A stretch of 64,000 nucleotides of DNA from Dermatemys mawii. Its lineage: Eukaryota > Chordata > Testudines > Dermatemydidae. The stretch spans positions 51,314,677-51,378,676 of the forward strand of contig ML677326.1 in the NCBI GenBank assembly GCA_007922305.1. Direction: 5' to 3'. Positions 1 to 64,000 of the stretch are shown here, one piece after another. Both the position numbers and the translations under genes were made by a program. Every line of letters starts with the position of its first letter. The first letter of the stretch is position 1. Under the pieces are notes generated by a model. The model saw only the letters and a list, made by a program, of their open reading frames with translations. It searched no databases and was not told the DNA's origin.

Positions 1-112
1 TGCATGCATCCGACGAAGTGGGTATCAGCCCACGAAAGCTTATGCTCTAAAAAAATTTTAGTTAGTCTTTAAGGTGCCACAGGACTCTTTCTCACTTATA
101 AGAGATGACAAA
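1..112 (+). repeat. Fragment of a high-copy turtle-type short repeat
   Basis: The stretch reads as the familiar reptilian repeat module with the core CCCACGAAAGCTTATGCTC, then TTAGTCTTTAAGGTGCCACAG. The same core recurs at 1530-1590, so it is repetitive within this window. The window edge cuts it on the left. I place it as a retroposed SINE or LINE-tail module from memory of turtle genomes; I cannot name the family. Confidence 0.7.
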
Positions 113-1290
113 CTACTAGATTAGGACTCATTTCATTTTATGGTGAAACTAAAACCAAGAAGCAAATATGGAACTTTTTAAAAAGGTATTTTAAACACAG
201 TACCACAGATTTTTAAGACTGCTGATATCCAATAAAATTGTTTTCTAACTACCACTTCCCTTTCATTCATCCACATTTCTTTGATATGTGGACCTACAAT
301 GACTGAGTCAAAACCTGTTCTCTTTATTCACTCAAATAGTCCTACAGAATTCAATAGACTATTCACCTGAGTTAGACAGCAAGCTATTTTCCAGACTGTT
401 CAGGAGTTATGGTTCAAGAACACAGAAAGAGGTAAGGAATGTATGGGAAAAGTAAAGGAAACAAAAGGAGAAAGGACAAAGAATTCAAATGCAAAATGCA
501 AGAGAAAGAGACTAGGTTGAGTCTTGCTTTAAGGAGTGGCTTGCAGATAGCCTACTTCACTTATCATTTTGATCTGTTGTGCTGTGCTTTTCAGTACTAA
601 GCAAGAATGTTAATAATAATAAATGCAAAACCCAGCATGGATACAACTTTAAGACTGCGAAGCCAAGCACATAGATCAGAAAATTCCAAGAGTTCAGGTT
701 TCTCCTAAAACATTAATTTGACCAGGTTGCACAACTTTTGTATTTACTAAAGGTAAAATAAAACCCACCCTACGTTAATGCCAATATTAAAAGACACCTC
801 CAAATTTAAATCCAATCATTTTTTTTAAAGGCAGGAATTCCAAGTAGTTTTAGATACTACACCTTCCTCTGCACCCAGTTAACCTTTTTGTTGTTGTTTT
901 ACAAGTCACATTTTCCTATTTTAAAATATATTTAAAATATCTTCCTCTTCCTTCTGCTGTGTCAAAGACTCATGCAAATAACAGGGGAAACTGTCTGCCT
1001 GCATAGTAAGAATGAAAGTATTTTATATAAAGTGTTGCCAAATGTACAAAGTAAACAACTTTAAAAATATTACTTTGACCCTTCAGTTATAGTCATTTTA
1101 GATGTTACTTGTAAGAACAATAGATTTTTAAGTTGACCATACCCCTTAAGGTTGTCCATTTAGGCACTCAGAGAATGTCAAATTTAAGATTGAACTTGTC
1201 ACCTAACACTATCTCCTTGTGAAAAAACATAGTGCAGAAAACCTTGCATGTTTCAGTGGGGAAATCAGTGCACAGTATTTAAAGAGCCTC
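113..1290. other. AT-rich DNA, no gene recognised
   Basis: No convincing open reading frame, RNA gene or intact repeat is visible. Homopolymer and AT-rich stretches are interspersed with ordinary unique-looking sequence. Confidence 0.6.
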
Positions 1291-1339
1291 TTTGGTTGGA
1301 GTGATGCAGAGTTTGAGCCTCTACCTAGAGCTCAGTTCT

Positions 1340-2056
1340 ATAGGAATAAAGACGTTATTTTATCTCTGTATTTGGCACTGGTGCAACAGATACTGTAATA
1401 TTGTATCCAATTCTGATGTCCAAAATTCAAGGATGATGATAAATTGGAGAGGGTTCAGAGAAGAGACACTAGAACAATTAACAACGAAGAGTCCAGTGGC
1501 ACCTTAAAATCTGAAGAAATGGGGTTTTTACCCATGAAAGCTTATGCCCAAATAAATGTTAGTCACCAGGGTGCCACTGGACTCCTCATTTTTGTGGATA
1601 GGATACAGACTACCATGACTACGCCTCTGATACTTAGAACAATTAAAAGATTAGAAAACACCTTAGAGAGACTCAAGGAACTCACCTATTTATCTTAACA
1701 AAGAGAAGGTTAAGTTGTGACATGATTGCAGTCTAAAAGTATTGATGTGGGGAACAAATATTTAATAATGGGCTCTTCAACAGAAAAAGATATAATATGA
1801 TCCAATGGCTGGAAGTTAAAGATAGACAAATTCAGACTAGAAATTATGATGATAATTATGATTATGATTAACTTCTGGAACAATTTACCAAGGGTTGTGG
1901 TGGATTCTCCATTCCTGACAATTTTTAAATCAAGATTGGATGTTTTTCTAAAAGATGTACCCTAGGAATTATTTTATGAAAGCTCTATGGCCTGTGTTAT
2001 ACAGGAGATCAGACTCACTGGTCCCTTCTGGCCTTGGAATCTACGAAATCATGAAT
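1340..2056 (+). mobile_element. Old CR1-type LINE 3' fragment, split by an insertion
   Basis: Decayed codons match the C-terminal part of CR1 reverse transcriptases: the region around 1441-1480 corresponds to the usual 'KLERVQRR' block, and 1880-1960 to the block before the stop. The 3' end near 2010-2050 has the typical 'CCCTTCTGGCCTTGGAATCTA' type tail. The fragment is interrupted at 1482-1635 by a younger repeat flanked by duplicated CR1 bases. Many stops and small indels show it is dead. It is truncated at its 5' end, as is normal for target-primed LINE copies. Confidence 0.75.
1482..1635 (+). mobile_element. Short retroposed repeat inside a CR1, with TSD
   Basis: A 154-bp insert carries the module seen at position 1 (CCCATGAAAGCTTATGCCC, then GGTGCCACTGGACTCCT) and ends in CTCTGATACTT. 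It is bracketed by the perfect 11-bp direct repeat AGAACAATTAA at 1471-1481 and 1636-1646. The CR1 sequence continues on both sides, so this is a clean insertion. Its first bases (about 1485-1507) are an inverted copy of its later GGTGCCACTGGACTCC segment, giving it a fold-back 5' part. An 11-bp TSD suits LINE-type retroposition better than a cut-and-paste transposon. Family name unknown to me. Confidence 0.75.
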
Positions 2057-2059
2057 TTT

Positions 2060-2788
2060 AATCATGCTTTACCCTTGTACATTTTAGTTATTTTCCTAAA
2101 GAAAGGTTGATTCTCACTGGTTAATATTTATCAAAATATGTTGATTTCCAACTAAATATGGCAATTACGTGAAATTTGGTATTTCTTTTTGCTAGCCAGG
2201 AGGATAAACTATATCTATATGCATTTATTTAAGTAATCATGTAGCTTAACTTACATTTATTGAGATTCTTAATTTTTATATGTTTTATTCTGTTAGACAA
2301 TGGTGAATGATGCGTTTCTTATTTACTAGATGACAGATTTTTTACTTATTTTTGGAAATTCAAATTAAATTAAAATATGCAGGATAACAAAAAAGTTTAT
2401 TTTAAAAAAAAGTCTACCAAAACATGTTTTTCATTTAAAATTAGCATTTATTAAACAAAGGAAGTATTATTTGTTTACCATACTGTTCAAAATGTTAGGA
2501 CTAGTAGATGTTCATCCTCTCATGCCTAGTTGTTATTCATAGATAAGACGAGGACAACAAACTTTTCTGGTTTTTTTTTTTAAAGTTTCCAATCATTTTC
2601 TCAACTTGAAATGAACTAGTCATTGAACTGAACTTGTTGAAATGAAAGAAATATTCTCTCTATACTTTCAGAAGAGGCTACTGCTGTCAAAATCACTTAC
2701 AGTGCTTCAAAATCTGTGATTCCAGGTGCTTAGTCCAAGACTTCCCCCATTTCAATTCTTTGAATTTCTTTAAAAGTTGGCAGCAAAC
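2060..2788. other. AT-rich, nothing recognised
   Basis: I see no gene, repeat boundary or RNA structure here beyond short A and T runs, such as the T tract near 2570. Confidence 0.55.
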
Positions 2789-2992
2789 ACGGAATCACAG
2801 AAATGTAGAGCTGAGGGGGACCTCAGGAGTTCATGACACCCAGACCCTCCGTGCTGACACAGGAACAAGTAAACCTAGACCATCCCTGACAGATGTTTGT
2901 CCAATCTATTCTTAAAAACCTCCAGTGATGGGGAATCCACAACTTCCCTTGGAAGCCCATTCCAGAACTTAACTATCTCTATAACATGACTA
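2789..2992 (-). mobile_element. CR1 3' tail fragment, reverse orientation
   Basis: The sequence begins with GGAATCACAGAAATGTAGAG, followed by a block of the type 'GGGGGACCTCAGGAGTTCAT' and then 'AAAAACCTCCAGTGATGGGG'. This is the reverse complement of the well-known amniote CR1 3' end. It lies on the minus strand and is 5'-truncated at about 2992. Confidence 0.85.
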
Positions 2993-3135
2993 CTTATTAT
3001 TTTTGTATTTATTTTAATAGATTATGATAATTTAGACTTTAACATAGATGGTTAGTTTCAAAATTTATTTTAAATAGATTTATTTTGAAAAATACTATTT
3101 TTAAAGTATTTATACCCAGTGGAACAGCTTCTACA

Positions 3136-3640
3136 GGAAAGACAGATGGAGATCCACATCGCAATGTCCCATAGCTCAATGGTTCTGATATTCTCCTGAG
3201 AGGTAGGGGAGCCCCATTGAATCCTGGTCTCCCAAATTCTGTGCTAACCTACTAACCACTGGGCTAAAATTTATAAGTAAGGCACATAACCCCTCCCTCA
3301 CTTCCATTTTGTGTGGAGTGAGACAGACACCTATCTTCTTCTCATAAGATATGCCTTAATTGCCTGACTCCAGGAGAGAGTTTCCTGGCTGAAATAAGCA
3401 GCTGCCTGCATCCTGGACTTAGGCACATATTTCCATGAGAGGGCACAGTCCACCCCTCTCATCAGCATCTTCCATTGACTAGTGTAGGTGACTCCCCACC
3501 AAATGTGGGGTCTTTTGTGGATTTCAGTCTTAGGCACCTATCCCTTCCCATTCATCGTATCAGTAGCCTGGGCACCTAACCCAGACTTTGTGCTATTTCA
3601 GTGATTTCCTAGGCACCTGAATGTTCAACACTGTGTTGCA
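3136..3640 (+). repeat. tRNA-derived SINE-like repeat with dispersed tail
   Basis: A decayed tRNA-like head is visible: TAGCTCAATGGTTCTGAT resembles a pol III box A, and ATTGAATCC about 40 bases later resembles box B. It runs into CTAACCACTGGGCTA, common at the end of reptile tRNA-type SINE heads. The following 3' part contains TTAGGCACCTA/GGCACCTAACCC words, which recur in related form at the window's right edge. No TSD was found, so the limits are approximate. Confidence 0.5.
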
Positions 3641-5640
3641 ATGCCCACATCCCTTTGTGGATCTGGGAATTTCTCCCATAGAGAAAGGAGAATTTTGGTG
3701 GGAATGTAGCAAGGCTCTTTTTGTCAGATTCCTGTAATCTCCTCCTCAAAATATTTGGAAATATTTTATGAACAGCTCAAAGCCATTTTAGGGAAGAGAA
3801 ATTTTTGGGCCAGCTGTAAAGCCCATTGTAATGGAAAGCTTTCAGTTGATTTTACTGGGTTTTGGATGTACATGTTAGTGCATGTAGAGAAGTCTTACTT
3901 GATTGGAATGGCAATGTAGTTGTTACCTCAAGCTCCCTCACTGGTTTAGCTCTCCAGTTAAACCAAATCTCTACCCTTTCCAGGATTGTAAAAGTCCAAA
4001 CATGTATATCTCTCTGTGGGTTCAACAGACACCTGCAGAGCTAAAGGAGAACCTATCTTCTTCCTTCTCATCCACTTTCCTAAAACCACTATGACTAAAG
4101 AGATCCACCACAAAGCCTCTCTTTCTAGGAGTCCTTTTCATTAAAAGAAAGGGAGCTGCCTCATTTCCCAGAAGTCTTTGCTGTGACAGACTTCAACTCC
4201 CAGGCCCCTCTCTGAACAAAACTTACAAGCCAACTTTAAAGAGGCAACATGTTACAGTGTATAATTAACTGACATACACTGTATGTTCAATTCATATTGA
4301 CACACACACCTGTGCTGTGAATTGTAGTTCAGGAATGCATCTAACAACTCAGTAAAAACAGTAACACACATAATAACTATTCCATTGTCAAATCCTTATT
4401 TGGTTCAGTCAAATCAGAAAAAAGTTTAATTTAAAATAAATCTAGGAACTGCCCTTCATTTAAGATTATTTCCATGAGAAATGGTATCTTTCAAATCTCA
4501 GACTGCTAAAAAGAAATGTTGGATGCCCTCCATTGCCCACCAATGGACAAGCATTTTTTCATTCTTATGGAAGAAATATTTCTGCTCAAAGTTTACACAC
4601 CAACCTTTCCCACTTTGGGAAGATACTGAGTCTGGAAAAATTAAGCCTCAGTATATAAAACCAGGAGGTTTTAAGGGAATTTTTTTAGCTACCTTAACAA
4701 TGACAAGAGCTACAAGCAGGAAACAGCCATATATAAAAACTTATATTTAATAAGGATACTACAAATAAAAAATACTATATCTGAGCAATATAACCTTTCT
4801 AATCTTATGCAAGAAACCTTAACTTGTGGAATTACCTGTCTTAAGTGCTTTATCCCACAGCCTTAACTTTGTAAAAATGCTATTTTTTGTGAGCTTTTTA
4901 TTTAAAGATAGGGGAGGGATTAAAAATCCAAATCTTTTTTAGAATATGTAATTTACACATAGAGTTTACAGGATTTTGCTTTCTGAATTTATGGAACTAC
5001 ATGAAATGTTTAGGCTCCTTAAAATGGAATTAAGCAACCTGCTATATCTAAAAACTCCACTGCCTTTCCACTGGCACTAGTAAACATCTCAAGCTTATTT
5101 TATCTTATTGCTTCAGCAAGTGAGTTTGATATAATTAAATACACATGTATAAGTGCGCACATGGTTATAAGTGTGCACATGGGTGTAGTGTAAGTTTAAA
5201 TGTAAAATAGATTGCACTTACAAAGACTCACATTTTGAAATGTGAAAAACATTGCTATTTTAATGCATTCGCCCCCTCACAACTTAGTAAACCATGTACA
5301 GTACCAGTCATTCAGGCCTTTTTACCTACCCAGGCCCTGATCCTGAAAACATTTATGCACTGCTCAACTTTTCTACTGGTGTTGACATTTCAACATTTAG
5401 ACATTCATGTTATCCCCATGAAAAAAGGCAGATTTATTTTATTGTCCCCTTATTACCCTATACAAAGGGGTTTTATTTAAAATCCATCTTTCCTCCTCTA
5501 CAAAAAAGAATACTTCTAGATAGAAATAAAATATATTAACAACAGAGCTTTTAAAGCTTCATGGTGGGGCCCAGTGGAAAAGTTTAATGTACACTGGGAT
5601 TCCCAGGAATTCTCCATAGAGATCTTTAGGAAACTTTCAT
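3641..5640. other. Mostly unassigned; possible LTR remnant around 3960-4330
   Basis: No coding gene recognised. The 3960-4330 part is less AT-rich and has the look of old LTR sequence, but no TG...CA ends or duplication could be found. The rest is AT-rich and featureless to the eye; a short GTGCACATGG repeat lies near 5155-5180. Confidence 0.4.
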
Positions 5641-5649
5641 ATAGGTACT

Positions 5650-6640
5650 ATGCAATTCTATGCCAAAGGTTCCTTGATAAAGCTGTCTTCTTTCTCCCCC
5701 GGCTATAGGAAACTTTGCCATGCCAACCGGCAATTATTTCTGCAGGGACGAAAGCAGCACACAGGTGAGCAGCATATAGACCAGGTCTGAAGCCACAAAC
5801 ATGAAGGAGATGCACCCTTGCATCCTGGGTGATCCTCTGGAGATATCGGAGTCGATTACCCCACCCTGTGGGAAAGGGTGCCAATATTGAGAATGCTTTC
5901 TGTAGGCACATGTAGTGACCCTCTTCACAAACCACCCAGAGCTTTGTTGCCTTCTTGCCTATTCTCTCTTTCCAACCCTCCCTCCCCCCACCAAACTCAC
6001 CATTTCTGGGACTCTCACTAAGCTGTAAGCTAGCCAAGGGACAGCAAGAGAGATTCATGGCTGTGAATGCATGCTCAATACTCCCTCTGTTCACTGTTTC
6101 TTTGGTTTGTTCAGATATGCTCTTGAGGACCAACACCTACATACCAGCAGAGGCCCTCTCTCAGATAGATAGGCAAACCAGGAGGAGTAAGGAGGATGTT
6201 TCGCAAAGTGCTGCAGTAAACAGATATCGCAGATAGTGAAACAAGAGCATGGACAGAGACAGATAATAAAAACATAGGCTGGAAAGCCTGGAAAGGAGGC
6301 AGAGGGAGATGATAAAGATGGACAGAAGACGGGGTGGATGACAGATGGACAGGAGCAGACGATAAAGCTAGTAGCGAGCATGACAGAGATGTTCAAGTCC
6401 CTCATAGGGCTGCTGTCTGAGCACGTGTGCAAGACTCCTCCTGCACCCAATATAGAACTTCCCTCCCCAACTCCTCCAACACATTTCTCTTGTTTTCCTG
6501 TTCCATAGCAGTACCTTTTGTATTCCATCCCTAGAGACTGGTTTCATGGCAAAAGCTGGAGTTACACAAAGCTGTGAGAGTATTAACTGAGAAACTGTTC
6601 CTCATTGCCATGTCCCCTGTTTTCCAAAAAAAGGGAGGGA
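5650..6640 (+). pseudogene. Possible Harbinger accessory (MYB/SANT-like) ORF remnant
   Basis: On the plus strand, 6115-6236 encodes an Arg/Lys/Glu-rich stretch including the residues SQIDRQTRRSKED, followed by stops. After 6240 the DNA continues as a purine-rich, charge-coding decayed tract that ends near 6540. PIF/Harbinger elements carry two genes, a transposase and a MYB/SANT-type DNA-binding partner needed for nuclear import and end recognition. This block lies tail to tail with the transposase relic at 6839-7790, the arrangement expected for that pair. Neither the trihelix core nor a start codon can be identified, so the assignment rests mainly on position and composition. It could instead be unrelated repeat sequence. 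Confidence 0.35.
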
Positions 6641-6838
6641 TATCATTTAATTCAAGTGTAGTCTTTGAAACAAAAAAAATCTTTATTTGTGTCATGCATG
6701 TGGTAGTTGCTGCCAAAATTCAAACACAGTGGCTATAGGCAGGAACATGTGCTCACTACAATTAAAGCCAAGGAAGCAAGCATTATAGGGGACATTTAAG
6801 GCAGCAAGTAAACATTGCTTGATCTAGTGCAAGATACA

Positions 6839-7790
6839 TTACTGGGGCTTATTGTCAAAATGCTTCTTTAAAACCTCCCTGATTTGAATAGCCCACTGAG
6901 CCCCTCTAGTTGCTTTGCTATCTGGCTGCTCAAAATCAGCAGCCAGCCGATCCACCTCAGTGCTCCACCCTGGGGTAAACTTTGTCCCTTTGGCCTCACA
7001 AATCTTATGCAGATCACAGCAGGATGCTATGAACATTGGAATATTATTTTCATTGAAGTCCAACTAGCCAAAAAGGCATATTCAATGGTCATTTGGCACC
7101 TGCTGAGCCTGTTGTTGAAGTGCTCCTTGCTGCTTTCTAGGTTCCCAGTGTAAGGCTTCATGAGCCACAGGAGCAAGGGGTAGGCTGGGTCTCCCAGGTT
7201 CACGTGGGCATTTCCACATCCTCCATTAGAATCTTCTGGAAAGTAAGTCCCAGTGTGCAGCTTTCTATGCAGTCCAGTGTTCCTAACGATGTGTGCACCA
7301 TGACCAACTTGCATGGATGTCAATGAAACGGTGCTGGTGATCCATCAGTGCCTGAAAGACCATGGGGAAGTAGCCCTTTTGGTTGATGTACTCTGTTGCA
7401 AGATGGTCTGGAGGCAAAATTGGGATATGTGTGCCATCTCTCACCCTACTTCAGTTAGGGAATTCCATTGCCACAAAGCTGTCAAGTATTTCCTGCACAT
7501 TGCCAAGAGTCACAGTCCTTTGTAGCAAGAGGCAATTAATGGCCCTGCACACTTGCATTACTGCAACCCCCATGGTGGATTTTCCAGCTCCAAACTGATT
7601 TGCAACTAACTGGTAGCAGTCTGGAGCTGGCAATAGATGTGTGGAAGCTGGCACGTGCTTTTCCACTGGGAGGGCAGCTCTCAGTCCAGTGTTCTTGTCC
7701 TGCAGGATGGGGGCAAGCTCCATGCACAGTTCCAGGAGGGTGGCTTTGAGCATCTGAAAGTTCTTCAGCCATGCTTGTCATCCCAGACAT
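6839..7790 (-). pseudogene. PIF/Harbinger (HARBI1-like) transposase pseudogene
   Basis: Three minus-strand reading-frame pieces together follow the order of a Harbinger transposase. 7451-7753 carries the helical N-terminal block (GKSTMGVAVMQVCRAI and LGNVQEILDSFVAMEFPN). Just downstream, around 7434-7400, a different frame encodes DGTHIPIL, holding the first catalytic aspartate. 7027-7323 has LGDPAYPL (second aspartate, residue 45 of that piece) and MTIEYAF (glutamate, residue 81). 6839-7063 gives the C-terminal CCDLHKICEAKG block and ends at a natural-looking stop. So all three DDE positions remain legible but are scattered over frames by at least three frameshifts or stops. The family performs cut-and-paste transposition with 3-bp target duplication. 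An AATAAA on the minus strand near 6680 would serve as poly(A) signal. Confidence 0.85.
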
Positions 7791-8396
7791 TCATCATGAT
7801 GTGATCCCACCACTCAGTGTTTGTTTCCCGAGCCAAATACTGATGGCCACTATGTGCAGCTGCTCCATGAATGCCAACAGCAATCTTCAGTTGTGTCTTT
7901 CTATTGCACATGACAGGGCAGGCACCACAGATTCGCTTTCTGTTTCACAGTTCATGAAATACCACAGGACCAGCTACGTTGTGTTCATAACACAGATCAC
8001 CAGACTAGTCAGCAGTTCAGGATCCAGGCTTTCAGACAGAGATGGTGGGTGCCCTGGTTACAAGGTCTGTTAAAAAAGGTCACAAAACAAAATCAGAAAC
8101 CTATGGAATGATTGGACTGAAAGAGGTGCATCATGAAACAGTGAGCATATCCCCATGGTGCACTGTGATGCATTCCCAAATATCCCAGTGGCAGTGAGTG
8201 GTGAGTGGCATAGTGGGACAATTACCCATGATGCACGACCACTCTTCCTGTGGATGCAAGAGCATGGACTGTGACCACGCTCCACTGACACAAGGAGTGT
8301 TATGTCGACGTGCACAACCAATGTAATTAAAGCAGTTTATGATTGAAAATGTAACTTTAGTTGTCTTAACTCTCTAGTGTAGATATAGCCTAACCT
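7791..8396 (-). mobile_element. Harbinger 5' flank and probable terminal sequence
   Basis: Upstream of the transposase relic (minus sense) the sequence continues as element-like DNA to about 8390. There the minus strand reads GGCTATATCTACACTAGAG, the form of terminus seen in reptile Harbinger-type elements and MITEs; a related motif (GTCTACACTAGAAG) starts the MITE at 28564. I could not find the matching opposite terminus near 5.55-5.65 kb, so the full element length, about 2.7 kb, is inferred. Confidence 0.5.
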
Positions 8397-8409
8397 AGCA
8401 GAATTTGGA

Positions 8410-8812
8410 GATGACACAAAGTTACTTAACTCACAGTTTACCCATCTTTCCAGATCATTAATAAATGTATTAATACTGAGCCTAGTATAGAACTTTGTGA
8501 CCTCACTCTCTTATCCTTTTGGGATGATGCAAATTGACTATTTAATCCTACTCTTTTTTTTTTTCTGCCTCCTTGTCAGGTCTTGAGTCATGACAATACA
8601 TTGCCTCTGACATCTTTACTGCTCAGCTTTTTAGTAGTCTTCATAAGAGAGTTTGTCAAAGATATCTTGGAAGTCTAAACAATTTACATCAATCCTCTTC
8701 TTCATTATCCACTGTTTAATTAAAACATTCAAAGAATTCTATGAGATTAGCGAGACACACTTTCCTTTACAGATCTCCTTCAGAACTCTTGGATGTACCT
8801 TATAGGCCTGAT
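8410..8812 (-). mobile_element. Old CR1 reverse-transcriptase fragment
   Basis: The minus-strand codons correspond to the middle of a CR1 reverse transcriptase. Plus-strand landmarks are AATAAATGTATTAATACTGAG (8459-8479), GTTTGTCAAAGATATCTTGG near 8650, and AAAGAATTCTATGAGATTAG near 8730. These are decayed forms of the usual reversed CR1 palm-domain sequence. Stops are frequent; ends are approximate. Confidence 0.65.
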
Positions 8813-9269
8813 TAATATTGTTTTTTTAAGTTTTATAACTGTATTAGGAACAAAGATCCTAGTAATAGTATAGGTCCCTTATTAGATAGCGATGGCAACA
8901 CTATTAATGATTATGCTTGGCAGAATTCATTTTTATAATTATGATGGATATTATCAATATTTTAAGCATTTTTGATTGATTTAAATTTTAACAGTTGCAG
9001 GAAATTATGTCGGTGTTAGACAATAACTATTTAATGACAGACATTGAGATTCAAAAAGTTAAAACTTTATAATTGGTAAAATACAAGTTGTCAACATCAC
9101 ATGTCAAACTATACAAAGTAAATATCCTTTAGTCAAACTGTAGTAAGTTCTAAACCAACATTTCTGTTTATTTTCCTATATGTTCCTTTTTATTGTTTAT
9201 TGATGGATATATTTTTTCATCTTTGTGTGTGTGTGTGGAAAGTGAAATTGATGTTTACCAACAATTTAC

Positions 9270-9655
9270 TGATAAATGTCTAATTCTTTCAAGCTTATTA
9301 GTGACGCAGAAAAGGCAGAAATATTCAATAAATATTTTTGTTCTGTATTTGGACAGGCAGGATTAGGAACTCACATCACATAAGAATGATGAAGTACTTT
9401 CCAGTCTGTTAGTAAACAAAGAGGATGTTAAACAACAGCTATTAGGGACAAACATTTTTAAATCAGCAGGGCTGGAGGATAACTTGCACTCAAAAGTCTT
9501 AAAAGATTTGTATGAAGAGATCCCTGGCCTCCTGATGTTTGTTTTTGATAGGTCTTGAAATAATGGGGAAATTCAGAAGACTGGAGGTGTATTATCATTG
9601 CACCAATATTCAAAAAGGGCAAGTGGGATTCAATATTCAAAAAGGGCAAATTCTT
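9270..9655 (+). mobile_element. CR1/L3-type LINE fragment
   Basis: Plus-strand decayed codons follow the region just before the reverse transcriptase core of CR1/L3-type LINEs: GCAGAAATATTCAATAAATA, GAGGATGTTAAACAACAGCT, TTTTTAAATCAGCAGGGCTG and CAATATTCAAAAAGGGCAA. The last 19-mer occurs twice, at 9604-9622 and 9631-9649, a 27-bp direct duplication. The copy is heavily mutated and truncated at both ends. Confidence 0.7.
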
Positions 9656-9879
9656 ATACTTGAGAATTTTGGAATAAACTTCCTATAAAGAAAGTTTCTT
9701 CCTGACTGCTGCTGTTTAGTGGTTCACTTTTGCTTTGAAGTATAAGGATGTATGACTTTTCCATTGTATTAGTTACTGTGCCATTCAGATGAGTGATGTT
9801 TCTTGGCACATTTACAGACAATTTTTTCCAGAAGTCCAAATAAATTATCTTAACAAGTTCTCCTTAATCCATTACATGG

Positions 9880-10120
9880 ATGATATTCTCAAAACATTCT
9901 AATACATTAGAAATGGTAGAAATTCCTAATAAATGTCCTGCTGGCTTCTCTGTATTATAAGGTTTATCTAGGAATTTTACATATCTGTTTTCAATAATTG
10001 TTTTATTGGTATTGATTTAAGACACAGTGGTCTGTAATTCCAGGGATCACACCTAGCACTTTTTTTAAATAAAGGTATACCATTTGCTATCCTTCAATCT
10101 TCTGGTATATTAATGGCTTT
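9880..10120 (-). mobile_element. Ancient CR1/L3 fragment, reverse orientation
   Basis: The plus strand has GACACAGTGGTCTGTAATTC, then CACTTTTTTTAAATAAAGGT and TCAATCTTCTGGTATATTAA. This is the reverse complement of a reverse-transcriptase segment common in very old amniote LINE copies. It has no intact frame. Confidence 0.6.
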
Positions 10121-10339
10121 TAAATGAAATATTATGTATTGTTCATAGCTCAGACAGTGCTTATCTACTGGTCCTCACAGCATGAATTGTCATACACTCT
10201 AAAGCAAGCTCTAACTGTCTTGTGTAAGTACCTAGTTCAAAGGACTATGTTAATGCCAACTAGGTACCCATCAGTTTGCACCAGCAAACTCCAGTGTATA
10301 TGGAGTGCAGTACTTTAGAGTGTAACACCTTAGAGCACG

Positions 10340-11470
10340 CTACAATTCTTTGATGCTCTGTATTTCAAAATAGCACCACAAAGCCCCCATGTTCATCACT
10401 GTTATATAATTATGATATGTTTTGAACAAAGTATGCATTGTGAGGTATCATTTGGAAAGTTATAATCTAATGAGCATCACTGTTCTATCAAAATATATGT
10501 ATCATCATTGTCTATGAAGTTATGAGATTTTGCTATGTGTTTGTTGTTGAAATGTTGTGAGTCTGGAAAATGCCCACAGAAAAGCTCTTCTGTAGTAACC
10601 AATGAGTGACCAAGTCCTAGCCAGCTGTAAAGCAACCATCACCAACCATTCACCAACAGGGGAGTTGTAAACAAGAGATTTACAATTCACATGACAGACA
10701 GTTGCTCAAGCATGTATACTATGGGGCTGCCTAAAACCCAAGACCTAGCAAGGATCTTTCCAGCATCTGGAGGAGAGTATAAAATAAGCAACAGTGACAT
10801 CACCACTCCTCTTCCCCTCCCCGACCCCATATGCTGAAGGTAACAAAAACATTTGGAAGACAAAGAAACATTTGAATTGGGAGGCATGGTCCTAACTGGA
10901 AAAGCTTTTCAGTGAGTACAGAGTACTGTAAGTTTTTGGGTAACATAAACCTTATTACTTCACATTTGACTTACTTTGATATAATTCAGGAAGTAGACTG
11001 ATGTTGTCTTATTTCTTTTTGTAACCGATTCTGAATGTTTATGCCCATACCACTTAGAAATCACTTAAAACCTATCGTGTATTTAATACATTTATTTTAA
11101 TGTTTTATCTAAGCCTATGTGTTTTTGATTCACAGGCTTTGGGGAATCTACTCTGGTTACAATGGCTGGTGCATATTTGCACCCTTTGATGGTATGATGA
11201 AATAATTCATAATTTTAAGGCTGAGCAAGGGGGTCTTTAAAAGTGTAAGATGTACATTTCTGAGGTGAAAGACTGGGACAATTTGCTGGTGTCTTCCTGT
11301 ATACAGTGCAGTAGTGGATTGGGAGAGCATTCACACAATTTAGTGGGTGTTTCTCTACATGCTAATGGATGTATGACAGCAAAGCCTGAGGGGCCACTTG
11401 TCACTAGCACAGCAATGTAGGAGACAGCCTTGATTGGAGAGATAAAGGGATATAGTAATTCTACAGTCCA
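10340..11470 (+). repeat. Probable LTR-type repeat (ERV-related)
   Basis: The stretch has U3-like features: AGGTATCATTTGGAAAGTTA, a TATA-like TATAAAATA at 10778-10786, then a downstream part with CATAATTTTAAGGCTGAGCA and GTGAAAGACTGGGACAATTT. The latter words belong to a turtle LTR family as I remember it. I could not identify terminal TG/CA bases or a TSD, and an unrelated small repeat may lie at 10120-10340. No coding capacity. Confidence 0.45.
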
Positions 11471-11832
11471 GGTTGTACCTAAGACATGTCATAAATTCAC
11501 ACCCTCATAGTCCAAACTGTAGCGTGGTGTAGACAAGACCGCAGATCTCTTTCTTCAGAACTCTTAGATGAATACTCTGAGCCTTATGACTTTCTGTTTA
11601 ATTTATCCATTTGTTCCAGCATTGCCTTTGACTCCTCATGCTCAGGTCAAGTGTTTCCCCTTCAAAATCAATCAGTGGAGAAGAATGAGACAAAGATATA
11701 ATTTAACTTTTCTGAAATTTCATAAGAAACTTCATGACATTTCTCATGGACATAAGTCGGTAGACTCATCAGTTCTCTATCGAGCTCTCTGGTTCTTTAA
11801 TATTTTTACAAATTTCTTGTTGTTATAGGTCT

Positions 11833-12005
11833 TTGATTATTTACTTACATATTTACTTACATATTTACTTATTTACATATTACTTATATATACTTTATAT
11901 ATACTTACTTATATATATACTTTATATATACTTTATATATACTTTACTTACTTACATATTTACTTATTTACTTACATATTTACTTACATATTTACTTACA
12001 TATTC
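11833..12005 (+). repeat. TATTTACTTACA-type tandem repeat and TA tract
   Basis: About 170 bases consist of repeats of a 12-mer close to TATTTACTTACA, interrupted in the middle by ATATATACTTT units of about 11 bases. The open frame across it (Tyr, Leu, Ile and Thr only) is a by-product of the repeat, not a gene. It is a mixed-unit minisatellite or replication-slippage tract. Confidence 0.85.
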
Positions 12006-13337
12006 CATCTTCAACCCTCCCTAATTTCCATATAATATTTTAAACTGCCACACTTTATGCTCCTTTCTATTGGAGAAAGATTGAATATATTGGAGAAAAA
12101 TTGTATCTGTCACTCACAAATGAAAATAGTATATTTATGTCTCCTTGCAAGTATATCAGTATATTTATTCATTGGCTTGTGAAAAGCGATGGTTTATGGT
12201 GGAGTCCAAAATCCAAATAAAGTTCCTAATTGCTCCATTTTAGGTAAATTATTTCCCTCTTAATCAAATTGTTCCAGAGGGTGTCAAATACATGACGGCT
12301 GTTTTTCTTCTGATTTCACCCACTTTGGTTAAGCCATTTGCTGTTTGAGGACTCGTCAATAAAACAAGCTGTTAATAGGTGTATAAAAGGTGGTAGAATG
12401 CAAATATAGAGAGATGGGGAAAATACAAGTGATTGTTATTTACATACAAAGCCTGATGCTAGCTTAATGTAGGTTAAGTCAAGTTCTCAAAACATGCAGG
12501 CAGATCACTTAGAGGCATCAGAGCCTTAGTAAAGAAGTGAGCAGTCTTCAGAAATAAGTAGCTTAATATACAACATTTCATAAAGGAATATTTGAGTTTA
12601 TTTGCAAACAATCTATTAGCCAGTGGTCATTTAAACTCAATATAAGGCTTTTCTAGTACAACTTCAGTCATGGTGGAGGACGTGATCATATAAAACTCAC
12701 GCCAAATTACTGTTTCTAATAGATAATTTCAAAGCAACAGTAATAAATTCAAAATAAAATAAATTAACCCATTCATAATTAGGACCCTTGTAATCCACTA
12801 AAGGCTTTGTGGGTCATTAAATATCTTTATTTATGGGATAAACATGATTTCTCACTCTATTACACTCCATCAAGTCTCTTACACACATGAGCATAGATCT
12901 TTTCTGTAGAGCAGTTCTTCACTACCACAGGTTATGCGATTTACAGGAAAATGTGAATTAAGTAATGGTTTTAATTAATTTCAGTGCAGCTGGGAACAGA
13001 ATGACCAACCTATTGTATTGATACTGTATAGTATCTTTATAGTCCTCTCTCACATAACAGACAATAAAGAGGACTATAAAAGATGATAAAGGCAAGTTAC
13101 CTTTTAACAACCTCAGAAACTTGACTGAATTTGTTTGAATGAAAAATCAAGTTCCCTCTGAGAAAGGACAAATCCTTGTTATGACATGCTGGCCTTATGT
13201 TGGCAAGACTGGACATTGGTGAGACTTAAGTCTTTCAATTGATTCAATAGGAGCTTGATCAGGTGCTAAAGGAACATTTATGTCATCACTAAGGCAGGTG
13301 TGTACAGGCCTTTACTTGTAGAATGTTGCTAACTACA
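12006..13337. other. AT-rich, nothing recognised
   Basis: No gene or dated repeat is visible between the tandem tract and the hAT element. The 8 bases TAACTACA at 13330-13337 are the left target duplication of the element that follows. Confidence 0.55.
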
Positions 13338-15422
13338 CAGGGCCAGTCCACAGCATTTTGGCACCTGAGACAAGGAGGTCAAATGATGCCCCCATACCCG
13401 CTCGCTTGGGCCAAAACTTTGAAAGGTCTCAATTCTGCCTTCTTCCTGTTCTACTCCTCTCATGGTACTGCTCTGCTAGCTACCCCAATAAAGGAGAACG
13501 AACGACTTAAAATGCCTTGTTAAAAAAAATTAAGTAACCCTACTTAACTTTCAGACACCTGACAGCAAATGTAACTTTTCTTGTCTGCATAGTAAACACT
13601 GGCATTTTATCTGTTTGAATAATCAAAGTGGTGCTTTCCCTGCCTTCATGGTTGCAAAGATTTGCACTGCTTCCTGAAGGTTCACAGTCTGGGCCAGCTA
13701 ATGCTCTGTTGAGATGGCTGCCTCTCCTGTGTCATTGTGGAGTGTATATTTTTTTTATTAATTTCAGCTTGGAGAAGCTGCATTCTGCACTGGCAGCTGT
13801 TACAGGAAGTGTTAGAAGTATGTGCAGAGAAACAAAAAAGCATTTGGAAAGAGTGTGGTCATCTTATTTGTGCACAAGTATTCCAGAATAGCCTTTGGAG
13901 TTTATCCTGATTTCAGTTCATCACCTAAATCACTCAGATCAATATGATGCATATCATCATGTGTCAGCACTGTTTTGTAGCGTGCTGCATTGTTGGTGTA
14001 GGTCTCCTTCAGGAATAGGGAGAAGTTTTGGAATATCATACAACATTCCAAATATACCTCTGTGTTCCTTGAGATGCATGAAATGTTCTTCAACTGTACT
14101 GCACAATCTAGCACCTGGTTAAAGAATTCAGCTTTGAATTGTTGCTTGAGGTCTCTTAAGGGATTATCCCATGCCTCATAATCAACATGTCTTCTTCTTC
14201 GGTGACTCCTGTTTTCTTGAATGGGTGGGAAAATAGCTTAAGTGTGAAGTTCCTCTGCCAACTTTTGTGCACTCTTCAAAATGTTTTGAAATCCCTCATC
14301 TGACCAGTAAGACTGTAGGTATGACTTTTTGTTTTGTCCAATTGCTCCATTGCTCCAGATATATCAAGGTCAACACCTTGCAGTCTCTTATTACAACATT
14401 TATTTCAAATGGTATGTCATGCCACAACACTAAGCCACACAGAAATTTGAAGTTAGGTATGTTTCTGGTGATTCCATTTCCCTCTGCCACTGTTCTCCCA
14501 CGAACAGTTCCTGTCATAGGATTATCCTCCATAATGGCAACTATAGCATAATCTGTCTTCCCAATTTGGTGTTTAATAGGCTTTATCATCTCCAGTCGAC
14601 TTTCCCATCATGTGGCACTCAGTAGTTTCAGTGCCAGAGAGGATGTTCCTAGACGTTGCTTCAAAATTTGCCATTGATGAGTTAATGCAGAGAAAAATAC
14701 ATAGATGCTTTGAATTACCTTAAAAAATTCAGCAGCCTCGCTAAAAGCTGATGCTACATCACTGACCACCATGTTCAATGAACGAGAACTGCATGGGACA
14801 AAATAAGCTTGAGGTTTAATTCTCAGATCTGTGTTTGCACTCCTCTGTTCTTTCTTCTCATGTTGGCAGCATTATCATAGCCCTGACCTCTCATGTGAAC
14901 TATCACAATTCCCATATCTTCCACCTTTTTAAGAAGCACATTGGTCATACCAGCTCCTGTAGTATCACCAATGTCAATAAATTCTAGAAAATGCTCTGTG
15001 GCAATCAACATTTCAGGGTCATTTTCACGAGGTTCTACTGTTGTTATAAAATGCACCATTAAAGTTATTTGTTCAATATGGCTGATATCAGGTGTGCAGT
15101 CCAGAAATAATGGAGTAATATCTTGCTGACTTCAGATCTTCCACAATCTTCCGTTTGACTTTTGTTGCTAGTAACTGTATGATCTCAATTTGAATGGTTT
15201 CTGTTATTCCCTCTCACCTTTTCTCCTGCCTGCCTGTTATGTTTCTTGTTCCCTCCTTCCTCCAGCACAGCACCCCACCATCTCTGTGCATCTGGAGCAG
15301 AGAGAATACATATGCCCCAGCAGCAGACACAATTTTCTATATTCTGAGTTCTAGTGGCATCCCACCACAGTCTAGCACCTGAGGTGGCCGCCTCAGTTCA
15401 CCTCCTGGTAAATTCAGTCCTG
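13338..15422 (-). mobile_element. hAT transposon of the ZMYM-like type, full length but dead
   Basis: The left end reads CAGGGCCAGTCCACAGCATT, and the right end reads as a decayed inverse (GGTAAATTCAGTCCTG). Flanking octamers TAACTACA (13330-13337) and CAACTACA (15423-15430) match at 7 of 8 bases, the TSD length typical of hAT. Subterminal GGCACCTGAGACAAGGAGGT on the left and GCACCTGAGGTGGCCGCCTC on the right are also partly inverse. The 2085-bp body holds minus-strand transposase pieces (see next entry). Several ages of damage are visible; nothing suggests recent activity. Confidence 0.8.
13902..15190 (-). pseudogene. hAT transposase (ZMYM1-like) pseudogene
   Basis: Three minus-strand frame pieces remain. 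14823-15059 encodes LEFIDIGDTTGAGM and, at residues 57-67, RGQGYDNAANM; the Asp in GYDNAANM is a conserved acidic position of this hAT group, followed by the usual NRGVQTQI. 14296-14589 and 13902-14114 cover later, less conserved parts; 13902-14114 includes the DDMHHIDLSDLGDELKSG tail. The family is a cut-and-paste transposase also known as the source of vertebrate ZMYM-type genes. The frame is broken by several stops; the C-terminal dimerisation block cannot be recognised clearly. Confidence 0.7.
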
Positions 15423-15430
15423 CAACTACA

Positions 15431-18400
15431 GGAAATAGATCACAGACATTACCTACACAGAAAGTATGGTAAAACGCAAGCTATTTGATACGAAGTGTTT
15501 TATGGAAGCATTTGAGTATTTTTGAAAGGATTGTACCTTATGTGGCTGAACTAAAAAAGGACCTTAACTGTACTAGCATGGCACAATGGTGTCATAATTC
15601 AGATCCAGGATTCTTCTAGTCATGGAAAAGTAAAGGGCTGCAAAGATATATATGACTATCATCATATGTGGATTAGCTTATTGTGCAGTAGAATGCCTTT
15701 CCTTATCAGTGTGGATGTAATCCCCATAGCTTGATATTAAACTCTGTGTACATACCAGTCAATCATCTTACCATTTCTCTTCAACATACAGTGTATTTGT
15801 TCCCACATGACTGAAAATGATATGCTCAGTGTTTTTAAGATATATATATATATATGTTTAAATGTGAAAAACTTTGTTTAATTTGCATTTTAATCTGAAA
15901 TCTAAATAGACAGAGAAGATCTGTGTTTATCCCAAATTTTTAGTTTGTTCCCAGAGCTCAGAATTGCTATGGAGAAACTGTAACATGAGCTGAAAGTATA
16001 TTCTGAATATTGACATGCAAATAAGTAAACCAAGCATCTTAATCAGATTCAGAATTCCTAGTACTGTTGCAACAAGTAGCTATTAAACTACAGTAAAGTT
16101 TGTGTATTTTTCAGGCAACTTTGTTAGATTCTCCTAATTTTTATTTTTAGACCTGCTGGTTGCTATGAGTATTAACTGAAGTCAAGATAGAAGGCCAGAT
16201 ACACTGCTACACTCCAGCTGCTTTGCATTGCTCTGGTGATGCTAAGCAGAGAGAGCTAGTGCTGATTTCTATAAACAGGTTGTAAAGAAATTATGCTATT
16301 AACTGAATAAATTATTTGACATAGGTTAAGAAGGAGATAACAGCTACTGCTGTTATTCTTAATCCAGCACCATTACCACAGTGGGAAATTTATTCGTGCA
16401 TGTCTAAAGATACTGGGTTAAAACTCCTAGTTGTTATGACAATACACATAATATATAATAGAAATAATGGTTCACTAGTGTGCTCCAGGTGCTTTGCACT
16501 ACTTCTTATGCCAACTTTAATCATTGGATCTGCTTCTCATCTGGTAGCTTTGTCAATATGGCAATAGAAAAGTTCCTCATTCTGGTAAGGGTATTGTTTT
16601 AGGTATGTCTGCAGTAGCCATTAGCCTTTTTCATGCTATGTCAGATATTTTATTTCTGTAAGTTAGTTGCCCAGGTTTTCCCACCCTTCCCGCAGTGTTG
16701 TCCATAGAAATCACTGACAAATTCTGCCATGATAGAAAGGAGCAAAGTAGATGCATATTTGAATTTCAGAAGCTTGCCAACTTTTAGACAGACATAATAC
16801 AAGATTTCCTAATTAAAAAAAATACTACTGTACTATCCTCAGAATTATACAGTGTAATTAAACAGACAATCTAATAATTTATGTGATCTACTGAAAAATG
16901 ATCATTGTCACCAGTTGTCTATGCCACAAATTCCAGGTTGTTTATTTTTTTTTTTTTTTTTTTTTTTTTTTGTCCTTTGGCGTGGTCACTTGTGCTACTA
17001 CTGGCTCAACTATACAATGCAGACTAGTTAAATGGAGCTACATTTAAATGATTTTGCTTGTTCCTTTTAGAGATATTTTCAAGTGTTATGATCAGCAACT
17101 GCACTGCCTCCCAAAAGTCCTCACATTCCATTTCCATGTGATTCAGTCCTATCTGTTCTCTTATTCAAAATGTATTTTAAATCATTAGAGGAGAATATGG
17201 GTCAATACAGGCTTAAGTTTCATCAATAAATTGACTTCCAGCGATATACTTTTTCTTATTAAGGCAGCTGGCAACATCTGTCCCCATATTTCAGTGAAGA
17301 AAGAACTTTGATGAAGAGCTACCCTTAACTTAATCCGTGCCGATAAAATTACTCAGTAGAAAGGGGTGATTCATTAAAACTGGCAGAGACCATTATATTG
17401 TTCCTTATATTAAGGTCATTTGTGTTCTGACTTTCAAAGTGGTGAATATGGTCTTCCAAGTCCTGGTTCCTACCTCCTAGGAAGTTTTCAGCAGTTTCCA
17501 GCCTGGGATTGATTAAATAAATTAGATAATTTGTCTTTATGTCAAAAGACGAATGTATATTTTACATGACACATTTTCCATTTTAAAACTGGCTAAAGAG
17601 CAAAGGCATAAAAAAGGAAAAACAATGGGTGAAAGTGTTATCCAAACTCAAAGTGAAAGATGGAAATGTACCATTTTAGCTTACTTTAAATGAGGTTTAC
17701 AGTACTTATTTTTAAAATATATGCATGAAACACCAGATGAAAATTTAAATTAATTTTAAAATAATATATTTAGAAACCTTTCTACCTACTTATTACATTT
17801 TCTGAATTTTCTTATGTTAAAACAATTTACATGAAAGGGAAATTTGTCAGGAATTTGGTAATGGAATTTGTCAGTCTTTCCTCTTCCATATTGCCAGATT
17901 TCAGAACAGCTGGTGTCATGGCACCATATACCAGGAAACAAAGAGGCATACAAAGTGTGGTGGGAGTACATATAGGCAGACTCCACTTCAGGCAATCCAT
18001 AAACCAGAAATCCAAGAGGGAAGAAGAAAAAAAGGATAGGTAAGTCAGCAAAAGTGAGAATTTACCTGAGAAGCTGCCTGCTGGAGTATCTTACACTGTA
18101 ACCTAGCCTCATCAAAAGAATCTAGAACCACATGATGAAAGTGGGATAGGAGAAGGGACATTCAGAAACAGGAATTTTGTTTTAAATTCCATCTGCTCCC
18201 TACCTATTTTATTTGAAATCAAAATTCATCATTTGTGAGATCAAAATTGTTTCCACAGCAACTAGTAGTGATTCAGCAGGGAACACTGGAGTAAGGAAAC
18301 TCCAAATATTCTGCTTTCTTGGAAGAGCCCCATGAAAGAAAAAGGCAATAGGAATTTTAAAAGGGTATTCTGTCATGTATAAGAAACATTGATTTTCTAT

Positions 18401-18920
18401 AGAAATATTTTTAATTTCTTCATGATCCATGGGCAACTCCTTAAAGCTTTTAATGGCAGTATATCATGAACTAAGTCTTTTGCTATTTCTAAAGTTCATC
18501 CACCTTGGTTAACTTAAGTATTTAAGATTGGAATGATATTTTCCGTACTCAGCCTCTTAATTTCATGCATTTTAATTGGGCTTTGCCACTCTTGGCTGCA
18601 AACCAAGGAACTTTGAATATCATTCTGCCACATCTGAGATCATGAAGTCAAGAATCCCTTTATTTTGTCCTTTTCAAAATAGCACTTTAAATAGGTCTCT
18701 TCAGTTACTTTCTTTTTCCTTCTTTTCAGTTGATTGTCCCTTATCTGTAAGTTGATTTCCAGGAGTGCTAAGCATCTAAAATTCTGACTGAAGTCAAAGG
18801 GAGCTGAAGTTAGCCAGTACCTCTGAAAACCAGGCCTTTAGACTCTAGCACTCTTAAATTGTGATTTTAAAGGGTATAAAAAGGTAGTACTGTCATAGAA
18901 CCACAAATTATTGCCCTCTC
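15431..18920. other. 3.5 kb without a recognised gene; simple-sequence tracts
   Basis: AT-rich, with a (TA)n run at about 15840-15856 and an uninterrupted T tract of roughly 28 bases near 16945-16971. At 18761-18836 lies one copy of the dispersed 'GAAGTCAA..GGGAGCTG' repeat described in the findings. Open frames here are short and match no family I know. Confidence 0.6.
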
Positions 18921-19049
18921 AGAGCTCTGTAAAAGACCCTGGGAAGATACCTTTAGAGAGTTCACCCTCTGTAGGGTCACACTTTCTTGATGGGTAAGCC
19001 CTGTCACTCTTCTGTTGCCTGGGTCTGCACCTCTGAGCTTTCAGCATGC

Positions 19050-21424
19050 CTGTCTCATAGACTCAGAGACTTTAACGTCAGAAGGGACCATTATGATTAT
19101 CTAGTTTGACTTCCTGCACAACACAGGCCACAGAATCTCACCCACTCCTGCAGTAAATCTCTAACCTCTAACCTATGTCTGAGCTACTGAAGTCCTGAAA
19201 TCATGGTTTAAAGACTTCAAGGTGCAGAAAATTCACTAGCAAGTGACCCATGCCACACGCTGAAGAAGAAGGTGAAAAGCTCCCAGGGCCTCTGCCAATC
19301 TGTCCTGGAGGAAAATTCCTTCCTGACCCCAGATTTGGTGATCAGCTAAATCCTGAACATCGGCAACACTCACCAGCCGGACACCCAGGAAAGAATTCTC
19401 TGTAGTAACTCAGATCTTACCCCATGTAACATCCCATCACAGGCCATTGGACATATTTACCTCTAATAGTCAAAGATCAATTAATTGCCAAAATTAGGCT
19501 ATCCCATCATACCATTTCCTCCATAACCTTATCAAGCTTAGTCTTGGTGCCAGATATGTCTTTTGCTTCTCTTGGAAGGCTGTTCCAGAATTCCTCCGTT
19601 ACTTCTAATTGATGAGTCCACAGCTTATAACTAAAATTCTTTTATTAATCCCTAAATGCATGACCTTGTACTTTTCACTATTAAATTTCATCCTATTGCT
19701 ATTACTCCAGTTTACAAGATCATCCAGATCTTCCTGTTTGATATCCCGGTCCTTCTGGTATTGGCAATACCTCCTCGCTTTGTGTCATCTGAAAACTTTA
19801 TTAGCACACTCCCACTTTTTGTGCAGAGGTCAGCAATAAAAAGATTAAATAAGATTGGTCCCAAAACTGATCCTTGACAAACTTCACTGATAACTTCCTT
19901 CCAGCCTGACAGTTCACCTTTCAGTATGACCTGCCATAGTCTCCCCTTTAACCAGAATCATTAAAAATTAACCAAATTCATTAAAAATTCTTGCTAACAG
20001 GCTTGCAATTTCATGTGCCAGTTTCTTTAATATTCTTGGATGAAGATTATCTGGACCCCCTGATTTAGACCCATTAAGCTGCTCAAGTTTGACTTCTACC
20101 TCAGATGTGGTAATATCTACCTCCATATCCTCATTCTCATTTGTCATCCTACCATTATCCCTAAGCTTCTCGTTAGCCTCATTAAAGACTGATCCAAACT
20201 ATTTGTTTAGATATTGGGTCATGCCTAGATTATCCTTAACCTCCACTCCATCCTCAGTGTTTAGCGGTCTCACTACTTCTTTCCTTGTTTTTTTCTTATT
20301 TATATGGCTATAGAACCTTTTACTATTTTTGTAATTCCCTTTGCAAGGTCCAATTCTACATGACTTTTAGCCTTTCTTGCTTTATCTCTATACTTCTGGT
20401 CTCAATAAGGTAGCTTTCCTTGCTGATCTCTCCCATCTTCCACTCTTTGTATGCTTTCTGCTTTTTCTTAATCTCCTCTCTGAGATGCTTGCTCACCCAG
20501 CTTGGTCTACAGCTCCTGCCTGTGAATTTTTCCCCTTTCTTGGGATGCAGGGCTTCTGATAATTTCTGCAACTTTGACTTGAAGTAATTCCAGGCTTCCT
20601 CCATCTTTAGATCCACAAGTTTTTCAGCCCAATCCATGTCCCTAATTAATTTCCTTAATTTTTTTTTTAAATTTGCCCTTTTGAAATCAAAAACCCTGGT
20701 TGAAGATCTATTCTTGTGTATCCTTCCATTCAGTTTGAACTGAATTAGCTTATGATTAGCTCATGATTGCTCAGACCAAGGTTGTCTCCTACAACCATTT
20801 CTTCTATGAGATCCTCACGACTCACCAAAACCAAATCCAAAATATCATCTCCTCTGTTGGTTCAGCAAAGACTTGATGAAGGAATCCATCACCTATCACA
20901 TCTAGGAAAATCTGAGCCCATTATTATTGCTAGCACTTGTCTCCAGTCTTTATCTGGGAAGTTAAAGTCTCCCATGATCACACAATTCCCATTAGTATTT
21001 ACTTCATTAAAAACATTAAAGGGGTCTCTACCCATATCGAAATTAGATCCAGTGGTCTATAGCACAGCCCAAGCACTATCCTAGGGGATGCTCTACTAGC
21101 TTTCTTCCCCAATGTGAGTTTTTGCCCAGACAGACGCTGTCTTATCCATTCCATCACTTCTTATTCCTTTACAATCTACCTCATCACTGATATACAATGC
21201 TACTCCACCACCTTTACCTTTATTTCTGTCTTTCTAAACCGCACATATCCTTCAATACCTGTACTCCAGTCATGACTACTATTACAACATGTTTCTGTTA
21301 TCCCTATAACATCTGGTTTTACTTCCTGCACCAGTAGCTCTAGTTCCTCCATCCTCTGTCTCTTTCCATGAACTTCTCTCAGCAAATCCACTGAAACTGG
21401 ACCCTGCGGGGAAGGCTTCCACAC
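19050..21424 (-). mobile_element. CR1 LINE, long but internally deleted
   Basis: Read on the minus strand this runs endonuclease, linker, reverse transcriptase, then 3' UTR. 21200-21424 keeps the apurinic-type endonuclease block (ELLVQEVKPDVIGITETC and HDWSTGIEGY); the usual Trp after ITET is Cys here. 20356-20637 is an open 93-residue piece of the linker (WNYFKSKLQKLSEALHP, SWVSKHLREEIKKKQKAYKEW). Around 19990-20080 is the RT entry block, but the codons for the first palm motifs, expected next, are missing: at about 19950-19975 the frame jumps to the QGSVLGP-type block. The 3' UTR at 19050-19400 is well preserved (CAGAAGGGACCATTATGAT and CCTGGAGGAAAATTCCTTCC). It is a dead copy. Confidence 0.85.
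20356..20637 (-). pseudogene. CR1 ORF2 linker region, open for 93 codons
   Basis: This is the best preserved coding piece of the minus-strand CR1. It encodes the lysine- and glutamate-rich segment between endonuclease and reverse transcriptase (AWNYFKSKLQKL..., REEIKKKQKAYKEWKMG...). The start codon is internal, and both ends are set by mutations rather than by gene structure. It has no independent function. Confidence 0.75.
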
Positions 21425-21439
21425 CCAGAGGAAGCAATG

Positions 21440-21985
21440 TCACCCCTATCTCGTTAGACTGGAGCGAATCTCAAGTGTTGTTCAGAACAAATGGGCTAAT
21501 TGTAAGTCTGGAACACAGCCTAAAAGGTTTTGGGCAGCCTTGAGAACAGAAACTTACAGCACAGTTCAGCTGGGCTGCCCTGAGTGCAGGTGAGCTCAGA
21601 CTCCTCTTTGTCCCCAGTCCAGAAACATTCCTCCTGCCAGCTGACCACCTTCTATCACCTCCACAAAAACCCTTCCCAGTCCTTGGTCTTTTTTCCTAGA
21701 CAAACAGATCACCAGGTCACTTTGTCTTCAACTCTTTGTTCTCTCTACGGGCCAAAACTGGCTGGTTCCAAGTTGGAATGGGCCTTTGGGTCATCATTGC
21801 TAAGTTGCAAAGGGTTCAGGCAATAGTCTGGGGTCCAGACTGTTGGGTAGGGGTTACACCTGGTCCTATGCAACAATAAAACATCCTCTCCCACCATCTA
21901 GTTAGATATGCAGCACATAGAAGAAACTGAGGCACAGATGGTATTCATACAAAACATTAAAAATACTTCCTACTATGTCACAAGT
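21440..21985. repeat. LTR-like sequence next to the CR1 5' break
   Basis: Moderately GC-rich sequence begins near TGTCACCCCTATCTC and ends near ACTATGTCACA. It contains GGGGTTACACCTGGTCCTAT and CAACAATAAAACATCC, the latter a possible poly(A) signal. I recall this block as part of a turtle endogenous-retrovirus LTR. No matching 5-bp duplication was found at the candidate ends, so limits and orientation are uncertain. Confidence 0.5.
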
Positions 21986-22564
21986 ATATAGCACCAATTT
22001 TCATTACACTAGCAGATATATTCTGGGACATTATATACTTCACTTGCTATTCAAATGATGATGTTGAAACTATGCTGTTTAAAATAACTTGTTTATTTAG
22101 TGGCCTACTTATTTCCCAGTATCATCCTACATATTGAAATGTGATTAAATACATTATGAAAATTGTAAAAAAGATATTATTAAATCCTTGTTTGCCCTCT
22201 TTTTAATAGGTTTCTCTCTCTCTCTCTCTCTCCAAAGGGACTGATTTACCTTGTCTCTAATTACAGTTGTAATCCTTTCCTTCAGTGCCAGCTCATTTCC
22301 TTACCCGCTCCTCATTTTCCAGAAAACCCCCAGACGTCAGACTGAAGCTTCCCAACTGACATCACTGGGTACCATCACTATTCTGATTGTAATACTTTCA
22401 AGCAATGCTATCTATTGACCACAATTCAAATTCACATGTCTCCCCACAAAAAAGTGAGAATCTTTAGATAGATTCATAGAGAATTGCTTATTCAAGTGGA
22501 ATTTCAGTAATCTCCAAAGACAGTTTCCCACTTCCCACATCAGGCAGAAGTCATCTCATGGGAA
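21986..22564. other. Unassigned, with a CT microsatellite
   Basis: A (TC)n run of about ten units sits at roughly 22211-22231. The 22240-22560 part is more balanced in composition and free of recognisable repeats; it could be old unique sequence. Confidence 0.5.
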
Positions 22565-22567
22565 TAA

Positions 22568-22690
22568 CACTGCTCTACAGCCAAAATGCTTCTGAAATAA
22601 ATGTAGTCAAACTTTACTAATTCTGGGTCACTGAGAACGAAAATGATGCTTAAAATTGTTGATTGACTCTAGTTTTCAAGATATGCTATT
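22568..22690 (+). repeat. Left terminal inverted repeat of the CACTA-like element
   Basis: This pairs by eye with the reverse complement of 24992-25117. Conserved blocks are CACTGcTCTACA at the tip, TGCTTCtGAaATAAA about 25-40 bases in, and GATtgacTctagTTTtcAAGATAT at the inner end. Gaps of a few bases separate the blocks. Confidence 0.7.
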
Positions 22691-22860
22691 GGGTCAGTAT
22701 ATACGACCCTTGACATGGGAATGGCGGAGGATAAGTGAGTTATAAAGGGAAGGGATTTCAATTTAAACCAGAAATGACTAAAATACATCTTTGACTGGAT
22801 CTATGAATAAATCTATGACTGGGTTTGGACAGTACTTGCTTTTTAGGCAAAACAATGAAT

Positions 22861-22940
22861 GATGCAATCTGAAGCTGGTATTGCATCATACATGATATGA
22901 ATTGTATCATGTTATTCCTAGAAGTCATGGATGATGCAAT
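22861..22940 (+). promoter_or_regulatory. Clustered GATGCAAT subterminal motifs
   Basis: GATGCAAT occurs at 22861-22868 and 22933-22940, its inverse ATTGCATC at 22880-22887, and a one-base variant ATTGTATC at 22901-22908. Four copies in 80 bases, in both orientations, lie between the left terminal repeat and the transposase start. CACTA elements usually carry subterminal motif arrays bound by their own proteins, so these are candidate transposase sites; that role is inferred. Confidence 0.5.
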
Positions 22941-23077
22941 CATAACGAAGCTTACATCACTCTGCTGAACAAATTGCCCTATATCAGCTCTAGAAATCAT
23001 ACAGTGTCGTGCTCTCTTATTTGTCAGTGTTTGATTTTGCAAAGGGACACATTTCTGTTTAGCCAAAGTGAGCAGAG

Positions 23078-24772
23078 ATGCCTCGTACTTGTGTGAACAG
23101 TGTAGATAACTTCTGCTATGTTTGTGGTGAAGTGACTTTTGCATCACAAAAGTGCAGTATAACCACTACGGTTAAGAAAGCCTATCACCTTTATTTTGGC
23201 TGCAAAATTGGAGATCAGGACAAGAGGTGGGCCCCACACATATGCCGCAACACTTGTGCAACAAATCTTTGCCAGTGGTTGAACAGGAAAAGGAAATCTA
23301 TGCCTTTTGCAGTGCCAATGATTTGGAGACAGCCAACAGATCATACCAGCAATTGTTACTTCTGCATGGTGCCTCCAGTTGGGAAAGGAGTGTCAAAGAA
23401 GAAAAAGTGGACTGTGCATTATCCAAACATTCCATCAGCTATACGCCCAATACCCCACGGAGAAGGACTGCCAGTTCCTGATGCACCAGAATCATTCTCA
23501 CTTGAGTCAGACGAGGAAGAGGAAGAGAATGAAACTTCTGGTCCTGAACCATCAATGTCACAGGACCCACATTTTCTCCCATCCTCCTCCTCTGAACCAC
23601 ACCTCATAACACAAGCTGAACTGAATGGCCTTGTCAGGGATTTGGAACTACCCAAGAGTAAGGCAGAGCTGTTGGGCTCCAGACTACAGCAGTGGAATCT
23701 CCTGGCAGGTGATGTTAGGGTTTCCATGTTCCATGACTGTCAGAAGGATCTTGTCCCATTCTTCTTCATGGAAGGTGATCTTGTAGCCTGCAACAACATC
23801 GATGGTGTGATGGCAGCCCTCAACATCGTTCACGATCCAGATGAGTGGAGACTCTTCATTGATTCATCAAAGACGAGTCTTAAAGCTGTTTTGCTGCATA
23901 ATGGCAATGTTTTGCCATCAATTCCAGTTGGTCATGCAGTCCATATGAAGGAAACCTATGACAACATGAAACAACTTTTGAGGTGCATAAACTATGACCA
24001 ACATCAGTGGCAGCTTTGTGGTGATTTGAAGGTTGTTGCTCTCTTGCTTGGTCTGAAGACTGGATACACAAAGTACTGCTGTTTTCTCTGTGAATGGGAT
24101 AGTCGTGCAAGAGATTCCCACTACATCAAGAAAGATTGGCCACTCCGACAGTCATTGGAGCCTGGGAGGAAAAGTGTTCAGCATCCACCACTTGTTGAAT
24201 CAAGGAAGATTTTGTTACCACCCTTACACATCAAGCTGGGTCTGATGAAGAACTTTGTCAAGACCATTGACAAAACACAAGCAGCTTTCAAGTACCTCCG
24301 TGGAAAATTTCCAAGGTTAAGTGAAGCTAAGATAAAGGAAGGTGTCTTTGTTGGTATTCAGATTCGTGAACTTCTTCGAGATGATACGTTTGACCATGCA
24401 CTGCATGGCAAGGAAAAGACGGCATGGAAAGCCTTCCAGTCAGTGGCAATACATTTTCTCGGAAACAACAAGGCAGACAACTACAGGTTGTTGGTGGAAA
24501 ACCTCCTCAAGGCATACAAAAGCCTTGGTTGCAACATGTCACTAAAGATACATTTTTTGCACTGTCATCTAGATTTTTTTCCTCCGAACTGCAGAGCAGT
24601 GAGCGACGAGCATGGTGAGCGATTTCACCAGGACATTGCAACAATGGAGAAACGCTATCAGGGCAAATGGTGCCCATCAATGCTTGCAGACTATTGCTGG
24701 ACAGTGACAAGACATGCTCCATTTAATGAATACAAGAGACAAGCCAAGAAGCGCCGAGTAGACACTGAATAG
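23078..24772 (+). CDS. CACTA-like transposase, intact 564-residue ORF
   Basis: A single uninterrupted frame begins ATGCCTCGTACTTGT and ends TAG. It should encode the enzyme that cuts and joins the element's ends in the nucleus. The N-terminus is cysteine-rich: C13-x2-C16, C26, then H54-x-C56-x3-C60-x4-C65 and C93-x2-C96, a likely zinc-binding DNA-recognition region. An acidic, serine-rich linker spans about 139-175. The presumed RNase H-like core follows: D262 in LFIDSSKTSLKAVLLHNG, D316 in CGDLKVVALLLGL, then C335-x2-C338 and H348, and acidic residues in SDEHGERFHQDI (E511 or E514). The second acidic residue followed by CxxC is characteristic of CMC-type cores. The C-terminus is basic (KRQAKKRR), a possible nuclear signal. 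There is no intron, stop or frameshift, unlike every other transposon frame here. The start fits: conserved residues begin at once after it. Catalytic assignment is by pattern only. Confidence 0.85.
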   Translation: MPRTCVNSVDNFCYVCGEVTFASQKCSITTTVKKAYHLYFGCKIGDQDKRWAPHICRNTCATNLCQWLNRKRKSMPFAVPMIWRQPTDHTSNCYFCMVPPVGKGVSKKKKWTVHYPNIPSAIRPIPHGEGLPVPDAPESFSLESDEEEEENETSGPEPSMSQDPHFLPSSSSEPHLITQAELNGLVRDLELPKSKAELLGSRLQQWNLLAGDVRVSMFHDCQKDLVPFFFMEGDLVACNNIDGVMAALNIVHDPDEWRLFIDSSKTSLKAVLLHNGNVLPSIPVGHAVHMKETYDNMKQLLRCINYDQHQWQLCGDLKVVALLLGLKTGYTKYCCFLCEWDSRARDSHYIKKDWPLRQSLEPGRKSVQHPPLVESRKILLPPLHIKLGLMKNFVKTIDKTQAAFKYLRGKFPRLSEAKIKEGVFVGIQIRELLRDDTFDHALHGKEKTAWKAFQSVAIHFLGNNKADNYRLLVENLLKAYKSLGCNMSLKIHFLHCHLDFFPPNCRAVSDEHGERFHQDIATMEKRYQGKWCPSMLADYCWTVTRHAPFNEYKRQAKKRRVDTE

Positions 24773-24991
24773 GACTAAACTATGTACATAATAGTTTTTT
24801 GCCTTTTGTTTCATAATACATTTCATTTATATAACCCTTTTTCTGATTGTTAAAGTGTTACCTAAACAGGACAGGTGAAATATTATCATGTAAAGCAACC
24901 ATAAACACATGAAAAAACCTAGGTTTACAATTTATGATTAAAACTCTACTACCTACACAATATACATAGACATAAAATCTAAAAACTTAAA

Positions 24992-25117
24992 TATCTTAGA
25001 AACAGTAGCCGATTAGTTGTTTTAATTGTCATATTTGAATTCAGCACATCAAAATACATAATAAACATCACATTTTATCTCTGAAGCAGATGACTTCTAA
25101 AAAATTGTAGACCAGTG
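24992..25117 (-). repeat. Right terminal inverted repeat of the CACTA-like element
   Basis: Its reverse complement begins CACTGGTCTACA and follows the left terminal repeat with small gaps. It includes an AATAAA at 25060-25065 on the plus strand, the only canonical poly(A) hexamer seen downstream of the transposase within the element. The terminal repeat may therefore also end the transcript. Confidence 0.7.
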
Positions 25118-25120
25118 TAA

Positions 25121-26330
25121 TTGAGATTTCACTCTCCAATGTGAATAAGTTGTCTGCACTAAAAATCAGGAGAGATTTACAAACATTTATTAAAGCCAGC
25201 ATAAGGCTGAGAGCTGAGAATTTAGTTCTGGGTTTCTACTGATGCACTTCATGAGCTCGGTGAATAACGCTCCAGTCCTGCAATGGGACTATGGAATAAG
25301 TGAGTTTTCTGTTTCTTTCATTCTGATCTGGCATTCTCCTCCAGAAAAACCTTAGTTCTTTCCCCAGATTGGAAGCAAGAGAAGAGAGGAGAGGAGAACA
25401 GAAACTTTTAAATACAAGACAAAACAAACCCTAAAAAACAAAGAAAATTTAATATATTACAATGGTCTAAAGCCCAGAGTGCCTGTGTGAAAGAGACTAT
25501 TCCAACCCAGAGTTTTCCAAGAGAGCATGAGTACAAGAGGAAGAATTTATCAGTGTAAAATGGTTCAGCAGAACAGCACCACCGCAGGAGTATAACATTC
25601 CTCTCTCACCTTTTTCCTTCCATTGTCCAAATGAAACAATAGTTCACAGGATAAAAGGGAATTACTAAGGACTGGTCCTGAATATGCTGCGAAGGAGTTA
25701 GTCTAATGGTAGCCTTGGAAAGTGAAGGCTTCTCCCAAAGCAGGCCTCTACCCAGGTTTGTTTTAAGCCTGTACTGATAGGCAGAAAACAAAAATCTGTG
25801 TAATGACTCAAACCTTTTTGGTCAATGTTTTTGTTTTGTTGTCTATTTGTTTAGTGCTGACAGTGTACTCAGAGCTTTATAATGTATAGAAAGAAAGAGT
25901 GTCCTTGCTCTGAAGGTCACCGCATCTTAAAGAGACAAGCCTGGCTCCTGCAAGCAATTTTTCCAGATGCATAACCTCAGATCTTCACACAGCATATTCA
26001 TTGGTAATATCCAATTTAGAGGGTCAGGTATGTACAGTTGAGTGGACTTGTGTTGAATAAGGCCAGCAAAGACCAATACGCTCATATCATAAATAGTGCC
26101 ACACAAGAAAACCACTTATCTGCAAAAAGTGTTCCTGCCTTGTTCTAGCTAAGAGGTAATTTATTTCTCTAGGAGGATGTGTTTTATTAGTGCTCCCTTT
26201 ACATTATTTGGCATATTTTTTGGAGTTCTGTTATTTACTATACACTTTAGTCAATACAAGGTAAAATAAATGTACATAGTTATAATAATAACAAAAATTC
26301 AACACTTTTATTCAAGACATTGTACAAACA
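25121..26330. other. Unassigned; possible MIR traces
   Basis: The piece at 25195-25270 (GGCTGAGAGCTGAGAATTTA... TTCTGGGTTTCTACTGATG) resembles the MIR copy at 26350-26400 and may be a second, poorer MIR. The remainder has no recognised gene or repeat. Confidence 0.4.
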
Positions 26331-26339
26331 TTTATGAAA

Positions 26340-26552
26340 ACAAGAATGAGGCTAGGAGCCAAGAATTTGTGTTCTGGGTTTTCTACTGATTCAGTCAGTG
26401 CATGACCTTGGGCGAGTAACAATCCAATCCTTCCATGCAGTGACTCACTTATATAAAGTTAAGCATGTGCATAATATGTGTTTGCTAGATCAAAGCCTTA
26501 ATATTACTCAGTTTCACCATCTGTAAAATGAATATAAATACTATCACTCTAG
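26340..26552 (+). repeat. MIR-type SINE, interrupted
   Basis: The centre block TGCATGACCTTGGGCGAGTAAC and the tail CTCAGTTTCACCATCTGTAAAATG match the amniote MIR core and 3' part in plus orientation. About 85 bases of other sequence (around 26423-26510) separate them, including GTTAAGCATGTGCATAATATG, so a small insertion sits in the middle. A solo LTR interrupts the tail at 26558. Confidence 0.75.
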
Positions 26553-26557
26553 GTACC

Positions 26558-27328
26558 TGTAGTGGGGCAGCTGCCCCACTCCTGAAGAACAGGGGGTGAA
26601 AAGCATCCCCGGAGAGGGTGGTAGCTGTGAAAGGCTGATTGGGGAAACAGCCACAGCTGTGGCCAGCTCAATCAGGGCCCAGCTGGCCCTTATAAAAGGG
26701 CTGGGACCAGGAGTTGAAGAGTTTCTCTCCAGCAGTAGAGAGAAAAGAACCTAGCTGCCTGGGAGAAAGGTACCTGAAGCAGAGTGGAGCAGGGCTGTGG
26801 AAAAGGGAGCTGGGGAACTCTAGCTTGGTAAATCCCTAGGATGCAGGCCTTGATGAAGGCCTATGAACAGGTACTTTGGAGAAGTGCTGGGGAATAGGGC
26901 GTGGGAGCTGGGGAGCTCCAGTATGGTAAACCCTCAGGCTGCAGGCCTTGTTAAAGGTCCCAAAAAGGTACTGGGGCTACAGAGGAGCAGCCCAAGGATA
27001 GGCAAAGGCAGCAGTTCCTACCCCTTGCTAATGCCCCATTACATACTGCAGTCTGCCCCAGTGAGCGGGGTCTAGATAATGACTGTCAGTAACTACTGAG
27101 GCAAGGTGTGTTTAGAGGGTTGAGGGTTCCCCTGGGAGGGGAGACCCAGAGAGAGAGGGGGTACTGCTGGGGCAACAACTCAAGGTAAAAGGGCACTAGG
27201 CTCCAGGAGGGTCATGGCCCTGAGGCAGGTGAGACACTGGCCTGCAGAGGGTGCTCTGAGCTGTAGGCGAGCTAATTCCTGCATGACCAGCAGGAGGAGC
27301 TGTGTTGGTGTGTCATCACATCACTACA
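26558..27328 (+). mobile_element. Solo LTR of an endogenous retrovirus, with TSD
   Basis: The 771-bp unit starts TGTAGTGGGGCAGC and ends CATCACTACA, so its ends are TG...CA with short inverse tips (TGTAGTG/CACTACA). The pentamer GTACC lies immediately on both sides (26553-26557 and 27329-27333), the expected retroviral target duplication. A TATA-type promoter, TATAAAAGGG, is at 26691-26700. No internal gag, pol or env follows, and no second LTR is present, so it is the product of LTR-LTR recombination. It contains a degenerate direct duplication: 26810-26878 and 26908-26973 share GCTGGGGAaCTCtAG, TGGTAAAtCC and GCAGGCCTTG. It is GC-rich compared with its surroundings. Confidence 0.9.
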
Positions 27329-27339
27329 GTACCCCATAT

Positions 27340-28555
27340 ACATCTGTGAAGATAATTCTTGCATAGCCTGTTGCAAAATGCGAAGTTCTATAAGAAATAT
27401 ATGCAAAGATATCACAGTTATTATATTTTTAAAAAGTAGCTAGATTCTTAGTTCATTTCTGGATAAGTCCTTAGTCTTAACACATGCAAGTGACTGGTGT
27501 ATCGAAAGACTATTTGATAGCATGTTGAATCAATTAAACTATTTGTCCTTAACTGGAAAGATAACACTAAATTCTCAGCAAGTCAATAGAGCTCTGTTCA
27601 AGAAATACTTAACAGGTACCTAAAATTCCCATCCTTTTATCAGGGGAATGCTTATTACCGTTGAAGTCAATAAGACAACTTACAGTCATATGTTCTGCCC
27701 TAATTGTACTGCAAATGTTTTGTAATTGGGCTCCAAGATAAGATTAAGATAAAAAAACCTAATCCTTATGAATTCAAAGACAGAGATAGGGGATCAAAGT
27801 AGAAATTTTCATTCTACATGACCAAGTTGCTTGCTTTCTTTGCTCCCACCCCACCCCAAAGTGATGTTTAGAATGTTCAGTAGCACAATATAAGGAAAAG
27901 AGAAGTTTGGTAGTTTACAATAAACATCCAAATTTTCATGGGTGTCGATGTGCTGGACTCAATATAAAATGACTCTGATATGATTTTGCATATTCATTAT
28001 CTACATCCTGGATAGAAGGGAAGAAGACTCTCAAACTTCTTTTCAAAATTGATAGTTGATTCTATGGTCTTATATCTGCATGTTTTCATCTAGGAAAATT
28101 AACACTATGGAGTTACGATGATTTCTCAGACAACTATTCTGTTGTCCTATGTGTTATTTTTTTCAGGGAACGTTATTTGTTAGGGCCTCCAAAGTGTAAA
28201 TTAGGGATCATGGACAGTGGGAGTGAGATGGGTGTCTGCTCCCAAGAGCAATATTCCTGGGGTGACTATAGAAGATAATGGAGAAGCACACACAGTAGGT
28301 AGCATCCAATACCACTTGAGAAGAGATGGATTATATAGAAGATCAGTTGTTTTCACATGGAGTACAAGGACTAGAATGTTCATAGCCCTCGTGTTACAGT
28401 ACAAAAAGGGAAAGACTTCTTCTAGACCTCTCCCCACACATTTCATAGGACTAGGCATAATCTGTCTGTAAATGTCCTGAGATGTAGTAGATTATCCATT
28501 GTTATGGTCGTGGATTATTTATGTATTTAAAGGACAAATGCGTAGTCAGATAGCT
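27340..28555. other. Unassigned, no gene seen
   Basis: The open frame around 28201-28471 is present in both strands' shadows and resembles no known family. Nothing else stands out. Confidence 0.5.
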
Positions 28556-28559
28556 CAGG

Positions 28560-28722
28560 GTAGTCTACACTAGAAGTGCTATGTCAGTGCAACTGCACTG
28601 ATGCAGCTGCACCATGCTCTCTTCCAGACATAGTGCTGTCCACAATGGTCAGTGTAACTTATGTCGCTCAGGGGGTGGCTTATTTACACTGCTGGGCGAT
28701 ACAAGTTATCCTGAAGTAAGTA
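28560..28722. mobile_element. Harbinger-type MITE, 3' end decayed
   Basis: AGTCTACACTAGAAGTGCTATGTC opens the block (28561 on), followed by CTGATGCAGCTGCACCATGC, GACATAGTGCTGTCCACA and AACTTATGTCGCTCAGGGGG. This is the layout of the reptile MITE family ending in GTCTACACTAG-type termini, related to the terminus seen at 8377-8395. The right terminus is not clear. Confidence 0.6.
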
Positions 28723-28729
28723 GTAGTTC

Positions 28730-31205
28730 CCAAATCATGGTCTGTGGACCATCTTACTGGTCACCTGGTGCTGGCTCTTCTCCTTACTTCTACCTGTTAA
28801 ATTGCATTAAAAAGGTGTTAAAACATTTCCCTAATATTCCTTTTCCATGTAAGCAACTTCTGTAGTTGTCAGAGGGATGTTATTTGATTGCCAGCTGAGT
28901 GAAGAGTTGGGCCATGCAGTTGTGAATAAAAGGGAAGAGGGTTTACAAGATACCATTAATATCTGATCTGTGAAGAAGTTTGGAAACCACTGAGAGAACT
29001 TATCAGCCATTTGTTTGGTTTGTTTTTTTTTACTTAAATCCTGCTGATATAAAAAAGTTGTAATTTGTTTCTAAATATTCTATTCCTTTCCTGAGACTGT
29101 GTTCCATAAATTCAATACTATTACTTTACTATAGCAGTTTGGTCTGGATAATGTGAAACACACATTTGCTCCTATTTTATGTTTTAAAGAATGTGAAAGA
29201 TTCTTCACAGCACATCTCTCTGGCAAAGCTTTAACTTTGCAGGGTAACATGGCATGAATACTCCTAGAGGTTGCTGTGGTAAAACCCACCAGTGAGCACC
29301 AAAAAATCCCATTAAAGAAGGGATATCAGGAGACAAAAGATGTTAAAAAGTTGTATATTGAAAATGGAAAAGTCTGAAGACTGGTGCAGTATTTCATTTA
29401 CCAAATTCAAGGGAAGAAAGGACAATATGTTTACAAGAGAGAGAGATAATTTTCATTTTTTCTTTGCTAAAAAGAAAAAGAGGAAGACTTATCTAGTATA
29501 TGCCAAATTTCGAGTATGTTATATGCATGTCTCTTAAGGCAGAATTAAACTCCAGAATATCTGTTTGCTCCCTTCCAGATGTGTTTTTCTGGGTTAACAG
29601 ATCAGTAGAATCATTTAAACATGTACTTTGGAAATTTAAATTCAACAGCCTACCTAATTTCTTCTTAGAAAAAAAGTCTCATGGATTTATGAACTTTTTT
29701 ATTATTCAATATGCTACATCTTACTTAGACTTAGTCACAGTTCTGAAACTAAATGAAAACTAACAGTAGAATATATGCTCTGCCAAATATTTTATCCTGG
29801 TCATAGTTAGGTTATTGTCAGTGTTGTGCACAAGATTTTTTGTTGTTCTTTTTAAAATCTTTGTTATGACCTTGGGCCTCAATAAGATCATTAAAAATTA
29901 AATTGCTTATTATGCCCTGGCATCACTTTCCACTTTGATCAGAAAGCACAATAGGTTCCCTAAGTGGATTTACCTATAAAATATTCTAGTAAAGAGGAGA
30001 GAAAAAGCAACTTTAACAACCTTAGTGCTGAAACAAAAGTTGCATAAATACCATCAAGGGGGCAATAAAACATTTTACATAATGAAAAAGTGTTCTGTTT
30101 CATGGCTTCTTCAGTGAAGACGCTTTGAAAATCAGTATCATTCCAACTTCATCTCTTTCAATACTAGTATAAAATAAATGCAACTTTCTCAAAATGGTGA
30201 AACTGCTACAATCTTTCACTGTTATCATTAATATTTATATTGAAACAAAGTGATCACTTTTTAGGGTGTTTGTAAGCTTGTCACATACTGTAAAACACTG
30301 TTTGAATTTCATTCAGTTGTTCAATTTGACCATATCCATGCCCCCTTGTTATTTGCTATCCAAGAACATCCATGCGAACAGGCTTTCATAATGGTTGTTC
30401 CCAGTATAAATACTACTATTGGTCTGCATACAGGACATTTGTCCATTAACTTGAATGTTTCTTATTCTCTCTCTCATTCCCCTCTGTCAAAGATTTTTCA
30501 GTCATCCAGAAAGAATACCATACAATTTAAGTGACCAGACACCATGAAAAATGAGTAGTCAAACTGAGTAGTTTGTGAACAACCTAAACTGAAAGTTTGT
30601 CTAAAATCTCCAGTGGATAAACAAATAAATGCATTTGCACAAAACAGAATCAGTTTGCAAACAATTCACAAAACAAGAAAAGTGGTGAAATTTATTCTGA
30701 ATTGTATTTGTAACAAATTCAACGAGTTCTAATGGTTAATATAAGGATTGCAGGATCTGATTTTTAAAAATGTTTACTTGGACAAAGACTTCCATGCAAA
30801 TCAATGGGAATTTAATCTGTGGACTGCAGGTGCAAGGCATACAGTGCATTATTTGCAGAAAACTTTATCCTCCTTACTTAAAAACCCAACTGTTTTTTCT
30901 TAGTTTTGAGCACACAGTAAATTTGATGTAACAGTGCTTTAAGAACTTCACTGTCACTTGCTGTTTATCATTTTTATGGGGTAGATAACCTCTACATTGT
31001 ATAAGGACCAGAAGGGTTAGTGGTATATTTTAGAGGCAAAAACTAAACCTGATTCAACAGCTCTACTGACACCCAGGAGATTTGGCTGTATTGCAAGCTG
31101 CCAGATGAACTGCTGGGGAGCACTGTCTGGCATTTGGAGCTGGCAGAAAACCAGACATGTTTCTTTCAAAAGGTCTCACAAATCTTCATAGTCTCATAGG
31201 CATGG
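28730..31205. other. 2.5 kb, no gene recognised
   Basis: AT-rich DNA without a reading frame I can assign. A CAAATCAATGGGAATTTAAT word at about 30797-30816 is related to the dispersed GAAGTCAATGGGA repeat. Confidence 0.5.
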
Positions 31206-31211
31206 GAACTA

Positions 31212-31500
31212 AGGGTATGTGGGGGGGGGGATGCTGCAGCACTCCTAGGTTTTATGTGGGGCTTTGCTTCCAGGCCCACATCCGGGGGATCTGCTGCTGG
31301 CCCTGCTCCCAGGTCTCAGCTTCTGCCCCTCCCTCTGGGCTCCTGGCTGCAGACCCACACCCAAGGCTCCTCTTCAGGCCATGCACCCACCCCTGGATGT
31401 GGCTCCAGTCTTGGTCCCTTTTACACCATTACCCTTTTACCCCTAGGAGTAGGGGTGTTGGACAGAGGTAAGGTGGCAGGATTTCAGCACCCCCACTATT
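31212..31500. mobile_element. GC-rich nonautonomous DNA transposon-like block
   Basis: The left side has a G run then ATGCTGCAGCACTCCTAG; the right side reads ATTTCAGCACCCCCACTATT. Reversed, the latter is of the form AGTGGGGGTGCTGAAAT, so the two ends are roughly inverse (GGGGGTGCTG). The 290 bases between are strongly GC-rich and C-rich, against AT-rich flanks. The overlapping open frames are by-products of composition. No TSD was established. Confidence 0.5.
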
Positions 31501-31979
31501 AAGTGTTCCAGCTGCACTGCATATTCTTATTCAACATTTTGATTCCATTGTATCAGAACTGTAAATAGAAAACTATTCTTTCAGAAAATTTCCAACTAGT
31601 TCTATTGTTCACCTCAATCAGAGGGTTAATTTATGATGGGATTTACTAGCTTGTTAATGTATCGTCGCAGAACATAATATTGCCATCACCAGTTCCTAAA
31701 TTCCATTCAAGCCACGCCCCCGCCAGCATGTCAAGAGTGAGTTGAAAGAAGAAATAAAATATATTGTATCTATATTTTAAACATATTAACTGTTTTATCA
31801 AGCACTTCTTGTGTTCTGTGCTCACCAACAGGAGAAAGATTCAGATGTAATATTCCCCCCACCCCCAGCCAGAGCTATTCTTCAAACACATTATGCTATA
31901 TAGAACATAAGCAAAGATTAAGAATAGCTGTCTAATTCAATAATATTTATTCCCTTTTCACTTTCCCAGTACAAAAACA

Positions 31980-32260
31980 TAAGCAGTTACCCTGCTGGTG
32001 TTGACTTCTGTCCTTGGGGGTATTCCTTCCCCAGCATACCGCCTGTCCTCCTGTCTCTGGAAGTCTCAGCAACAGTCACCATACCTTCATTACCTTAGCT
32101 GTTTTCTTTCTTTTTCTATCTACAGCTTCCTCTCCTTCCAGCTTCCTGCTGCATTTATAGTGGAACCACCTGATCCAACCCAGATAACTTCATAACCAAG
32201 GTTGGCTAACCCTAGGCCCTCCAGCCCTTGAGAGCAAGCTGTTCTGTTACAATATGGAAT
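31980..32260 (-). repeat. Possible LTR fragment
   Basis: The block is richer in C and CT than its surroundings and contains AGCTTCCTGCTGCATTTATA, resembling the reversed TATA region of some reptile LTRs. Ends and duplication were not found. Confidence 0.3.
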
Positions 32261-35200
32261 ATCATAAATGTGCCCTATAGAAAACCGGTTTGATAGTTTG
32301 TTTCATAAATATAATTCTCTGGTAATTAGTGTGCTACTTTGACAGCACACTAACCTTTACTGTTCTCACATAAACCCTCTAATTTAAAGACTTGGTCTGG
32401 AAAGTTTTTATATGACATTAAATCATAGAGCATGATGTTGCAGAAAGTGCTCAACACTTCACAAAGTCCCCAATTCAGCAAAGCACTTAAGCACTTGCTT
32501 TGAGATATCACATTGGAATTTGTCCCTGAAGGTTGGGCCTACTAATGTTGTATCTGTCAAAGACTGGCCATGAATTCCTACTACTAGTAGACATTTGGTT
32601 TTTCTTTGAGAATAATAATCCAAAAAATGACAGGACAGGGCACCTGGGATGAATTTGGCCCAACACATCAAATCAGCTTCTCATTGCATTTCTTATAGAA
32701 TGTACTTTATTATACGGGAATATATTCCTGCAATGTCATTCTGATTAGGAAGATACTGAGGAACTACAAAGCAGCTAACTGCAGGACTGACACTTTTGTC
32801 TGCTGTTACTCTGCCCCCCATCTAGCATCCTACTCATCTACCTACAGCATCATCAATTTATCTGTGGAAGTGCCTTTATTACAGACACAACAATTGTTGC
32901 TTTCAACTATTCTAAAACCTGATACAGGGTTCACAGTTCTCTGACATTCCCCTTTCCAGGATTATTATCTGAAGTCTTGATGGTTATCTGGAGTCTTGTG
33001 CTTTTCAAAATAATTTCTGCTATTCTTCTCTCCTCCTTCCAACACACTTATTATTCTGAATTTACAATGTGCTTATGTGACTTTTTGTCATTTCCTGATG
33101 CTTTATGAAGCAACAAATTTAGCAAGAGATTTTAGCTTTCCCCATTATCTTAAAAGTAATACATTACACTTTCACCACTTCTTCCTTGTGCTATTTTTTT
33201 AAGCTTATTTATAATCAGCAACGAATGGCAAATTATCTCCAGAAAGATGTTAAATGTTTAAAAAACTGTTGTCATCATTCAACAGAATTAACACGCACAT
33301 TGGCAGAAATTAGATTATACAGTATCTCTGTGTGATATTGTACAGGATTGATTAGAATTTGCATAACAGCTTTAATAAGATTACACAAATAAGCATCAAT
33401 AGCCAAAACGCTGCTGAACACAATCACATTTTTTAAATAAGAAAATAGTATTGGCTTTGCTACCTTTTCAAGCAACCTTTAGAAAAAAAAATAATTAAGA
33501 GAAGTGTCAGACTCAGGGGAAAAAAATTCTCTCAGACCTTGGGGAAAATATTTCATCTGGAGTCAGAAGCAGAACAAACTTTCTCCTACACTACAATAAC
33601 TTAATTAGTGTCACTGAAGATTAGACTGAAATATTGGAGAACTATATGAAGATTATTTCCTGTGAAAATAGAGCCACCTTCATGTAACAAACCAAATAAA
33701 GTATGTCAAGCGGAATATGAAGCTGCTATTATGCAGATTCTACGGTACATGTATAAATGATACAACTAGATCTCAAATATAATCAAGTATATACAGTATA
33801 TTATAGTCCAAGTAACTGCTATTGTTAACAGTGCCCATCAGCTTCCATTCTAGCCCTGTGTTTTTAGTGACTTATGACTTTCACCTTTCGGGCTAAGATT
33901 ATACAAGTCTGACTTTCACCCAGAAGTAAGGGTATTTTGCTAAAGAATTATGCTGTACATGCAGGAGGTCAATTTAGCTGCCCCACAAAAAGTATTGAAG
34001 GTAAACATGGGCTGAGACAACTGTCCACCCAAAATCCTGGGTTTTATCCTTTTGGATTTTTAAAGTAGTAAATGGTTTAAGGAGAGTTCCTGTGCAATTT
34101 TCTAAAAGACTCAAAGGATCTCTGGAAAGCTCCTAAGATGAGCATGAGATATACTTCTTTCAGCAGACCTCCCGAGGAAGATGGAAAAGGGTGTGCCAGC
34201 GGTGTTTAGTCCCTGAGTTGACCACTTGGGTCCAGATAATCAAATGTACATGCAAAATTGCCAATGTTTTACAGTTCAGAGTGGCAATATTCTGGAGTGC
34301 GCAACTTTCTTTATTTAAATTTTTTCTAATTCTAAAGAAAAGAGGAATTCTTTTGCATTTTGAATTGCCAGAAGACCCACAACACATTGAAGAATATAGG
34401 CACAGTCAATCTTTTAATTCCTTATTTAAAGTGTTTCTGGAATATAATAGTACAAAATATAGAAAACAGATGAATCTCCCATTGAACTTATGGTGTAGAT
34501 GTGAATTAATAACTTGTTACCCCTTCTGATGTACCTGCTCCAGATCTTTCTATATGATCTACAGACAAAATTTTATTTATAAATAGAGACAAGTTTATTT
34601 AATAAATAAATATGGAACAATACTTTTAGGACTGTGTTAGAAACGTGATATAAATCAAAAAAGGAGGGATAACCCTTGTTTACATAAAGCACGTAACGAA
34701 CCATATAATGAATTGATATATGCACTATTTTTGTTTTATGCAAATTATTATTATTATCCCCAACTTACCCTCTGTAATTATGAACAAGCAGAATGGGGTG
34801 CCAAATATAAAATGGAAATTGCATCCATTTTCCATATGCTCTGGACAATCTTGCAATGCAAATGTACTGGGCACAAATTTTGTTTGTTTACTATGTTGCC
34901 TGATGTGTTGCCCTTTTAAAATTTGTGTTTTAGGTACTTTGCTTGGGATTCTGTATATAGAAGAGTATATCCTCTTCTATTCTGCATAGGTTCTTGTTTC
35001 ACAATTATCATTTAAGTAAAATTCATGTCGGAATTTTTTTTATGCTAATAATAATGGATCAATGGCCAACTGAGGCTGTTTTGACAGTACTGGTTGACAA
35101 AAAGGTTGAGATCCTGTTTACCCATGGAACAAACTTCCTTTTATCTTTAAAGGTCCATTGAAAAATATACTCTGATGTTGGACTGTTTAGATCTGCATGG

Positions 35201-36030
35201 ATGAGCATATGCTTTTCAATACCAAGTGTAAATGCTATACATATACAAGGAACATGTTTCTCTGTAATTTTTAGTATGGTGTACTATTAGCTATGAGCTT
35301 TATACTGTTATTGATAATAAACATAGGAAATTATATTTAAAAACTATATTATTATGAAGATTGCATGTCTGAGGACTCAAAAGTGAGGAAATTCTACGTT
35401 ATGATTATGAAGAAAACCTTAATTTAGCTTCACTCCCACTTTGTACACAGTCTTCAATTACATAATCAAATATGCTTTCACAAATAATGTATTGTGTCTT
35501 TTTTCTCCTCTAAAATCTGTAGTGGTAAATATTATGGCATGCATGCTAGACAACATGGTCCATGAAAATCATAAATTTATATTAATGTGCAGTATTATTT
35601 ATTTAACTCCATAGATGTGTAAGTTCTTTATGGAACAAAATTAAAAAAAAAAGTTAGAATTTCCCTACCAAAAGTGTTTGCAAAATAAGAAACCAATCAT
35701 GTAACACACAATGTGTAAAGTCAGTGGGTTCTACACAAGTGCAGCAGTTCACTTATTCTAGTCTGTTATGTATAGGTTTCTGTGCCATGCTCATCCTGAG
35801 TGGCTTCCCATAGTGCATTAAGTGATATGGTTAACATCTGTCAGTGTGGTTTGTTGTCTCATACTCTTCACAGGGGGAGAATTGGGTGCTCAGTGGAGTG
35901 ATTTTGTTAGGAGATTCTAGGTGTATTCCCCTACTCTTATGTATATGTGGCTAAGTGTTTATATTAGAGAAGGCAAGGTCAAAAAATGCATCTTGCATTT
36001 GGAGTGGAAGGGTTCTTAGTTCCGTGAGAC
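32261..36030. other. 3.8 kb, no gene recognised
   Basis: At 32444-32530, GTGCTCAACACTTCACAAAG and CAGCAAAGCACTTAAGCACT belong to a widespread sauropsid repeat (see findings). The 112-codon frame at 34191-34529 has no recognisable domain, an unremarkable composition and no splice or promoter context, so I do not call it a gene. The rest is AT-rich. Confidence 0.5.
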
Positions 36031-36152
36031 TAGGGTGACCAGATGTACTAATTCTATAGTGATAGTCCCGATTTTGGGCTCTTTCTCCTATATAGACTCC
36101 TATAACCCGTAACCCTGTCCCGATTTTTCACACTTGCTGTCTGGTCATCCTA
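36031..36152. mobile_element. Small hAT-like MITE
   Basis: The ends are TAGGGTGACCAGATGT and CTGTCTGGTCATCCTA, inverse over about 13 bases with one mismatch. The interior holds two inverse 'GTCCCGATTTT' blocks (36066-36076 and 36117-36127). Flanking octamers CGTGAGAC and TGTGAGAG agree at 6 of 8 positions, consistent with an aged hAT duplication. It is 122 bp and has no coding capacity. Confidence 0.75.
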
Positions 36153-36153
36153 T

Positions 36154-36765
36154 GTGAGAGGTCATTTCACAGTTTCTGTCTGGTCCTGGAGAAAGCTTTG
36201 CGTCTCTGCAAATGGGCATGCTTGTCCTGTGGTGCCCCCTGCTGGCCAAGCATGTCTCTGCATCATCCTGTCTCTATTTTCTGTCCAGTATGTAACAACC
36301 CTAATTTTGGGTGACTGGTTAATTAATATAAAATAAATCCAAAATGCAGTCTCATTTGTCTTTCCAACTTAGTCTCTTCCTAAGTAGAGCACCACCTCCT
36401 TGAGTCCTGCCCAGCTTTCAGCTTCTACACTTTTCACAATTTTCAGGCCTTCCATTCTCTGTTCATTCTCTCCCCTTAGCTCACCCTGAGTACATCTATT
36501 TCTGGGCCTGCAGTCACCCATCTTTGGAGACAGGGAGCTGCAAAGGTCTCTGTTTTTCTAGACTCACTCAGCCACTTCTCAAGCTGCTTCCTTCAGGAAT
36601 CTTTTAAGCAGCTGTGTGGCAGCTTTCTTCTCCATCCTTTATAAGGACCAGGAGCCTTTCCATAGGCTCAAATTGGCAGCGGGCAATCACACATAAGTGC
36701 ACTGGACCCTCCCCTCCCAACTCAATCTGAAGAGGACCAAATCCCTATCACAGAACGTTGAACTT
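36154..36765. repeat. Possible LTR-related sequence
   Basis: It includes GTGGTGCCCCCTGCTGGCCA and a reversed TATA-like region (CATCCTTTATAAGGACCAG) at about 36635. Base composition differs from the AT-rich flanks. Without ends or a duplication I leave it as a possible LTR fragment. Confidence 0.35.
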
Positions 36766-37211
36766 TACTCTTACTGTAGGAAGTTCCATTATGCTAGAGG
36801 AGAGGAGAGGGGCTGTTAATCATGGTCTTCATCCCAGCTCTTTTCCCAATTTTTTTGATAGAAGATGAGAACTGAGACTTTGAATCTGACTCCAACACTT
36901 TCATGCTGCTCCTTTTGGGATAAGGGCCTTCGATTTACTCATCTTTGTGCAAAGTAGTTCATTACTTTTCAAATAGTTCTATTAATTCCAACAGGATTAC
37001 TTCTGAGGTGTAACTTACTCCCCAACATGAGTAAAGGCAGCAGAGTAACATGCTAACAAAGGTCAAAACAACAAGAAGAGGTAACAGCAAAATTAGAGAA
37101 CGAGGAGAAATGCAAGGACAATACGATCATGTGGTTCTGTACAAGCTGAACATGTCAGTTGTGATGGTTACATTTTAAAAACAATAATAATTATTTTTAT
37201 GGCCTTAAGTA
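36766..37211. other. No gene recognised
   Basis: Plain sequence without repeat or coding signals; TA at 37210-37211 is the left duplication of the following element. Confidence 0.5.
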
Positions 37212-37892
37212 CAGTGGAACCCCACCATAATGTGACAATTGGGGTCCAAAAACTTGGAGAGCGGAAAATACGGGGTCGTATTATAGCATTTCAAGCTGGT
37301 CAGAGACTGAGCGCCAGGGACAGAGGCGAGAACCCCAAAGGCGCACCAGGGCTGCAGAGTTGGCCCGGAAGGAGCAGAAGCTGAGCGCCGGGGACTCTCA
37401 GGAGAGTCGCTGCTACGGTGCACCGGGGATGCAGGGTCGGCCTGCGATCATAAGAGTCCCCGGCGCTCAGATCCTGCTCATCTTGGGCCTACCCTGCAGC
37501 CCCGGCATGCCGCAGCAGTGACTCTCCCAAGAGTCCCCGGCGCTCAGAGGCTGAGCGCCAGGGACAGAGGTGAGAACCCCGAGGGCGTGCCGGGGCTGCA
37601 AGGTCGGCCCGGGATGACAGGAGCTGAGTGCTGGGGACTCTCTTATGACCCCAGGCTGACCCTGCAGCCCTGGCGCGCCCTCGGGGTTCTCACCTCTGTC
37701 CCCGGCGCTCAGCCTCTGACCGGCTTGAAATGGTAACCCTGCTATAATGCGACCCCGCATTTTCCACGATCTAATGTTTTGGGGGTCCCTGGGAGCCAGT
37801 GTCCCCAGATCCAAAAAGGGGGTCCAACTTATGATTGGATGGCATATCCAAGTTTGCGTTATCACGGGGTGTGTTATAGGGGAGTTCCACTG
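37212..37892. mobile_element. Fold-back Tc1/mariner (pogo/Tigger-like) nonautonomous element
   Basis: The termini are CAGTGGAACCCC on the left and GGGGAGTTCCACTG on the right, inverse apart from one base, and TA flanks both sides (37210-37211, 37893-37894). Just inside, both ends carry (C/T)ATAA(T/C)GCGAC-like words, as in pogo/Tigger termini. The interior is GC-rich and built of inverse segments: 37288-37371 (TTTCAAGCTGGTCAGAG, GCGCCAGGGACAGAGG, GAACCCC) pairs with 37660-37735 (CGGGGTTCTCACCTCTGTCC, GCGCTCAGCCTCTGACCGGC). Further copies of GAGCGCC(A/G)GGGACT/CAGA lie at 37382 and 37552, and of the inverse GTCCCCGGCGCTCAGA at 37457 and 37533. No coding capacity; the open frames are composition effects. 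Confidence 0.8.
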
Positions 37893-37894
37893 TA

Positions 37895-39223
37895 CTAGTG
37901 AACATTTGCTGACTTATAATAGCTACCTACGTTCACTGCTAAATCAGCTTCATAGTTACTGCTGATCATTTAATTGTACATAAGAGTCCAAATTGTCTGC
38001 TTTGCCAAGTTTCCCTCTTTCTCTGCCTGGGCCCAGAACATACTAGAGCAGCCTGAAGGCTTCTCTAACTTGTGCCAGCTGGCAGTGAACCTCAGAGCCT
38101 GTCTACCAACTGAGGATAGTCAGAGCACAGCGTACTCTGCCTCCCGCATGACCATCACACATTTCCTGTGCCAGGAGATGTAGGGAACTCTGTCACAGGA
38201 GCTAAAAATGCTAGCTTTATAGCAACTGAGAATTCCCTTATGCCAAGGAAATTGGCAGCTAGGGATATAGAGTGAAATTCTATTTCTTTTATACTGCCAG
38301 AGTGGCAATTAAGAGGACAGAACAGGAAAGAGAACTGTTCCAGTCTGTGTACAGCAGAAATATGCACAGTTGAGATAGCTCTGTGTTTGTCCACCTCATT
38401 ACATAAAACTGAATCTAAGATGAACTGTGGATTTGTGGTGATTAAGAACATGTACCATTCCTGGGTGCTGCAAATATTATTAAAATATATACCTTAGAGA
38501 AAGGAGAACTTAGAGAAACATTTAAGTAAATAAAATAGCAAACATTATGGCTATGAAATTACTATAAACAGAAAAGAATAAAAAAATATTACAGGATGCC
38601 AATTTTGTCATCATGTATTATTTGACAAATAGCATATGATATAATTAATAAAAGCTGTAGGACAGATTGTGTGCTAGTGTAGATTGGCATAGATGCACCT
38701 ATTTGCACCAGTTAAGAATCTGGGCTCTAAATGTATGCAGATACTCCAGATGGCAAAGTTAAGGTTGTGCATGCAACTTTAATATTCCCTTAAAGTATTT
38801 AGAATTGTAAAGAATTCCAGGAAATTTCTTCATACTAAGTGATCTTAAACACCCTTATTATGTACCAACTGTCACAAATCCACAGGATCAATGTAATGCA
38901 CCTTCTTTTAAATCTCTTGGAGGAATTCCTTCAGTATGCTAAAATGCTAAAGGGCCCCACTCTTCCTTAAGGTAGAAGAGTGTCTTTAACACCTTTGAGA
39001 CTGAACTGCTAGGCTCCAGGCCCCCTGCTTCACATTGTGAACTCTGACTACTGAATTCAACTTGGTCAGCAACTTTTACACGCTGCAGGGACCAATGCCA
39101 TTAGGACTGTTTTTCAGAAGCGCTGAGCACCCAGTGAGGCCTCCACTGGCAACAATTTGAATTTTAAGTATACAGCACTTCTCAAAAACTAAACCGAGTA
39201 TGTTATTTGTTTAAAAAATATTG
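37895..39223. other. No gene recognised
   Basis: At 39110-39190, TTCAGAAGCGCTGAGCACCC and ACAGCACTTCTCAAAAACTA look like one decayed copy of the dispersed sauropsid palindromic repeat. Otherwise nothing is assigned. Confidence 0.5.
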
Positions 39224-39757
39224 CTAGATGTTACTCTGGGCCAGAGCCACCCACATATTCGCAACCATGCTCTTGGCAACAGACAGGTAGCCCTGCAAGA
39301 ACATTAAAAAGAGCACTTGGTTAGTCGGTGCCATGAGGCTGTCGGGGGCAATCCTTCTGCTCTGGTAATACAACAGCCCAGCCCTCTCCTGCTGCGAGGA
39401 TGGTCACGGCCTTAGCTTCCTTCCTGGGGGTAGTTCACCAGACACTGGCCAAGGGGGTACCCTCCATGGTCGCTGTTGCTTCGCTTTGCATCTGTGAAAA
39501 GGGGGAGAAAGGACACAGATCACAGAGAGAGCGGTCCCCGCTTCCCAGTGGAGGGAGGCATCAGTCTGGTTCCCACAGATCACAGCACCCAGCGCTTCGT
39601 CTCCACTGTTACTGGCACATTTGCCTGGTGAATGGAAACTGATCCTAACTTTCGGAAACAATAGCAATCGAAACAAAAAGCATTAGCGAAATCAATGACT
39701 GCATGCCAGGGGAGGCCTGCAGGCCAAAAGCAAAGAGGCCATACTCATCTCCACTTG

Positions 39758-40057
39758 TCACCCCCGCAGGACGTCAATACCCAAAATGTACTTACCGATG
39801 GGTGCCACTAGTACCATCGCGTGGGAGGGTGGCGCCTTACCTAGGGTGAGAGTGAGAGTCACGGTGAACGCCCGTGGCTCCAAGCCACTCAGGCCCCGTA
39901 CCACAGTCAAGCGCCCCACTGCCTGCGTGGAGTGGAGGATGGTGATTTCGATTCCTGTGTCCAGCAAGGCCAGGACGTGCTGGATCCCTCCATGCGGCTG
40001 CTGGATCATGAGCGGGACGAAGGGGCGGCGGTCCCCCGCCTCCTGGGTCGGGCACAT
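39758..40057 (-). pseudogene. Retroviral-type aspartic protease fragment
   Basis: This 99-residue minus-strand frame contains ALLDTGIE at residues 30-37, the active-site D-T-G of retropepsins (the family more often has DTGA/DSGA). It ends in YILGIDVLRG, matching the conserved G-x-D-x-L block near the protease C-terminus. Spacing between the two is plausible for the family. It overlaps, in another frame, the neighbouring 39837-40217 frame, so a frameshift separates it from the upstream gag-like part. Directly after RG a stop follows and the expected reverse transcriptase is not found. It is inactive as part of an incomplete element. Confidence 0.75.
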
Positions 40058-40213
40058 GGCTGCACTCTGGACGGGGGACCCACCTCCCTGTCACAAGGCA
40101 CGCAGAAGACTCCAGTCTACTGGGGCATTTGGTTCCACCGGGTGTGCCAGCTTCTGCTCCTCTCTCCTCCCCCGGTTCCTGATGAAAAGTTTTCACAATC
40201 TCCTGTAGCTCAC

Positions 40214-40675
40214 TCATTTTGAAGGTACGGACAACCCTCTGAAGTGAACCACCCTTCGCTCACACCGGGTGCGCCTGTCAGGGGGGTCAGCCTCCTCACT
40301 CTCGGAGGCTGAGGAAGAACTCCAAATGTTGCCATCCCAGGTCTCAGGGTCCCACGAAGGGGCTGCTGTGACCACCCTGATCTGGGTGATTGTGATGGGC
40401 TTTCGCCCCTGTTTCATCCCTCGCTTGTTGGCAATACACGCTACGAGTGCCTCACAGCAGCGCGTGAGGGCTTGAGCCCTCTCCGCCTGCAAGGTCACCA
40501 CCTTCTGTGCTACCGCCCGCGCCTTTGCTTGCGCCAAACACTCTTGCGTTTTACCTTCTACAAGCCTCTGCAGACGCAGAAGCTCACTGTCCTGGGCCTG
40601 GAGTGCAGTTAGAAACAGCCACACCAACTCACCCATAGAGCATCGCTCCATCCCAGACGGCCGGCTGACCCACAA
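40214..40675 (-). pseudogene. Gag-like frame of the broken retroelement
   Basis: A 153-residue minus-strand frame lies between the primer binding site and the protease piece, where gag belongs. Residues 16-80 are rich in Leu, Gln, Glu and Ala (LFLTALQAQDSELLRLQRLVEG), suggesting a helical or coiled region. A Ser/Glu-rich stretch (SSSSASESEEADPPDRRTRCERR) follows. No zinc-knuckle CCHC is visible. The position supports gag; the sequence alone does not prove it. The frame opens at an internal ATG and may be truncated upstream. Confidence 0.55.
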
Positions 40676-40880
40676 CCAGTCCAGCCCCTCTATGAATGGC
40701 AGCGGCGTGACCCTAGCAACCTGGTGGTATTCAGGCCAATCCGCCGGGGCCGCCCAGCCGGTGACTACCCGCGCAACTGGCCCCCATTGCTCCGTCGGGG
40801 GGCCATTCCGGTATGCACTGCAGGGACAGCAACAACTTCCCTGCTTCCCCAGCCTTCAGCCAAAGGGGCATCATTCCATG

Positions 40881-40900
40881 GGACCCTGCTTGCTGCGCCA
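40881..40900 (-). promoter_or_regulatory. Primer binding site next to the LTR
   Basis: On the minus strand, two bases after the LTR end (ACA at 40903-40905 in inverse) the sequence reads TGGCGCAGCAAGCAGGGTCC. A TGG-initial 18-20-mer in this exact place is the binding site for the CCA end of a tRNA primer. I cannot assign the tRNA by eye. Confidence 0.75.
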
Positions 40901-40902
40901 AA

Positions 40903-41202
40903 TGTTACAGGGTACTCGGGGTCCCGCAGGAACGAGGCACACACACAGCTGCTGAATAGAAGTAGTGAGTTTATTGAAGGCAAAAGTGGCACACCCGCAA
41001 CGGGGGCTCCCTTCGTTGCTGCCACTGAGACGGCTTCACCCCAAGCATTGCTCCGGTGCATCGGACTTTCCCTGTCTCAGTGGCAGCAACGAAGGGAGCC
41101 CCCATTGAGGTTGTGCCACTTTTACCTTCAATAAACTCACTATTTCTATTCAGCAGCTGTGTGTGTGCCTCATTCCTATGAGACCCTGAGTACCCTGTAA
41201 CA
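40903..41202. repeat. 300-bp palindrome formed by LTR sequence
   Basis: Two 129-bp arms (40903-41031 and 41074-41202) are inverse copies with about 10 mismatches (~92% identity), around a 42-bp spacer. Each arm includes CAATAAACTCAC (poly(A) signal) and ends in the ACCCTGTAACA-type LTR edge. The left arm, next to the primer binding site, keeps several CpGs, whereas the right arm has TpG or CpA at those places. A normal LTR is not self-complementary over this length. Confidence 0.85.
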
Positions 41203-41207
41203 CTAGA

Positions 41208-41940
41208 ATTACAGCTGACAGAGAAATGAAAAGAAAACTGTATATATGTAATTTGGGAGCTTGCTGAAAAATGAGCTTTTTCTGCAAAAAATCTTCAAAT
41301 CTTTAATGACAAAACTGTTGATAGTAAGACCAGCAATATGTAAGTTTCTCGGGTTTTTTATTCTACCCTAGCCATCTCACAAACACCTTTAGACCAGTAA
41401 ACTGCAACTCTTCCCTGTATCTCAAGAACCTGAAGATTAAAAACTTTAAAAGAGAGAAGTTAGAGATTTTTCTACTAAAAACTAGCACTAAAAATAGTAG
41501 TTTTAAATAACATGCACCATCTCCACTGTATAAGAAATAATGAACAGTTTTTTAAAAGATGATTCCTCTGCAAAGAAAATAGCTCCTCTAATTTGTAAGA
41601 TTGTTCACCTGCAATATTAAAACAATTCCTCTTCAGGCTCAAAAAATAGATGTTTCTTTAATCACTTGAGTTGGACATGTATAGTTCTCTGGGTATATTT
41701 TATTTCATTTGTCTTTTTTTCAGATTCTCATCAAAACTCACATTCTGCTGCAGCCCATCTAAGTGGTTGAATCTTCCCCTGCTCCATGAAGGTCTACATG
41801 CCAGTGCTCTTCTGGACTTGGTGGAGTGGATCTTGTTCCAAGGCAGAGACCCAGCTCTCAGAAAACACTCTACTGCCAGCTGACTATCCTCTGAAACCAG
41901 CTTGAGTGCCTAACAGCCTGCATCTTAAGTACCAGGCAAT
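41208..41940. other. No gene recognised
   Basis: Ordinary AT-rich sequence; the frame at 41671-41883 has no recognisable domain. Confidence 0.5.
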
Positions 41941-41944
41941 AAGG

Positions 41945-42070
41945 AAGGAGATGGTCTTTCAAATGGGAAGATCCCAGGATGTTTAAGGCCTTATAGGTTA
42001 AGACCAATATCTAATCTGGAAACCATTGTGTAATCAGTACAGCTCAGGGATGACAGGGATGGGACACAGT
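41945..42070 (-). mobile_element. L2-type LINE fragment
   Basis: Plus-strand AGGCCTTATAGGTTAAGACC, then AATCTGGAAACCATTGTGTA, read on the minus strand as a decayed form of the L2-clade C-terminal block (WLPV..., FK...LTYKA). It is short and old; the limits are approximate. Confidence 0.5.
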
Positions 42071-42478
42071 TGAATGTATTGTGTGTTGTAAAATCAGACA
42101 ATAAATTTGAGTAGATAAGTCTAAGTCTCAAGGAATGCCATATGTCTGCATCCTTATCACTGAACTGAGATCTGCACAGTTTTCATAAGCTAGGAGGGAG
42201 AAGTTTAGACAGTGTTTGAATTGGAGATTCCCAGAGAAAATGTAGTTGCTGCAGGAAGTAGTTAGTAGTTATCAGTGCATCAAGATTGTGACTGGGTACT
42301 ATTGGAAGGGCTATCTTGACTGCTACTGGTCATTTCAAGACTGCATGATCATTTTTGTTAAGTCTAAGAGTTTTAACCTTATTTCCCTGAACATGTTCCT
42401 GTATGACTAATACAGCATATCTAAAATCACCCCGTTGTTTCAGTTAGAAACATTACTATTCATTTCATTGTGCTAAAT

Positions 42479-42886
42479 CAGGGGTGGCCAAACTGAGCCT
42501 GAGAAGGAGCCAGAATTTACCAAAGAGCCACAGTAATATGTCATCAGCCCTGATCAGCTCCCCCTGCCCCACTCTCAGCGCCTCCCACCATCAGCCTCAC
42601 TGATCAGTACCTCCCCCTCCCACCCCACACCTCCCGAGCAGTTGTTTTGTGGCATGCAGGAGGGTTGGAGCGGGGGAGGGAAGAGAAGTGAGGGCACTGC
42701 GGGCTCAGAGGAGGGGGCGGGAAAGTGTGGAGTGGGGCAGGACCTGTGGCAGAGCCAGGGGTTGAGCTGTGAGCACCCTCTGGCACACTGTAGCTCTAGC
42801 CCCAGAGTTGGTGCCTATGCAAGGAGCTGCATATTAACTTCCGAAGAGCCGCGCATGGCTCCAGAGCCACAGGTTGGCCATCCCTA
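42479..42886. mobile_element. hAT MITE with perfect 8-bp TSD
   Basis: The left end CAGGGGTGGCCAAACTGAGC and the right end CAGGTTGGCCATCCCTA are inverse over most of the first 16 bases (the last base is mutated). TGCTAAAT flanks both sides exactly (42471-42478, 42887-42894). The interior has GAGCC-rich subterminal words and a GC-rich centre. It is 408 bp and noncoding; the frames at 42604-42896 are not genes. Confidence 0.9.
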
Positions 42887-42894
42887 TGCTAAAT

Positions 42895-43553
42895 AAACAA
42901 ACAAACAGATCAATAAACAAAGCTGCAACATGATATAGAATATTGCTAACACAGAGAATGGCTGCTGCATTTCAGCCAGAAGTGGCTGCATTTACATTAC
43001 GAGCAAGTGTTTCTGCATCTGTATATATAGAGAAATATATGGTGAAATTCTGCCCCCATTGAAGTCAATAGCAAAATTCTCATTTACTTCAATAAAGCGG
43101 GAGTTCAACAGTGGTCTAATAAGTGTATAAGGAACCTTCTGGATTTTGGGTAATTTGAAGTGTCATATCTTGTAGGCAAACCTTTTTCAAAATTGATTAA
43201 TATATATAAAAAAGTAACATGGTATAATTAATAGTTACATTATATAAAATATAATCACTGTCACTGGTGTGAGGCATATCTCTTACATGAATATAAAAAA
43301 TAATGATAAAAGTATCAACAAGTAAGAGTTTCTGACTTGTAATCTTCCAGTTTTGGTTATAACATGAGTTCAAGCCACGTAATAGTTTTCTAAACATATG
43401 GAAAGTTTTAAGAATGTCTCCTTAAGGACACATTATCCTTCCATAGGATTTATTACCATTTATCAAGTAATTACCTAAACCATTCTGAATCACTAGAATC
43501 TATCCCCATATTAAGACTTTGTAGGAAAACCTTTTTAATAGAAATTGCAGAAG
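42895..43553. other. No gene; one copy of a dispersed motif
   Basis: 43035-43110 contains CATTGAAGTCAATAGCAAAA and TTTACTTCAATAAAGCGGGA, an inverse pair typical of a sauropsid dispersed repeat. The remainder is AT-rich. Confidence 0.55.
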
Positions 43554-43558
43554 CCCCC

Positions 43559-44334
43559 TGTTAGGATTGCCTCCCCACTCTGAACTCTAGGGTACAGATG
43601 TGGGGACCTGCATGAAAAAAGAAATAACCCCCCAAGCTTATTTTACCAGCTTGGGTTAAAATGTTTTTCCCCAGAACACAACTTTTTCTGTGTCTGGACT
43701 TAGTAGCTGCCACCACCAACTAAGGCTAGGGTAGTTTGGAACCCTTCTTTCCCTTTCCACTAAACCCCCAAACTTTTTCCCTCCCTGGGAAGCTTGCGAC
43801 AAAAGCCTCATCTGATTCTGCGAGACGTGCCCGATCCAAAACCAGGATCTTACACAATGGAAAACAAGCAGTTATATTCTTAAAAGAAAGATTTTAATAA
43901 AAGAGAAAAAAAGAAAGAAAGAAATCCCTTATAACCATCAATAGAACAGCATCTACCATAATCAACAAAAGAATCAAGAACCCAAACCTCTACCCTGAGG
44001 CAACTTTCTCCCACTGTTGATATCTTTGCTGAATCTTACAACATCAAGAAGCATCCAGCCAACACTCACTCCTGAGAACCCTCCAAGTGATAAAAAGAAG
44101 GTAAACTTACTGACTACCTTACTTGCTAGAAAGCTATAGTTACAGTGAAAGAATTAGGTGTGGTTCATCCCATAGTCGAGTTGAACAGAGAGAGACAACC
44201 AGAGAGAAACTGAAACTTAAAATCCTTTGTCTCCTGAGGAATTTGTCATTGGTCAGTTGTCCACCTCTCAGGTTACCTTTAGCTTAACCCCTTACAGGTA
44301 AACAGTAATTCTAGGCTACTTTATACTTATGACA
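43559..44334 (-). mobile_element. Solo LTR (reverse orientation) with CCCCC duplication
   Basis: The unit starts TGTTAGGATT and ends ACTTATGACA, so both ends fit TG...CA. CCCCC lies on each side (43554-43558 and 44335-44339), a 5-bp duplication, though of low complexity. Landmarks include TCTAGGGTACAGATGTGGGG, TAAGCTTATTTTACCAGC-like sequence and GGTCAGTTGTCCACCTCTCA, which I recall from a turtle retrovirus LTR read in reverse. A TTTTAATAAAAG/A-rich tract sits near 43890. No internal region follows, so it is a solo LTR of 776 bp. Confidence 0.85.
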
Positions 44335-44339
44335 CCCCC

Positions 44340-47225
44340 ATGCATGTCCCCCAAAGAGAGAACCAAACCTTCTGGGAGAACTATTTTATACACCATGTGT
44401 GCAATTTTTTAAAGGAGGAAGTAGTTCTCCAACCAGTGTTGAAATTTTTGCTGATAAGAGTAACATCTCTCCTCATAAATTGAGATATTTCATATTTCAG
44501 TTTTGAAGCTCAACTCTTATGCTTGTCAAAGGAAACCATCTCCATAAATGTGGGTAGAATCAGAATGCTGTAAATACTAACCAAAAGAAAACAAAATTTA
44601 AAATATTTGAAAGGGATGTGAAACCAACATATTCCACTATGAAGATGGTTCACATTCACAACACATGAATCTTACAAAGACAGCAAATGGGAAACTGCCA
44701 TAAATTCCCTAGCATAAAGAAAAATATCAGAATCTTGGGGAGGAAATGTGAGCATCAAAATCACTTCTAAATATAAACAAAGATTTAAAGATAATTCTGC
44801 TACCCCTGATAAAAATGTTGAAATATAAATCTTATCATCTGTGCTTAACTGGGGGCTTCCAGTATATGCTGGGTTGTTTGAAACACCTATTAGTAGGGAC
44901 AAGGGCATAATACCAGAAATATACAAAGCAGCCTATGAAAGGGCTTTTTCTCAAATTTTCAGTTATCACTCAAAAGTAAGACACCTTTTCCCTCTGAAAC
45001 CACACTCTTTGACTGATTTCTACAGGTTTATTTTATTAATTGTGTACCTCCTTCTTTCACAAATGTAAACACTACATTTAAAATTCTCATGGTGGACATT
45101 AGAAACTAAAAGAACAATGAATAAAAAGGAATTATATTCCTGCAGTACTTCCTGCTATAAATAAATTCCTATTTTTACAGATCATACTATCTAATCATCT
45201 TACTCAGGGTATGTTTGAAGGTACAAAAAATGAAAGGCAAAAGTTCTACAGACAGTGTTGTACAGCTGGAATATCAAGAAATGCCTTCCCTAAGGCGAGC
45301 ACCTCACTTTACTACATAAGGACAGTAGCGATGATAGGAAATAAAAGTTTCAGATATGTAATTTGCATGTTTGTGTGCACATTTACTATGAATTGACACG
45401 TGATGATACAGAGAGAGCTACATTTTCAAAATCAGCATCCAATACAGTGGGCACAATTTTGCCCCTGCAATTCAGTAAAGATGCAAAATTGCAGACATAG
45501 GCTGAAATCCTGACTTCATGGAAGTCGAGGACACAACTTCCATTGGCTTCAATGGGACTAAAATAGTCATCTATAGTTGATAAGTAATGACACTTATTTA
45601 GAAGTCTAGCTATCTAACTAAAATCAGATCCGATAAATGGACACAACTCCAAGTGCAAACAATTGTACCATAATTTAGCTGGAGGGGCTAAATGACTTTT
45701 GCAGTATTGGACACTGATTGATACCTACTTCTAAATCAGGGCTACCAAATTAAACAGTTGTTTCAGTATCTACAATACTGGAAAGACACTATAGCTTTTG
45801 GGAGAACAGTGTTGGTACAAAGTCTTCATAATAATGGTAATGATTGCATGTATCTCTTGTATCTGTAATTGATGAATCAAAGCTACAATGAAAATTCAAC
45901 TCAAATCTTGGGTTGCAGACCCATATCACTTTTGTTTTTGCAAAATCAATACAATCCCAGTTCTGTCCATCTCCTATTTTCCTCACTGTATTGACAACTG
46001 ATATTTCCATTCAACCTACATATTTGTCACTCCAAATTACATATTTATCATCTGGTTAATGCAACAGCTCTTGTTAATTTCCAGATTTAGCAATTCTTTT
46101 CATTATTTCATTGTGCTTTCACATTTGCAAAGGAAGATGAGGCAAGGTGACCAATTAAATTGGAAAGTCCTAATTTTAACATTTGTTCACTTGTCATATG
46201 CCCCTTGAGCAGACCCTTACAGCTACCCATGGGCCCAGTGAAGTCAAAGTGCAAACAAAGCCAGTGTGGCTTTCTGCAGGCAGGAGTCGCTGGAGTCAGC
46301 CATCATTTAAAAAAGAACTAAACTGCTAGCCTTCATGGTTGTTGAGAAAAGCTTAAAAATGTGAATCCAGATAGTTCCGTATGTATGCAGCCTACTAAAG
46401 CAAGAATGCAATGAAATGATACTATTTGCAGAGGGAATATACTAACTCTTGTAGTTATACATATTTTGTATTGTGCATCTGTTTAAATTTTTAAATTATA
46501 TGAAAAATATATACTCTTCTATTTTATAAGAAAATGAAGATAGAGGAAAAATAAGGAAACAGGTAATGATATAGCTGTAGCAGTTTTGGGCCAAAGTAAT
46601 CTGTGAAAAAAACTCTGCTGAAGTCAGTGGAGTTAAATCAACAATCAATTTGGTCCTTTATGTTTATTTTAGTCAAATCCCCGAATATAAAATCATTCTC
46701 TTTATTGTTATTCTTCTGTATAAAATAAGCTCAGGCTTGATTATCTACTTGATAAATTCAAGGTTGCTGTAAGGAACTGTCGGTAAAAATGGTTTGAAGC
46801 AGGGCAAGATCAATAACCAGACATGACAGTTTAGGAAAAGCAAAAAATGTTTTTACATAATGAAAACTACCACAAGGGATCAGTAAATTAGGGTAATGCA
46901 TGCACAGATTTGTTGAAACCAAACTGAAAAACAAAAACACATGAACAATATCTAGAATTTCCCCACTTTCTGGAGAAATACAATATTAGGATCAAATTGT
47001 TTTTCCAGTTCTATTTTCCTTGCAAAGGTATCTTGTGGTCAACTTTAGTTATTTCTGACTAAGTTGTGATTTTGTTTATGGAAGTTAGCATTATTGGTAG
47101 ACCTGAAAACTAATCTGCATTGACAGTGATATAATCTACAGCGACACAATCATTGTTCATACAATTGTCAGTCATATTACTGACTAATAATTAATTAATT
47201 AATAATAATTGTCAGTCATATTACT
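44340..47225. other. 2.9 kb, no gene recognised
   Basis: Copies of the GAAGTCA/CAATGGGA motif appear at about 45500-45560 and 46612-46655. A 20-mer, AATTGTCAGTCATATTACTG, is present twice at 47163-47182 and 47207-47226 with a TTAA-rich spacer (44-bp period). No domain is seen in any frame. Confidence 0.5.
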
Positions 47226-47546
47226 GGGTCAGTTGGGATTTTGTGTCTGGGGACTGTTGGAGCTTTTGTTCCATGGATCATCCTTCATCATCTTTGATCA
47301 GCCTTGTGATCACCCTACCCCTGTGTAATTAACGAGCGGGTAGGTGTGACCTAGGAGAGAAGGCCTTAAAAGTTGGAGGAGCAAGGGGAGCTAGTACACA
47401 GGGGACTGCAAACAGAGGAGTTTGACAGGGGGGTTGTATGAGGGAGTCTTACAATATAATGGCTATGGTTAGGAAGGCTGCATCGCCAGTGACAATGCTG
47501 CTCCTGTCTCCTCCACCTGCACCTGTATCCAACAGAAACCCTAACC

Positions 47547-47840
47547 ATGGATGCCTCTACCCAGATCCTGGTGTGGACTTGCAGAGATTATGGCCTGCAT
47601 TTCCCACCCACAGGAACAAAGCTAAAGGGGACTGTCTATTGTGAGAAGTGCCTGCTGGTGGAATCTCTCAGGAAGCAGGTGGGAGATCTACAGGAGGTGG
47701 TGTCTAGGCTGAGGAACATCCGTGCCCACAAGGAATTTCTCACGAGTATTTATATGGAGACATCCAAGGCTGAGGAAGCTATCCAGCTACAGAAGACTGT
47801 TGTGATGCCAGCGGAGGAGGAGGATATGGCTCTGTCATAG
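47547..47840 (+). pseudogene. CR1 ORF1-like frame (97 codons)
   Basis: The frame begins MDASTQILVWTCRDYGLHFP and contains CEKCLLVESLRKQVGDLQEV, a short Cys-x2-Cys followed by a heptad-like leucine stretch (about residues 37-60) that could coil. ORF1 of CR1 LINEs encodes an RNA-binding chaperone-type protein, and this is where it should be. It ends at a TAG after EEEDMALS; the sequence after it still looks coding (CASKAERITATTLRR near 47990-48030), so the stop is probably a lesion. Confidence 0.65.
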
Positions 47841-48579
47841 GGAGGTCACTGGCTGCTGGTTACTTCTGGCAGCAGGCAGTGTTCTACCCCTACTCCTAAC
47901 CTACCCACCATGGTGATGGAAAAATGATATGCTGCCCTGGCAATGAGCGATGAGTAATCACCCCCAAAGGTAGAAGAGAAAAAGACATGTGCCTCCAAGG
48001 CTGAGAGGATCACAGCCACCACTCTCAGAAGGAAACACAATTGAAGACAGTTGGCAGTTTTTCAAAGAGATATTATTAAGGATAGAAGAACAAGCTCTCC
48101 TGCTGTGTAGGAAAGATAGGAAGTATGACAAAAGACCACCCTGGCTTCACCAGGAGATCTTCAATTATCTAAAAATCAAAAAAGAATCCCACAAAAAGTG
48201 AGAAGTAGATCAAATTACAAAGGATGAATATAAACACAAGTATGTAGGGGGAAAACTGGAAAGACCAAGACACACAATGAGATCAAACTAGCTAGACACA
48301 TAAAAAGAGTAACAAGAAAACATTCTACAAATACATTAAAAGAAAGAGGAAGACCAAGGACAGGGTAGGCCGATCACTGAATGAGAGAGCTGGGGAAAAC
48401 AACAACAGAAAATGTGGAAATGGCAGAGGTGCTTAATAACTTATTTGTTTTCATTTTCTCCAAAAAGATTAGTAGCTATTGGATGTCTAACATAGTGAAT
48501 GTCAGTGAAAATGAGGTAGAATCAGAAGCTAAAATAGGAAAATAACAAGTTAAAAATTATTTAGACAAGTTAGATGTCT

Positions 48580-49507
48580 TCTAGTCACCAAGGCCTGATA
48601 ATACTCAAGGAGCTGAGTAAGGAGACATCCCAGCCATTAGCAATTATCTTTGCAAAGTCATGGAAGATAGAAGAGATTCCAGATGACTAGAAAAGGCAAA
48701 TAGTGCCAATCTCTAAAAAGGGAAATAAGGACAACCTGGGAAATTACAGATCAGTCAGAGTAACTTCTGTACCTGGAAAGATAATGGAGCAAATAATTAA
48801 GCAATCAATTTGCAAACATCTAGAAGATAATAAGGTGATAAGTTACAGTCATGATGGATTCGTCAAGAATAAATTGTGTCAAACGAATCGGATAGCTTTC
48901 TTTGCCAGAGTCACAAGCCTTGTGGATAGGGGGAAAGCAGTAGATATGGTATATCTTGACTTTAGTAAAGCTTTTGATACAGTATCACATGACTGTCTCA
49001 TAAACAAACTAGGGAAATGCAACCAAGATGGAGCTAGTATAAGGTAGATACAAAATGGTTGGAAAACCATTTCCAGAGAGCAATTATCAGTGGATCACAA
49101 TCATGCTGGTAGGGCATAATGAATGGGATCCTGCAGGGATTAGTTCTGGTTCTGTTCAATATCTTCATCGGTGATTTAAATAATGGTTTATGGAGAGTAC
49201 ACTTATAAAGTTTGTGGATGATATCAAGCTGGGAGAGGTTGTAAGTGCCTTGGTGTATAGGATTAAAATTCATAATGATCTGGAGAAATGGTCTGAATGA
49301 ATAAGCATGGAATTCAATAAGGAGAAATGCAAAGTACTCTACTTAGGAAGGAACAATCAGTTGTACACATACAAAATGGGAAATGACTGCCAGTGTAACA
49401 CTATTGCAAAAAAAGCAAACATCATTCTTGGATGTATTAACAGGAATGTTGTAAGCAAGACACAAAAAGTAATTTTTCCAGTCTGTTCCATGCTGATTAG
49501 GCCTTAA
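48580..49507 (+). pseudogene. CR1 reverse transcriptase, frameshifted
   Basis: The open piece 48703-49047 holds the fingers and first palm motif: NLGNYRSVRVTSVPGKIMEQ, then YLDFSKAFDTVSH with the first catalytic aspartate. A stop follows at 49047. The second palm motif, FVDD (49211-49222), sits in another frame (offset 508 bases from the piece start), preceded by a QGLVLVLFNIFIGDLNN-like block. 49307-49507 continues with the thumb (FNKEKCKVLYLGRNN). The enzyme would copy CR1 RNA at a nicked target; here it cannot be made. Confidence 0.85.
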
Positions 49508-50030
49508 CTGGAGTATTATGTCCAGTATAGGGTGCCATATTTCAGGAAAGATGTTGACAAATTGGAGAAAGTCCAGAGAAGAGCAACAAAAATGATTAAA
49601 GGTCTAGAAAACATGACCTCTGAGGGAAGATTGAAAAACATGGGTTTGTTTAGTCTGGAAAATAAAAGACTGAGTGGGGACATGATAACAGTTTTCAGGT
49701 ACATAAAAAGTTGTTCCAGGGAGGAGGGAGAAAAACTTTTTTCTTAACCTCTGAGGATAGGACAAAAATCAATGTACTTAAATTGCAGCAAGGGAAGTTT
49801 AGGTTAAGTTTAATTTTCATTAGGAAAAATTTCCTAACTGTCAGGATGGTTAAGGACTGGAATAAATTGTCTAGGGAGGCTGGGGAATCTCCATCATGGG
49901 GGAGATTTTTAAGAGCAGGTTAGACAAACACCAGTCAGGAATGGTTTAGTTAATACTTAGTCATCTTATTGCCATCAGCAATAGATGATCTCTCGAGGTC
50001 CCTTCCAGTCCAATGAGTCTATGATTTCTA

Positions 50031-50480
50031 TATTTTCTCTAGATTGTTCTTCCTACCACCAACTCATCCAAAATGCAGGCACTGAATGAGGGAATAATTT
50101 AAAATTTGCCACTGTCACCAGTTGGTGACCATGTCTTTTCAGTATGGAAAGTTTCTGTATGGCAGAATTTGGGGAGTTGACTCAATACCCATTGAAATCA
50201 TTGAGAATCTTTCCATTCCTGCAGAAGTTGGAGATTTACGGCCAGAATGGAGTGGGCTAGATCTTGCTTATAAATAAGGATCCCTTATTATGCTCAGTTG
50301 ATTAATATATTTCATTTTCTTATCATTGTTATGCTCCTCCAATTAATGTCACTATAATTAAATGGAAAAGCACATTCATCTTATTTTGACTGAGATACTA
50401 ACAAGTCCCAAATGATTAAGTATAATCTAATTTAGGTATCACATTATCTGATTATCAGAACACCTACAATCTTTCATGAA
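50031..50480. other. No gene recognised
   Basis: AT-rich spacer between the CR1 3' end and a MIR relic. Confidence 0.5.
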
Positions 50481-50484
50481 TTTT

Positions 50485-50650
50485 CCCCTCACAAAGTCCC
50501 TGTTAGGTAGGTAGATATTATTATCCACATTTTCAAGCCAGGGGACTGATGTACAGAGAGATTCACTTGCCCAAGATCACACAGAAAGTTTCTGACAGAA
50601 TCAAATCAATATTTCTTAACTTCCAGACCTAACCACAGACCATCTGTTCA
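50485..50650 (-). repeat. MIR-type SINE, reverse orientation
   Basis: TTATTATCCACATTTTCAAG, AGAGAGATTCACTTGCCCAA and GATCACACAGAAAGTTTCTG are the reverse complement of the conserved MIR core and tail. The copy is old and has no clear tRNA head. Confidence 0.8.
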
Positions 50651-51257
50651 TCATAGATATACTTCTGTAATATTTATCATCACTTAAGGATCATTCATTA
50701 TTTTATAGAAGATATAATCTCTAGTGAAATATTTCAGCTCTGAGTCTATCATTTCACAGCGTGAAATCATATTATGGTAAACGATCAGTTTTTCAAGAAA
50801 CAAAACTTATTTATATCTAATGGTTTGATGCCTCATTTAACAGTTATGTTCAATAGTTTTTTATTTAGCTTGGTGACCATTCCCTAAACCAAGGAAATAG
50901 TTGTTTATTTTTGAACTCAACCAAAAAATATTGCAAGGGAAATTTTGAGCACTAAATGTAGTGAATCATTATTATATGCCATTTTCCACAGGACCACGTC
51001 TGCTGCTAGGTAGTCAGTGCTACCAAGTGTTATTATAAAGACTACTTCTATGAAACCCTTTATCCTACTAGGTACAGTATCTGGCTTCAAATAATTATTG
51101 TGTAGATATGTTGATTATGTATTTTATGTCAGAATGTTTTTATCAAGGCGATACTATTTATTTTTGGACTTAATTTAAACACAGTGCAGACAGAACAATA
51201 GTCCTCTTTTTATTTTGCTGGACTGGTTTGTAAATACAAGTGGTGTGCAGTACACAA

Positions 51258-52590
51258 GAACATAAGAAAAGTCATTCTGGGTCAGACCAGTGGTCCATGT
51301 AGCCCCGTATCTGCCTCTGACAGCAGTCAGTGCCAGATGTTTCAAAGGAAATGAACAGAACATGACAATTATCAAGTGATACATTCCCTGTCATCTAGGC
51401 CCAGTTTCCAGCAGCCAAAGGCAACCAGAGGATTCGGTTGTATCCGTGACTATCTTGGCTAATATCCATGGATGGACCTAACCTCCATTAACTTATCTAA
51501 ATGTTTTTTGAATCCAGTTCTTTTTTAGGCCTTCACATTATCCCCTGGCAGCAAGTTGCACAGGTTGTGTGTGTATTGTGTAAAGAAGTACTTCCTTTTC
51601 TTTGTTTTCATCTTGCTGCTTATTGCTTTCATTGGGTGATCCCTGGTTTTTGTGATATGTGAAGCAATAAATAACACTTCCCTATTCCCTTTATTCACAC
51701 CATTCATGATTTTATAGATCATAATCCCCCTTAATAATCTATTTTCTAAAATGAACAGTACCAGTCTTTTCAATTTCTTTTCATATGGAAGCTGTTATTT
51801 GTTGCCCATTTCTCTACCCATTCCAATTCTAATTCAACATCTTTTTTTGAGATGTGGCAACCTGCAGTTTGAGATGTGGGTACACCATGGATTTACATAA
51901 TGGCGTTTTGATATCTTCTGATTTATTATCTATCATTTTCCTGATGGTTCCTAATATTCAGTTAGCTTTTTTGAGTGCCATTGCACATTGAGCACACATT
52001 TTCAGAGAGCTATTTATAATGACTCCAAAATCTCTTTCTTGAGTAGTAAGTGCTAATGTAGACAACATTATTTTGTATGTATATGTGAGATTAATTTTTC
52101 CAATGTGCATAGCTTTATACTTATCCACATCGAATTTCATCTACTCTTTGTTGCTCACTCAGTTTTTTGAGATCCCTTTGTTACTCTTCAAGATTAGCTT
52201 TGAACTTAACTATCTTGATTATTTTTGTATTACCTGCAAACTTTGTCACCTCACTATTTACTCACTTTTCCAGATAATTTATGAATATGTTGAACAGCAC
52301 ACGTACCAGGGCAGAACCTTCTATTTACCTCTTTGCATTGTGAAAACTAACCATTTATTCCTATCATTTGTTTTCTGTCCTTTAGTTAACTACTGATCCA
52401 GAAGAGGAACTTCCTTCTTGTCGCATGACAACTTAACTCTTCTTAAGCGCCTCTGGTGTGACCTTGTGAAAGGCTTTCTGATAGTCCAAGTACACTTTAT
52501 CAACTGGATCATCCTTGTCTTTATGCATATTCTATGGATTTCAAAAAATCTAGTTGCATAAAATAACCTGTGTAAAACGCATGAGTTTTC
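51258..52590 (-). mobile_element. CR1 LINE 3' half, reverse orientation
   Basis: The 3' end lies at the left (AAGAACATAAGAAAAGTCAT, then GGGTCAGACCAGTGGTCCAT), a hallmark of reversed amniote CR1 copies. Minus-strand frames give the C-terminus (51525-51773, LENRLLRGIMIYKIMNGVNK) and thumb (51958-52140, MKFDVDKYKAMHIGKINLTY; TTQERDFGVIINSSLK). Palm-domain sequence continues to about 52580 with stops. Roughly 1.3 kb is retained; the 5' half was never copied or is lost. Confidence 0.9.
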
Positions 52591-52919
52591 TGAGCGTCAA
52601 CCAAGAAACCAATTAATATCTATGGGGGGAAAAATAAAGGTTATTATTTCTAGTAAAGCGTTTACTAGAAAGAAGAGAGATATAAACTAGATTAGATAAT
52701 CTTAAACACTTTTTACACAAAGACTTTAAATATGTATTTTAAAGGACTCATAATTTCCAAAATATTTAGAGCTTTTATTGGTTCATCCCATTTACTCTGA
52801 GTGTTCAGACAGAGTGTACTGTACAGACAGTCCATTGAGTTATGGAAATAATGAATGGGGAAGCCGTACAATTCCACTTGGCGAGGCCATGTCAGTGCAG
52901 GATTGTATCCTTTATTTGT

Positions 52920-53145
52920 ATTTGAGGGCTTTCTGAGTGCTTTGTCTTATCTAATTTTAGATGACTCAAGCAGTTGGGCTTCCAAGACATTATTTCTTAT
53001 TTTAATAATATTGACTTTTCAGACACTATTACCGATATATAGTCCCAAAATCTTTCTGCTAAATGTCATCCCATTGCTTGCAGTTTCTTTCCATTGCCCC
53101 TTGTTCCTCTACTAACTTTTCATTCTCTAATGAAAATGGTTCCTA
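52920..53145 (-). mobile_element. Old CR1 tail fragment
   Basis: TAATTTTAGATGACTCAAGC, GGGCTTCCAAGACATTATTT and TGTCATCCCATTGCTTGCAG match the reversed 3' UTR of another CR1 subfamily. It is short and heavily decayed. Confidence 0.55.
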
Positions 53146-56100
53146 AATCCCACCTCCTCTAATATTCGTCTAAACTATACATGGTAAATCCATGTGGTGA
53201 GTGCAGGCTGATCCCTATAACTGAATATTGAGTGCATGGCTTTTCTGGCATTGAGCGAGTGACAGGCAAAGAAAGCAGTGAGAAATTGATGTGAGCAGAG
53301 GTAAAGAGGGAGAACATGAGAAGTTTATTATACAGGGAGTGATGGTAACCCTGACTTCAAGATTGGCCAATTGGTGGGGTTTATTCTGCTAGGAGGGAAG
53401 AGTTAACCCACTTGGTACAGTGCGGGGCCGATCTGCCCTGTCACAACTCACTATACAGCTCCACAATCTGGTAATATTTTTCTTTCACAATTATTAAAAG
53501 TTTTCTGAGCATTGAAGCCACCTGCTGGGCATTCTGCTGTTATTAAATTGGAGGGAGCCTTCCTAATCTCAGAAGATTGCAGAAGGGGAAATCCACCATA
53601 TAAGATACTTTCCACAAAGAGAAAGGCTGAATGAACAGCTATATTGAGTCAACCAGCCTTCACCAACTGAGGCGGTGGGAGGGGCTTAGATGACTCTAGG
53701 AGCCATCAGAAACAATAAGGAAGTCCTAAAGCCTATTTTGTGGAAAGAAAGAATCGTGGGTTGGTAAGAGAGAGAGTCCACAGCTATGTCAAATCCTGGA
53801 ACTCAGTCCAGACTTGAAAACTTTTTGGTCAGTTGCAGTTGATTTTCAGTAACACAACAAAACCACAACACAGATCGGTTTCATCTGGTTTGGGTTTTAT
53901 TTCCAAATGTTACACAGCTCAGTTCAGAAGTTAGGACATCATTTTTTTTAAATCTTATCTAATGGACAACACCTCCATTGGTGTTATGCCCTCATTATTC
54001 CCATGTTGTACTGACTCTGAAGGAAAACAGACATCTGCCTACATCTTATCATATAATCCACTAATTACAGTGTGAATAGAAATGACGTGGGGAAAGAAAA
54101 GCTAAACTTAAATAATGTTTAATAGAAACTTCTAGAAAACAACAGCTAAACTAAAAATAAAGTGCCACATGCTATCATCAAGTTTGCACTATGTTACTTT
54201 GAAATTTGGCATTCGGTGCTCAAAGTCCAACATCATCCTTTGCACCTCACATAAAACCACTAGTAAAGACTAGCAAAAGGGAATTTTTGAATCTTCTATT
54301 TTTGAGTTAAAAGAGCTCAGTAAAGAGACACTATTCAGATAAAATGTGGTGGGATTAACACAAAGCAACAGAATATAATTAGAAAAAGGCAGCTTTAGAA
54401 GGAAGATTTTGAGGCCAAATTAATGTTAACTTTTTGTGGAATATACTCGGCATTTCTCTTCCAGAAACTCTTTTCTAATTGGTACAGTATAATGTTCCTT
54501 AACATTATTCTGTGGTTCTTCTACCCACTTCATTAGCTTCCACAGCTTTGTTGTCACTTGGGAGTTCCATCCATATATGAATTTTCCACATCTCTTGGTT
54601 AAATTAGAGATCCAAATGCAAACTTTAGTGCTCAAAAAATTCTGTGGATTTGTGAGTGACAATCCCTGGAGGGCTTTAGGTCCATAAACTAATAAGACAT
54701 AAATATAGTGGAGTAGAGAATGGTATTTTTACCTGTGATACACAGACTTGTTCATGTTGTTAATGGAAAACTGTATTATGTTAATGGAAAACTCCATTTC
54801 CCTAACATCAGCTCCACAAATTTTCAAAAAATGATTAGCAGTTCCATGAATTCATAAATGCAGAACTTTTTTGAGGAATTAATTTGGTATCTTTTAAAAC
54901 TATATAGTTCTAAAATGAGGAAAATTAAAGATATTCTGTTAATTTTATATAAAGACTTACACTGGATAGGGAACTGTAAATTCAAATATGAGCTAAGGCA
55001 TTAGCATTTGATGACATATGGCATCCCAGTCAATGAAGTGAGAGGCATGTCACACAGACAATACTGTTTTTAGACTGTGTCATGCCACAAGATAGCAGTG
55101 TTGTGGTACAGTCTATGTAATTTGCCACAGCTAAATCACTAAGCATGGGATCAGTTTTGCTCCCACTAATGTCAATATAATGTTTGCCATTGACTTGAAA
55201 GGGAGCAGAAATGTGCCCAATATGTGTGGTACACTTTCATTTCAGTCATATGTATGCCAGATGCCACAAAATATCACAATCCTTACTACACAATATTGCA
55301 GTGTGCAAGAGTCAAATATAATTGAGTTTTTAGAAGCAGCCTGTCTCTCATATGCTGAATGATAGGGTCAGGATAAGGCTGAATGGACACATTCTATGAC
55401 AGATTCTTACAACCTTGGGCAGACAATCTTGGCTGCCTCTAAAGATGCCAGAAGAGAACTTATTATTATTGCTATATACTGTTGGCCTCTATTTGTGATA
55501 TGCTTTGTAAATAATATTCAGGGTAATACACGCAGGAGCAGAACAACTGTTAATATTGGCCATTGGAATACTTCCATTTATGATAGTTATAGTGCTAAGG
55601 ACTACTAAAAAGAAAATTTCTAAAATGTTTCCATTCTAAGCCCCTGCTGTCAATTGCACATCACTTTCTAAAGTTGCATTAATCAAATTGAAATTTGTAT
55701 AGAACAACAAAATAATTCAGTATACAGGCCACATACAATAATAACTAGCAATTTTACTGTTTTATTGAAAAGCTCTGTTGCCTCCATGCGTCAGAGCAGG
55801 GACTTAAAATCTGGCAGTGAAAATCACCCTGGTGTCACAGGGGTATCTTTTGCCATTCCTCTGAAAATCTGCCCATATTTGGATGAGCTATAAGCCTCTG
55901 AAAAATCTCTATTCACACGTTTAGTAGAGAATAAGTTGAAGGGGAGGTGGCAGAACTATCAGAGCATGCTACACTCAGACATCTGGAATGGAATCCATTA
56001 TTCCTGAGTCTTAGCTTGCTAACAGCAAATAGCTGTGAACCCCCTTTCAAAGTATGCATCTCCTTTCCCACGCTAGTGGCATGTTTGCATAGAAGATAAC

Positions 56101-56635
56101 TGCCTTTTACTGCTACCAGTTATTCCATTATTTCAAGTGATAGATGACTGTATACTGTGGATCTCAATTCTGCTGATTACCCATCTAGGGTGAGGAATCA
56201 GTATGATTCCCAGATGATGACAGGTTTGGTTTGGTATTTTTTCTATCAGTTTTTAAGTTTAAAAAACAAAATCAAACAAACAAACTAAAACACAGGAAAG
56301 TTTGTCTTGTGCACTGAATAAGCCAGAGATCCTGTGCAAAAAAATTGTATGCAATTAAAAAAAAAAAAAGAATATACTATGTACAAGGTGGATAAATTAA
56401 GGTTGCACAGGCTATGTTAATTCTGGCCACGTCATATATGTTACATATGTCAAAAAAACCTATATCCACATCCCAGACAGACATTTTTAACAGATAGTAT
56501 GATTCACAGGGCAGCAGTAAGAGCCTGCTCATGAACTCCAATTCAAAGGCAGAGAAATAATAAGGGAAACCAAGGGGGAAAAGGTAGGATAGCAAAGCAA
56601 TTAAAAAAAATAATCATGATTAATCACACAATATT
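53146..56635. other. 3.5 kb, no gene recognised
   Basis: 55145-55215 carries GCTCCCACTAATGTCAATAT and CATTGACTTGAAAGGGAGCA, an inverse pair of the dispersed repeat. TGTTAATGGAAAACT is directly repeated near 54757 and 54778. The block around 55770-55910 (CTCCATGCGTCAGAGCAGGG, GTGTCACAGGGGTATCTTTT) resembles a repeat I have seen in turtle DNA but cannot name. Confidence 0.45.
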
Positions 56636-56639
56636 TTTT

Positions 56640-57145
56640 TTCCACATTTTCAGAAGATAATGCTGCCCACTTCTTGTTCAGAATGTCACCTGAAAGTGAG
56701 AACAAGTGTACTCATAGCACTGTTGTAGTTGGCGTTGCAAGCTATGTATGTTCCAGATGCACTAAAGATTCATATGTCCTTCCAGGTGTCAAACACCATG
56801 CCAGAGAACATGCATCCATAACGATGACAGGTTCTGTTTCACAACGATCCAAAACTGTGAGGACCGGTGAACATTCATTTTTTATTATGAGAGTCAGGTA
56901 TCACAAGCAGAAGGTTGTTTTTCTTTTTTGGTGGTTCAGATTCTGTAGTTTCCGCATTGGAGTATTGTTATTTTAATACTTCTGAAAGCATGCTCCACAC
57001 TTCATCCCTCTCAGATTTTGGAAGATACTTCATATTCTTAAACCTTGGGATGAGTGCTGTAGCTATCTTTGGAAAGATGGTATTGGTACCTTCTTGGTGT
57101 TTTGTCAAATCTGCACTGAAAGCGTTCTTAAAAGAAACAACAGAA
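56640..57145 (-). pseudogene. hAT transposase C-terminal fragment
   Basis: Read on the minus strand from 57145, codons give KIATALIPRFKNMKYLPKSE and a RDEVWSMLSE-like block. Near 56870-56640 they give a decayed tail with LATPTTT and LFSLSGDILNKKWAALS. That tail matches the conserved hAT dimerisation end (L-x-x-PATS-x-x-x-ER-x-FS-x-x-G). Stops and frameshifts interrupt it; no N-terminal zinc finger or DDE core lies in the flanks. The family is a cut-and-paste transposase; this is a dead piece. Confidence 0.75.
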
Positions 57146-58845
57146 TGAAAAAAAAATGTTCTCTACATGTATTAACTATTATTTTTAGTTTCTTTTTTAC
57201 ATATTGATATATTTACGTATATATTGATATAATTATATATTTACATATATATATTTATATAATTATAGTAAACATGTTAATAAATTCAGAGTCCTATAAA
57301 GCCACATGATGTAAGATTTAATAAGTTAAAATAACTTCCTGCTCTAAAAAGTGACTAAAAATAGCATCATAGAATTCTAACTGTATTGTTTCTCAAAAAC
57401 TCCACGTAAATTGTGTCCTATATAGAAATAAAGTAGATGCCTTTTCTAACTACTAGATGGATTGATTTTCAATCTTATCCTAGGATATGAGTGCCAAACT
57501 GTGCTATCTCTGGCTTATGAATCACTAATAATTATAGTTCTGCATGCTGACTTCTGCCTTCACTTACTTCCATGCAACTCCATTTTCCTCAATAGGCTTC
57601 CATAGGTATAATTAAGAGCCTAATATATAGAAACTAGTGGACATTAAATTCTCATGGCACATTTTACAAGAGTCAACATGGTTGGTTTGGTTATATGAAC
57701 ACAGTGGGTGGCTGATTCCCAAAATAATTGGTAAGGCTGCAAGTAGCAAGTTGCTCTTCCCACCTTTCCACTCCAGACTTCCTGCCTTCCTTGATCATAT
57801 TTTCAAAGTAAAAAGCTGGGACACTGTGCTTAGGATAGGGAGGAGAAGTGTCATACGGAAATAAGTTCTAAGTGGGAGGGGAAGTGGGAAGAAAAAAGGA
57901 CTGACCTTTCACAATGAAATACTGGGGCATTTTGTAATAAAAGGCAGAGTAGGATAAAAATGTATTTGTCTCTTTGTGACCCTGAACTTTTTTCTCCCAT
58001 TCCCAATGTTTCCTCTTCCAAGCTAACCCTTATTTTACCACCTCCAGCACATATTACCAATTCATCCCCATTCAGCAATTGATTCCATTCCTTCTTGCAC
58101 TTAATCCTGTCATCACAACCCATCCCCTTCCCATCTGACAGACCATCCCTCATGGGCCCCAGACTGAGAGCTCCTCCATACCGAAACTCCACTGCTCAGG
58201 ACCACACCTTCACCTCTGAAAACTCTCCATTCAAAAACCCTGGGCTCAGAATAACTCCAGCTAATGAACATAACCCTCCATGCTAGGAATGCTTCTTCTA
58301 TTTCCTACACAAAGACAACCATTAGGGAACACAGAAACCCCTGTTACATGTTGCTGGACTAGGAAAAATAAGAGTAGCTTTGCCCCTGCAAGGCTGAAGC
58401 TGATCTTAATTATGACTACCACAGCAGGGATGCCATGTTCCATGCCTCTTCCAAATGCTAGAGACTCCAGAGACCGGAGGAAACCCTGTATTTTTCCTCT
58501 CTAGTGAACACCTGAATTAACTGCACATAAGCCTCTGTTGCTTCCTATGAATAGAACCCCCTCTGACTTGTTGTGTGCAGTCTATGTACTGCTGGATAAG
58601 AACTCCCCTGGCAGCAACAGCAACCATAATGTGACTAATTATTGATGGGTAGCAGCCATGCCTGTTTGACAAGATTCCAACTTTCATAATTACAGTCCAA
58701 CTACCTAAAATGTCACTCTGTAATTTCAGTCAATAAAGTTACTCTTCCTGTCAGTTACCTATCAAACACATATAGCACTGCATTTCACCTCAGAGGTGAC
58801 TGCATTTCAGAGTACGTAACTAATCTCTATGCATACAGCATTAGT
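57146..58845. other. No gene; TA-rich tract and CT-rich block
   Basis: 57195-57270 is a TATATTGATATA/TTACATATATA low-complexity tract. 57960-58500 is unusually C- and CT-rich against AT-rich flanks and produces overlapping frames on both strands with no recognisable domain; it may be old LTR sequence, but I found no ends. Confidence 0.5.
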
Positions 58846-58848
58846 GTT

Positions 58849-59165
58849 GCCAACTCTTCTGATTTTATCATAAATTTCATGTTGTTGGGTGTTTCCTTAA
58901 ATATTCAGCTCCTAAAGACAAGAGTGTATGTGAGAAGCTTGGCTTTCATTTTAAAAAGGAAGTTTCTTGCCCTCATGCTTGCAGAGACAAGCTTGAAAAC
59001 ATAAACCAAATATAACCTAAGTATAACCGACAGGCTAAAAAACCTATAAGAAAAAAACCCCTCCATATTTATTACATTTTCAAAATCTCATTTTTAAGTC
59101 AATCCCATGCTTTTGGGGGATCTGACTCATGATCTTTGAATGCCTGGGTTCAGTAATACTTCAAC
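58849..59165. mobile_element. MITE-like element
   Basis: The left end is AGTGTTGCCAACTCTTCTGATT and the right end GGGTTCAGTAATACTTC, roughly inverse. Subterminal GATTTTATCATAAATTTCAT and TTTTCAAAATCTCATTTTTA are typical of a reptile MITE ending in GTTGCCAACTCT. Decayed; no duplication determined. Confidence 0.5.
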
Positions 59166-59179
59166 TTGTAGTTTACTTT

Positions 59180-59402
59180 GGGATATTAATGGACCAAAAG
59201 TAAGGGAGAGATTTAAAAACAGAGAAGATATGAGCATTCATCTAACACAGAATCAACACACCGAGAACAAAGTAAATCAAGGAACCAAAGGACATGAGGA
59301 GCAAAATTCTTTTATTTGCCTATGCATCAATGCTAGGAGCTTGGGTAACAAGAAGAATTGGAATTGGTCATGTATGGACATAAATTTGATCTAGCTAGAT
59401 TA
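59180..59402 (+). mobile_element. CR1/L3 endonuclease N-terminal fragment
   Basis: The frame 59140-59394 encodes NKVNQGTKGHEEQNSFICLC then INARSLGNKKNWNW, the decayed start of a CR1-type endonuclease (the usual 'TNARSL.NK' motif). It stops where the catalytic ITETW would follow. Only the 5' part of ORF2 is here, so the copy is 3'-truncated or interrupted. Confidence 0.7.
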
Positions 59403-60538
59403 ATTTAACTGGGGTTTGACAAACACATTGAAATTTCAATTTGTGTGAGCCAAACAGATTCAACGTATTTTAATAAGATTTAAAATCACTTGTATTGATT
59501 TATATTTTAAGTTCAACTTGTTTCATATGTATTTAGATGGGATGTTTCTATGTACAGTATTGTCTGTTCACCCACTTCTGTTACCTAAAATGATGTAAAC
59601 ATGACAACAAAAGGCTAATGAATCAGCTGTTAGTATATTGTGTTGAAGCAGGTCGCAGGTATTATGAAATTCTCTGGTTGGCCATGTACAGCCCACGGGC
59701 TGGAGGTTGGGCAATCCTGACCCTAAGGATCTGGATCAAAGATTTTAGCAATAGCATGCTCTGTGTAGTTGCTTCTTCTAAGTGTCAGTAGCACTATAGC
59801 TGAAGCGCAATCAGCAGTAACTCACATATTAGCGGCCTGTGCTTCTTGGAGAAGAAGGACTTGATGTCTTACCCCAACTTTGATACATTTAGACCTATAG
59901 GGAAGGGAAATCATAAAAATAAAATCAAAGTCTATATACCACAGTGGCATCCTGAGATTTTCATCGCAATTAAGGGGAAGACTTTGCAGCCAGAGAAAAT
60001 GCTGATTGATTAGCATTGTGATGGACATCCCTAGAAGCATGGTAGACATATTTGAAAGCATTACAGTACTTCTGGAATGTCATGGTACAGCACCTGTGTG
60101 CATGTGGATATTTTGGGCATGCAGGGCTACAAACACATAGTATTATTAAAAACCAATCCCTTTTTATTGTTGATATTTCCTAGCTTTGCTCCTTGCATAT
60201 CACATTTTTTTATCTTTTCGAGCTGGAAAAGTAAGAGTTAATACTGAGAGTTTAAATTTGGCCCTACAAGATCATTAGTCTAATCTGTTAAATACAAAGA
60301 TTGTACTGGCAGGTCTCTGATTTTATTAATGCCCATGGTATCAAAACAACAAGTTTGTCATTATGATTACAAATGCACAGATGGACAAATATGCATTTTC
60401 ATTTTGGATTTTATTTATTTATTTTTAGAGAAGCCTCTGAGGCTGTTCTACTTGTAGAATAGTTTCCAAATGTTATGTGGAGCTTTCTAACAAGATACAA
60501 GCTTTTCTGTACTAAAGCACTGCATTTAAGTTTTCACT

Positions 60539-60590
<52 letters not shown>

Positions 60591-62040
60591 TCATTTGCAA
60601 GACATCTGGAGAAGGATTTTCTTGTCTAGAATTTTAGTTTTCTAGTTCACTTTGTAGGTAAGATCAAGTACTTATGAGCTGCAGGATTGCTCAGTGGAGA
60701 ACACTGTATGGGAATTTTGTAGGTTTGTCTGTAAGGTCAGGATCCAGGATCATGAATTCAGTAAAGTCAAATATGATAACTTATTTGAAATTCCCCTGAA
60801 CAAATGGATGTGCTCTGAATGCATATATTATTCTTCAATATTTATTCTTGATAGGCAGACCTGTACTATTATGATGTGGAGGTTAGCTGCTTGTCCGTAA
60901 TTTGCAAAATTCATTGTTATTAGCAAATAGAACTGAGAATTAAGTGAAGCAGCATTGGAGCTGAGTGGGGTGTAACTAGAAGGTTATAGTATTTACACAG
61001 TGCTGTATATGGCATTTAATGCCAAACCTTTATGTACGTGCGAGGGGAAAGTGGGCTCTGTACAAGAGGAAGATCAAAGAGAGATTCTGAGTTCTTCATT
61101 ACTGAGGGTCAGGGAAGACTTCTCTTAGAATCACCTGGGGAGTATACACACTTTGAAGAGAGCCAATGTGCACTGCTGAGATCCTATTCAGTCCACTGGC
61201 AATGTAGAAGGGCACCAGTTCTCTTTGGAAAGAGTATTAGGGTGGACACTGTGTTTTGGACTCCTCCTTCAGGTCAGAGTACTCCTGCAAATATCATGAG
61301 ATTTTTTTTTAAATTGTAATTTTGTATTTGCCTTCAGTGTTGAGTGTCTTTAGGGTTTAAGAATTTAAATTATTCTTCAAAACTGTAAGGACTAAAAATT
61401 TACTTTTTTAATGCTAAATAAAAACAGATTCTCACCTGGTTCCCAGAGCTGGGGCTTTATGAAAATACCAAATGTTGTAAGACTTGCAATAACGTTGCAA
61501 GAGCTTTAGTTGAATGTATCTTAAGCCTGTGCAGAAGGGATGGTAAGGAGGAGGGAGTCTTTCATACTTACTTTCCTGTTGGACTTCTCAGCACAGTCAG
61601 CTACAATCTGGCACTTAATTAGCATTGCAGAGATTATGGGAGGAAGAAGCTGGCACTCTTCGTTCAGTTGGATCAATAAGGGTTTTCCAGTGCATTAATG
61701 CATTTCATTCGAAGAATATGTGAATAACTTCAAATTTGTTATCCATAGTCACTCCAGAGCTGAAGGAAGCTTATGAGCCTATACTAGCCCCTTTTTAACA
61801 ACAGAGCTGGCCTCTGAGCCTCGTGAAGGAAAATATGAACAGTCCTTGAAAAAAATATTTCTAGCCTTGAAAACAAACAATTGAAAATCTAATGCTATGG
61901 CTGACACATTCTAATTCTTCTGAAGGAGACTTGGCGAATCTAATGATTTTCACCATTACCCCTGCCATACTTGCAATATAAAATGTGTTGCTTAGGTTTG
62001 AGATATGTCATAATGAATCCCCAAAATCATTATATTGTCC
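59403..62040. other. 2.6 kb, no gene recognised
   Basis: Apart from the TTTC microsatellite listed separately, I find no repeat boundary or domain. The frames at 60694-60900 and 61032-61319 have no recognisable features. Confidence 0.5.
60538..60592 (+). repeat. (TTTC)n microsatellite
   Basis: About 13 uninterrupted TTTC units. The purity suggests the locus is young or length-polymorphic. Confidence 0.97.
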
Positions 62041-62044
62041 TCTG

Positions 62045-62345
62045 TTCAGGAACACAGGAATTACCATATTCGATCAAGGCAACAGTCCATTGAGTGTTGT
62101 ATCCTACCTCTGATAATGACCAGTACCAGATGTTTCAAACAAAGTGGATGAAATCCCAGAGCAAACAATTATAGATTAGCTAGTTTTAAAATAGTTTCTT
62201 CCTAAAACCATCAGTTAGAAGTTGGCTCATGAGCTGAATAATGAAGGTTTATACCCCTTCTCAATTTTGTATTCATCTCTATCATTATCCATATAAATGT
62301 CTAAACATATTTCTTGGAATACTTAAAACACTCTTATTATCAATA
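62045..62345 (-). mobile_element. CR1 3' tail, reverse orientation
   Basis: AGGAACACAGGAATTACCAT, CAACAGTCCATTGAGTGTTG and GACCAGTACCAGATGTTTCA correspond to the reversed CR1 3' UTR seen also at 51258. It diverges near 62345. Confidence 0.8.
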
Positions 62346-63820
62346 TTGTCTTATGGCAGAGAATATCATGGAGTAATTATGCATACTCAGGACCAGTCTA
62401 GTGTTTGAAGGGCTAAGATATCCTATATATTCTTAGAAGGATAAAATCCCAGATAAATCTATTCCACATCACTCATCACCAGAAAAAAACTCAATTTGCT
62501 GAACAGCCAAAGAAGATCTGGAGTGGCCACAGTGTGGAATAGATTAATTTAATGTGTATGCACATGGGAAAGAGTAATACATTAACAGATGGAAGAGAAT
62601 ATGGAATTTATGGGAGGGAAGAGAATGGAATTGACTGAATTTGTGAGGAGAGTATGACAATGTAGGGAGGTATGTTTGGGTGTTGGGGAAATAATTTGGA
62701 ATTGGCAGATCATTGGAAGGGGGAGAGGGAATATTTTATCTAAGAAATATTATATTTGCCAACTGAAGTGGAAAAATTTTGACAGTACCCTTTGTTCAAA
62801 CTTTGGCAGCACATTGTGAAATATAATGAAATTGTCAACGTAGTCCAATACATGCTTCTTTTAAATTCCCTAATCTGAATGATTAGACAGATAAATTGAT
62901 TACCCTTCAAGTAGTCTGTAACTTCCAGTCTTTTAATTGCTGAATGTTTGGTCTATGTTCTGACTTTTAAAAGTAGCTCAGATGTATGTGCTATGAGAAG
63001 GGTGCTCATATTGAGTTAATGAGCAATTGCACTGATGTAATTGATGTAATGAGCTCTTTTTCAGCACTATGGTCATGGCACTTTATAGTTCCCTTTCAAG
63101 CACAACACTTTATGCATTTTGTGTCATTCCAGTGCCTTGTAAACCAAAAGCCAACATTTCCATAAAATATACTGGAAAAGAAGAAGTAACAACTTCTGCT
63201 TTATTGTAGGAATAATTGAGAGAAAATTGTGTCATGTGTTACTACCATATCTGAAGCATTCTATTCTGCATAAGAATTCAGGGTGGATAGCAAAGGACCT
63301 AGCAGCAACATGTAATTTCAGCAGAAGTACCTGTGACAAGGTGACAGCTGCCACCTATGAAGTGATGGAGGTACCTAGGGTATCTTTGTCAAGCTACCGC
63401 CTAAGGCCACATGTTGGAGAAACAAGGAAGTGTTAAAAGTGCTAAAAGGCATTTTAGGCAAGAAAGGATTGAGAGTGGGGAAAAAAATCAATAGGGAATT
63501 ACATTTATTATAATTTATTAAGTTCATAATACAAAACAGAGCAGAAAGAGCAAAAACTTTCTCATTCATGACAGAAAAGTAAACAAGAGAATTATGATTT
63601 ATTTCAAAGAATTAAGGTTGCTCATTGTTCATGGCAAAAAACAAAACTGCATAGAATGTATTAACAAAATATTTTCTAGATGACGTCCTAGAGATGAAAT
63701 TGCCTCAGTGCAAAGATGCCCTTTAAAAGTTAACATCTTTTAAGAAAATCTATATTTGTTTTATGCCTAAAATGTGTAGGATATGGATCAACTGTGAAAA
63801 CATGGGATGGAGTTGGAATT
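62346..63820. other. No gene recognised
   Basis: 62570-62750 is G- and A-rich (GGGAGGGAAGAGAATGG-like). The rest has no notable signal. Confidence 0.5.
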
Positions 63821-63822
63821 CA

Positions 63823-63930
63823 GTAGAACCTCACTAATTCTCACTTCACTATTCCACAGACCTGATAAATTCTCATAAAAATGGTCCTTCATAGTCTAGA
63901 TTTAATAGTAGGGTACTGCAATGGGACCTT
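63823..63930. mobile_element. Tigger/pogo-like MITE start
   Basis: CAGTAGAACCTCACTAATTC followed by TCACTTCACTATTC resembles the terminus of pogo/Tigger-type elements. The opposite end was not identified with confidence. Confidence 0.5.
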
Positions 63931-63954
63931 TTAATATTAAAGCATTGGTAAAAT

Positions 63955-64000
63955 TTTCAAATGTGTCTAAGTGACTTGCGAGCTTAGGTTCCCTTTTCAA
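63955..64000. repeat. Edge of a dispersed repeat
   Basis: GTGTCTAAGTGACTTGCGAG then CTTAGGTTCCC is cut by the window end. It belongs to the reptile repeat built on TTAGG(C/A)(G/A)CCTAA-like words, as at 3530-3610. Confidence 0.45.

Follow-up and report, generated by a model that had tools for sequence, protein, structure and literature searches.

A full-length DNA transposon, most likely of the Chapaev3 group, and its recently expanded family in the turtle Dermatemys mawii

The element, its borders and its gene

The window (the whole stretch of 64,000 nucleotides that was analysed) carries at 22568..25117, on the + strand, a complete DNA transposon of 2550 bp, most likely of Chapaev3 type, with an extent that is common to its genomic copies. 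In the window sequence the element begins with CACTG, ends with CAGTG and is flanked by a 3-bp target duplication, TAA, at 22565..22567 on the left and 25118..25120 on the right, all as an earlier sequence-only reading of this DNA had claimed. An A (22564) precedes the left TAA and a T (25121) follows the right one, the target of this copy reading A-TAA / TAA-T. Imperfect terminal inverted repeats of about 120 bp with soft inner edges were placed by gapped consensus alignment at 22568..22687 (+) and 24998..25117 (-). In gapped local alignment the 200-bp ends of the family consensus score 69, whereas 300 plain shuffles never exceeded 56, and the end-to-end alignment of the consensus extends over some 180 bp, with the tips CACTGxTCTACA: the inverted repeats reported earlier are real and imperfect, and the length of about 120 bp then given to them is fair but soft. 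The default repeat search, for which the inverted ends are too imperfect, leaves them off its list.

The genome that holds the window (1.81 Gb in 1030 contigs) yielded 3149 first-look candidates, 40 of which were scored, and all 40 match at 97-100% identity. Their span is 1-2550 in 38 copies and 1-2548 in the other two, which differ in the last two bases; the borders of the element are thus not chance, and in the scored copies they do not lie elsewhere. All 40 distinct copies start with CACTG and 37 have GTG at the end, the exceptions being L012 (ATG) and the pair L035 and L043 with the two differing last bases. When both flanks were compared, identical 3-mers were found in 34 of the 40 copies and identical 4-mers only once, in agreement with the 3-bp duplication first proposed. 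The duplicated 3-mers are TTA (18 copies), TAA (10), ATA (2), TAT (2), CTA (1) and TGA (1), so that TTA or TAA makes up 28 of the 34. The preceding base is A in 30 of the 40 copies and the following base T in 32, a majority though not always.

For the 34 copies whose 3-mers match, the joined flanks were searched against the fetched loci and the window for unoccupied sites, and gave eight junction-crossing alignments from five distinct copies. L016 (ATA) aligns ungapped to unoccupied relatives at two distinct places and L039 (TTA) to one, in each case with a single 3-mer; L006 and L008/L014 show no gap at the junction but differ in sequence at the site, and for L022 the alignment has a gap in that place. 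The unoccupied sites are paralogous, not orthologous, and 67-79% alike, and because of this the backing that they would give to the single-3-mer rule, found in two of the five crossing copies, is moderate. Empty sites, which the earlier reading had proposed to look for, were seen with a single 3-mer for siblings; the window copy has none among the fetched loci and the window.

The transposase gene occupies one open frame, 564 codons and a stop, at 23078..24772 (+), uninterrupted as first described, with 2215 homologous proteins at E <= 0.001. Its Cys/His-rich N-terminal part, residues 1-100 (23078..23377, +), holds conserved cysteines and histidines between residues 13 and 96 of a 62-sequence alignment (C13, C16, C57, C60, H89, C93 and C96, with R at 57 in the window copy), and by this pattern is probably the Chapa zinc finger, a domain that occurs in Chapaev3 (PMC4411706). 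The catalytic core, residues 175-551 (23600..24730, +), has a predicted RAG1/Transib fold. Within it, and on the same strand, lie D262 (23861..23863) and D316 (24023..24025), the proposed first and second catalytic Asp, both invariant in the 62-sequence alignment, and E514 (24617..24619), the proposed catalytic Glu, at least 90% conserved; their putative catalytic role is drawn from conservation, not from a structure. Three further motifs stand out by conservation in the same alignment: C(2)C at C335-x2-C338 (24080..24091, +), LH at L383-H384 (24224..24229, +) and H(4)H at H492-x4-H497 (24551..24568, +). The window copy retains all of these residues, from D262 to E514.

As to the earlier remark that the frames of the other transposons here are broken, the next longest stop-to-stop frame in the rest of the window has 213 codons. 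A reverse transcriptase fragment at 48691-49047 (+) matches Pfam RVT_1 (E 8.9e-11), and by its wording we take it to be from a CR1-type LINE. A retroelement-like region at 39758-40855 (-) has a weak match to a retroviral aspartyl protease (RVP, E 0.0013, below the curated cut-off), and the 213-codon open frame beside it has no Pfam match. A perfect TTCT tetranucleotide array of 13.8 copies occupies 60538-60592, and Rfam gave no match in the window. Outside the window, locus L082 carries mitochondrial-like DNA on a nuclear contig, with a cytochrome b frame and, close by on the opposite strand, a second frame that by its wording is presumably cytochrome oxidase I-like. It is one of 5 matches that a cytochrome b search of the genome gave, all of them on contigs that look nuclear; mitochondrial DNA was met as fragments on large contigs, and no intact mitochondrial genome was found. 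For a translation of 229 residues from L082, the best 120 of 8000 rows are all from turtles, sea turtles leading at 88%, which supports a cryptodiran turtle as the host.

Classification and predicted fold

The element is most likely a cut-and-paste DNA transposon of the Chapaev3 group (CMC / Transib superfamily) and not of CACTA/EnSpm, because its A-TWA-T target and its CMC motifs fit the description in PMC4079192 and because its transposase has a predicted RAG1/Transib fold. According to the available text of that paper, CACTA and Chapaev both stand within the CMC (CACTA-Mirage-Chapaev) group; Chapaev elements have CAC...GTG termini, duplications of 3-4 bp, and the motifs C(2)C, LH and H(4)H with a DDE core; and Chapaev3 follows the rule of a TWA duplication with insertion between A and T.

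The window protein has zero Pfam or NCBIfam family matches, and its 62 relatives give only weak Pfam matches, among them zf-AD (in three, best E 0.0017), RNase H-like domains (in two each) and a RAG1 importin-binding model (in one of the 62, E 0.23). Sequence searches of the PDB gave nothing below E 0.99. Only the fold comparison is informative: it predicts a RAG1-like catalytic core in residues 175-551, at 9-14% identity to RAG1 and Transib.

The sequence-only reading had called the element CACTA-type. As a DNA transposon of the broad CMC group that name stands; as a placement in the CACTA/EnSpm branch it does not, and we regard strict membership in CACTA/EnSpm as very improbable. The CACTG...CAGTG ends and the 3-bp duplication would be compatible with such an element, known from plants and some animals, and the CMC group is common to both branches, but the insertion sites show a strong preference for TWA with an A before it and a T after it, which is the Chapaev3 rule. 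To our knowledge CACTA/EnSpm has no TWA rule. Among the 25 Pfam families listed of the 29 that the 62 relatives match at E <= 1 there is no CACTA transposase model, and in the profile check proposed earlier the window protein itself has no Pfam match, though a member of CACTA/EnSpm may also go unmatched by a model. The predicted fold is RAG1/Transib, although the fold comparisons listed include no CACTA structure, and the sizes of element and protein lie near those of the Chapaev3 families Merrow and Garfield (PMC4079192, in the available form of its Table 1). Plant-type CACTA as a precise label was dropped on the target rule and the predicted fold.

Copy number, age and decay of the family

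An exact left-end pattern, TWA followed by the first 21 bases of the element, occurs 2,073 times genome-wide (1041 + 1032), and its reversed control 0 times. We followed the first 30 left-end sites of one contig (C1) for 1.5 kb downstream each: 26 run to the fetched end, one has an internal deletion, one is a piece of about 130 bp in which the two element ends flank a run of N, and two stop early, their match ending after 53 and 369 bases (the 53-base one contains an assembly gap). Four of the 30 were followed to 2.6 kb; two of these reach base 2550, one stops at 2398 and one is the gap case. Most left-end sites look like long copies, which by extrapolation would amount to about 0.25% of the genome if 26 of 30 are full length. 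At L064 (about 1504-1635) the left and right element ends stand around a run of 10 N; the piece is a miniature derivative or else a long copy interrupted by an assembly gap. Assembly duplication was ruled out for the second-best copy, L002; its flanks differ and it has its own TTA duplication, and it is therefore an independent insertion.

The 40 scored copies, a set biased towards similarity to the window copy, differ from the consensus by a mean of 1.36% (K2P; 1.02% outside CpG) and from one another by 2.61%, the pairwise value being close to twice the consensus distance, as in a star-like burst. In a set of 26 copies for which an intact left end was the only requirement (the four of 30 that were short or deleted having been dropped), the distance to the consensus over the first 1.44 kb has a mean of 1.80% and a range of 0.83-3.33%. 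At 1.76% the window copy lies near the family average in age. The human neutral rate is near 2.2e-9. The turtle rate is about one third of the human one in the available text of PMC4054807, and these two rates together suggest a burst very roughly 10-30 million years ago. The first reading was right about the amniote host and the complete transposon with 3-bp duplications, and the family is a recently expanded one.

The spread of divergence is twice Poisson, and L002 (G000:C801:7769-10318, on a contig of 14,670 bp) is much younger than the others, so the activity of the family was not confined to one instant. L002 lies 0.39% from the consensus (0.20% outside CpG), the lowest of the 40, with a Poisson P of 9e-7, or 4e-5 allowing for 40 copies, and it may be the mark of much later jumping. 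From this copy with its TTA duplication, from L047 at 0.83% over the first 1.44 kb and from the overdispersed divergence one could argue that the family is still jumping in the turtle and that the window copy is one of its older members. We consider this unlikely: only L002 lies below 0.9% among the 40 scored, its open frame stops after 356 codons, and each of the 15 open-frame copies has lost at least one of the 162 conserved residues described below, although with 40 of 3149 candidates scored an intact young copy has possibly been missed.

An earlier suggestion was that the gene of the window copy had been kept by selection, and its 564 open codons with all DDE, C(2)C, LH and H(4)H residues retained do invite the reading of a domesticated or selectively kept copy. 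When the intact copies were counted, however, the 564 codons proved equally open in 15 of the 40 scored copies, and there is no stop in about the first 330 codons of 12 of the 26 left-end copies, some of them with indels. With 30 coding changes the chance of remaining stop-free is 0.26, indels ignored. Against the consensus the 40 copies show 647 nonsynonymous and 285 synonymous changes, besides 39 that give a stop; once corrected for CpG and transition bias, dN/dS is 0.86 (nominal P 0.04), and 0.76 (P 0.02) in the 15 copies without a stop change. These values below 1 would favour selection, as would the 0.76 of the window copy, but there the deficit is not significant (20 nonsynonymous changes where 21.7 are expected, and 10 synonymous; P 0.54). 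A mild nonsynonymous deficit exists family-wide, not demonstrably in the window copy, and its source could be changes inherited while the family was active, or the mutation model. Noncoding sequence moreover diverges no faster (1.16%) than coding sequence (1.43%).

The conserved residues argue in the same direction. Relatives show at least 95% conservation at 162 positions, and there the consensus protein agrees throughout (162/162), whereas the window copy departs at nine, one N-terminal cysteine included; that is nine of its 19 amino-acid changes against 5.5 at random (P(>=9) 0.066). Because nine of the 162 positions are changed, the window transposase is probably impaired though its frame is open. 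Near-neutral substitutions, the open frames of siblings and the lost conserved residues led us to reject domestication or selection as the main reading, and we give it very little credence; an open frame of this sort is to be expected in a family that is young and near-neutral.

Relatives, proposed history and comparison with known systems

Protein relatives were taken from the best 120 of 2215 for the window query and from the 120 listed for a second search. Among the matches listed, the closest named one, from Chrysemys picta bellii, is identical to the consensus at 92.5% of 374 residues, and the closest named relative outside turtles is a lamprey protein, P0024 of Lethenteron reissneri (81.9% of 475 residues), identical at 363 of 413 positions outside a divergent stretch at residues 91-150. 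Other proteins as near or nearer to the consensus are an ENA protein (99.3%), P0118 (95.7%) and P0002 (80.9%), and P0121 is 83% identical to the window copy. In a FastTree phylogeny, midpoint-rooted and built without rows of 450 aa or less except P0050, the Chrysemys and Lethenteron proteins group with the turtle consensus with a support of 0.988. P0024 (LOC133349820) is annotated as an uncharacterized host protein and resembles a decayed transposon copy, as does the Chrysemys model P0050 (LOC101953070).

The lineages of lampreys and jawed vertebrates parted about 500 million years ago, according to the available text of PMC4079192, and because the lamprey match is so near despite that split, horizontal transfer between the lamprey and turtle lineages, in either direction, is likely from these sequences. 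The same source documents Chapaev transfers among lampreys, fishes, insects, tenrec and anole, and the lamprey-protein match would put turtles among the hosts already linked in this way. Viral contigs were scanned twice for a possible carrier and yielded no relative, although a viral carrier may exist all the same.

In the history that we propose, the transposase would cut the element out at the CAC and GTG termini and place it into A-TWA-T sites, by a catalysis for which the predicted RAG/Transib fold suggests hairpin-type cleavage. The family would have come in horizontally, from a source in common with lampreys, and expanded in one main burst some 10-30 million years ago, of which the window copy, with its open frame and probably impaired transposase, would be an ordinary, near-neutral relic. 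As a whole, the explanation of the locus as a full-length Chapaev3-group copy with a 3-bp duplication, a RAG1-like predicted fold, A-TWA-T insertion and an origin in this burst appears to us highly probable; its observed part rests on the borders, the duplication, the unoccupied sites of two siblings, the left ends and the conserved DDE/C(2)C/LH/H(4)H residues. In a bolder account, a Chapaev3 element passed between the lineages of lampreys and turtles and then multiplied into thousands of copies, most of them long and far more than are tabulated so far for Chapaev3 families, and its transposase of RAG1 fold is perhaps still moving in living turtles. This account we offer as tentative and rather doubtful.

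What is new here is a probable Chapaev3 element in a turtle, and its copy number is striking. Among the titles listed from the open-access literature searched, none reports Chapaev3 from turtles, a scope outside which Repbase and most subscription journals lie; the word 'turtle' is absent from the available text of PMC4079192, as are 'Chapaev' and 'turtle' from the main text, in its available form, of a vertebrate-wide transfer survey (PMC7070016), and a reptile review, in the portion available, calls Chapaev extinct in anole (PMC7397244). Table 1 of PMC4079192, as available, tabulates >254 Merrow copies in sea lamprey and 281 of a short derivative in anole; the 2,073 exact left ends counted here compare with at most a few hundred copies per species there, though the counting methods differ. 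The same text describes the biology of Chapaev3 transposases as largely uncharacterized. Thousands of young, mostly long copies would be a natural test bed in which ends, target choice and the shared protein are directly readable.

The closest published family is Merrow of lampreys (Chapaev3-1_PM, in lampreys and fishes; PMC4079192, available text), compared here by description; its members are delimited by a nucleotide identity of at least 80%. It shares with the turtle element the CAC...GTG ends and the TWA duplication; Merrow has 2451 bp and 562 aa where the turtle element has 2550 bp and 564 aa, and its gene is in two exons (78 + 484 aa), in contrast to one open frame of 564 codons. Conan (Chapaev3-1_ET and relatives, in tenrec and anole) is likewise a Chapaev3 family in amniotes, but Conan_ET is shorter (1865 bp, with a 461-aa protein); it is described as old in anole and was reported absent from the other mammalian and reptilian genomes then available (PMC4079192, same text). 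The turtle hAT-6_XT, from the available text of PMC11008031, was set aside as unrelated, being a hAT element with 8-bp duplications.

The Transib transposase and RAG1 resemble the turtle protein in the predicted fold of residues 175-551; they differ from it in sequence, with the low identity given above, and the element has no RAG2-like second gene. The duplications made by Transib and RAG are 5 bp long. Chapaev3 transposases are related to the RAG1 recombinase, which cuts antibody genes.
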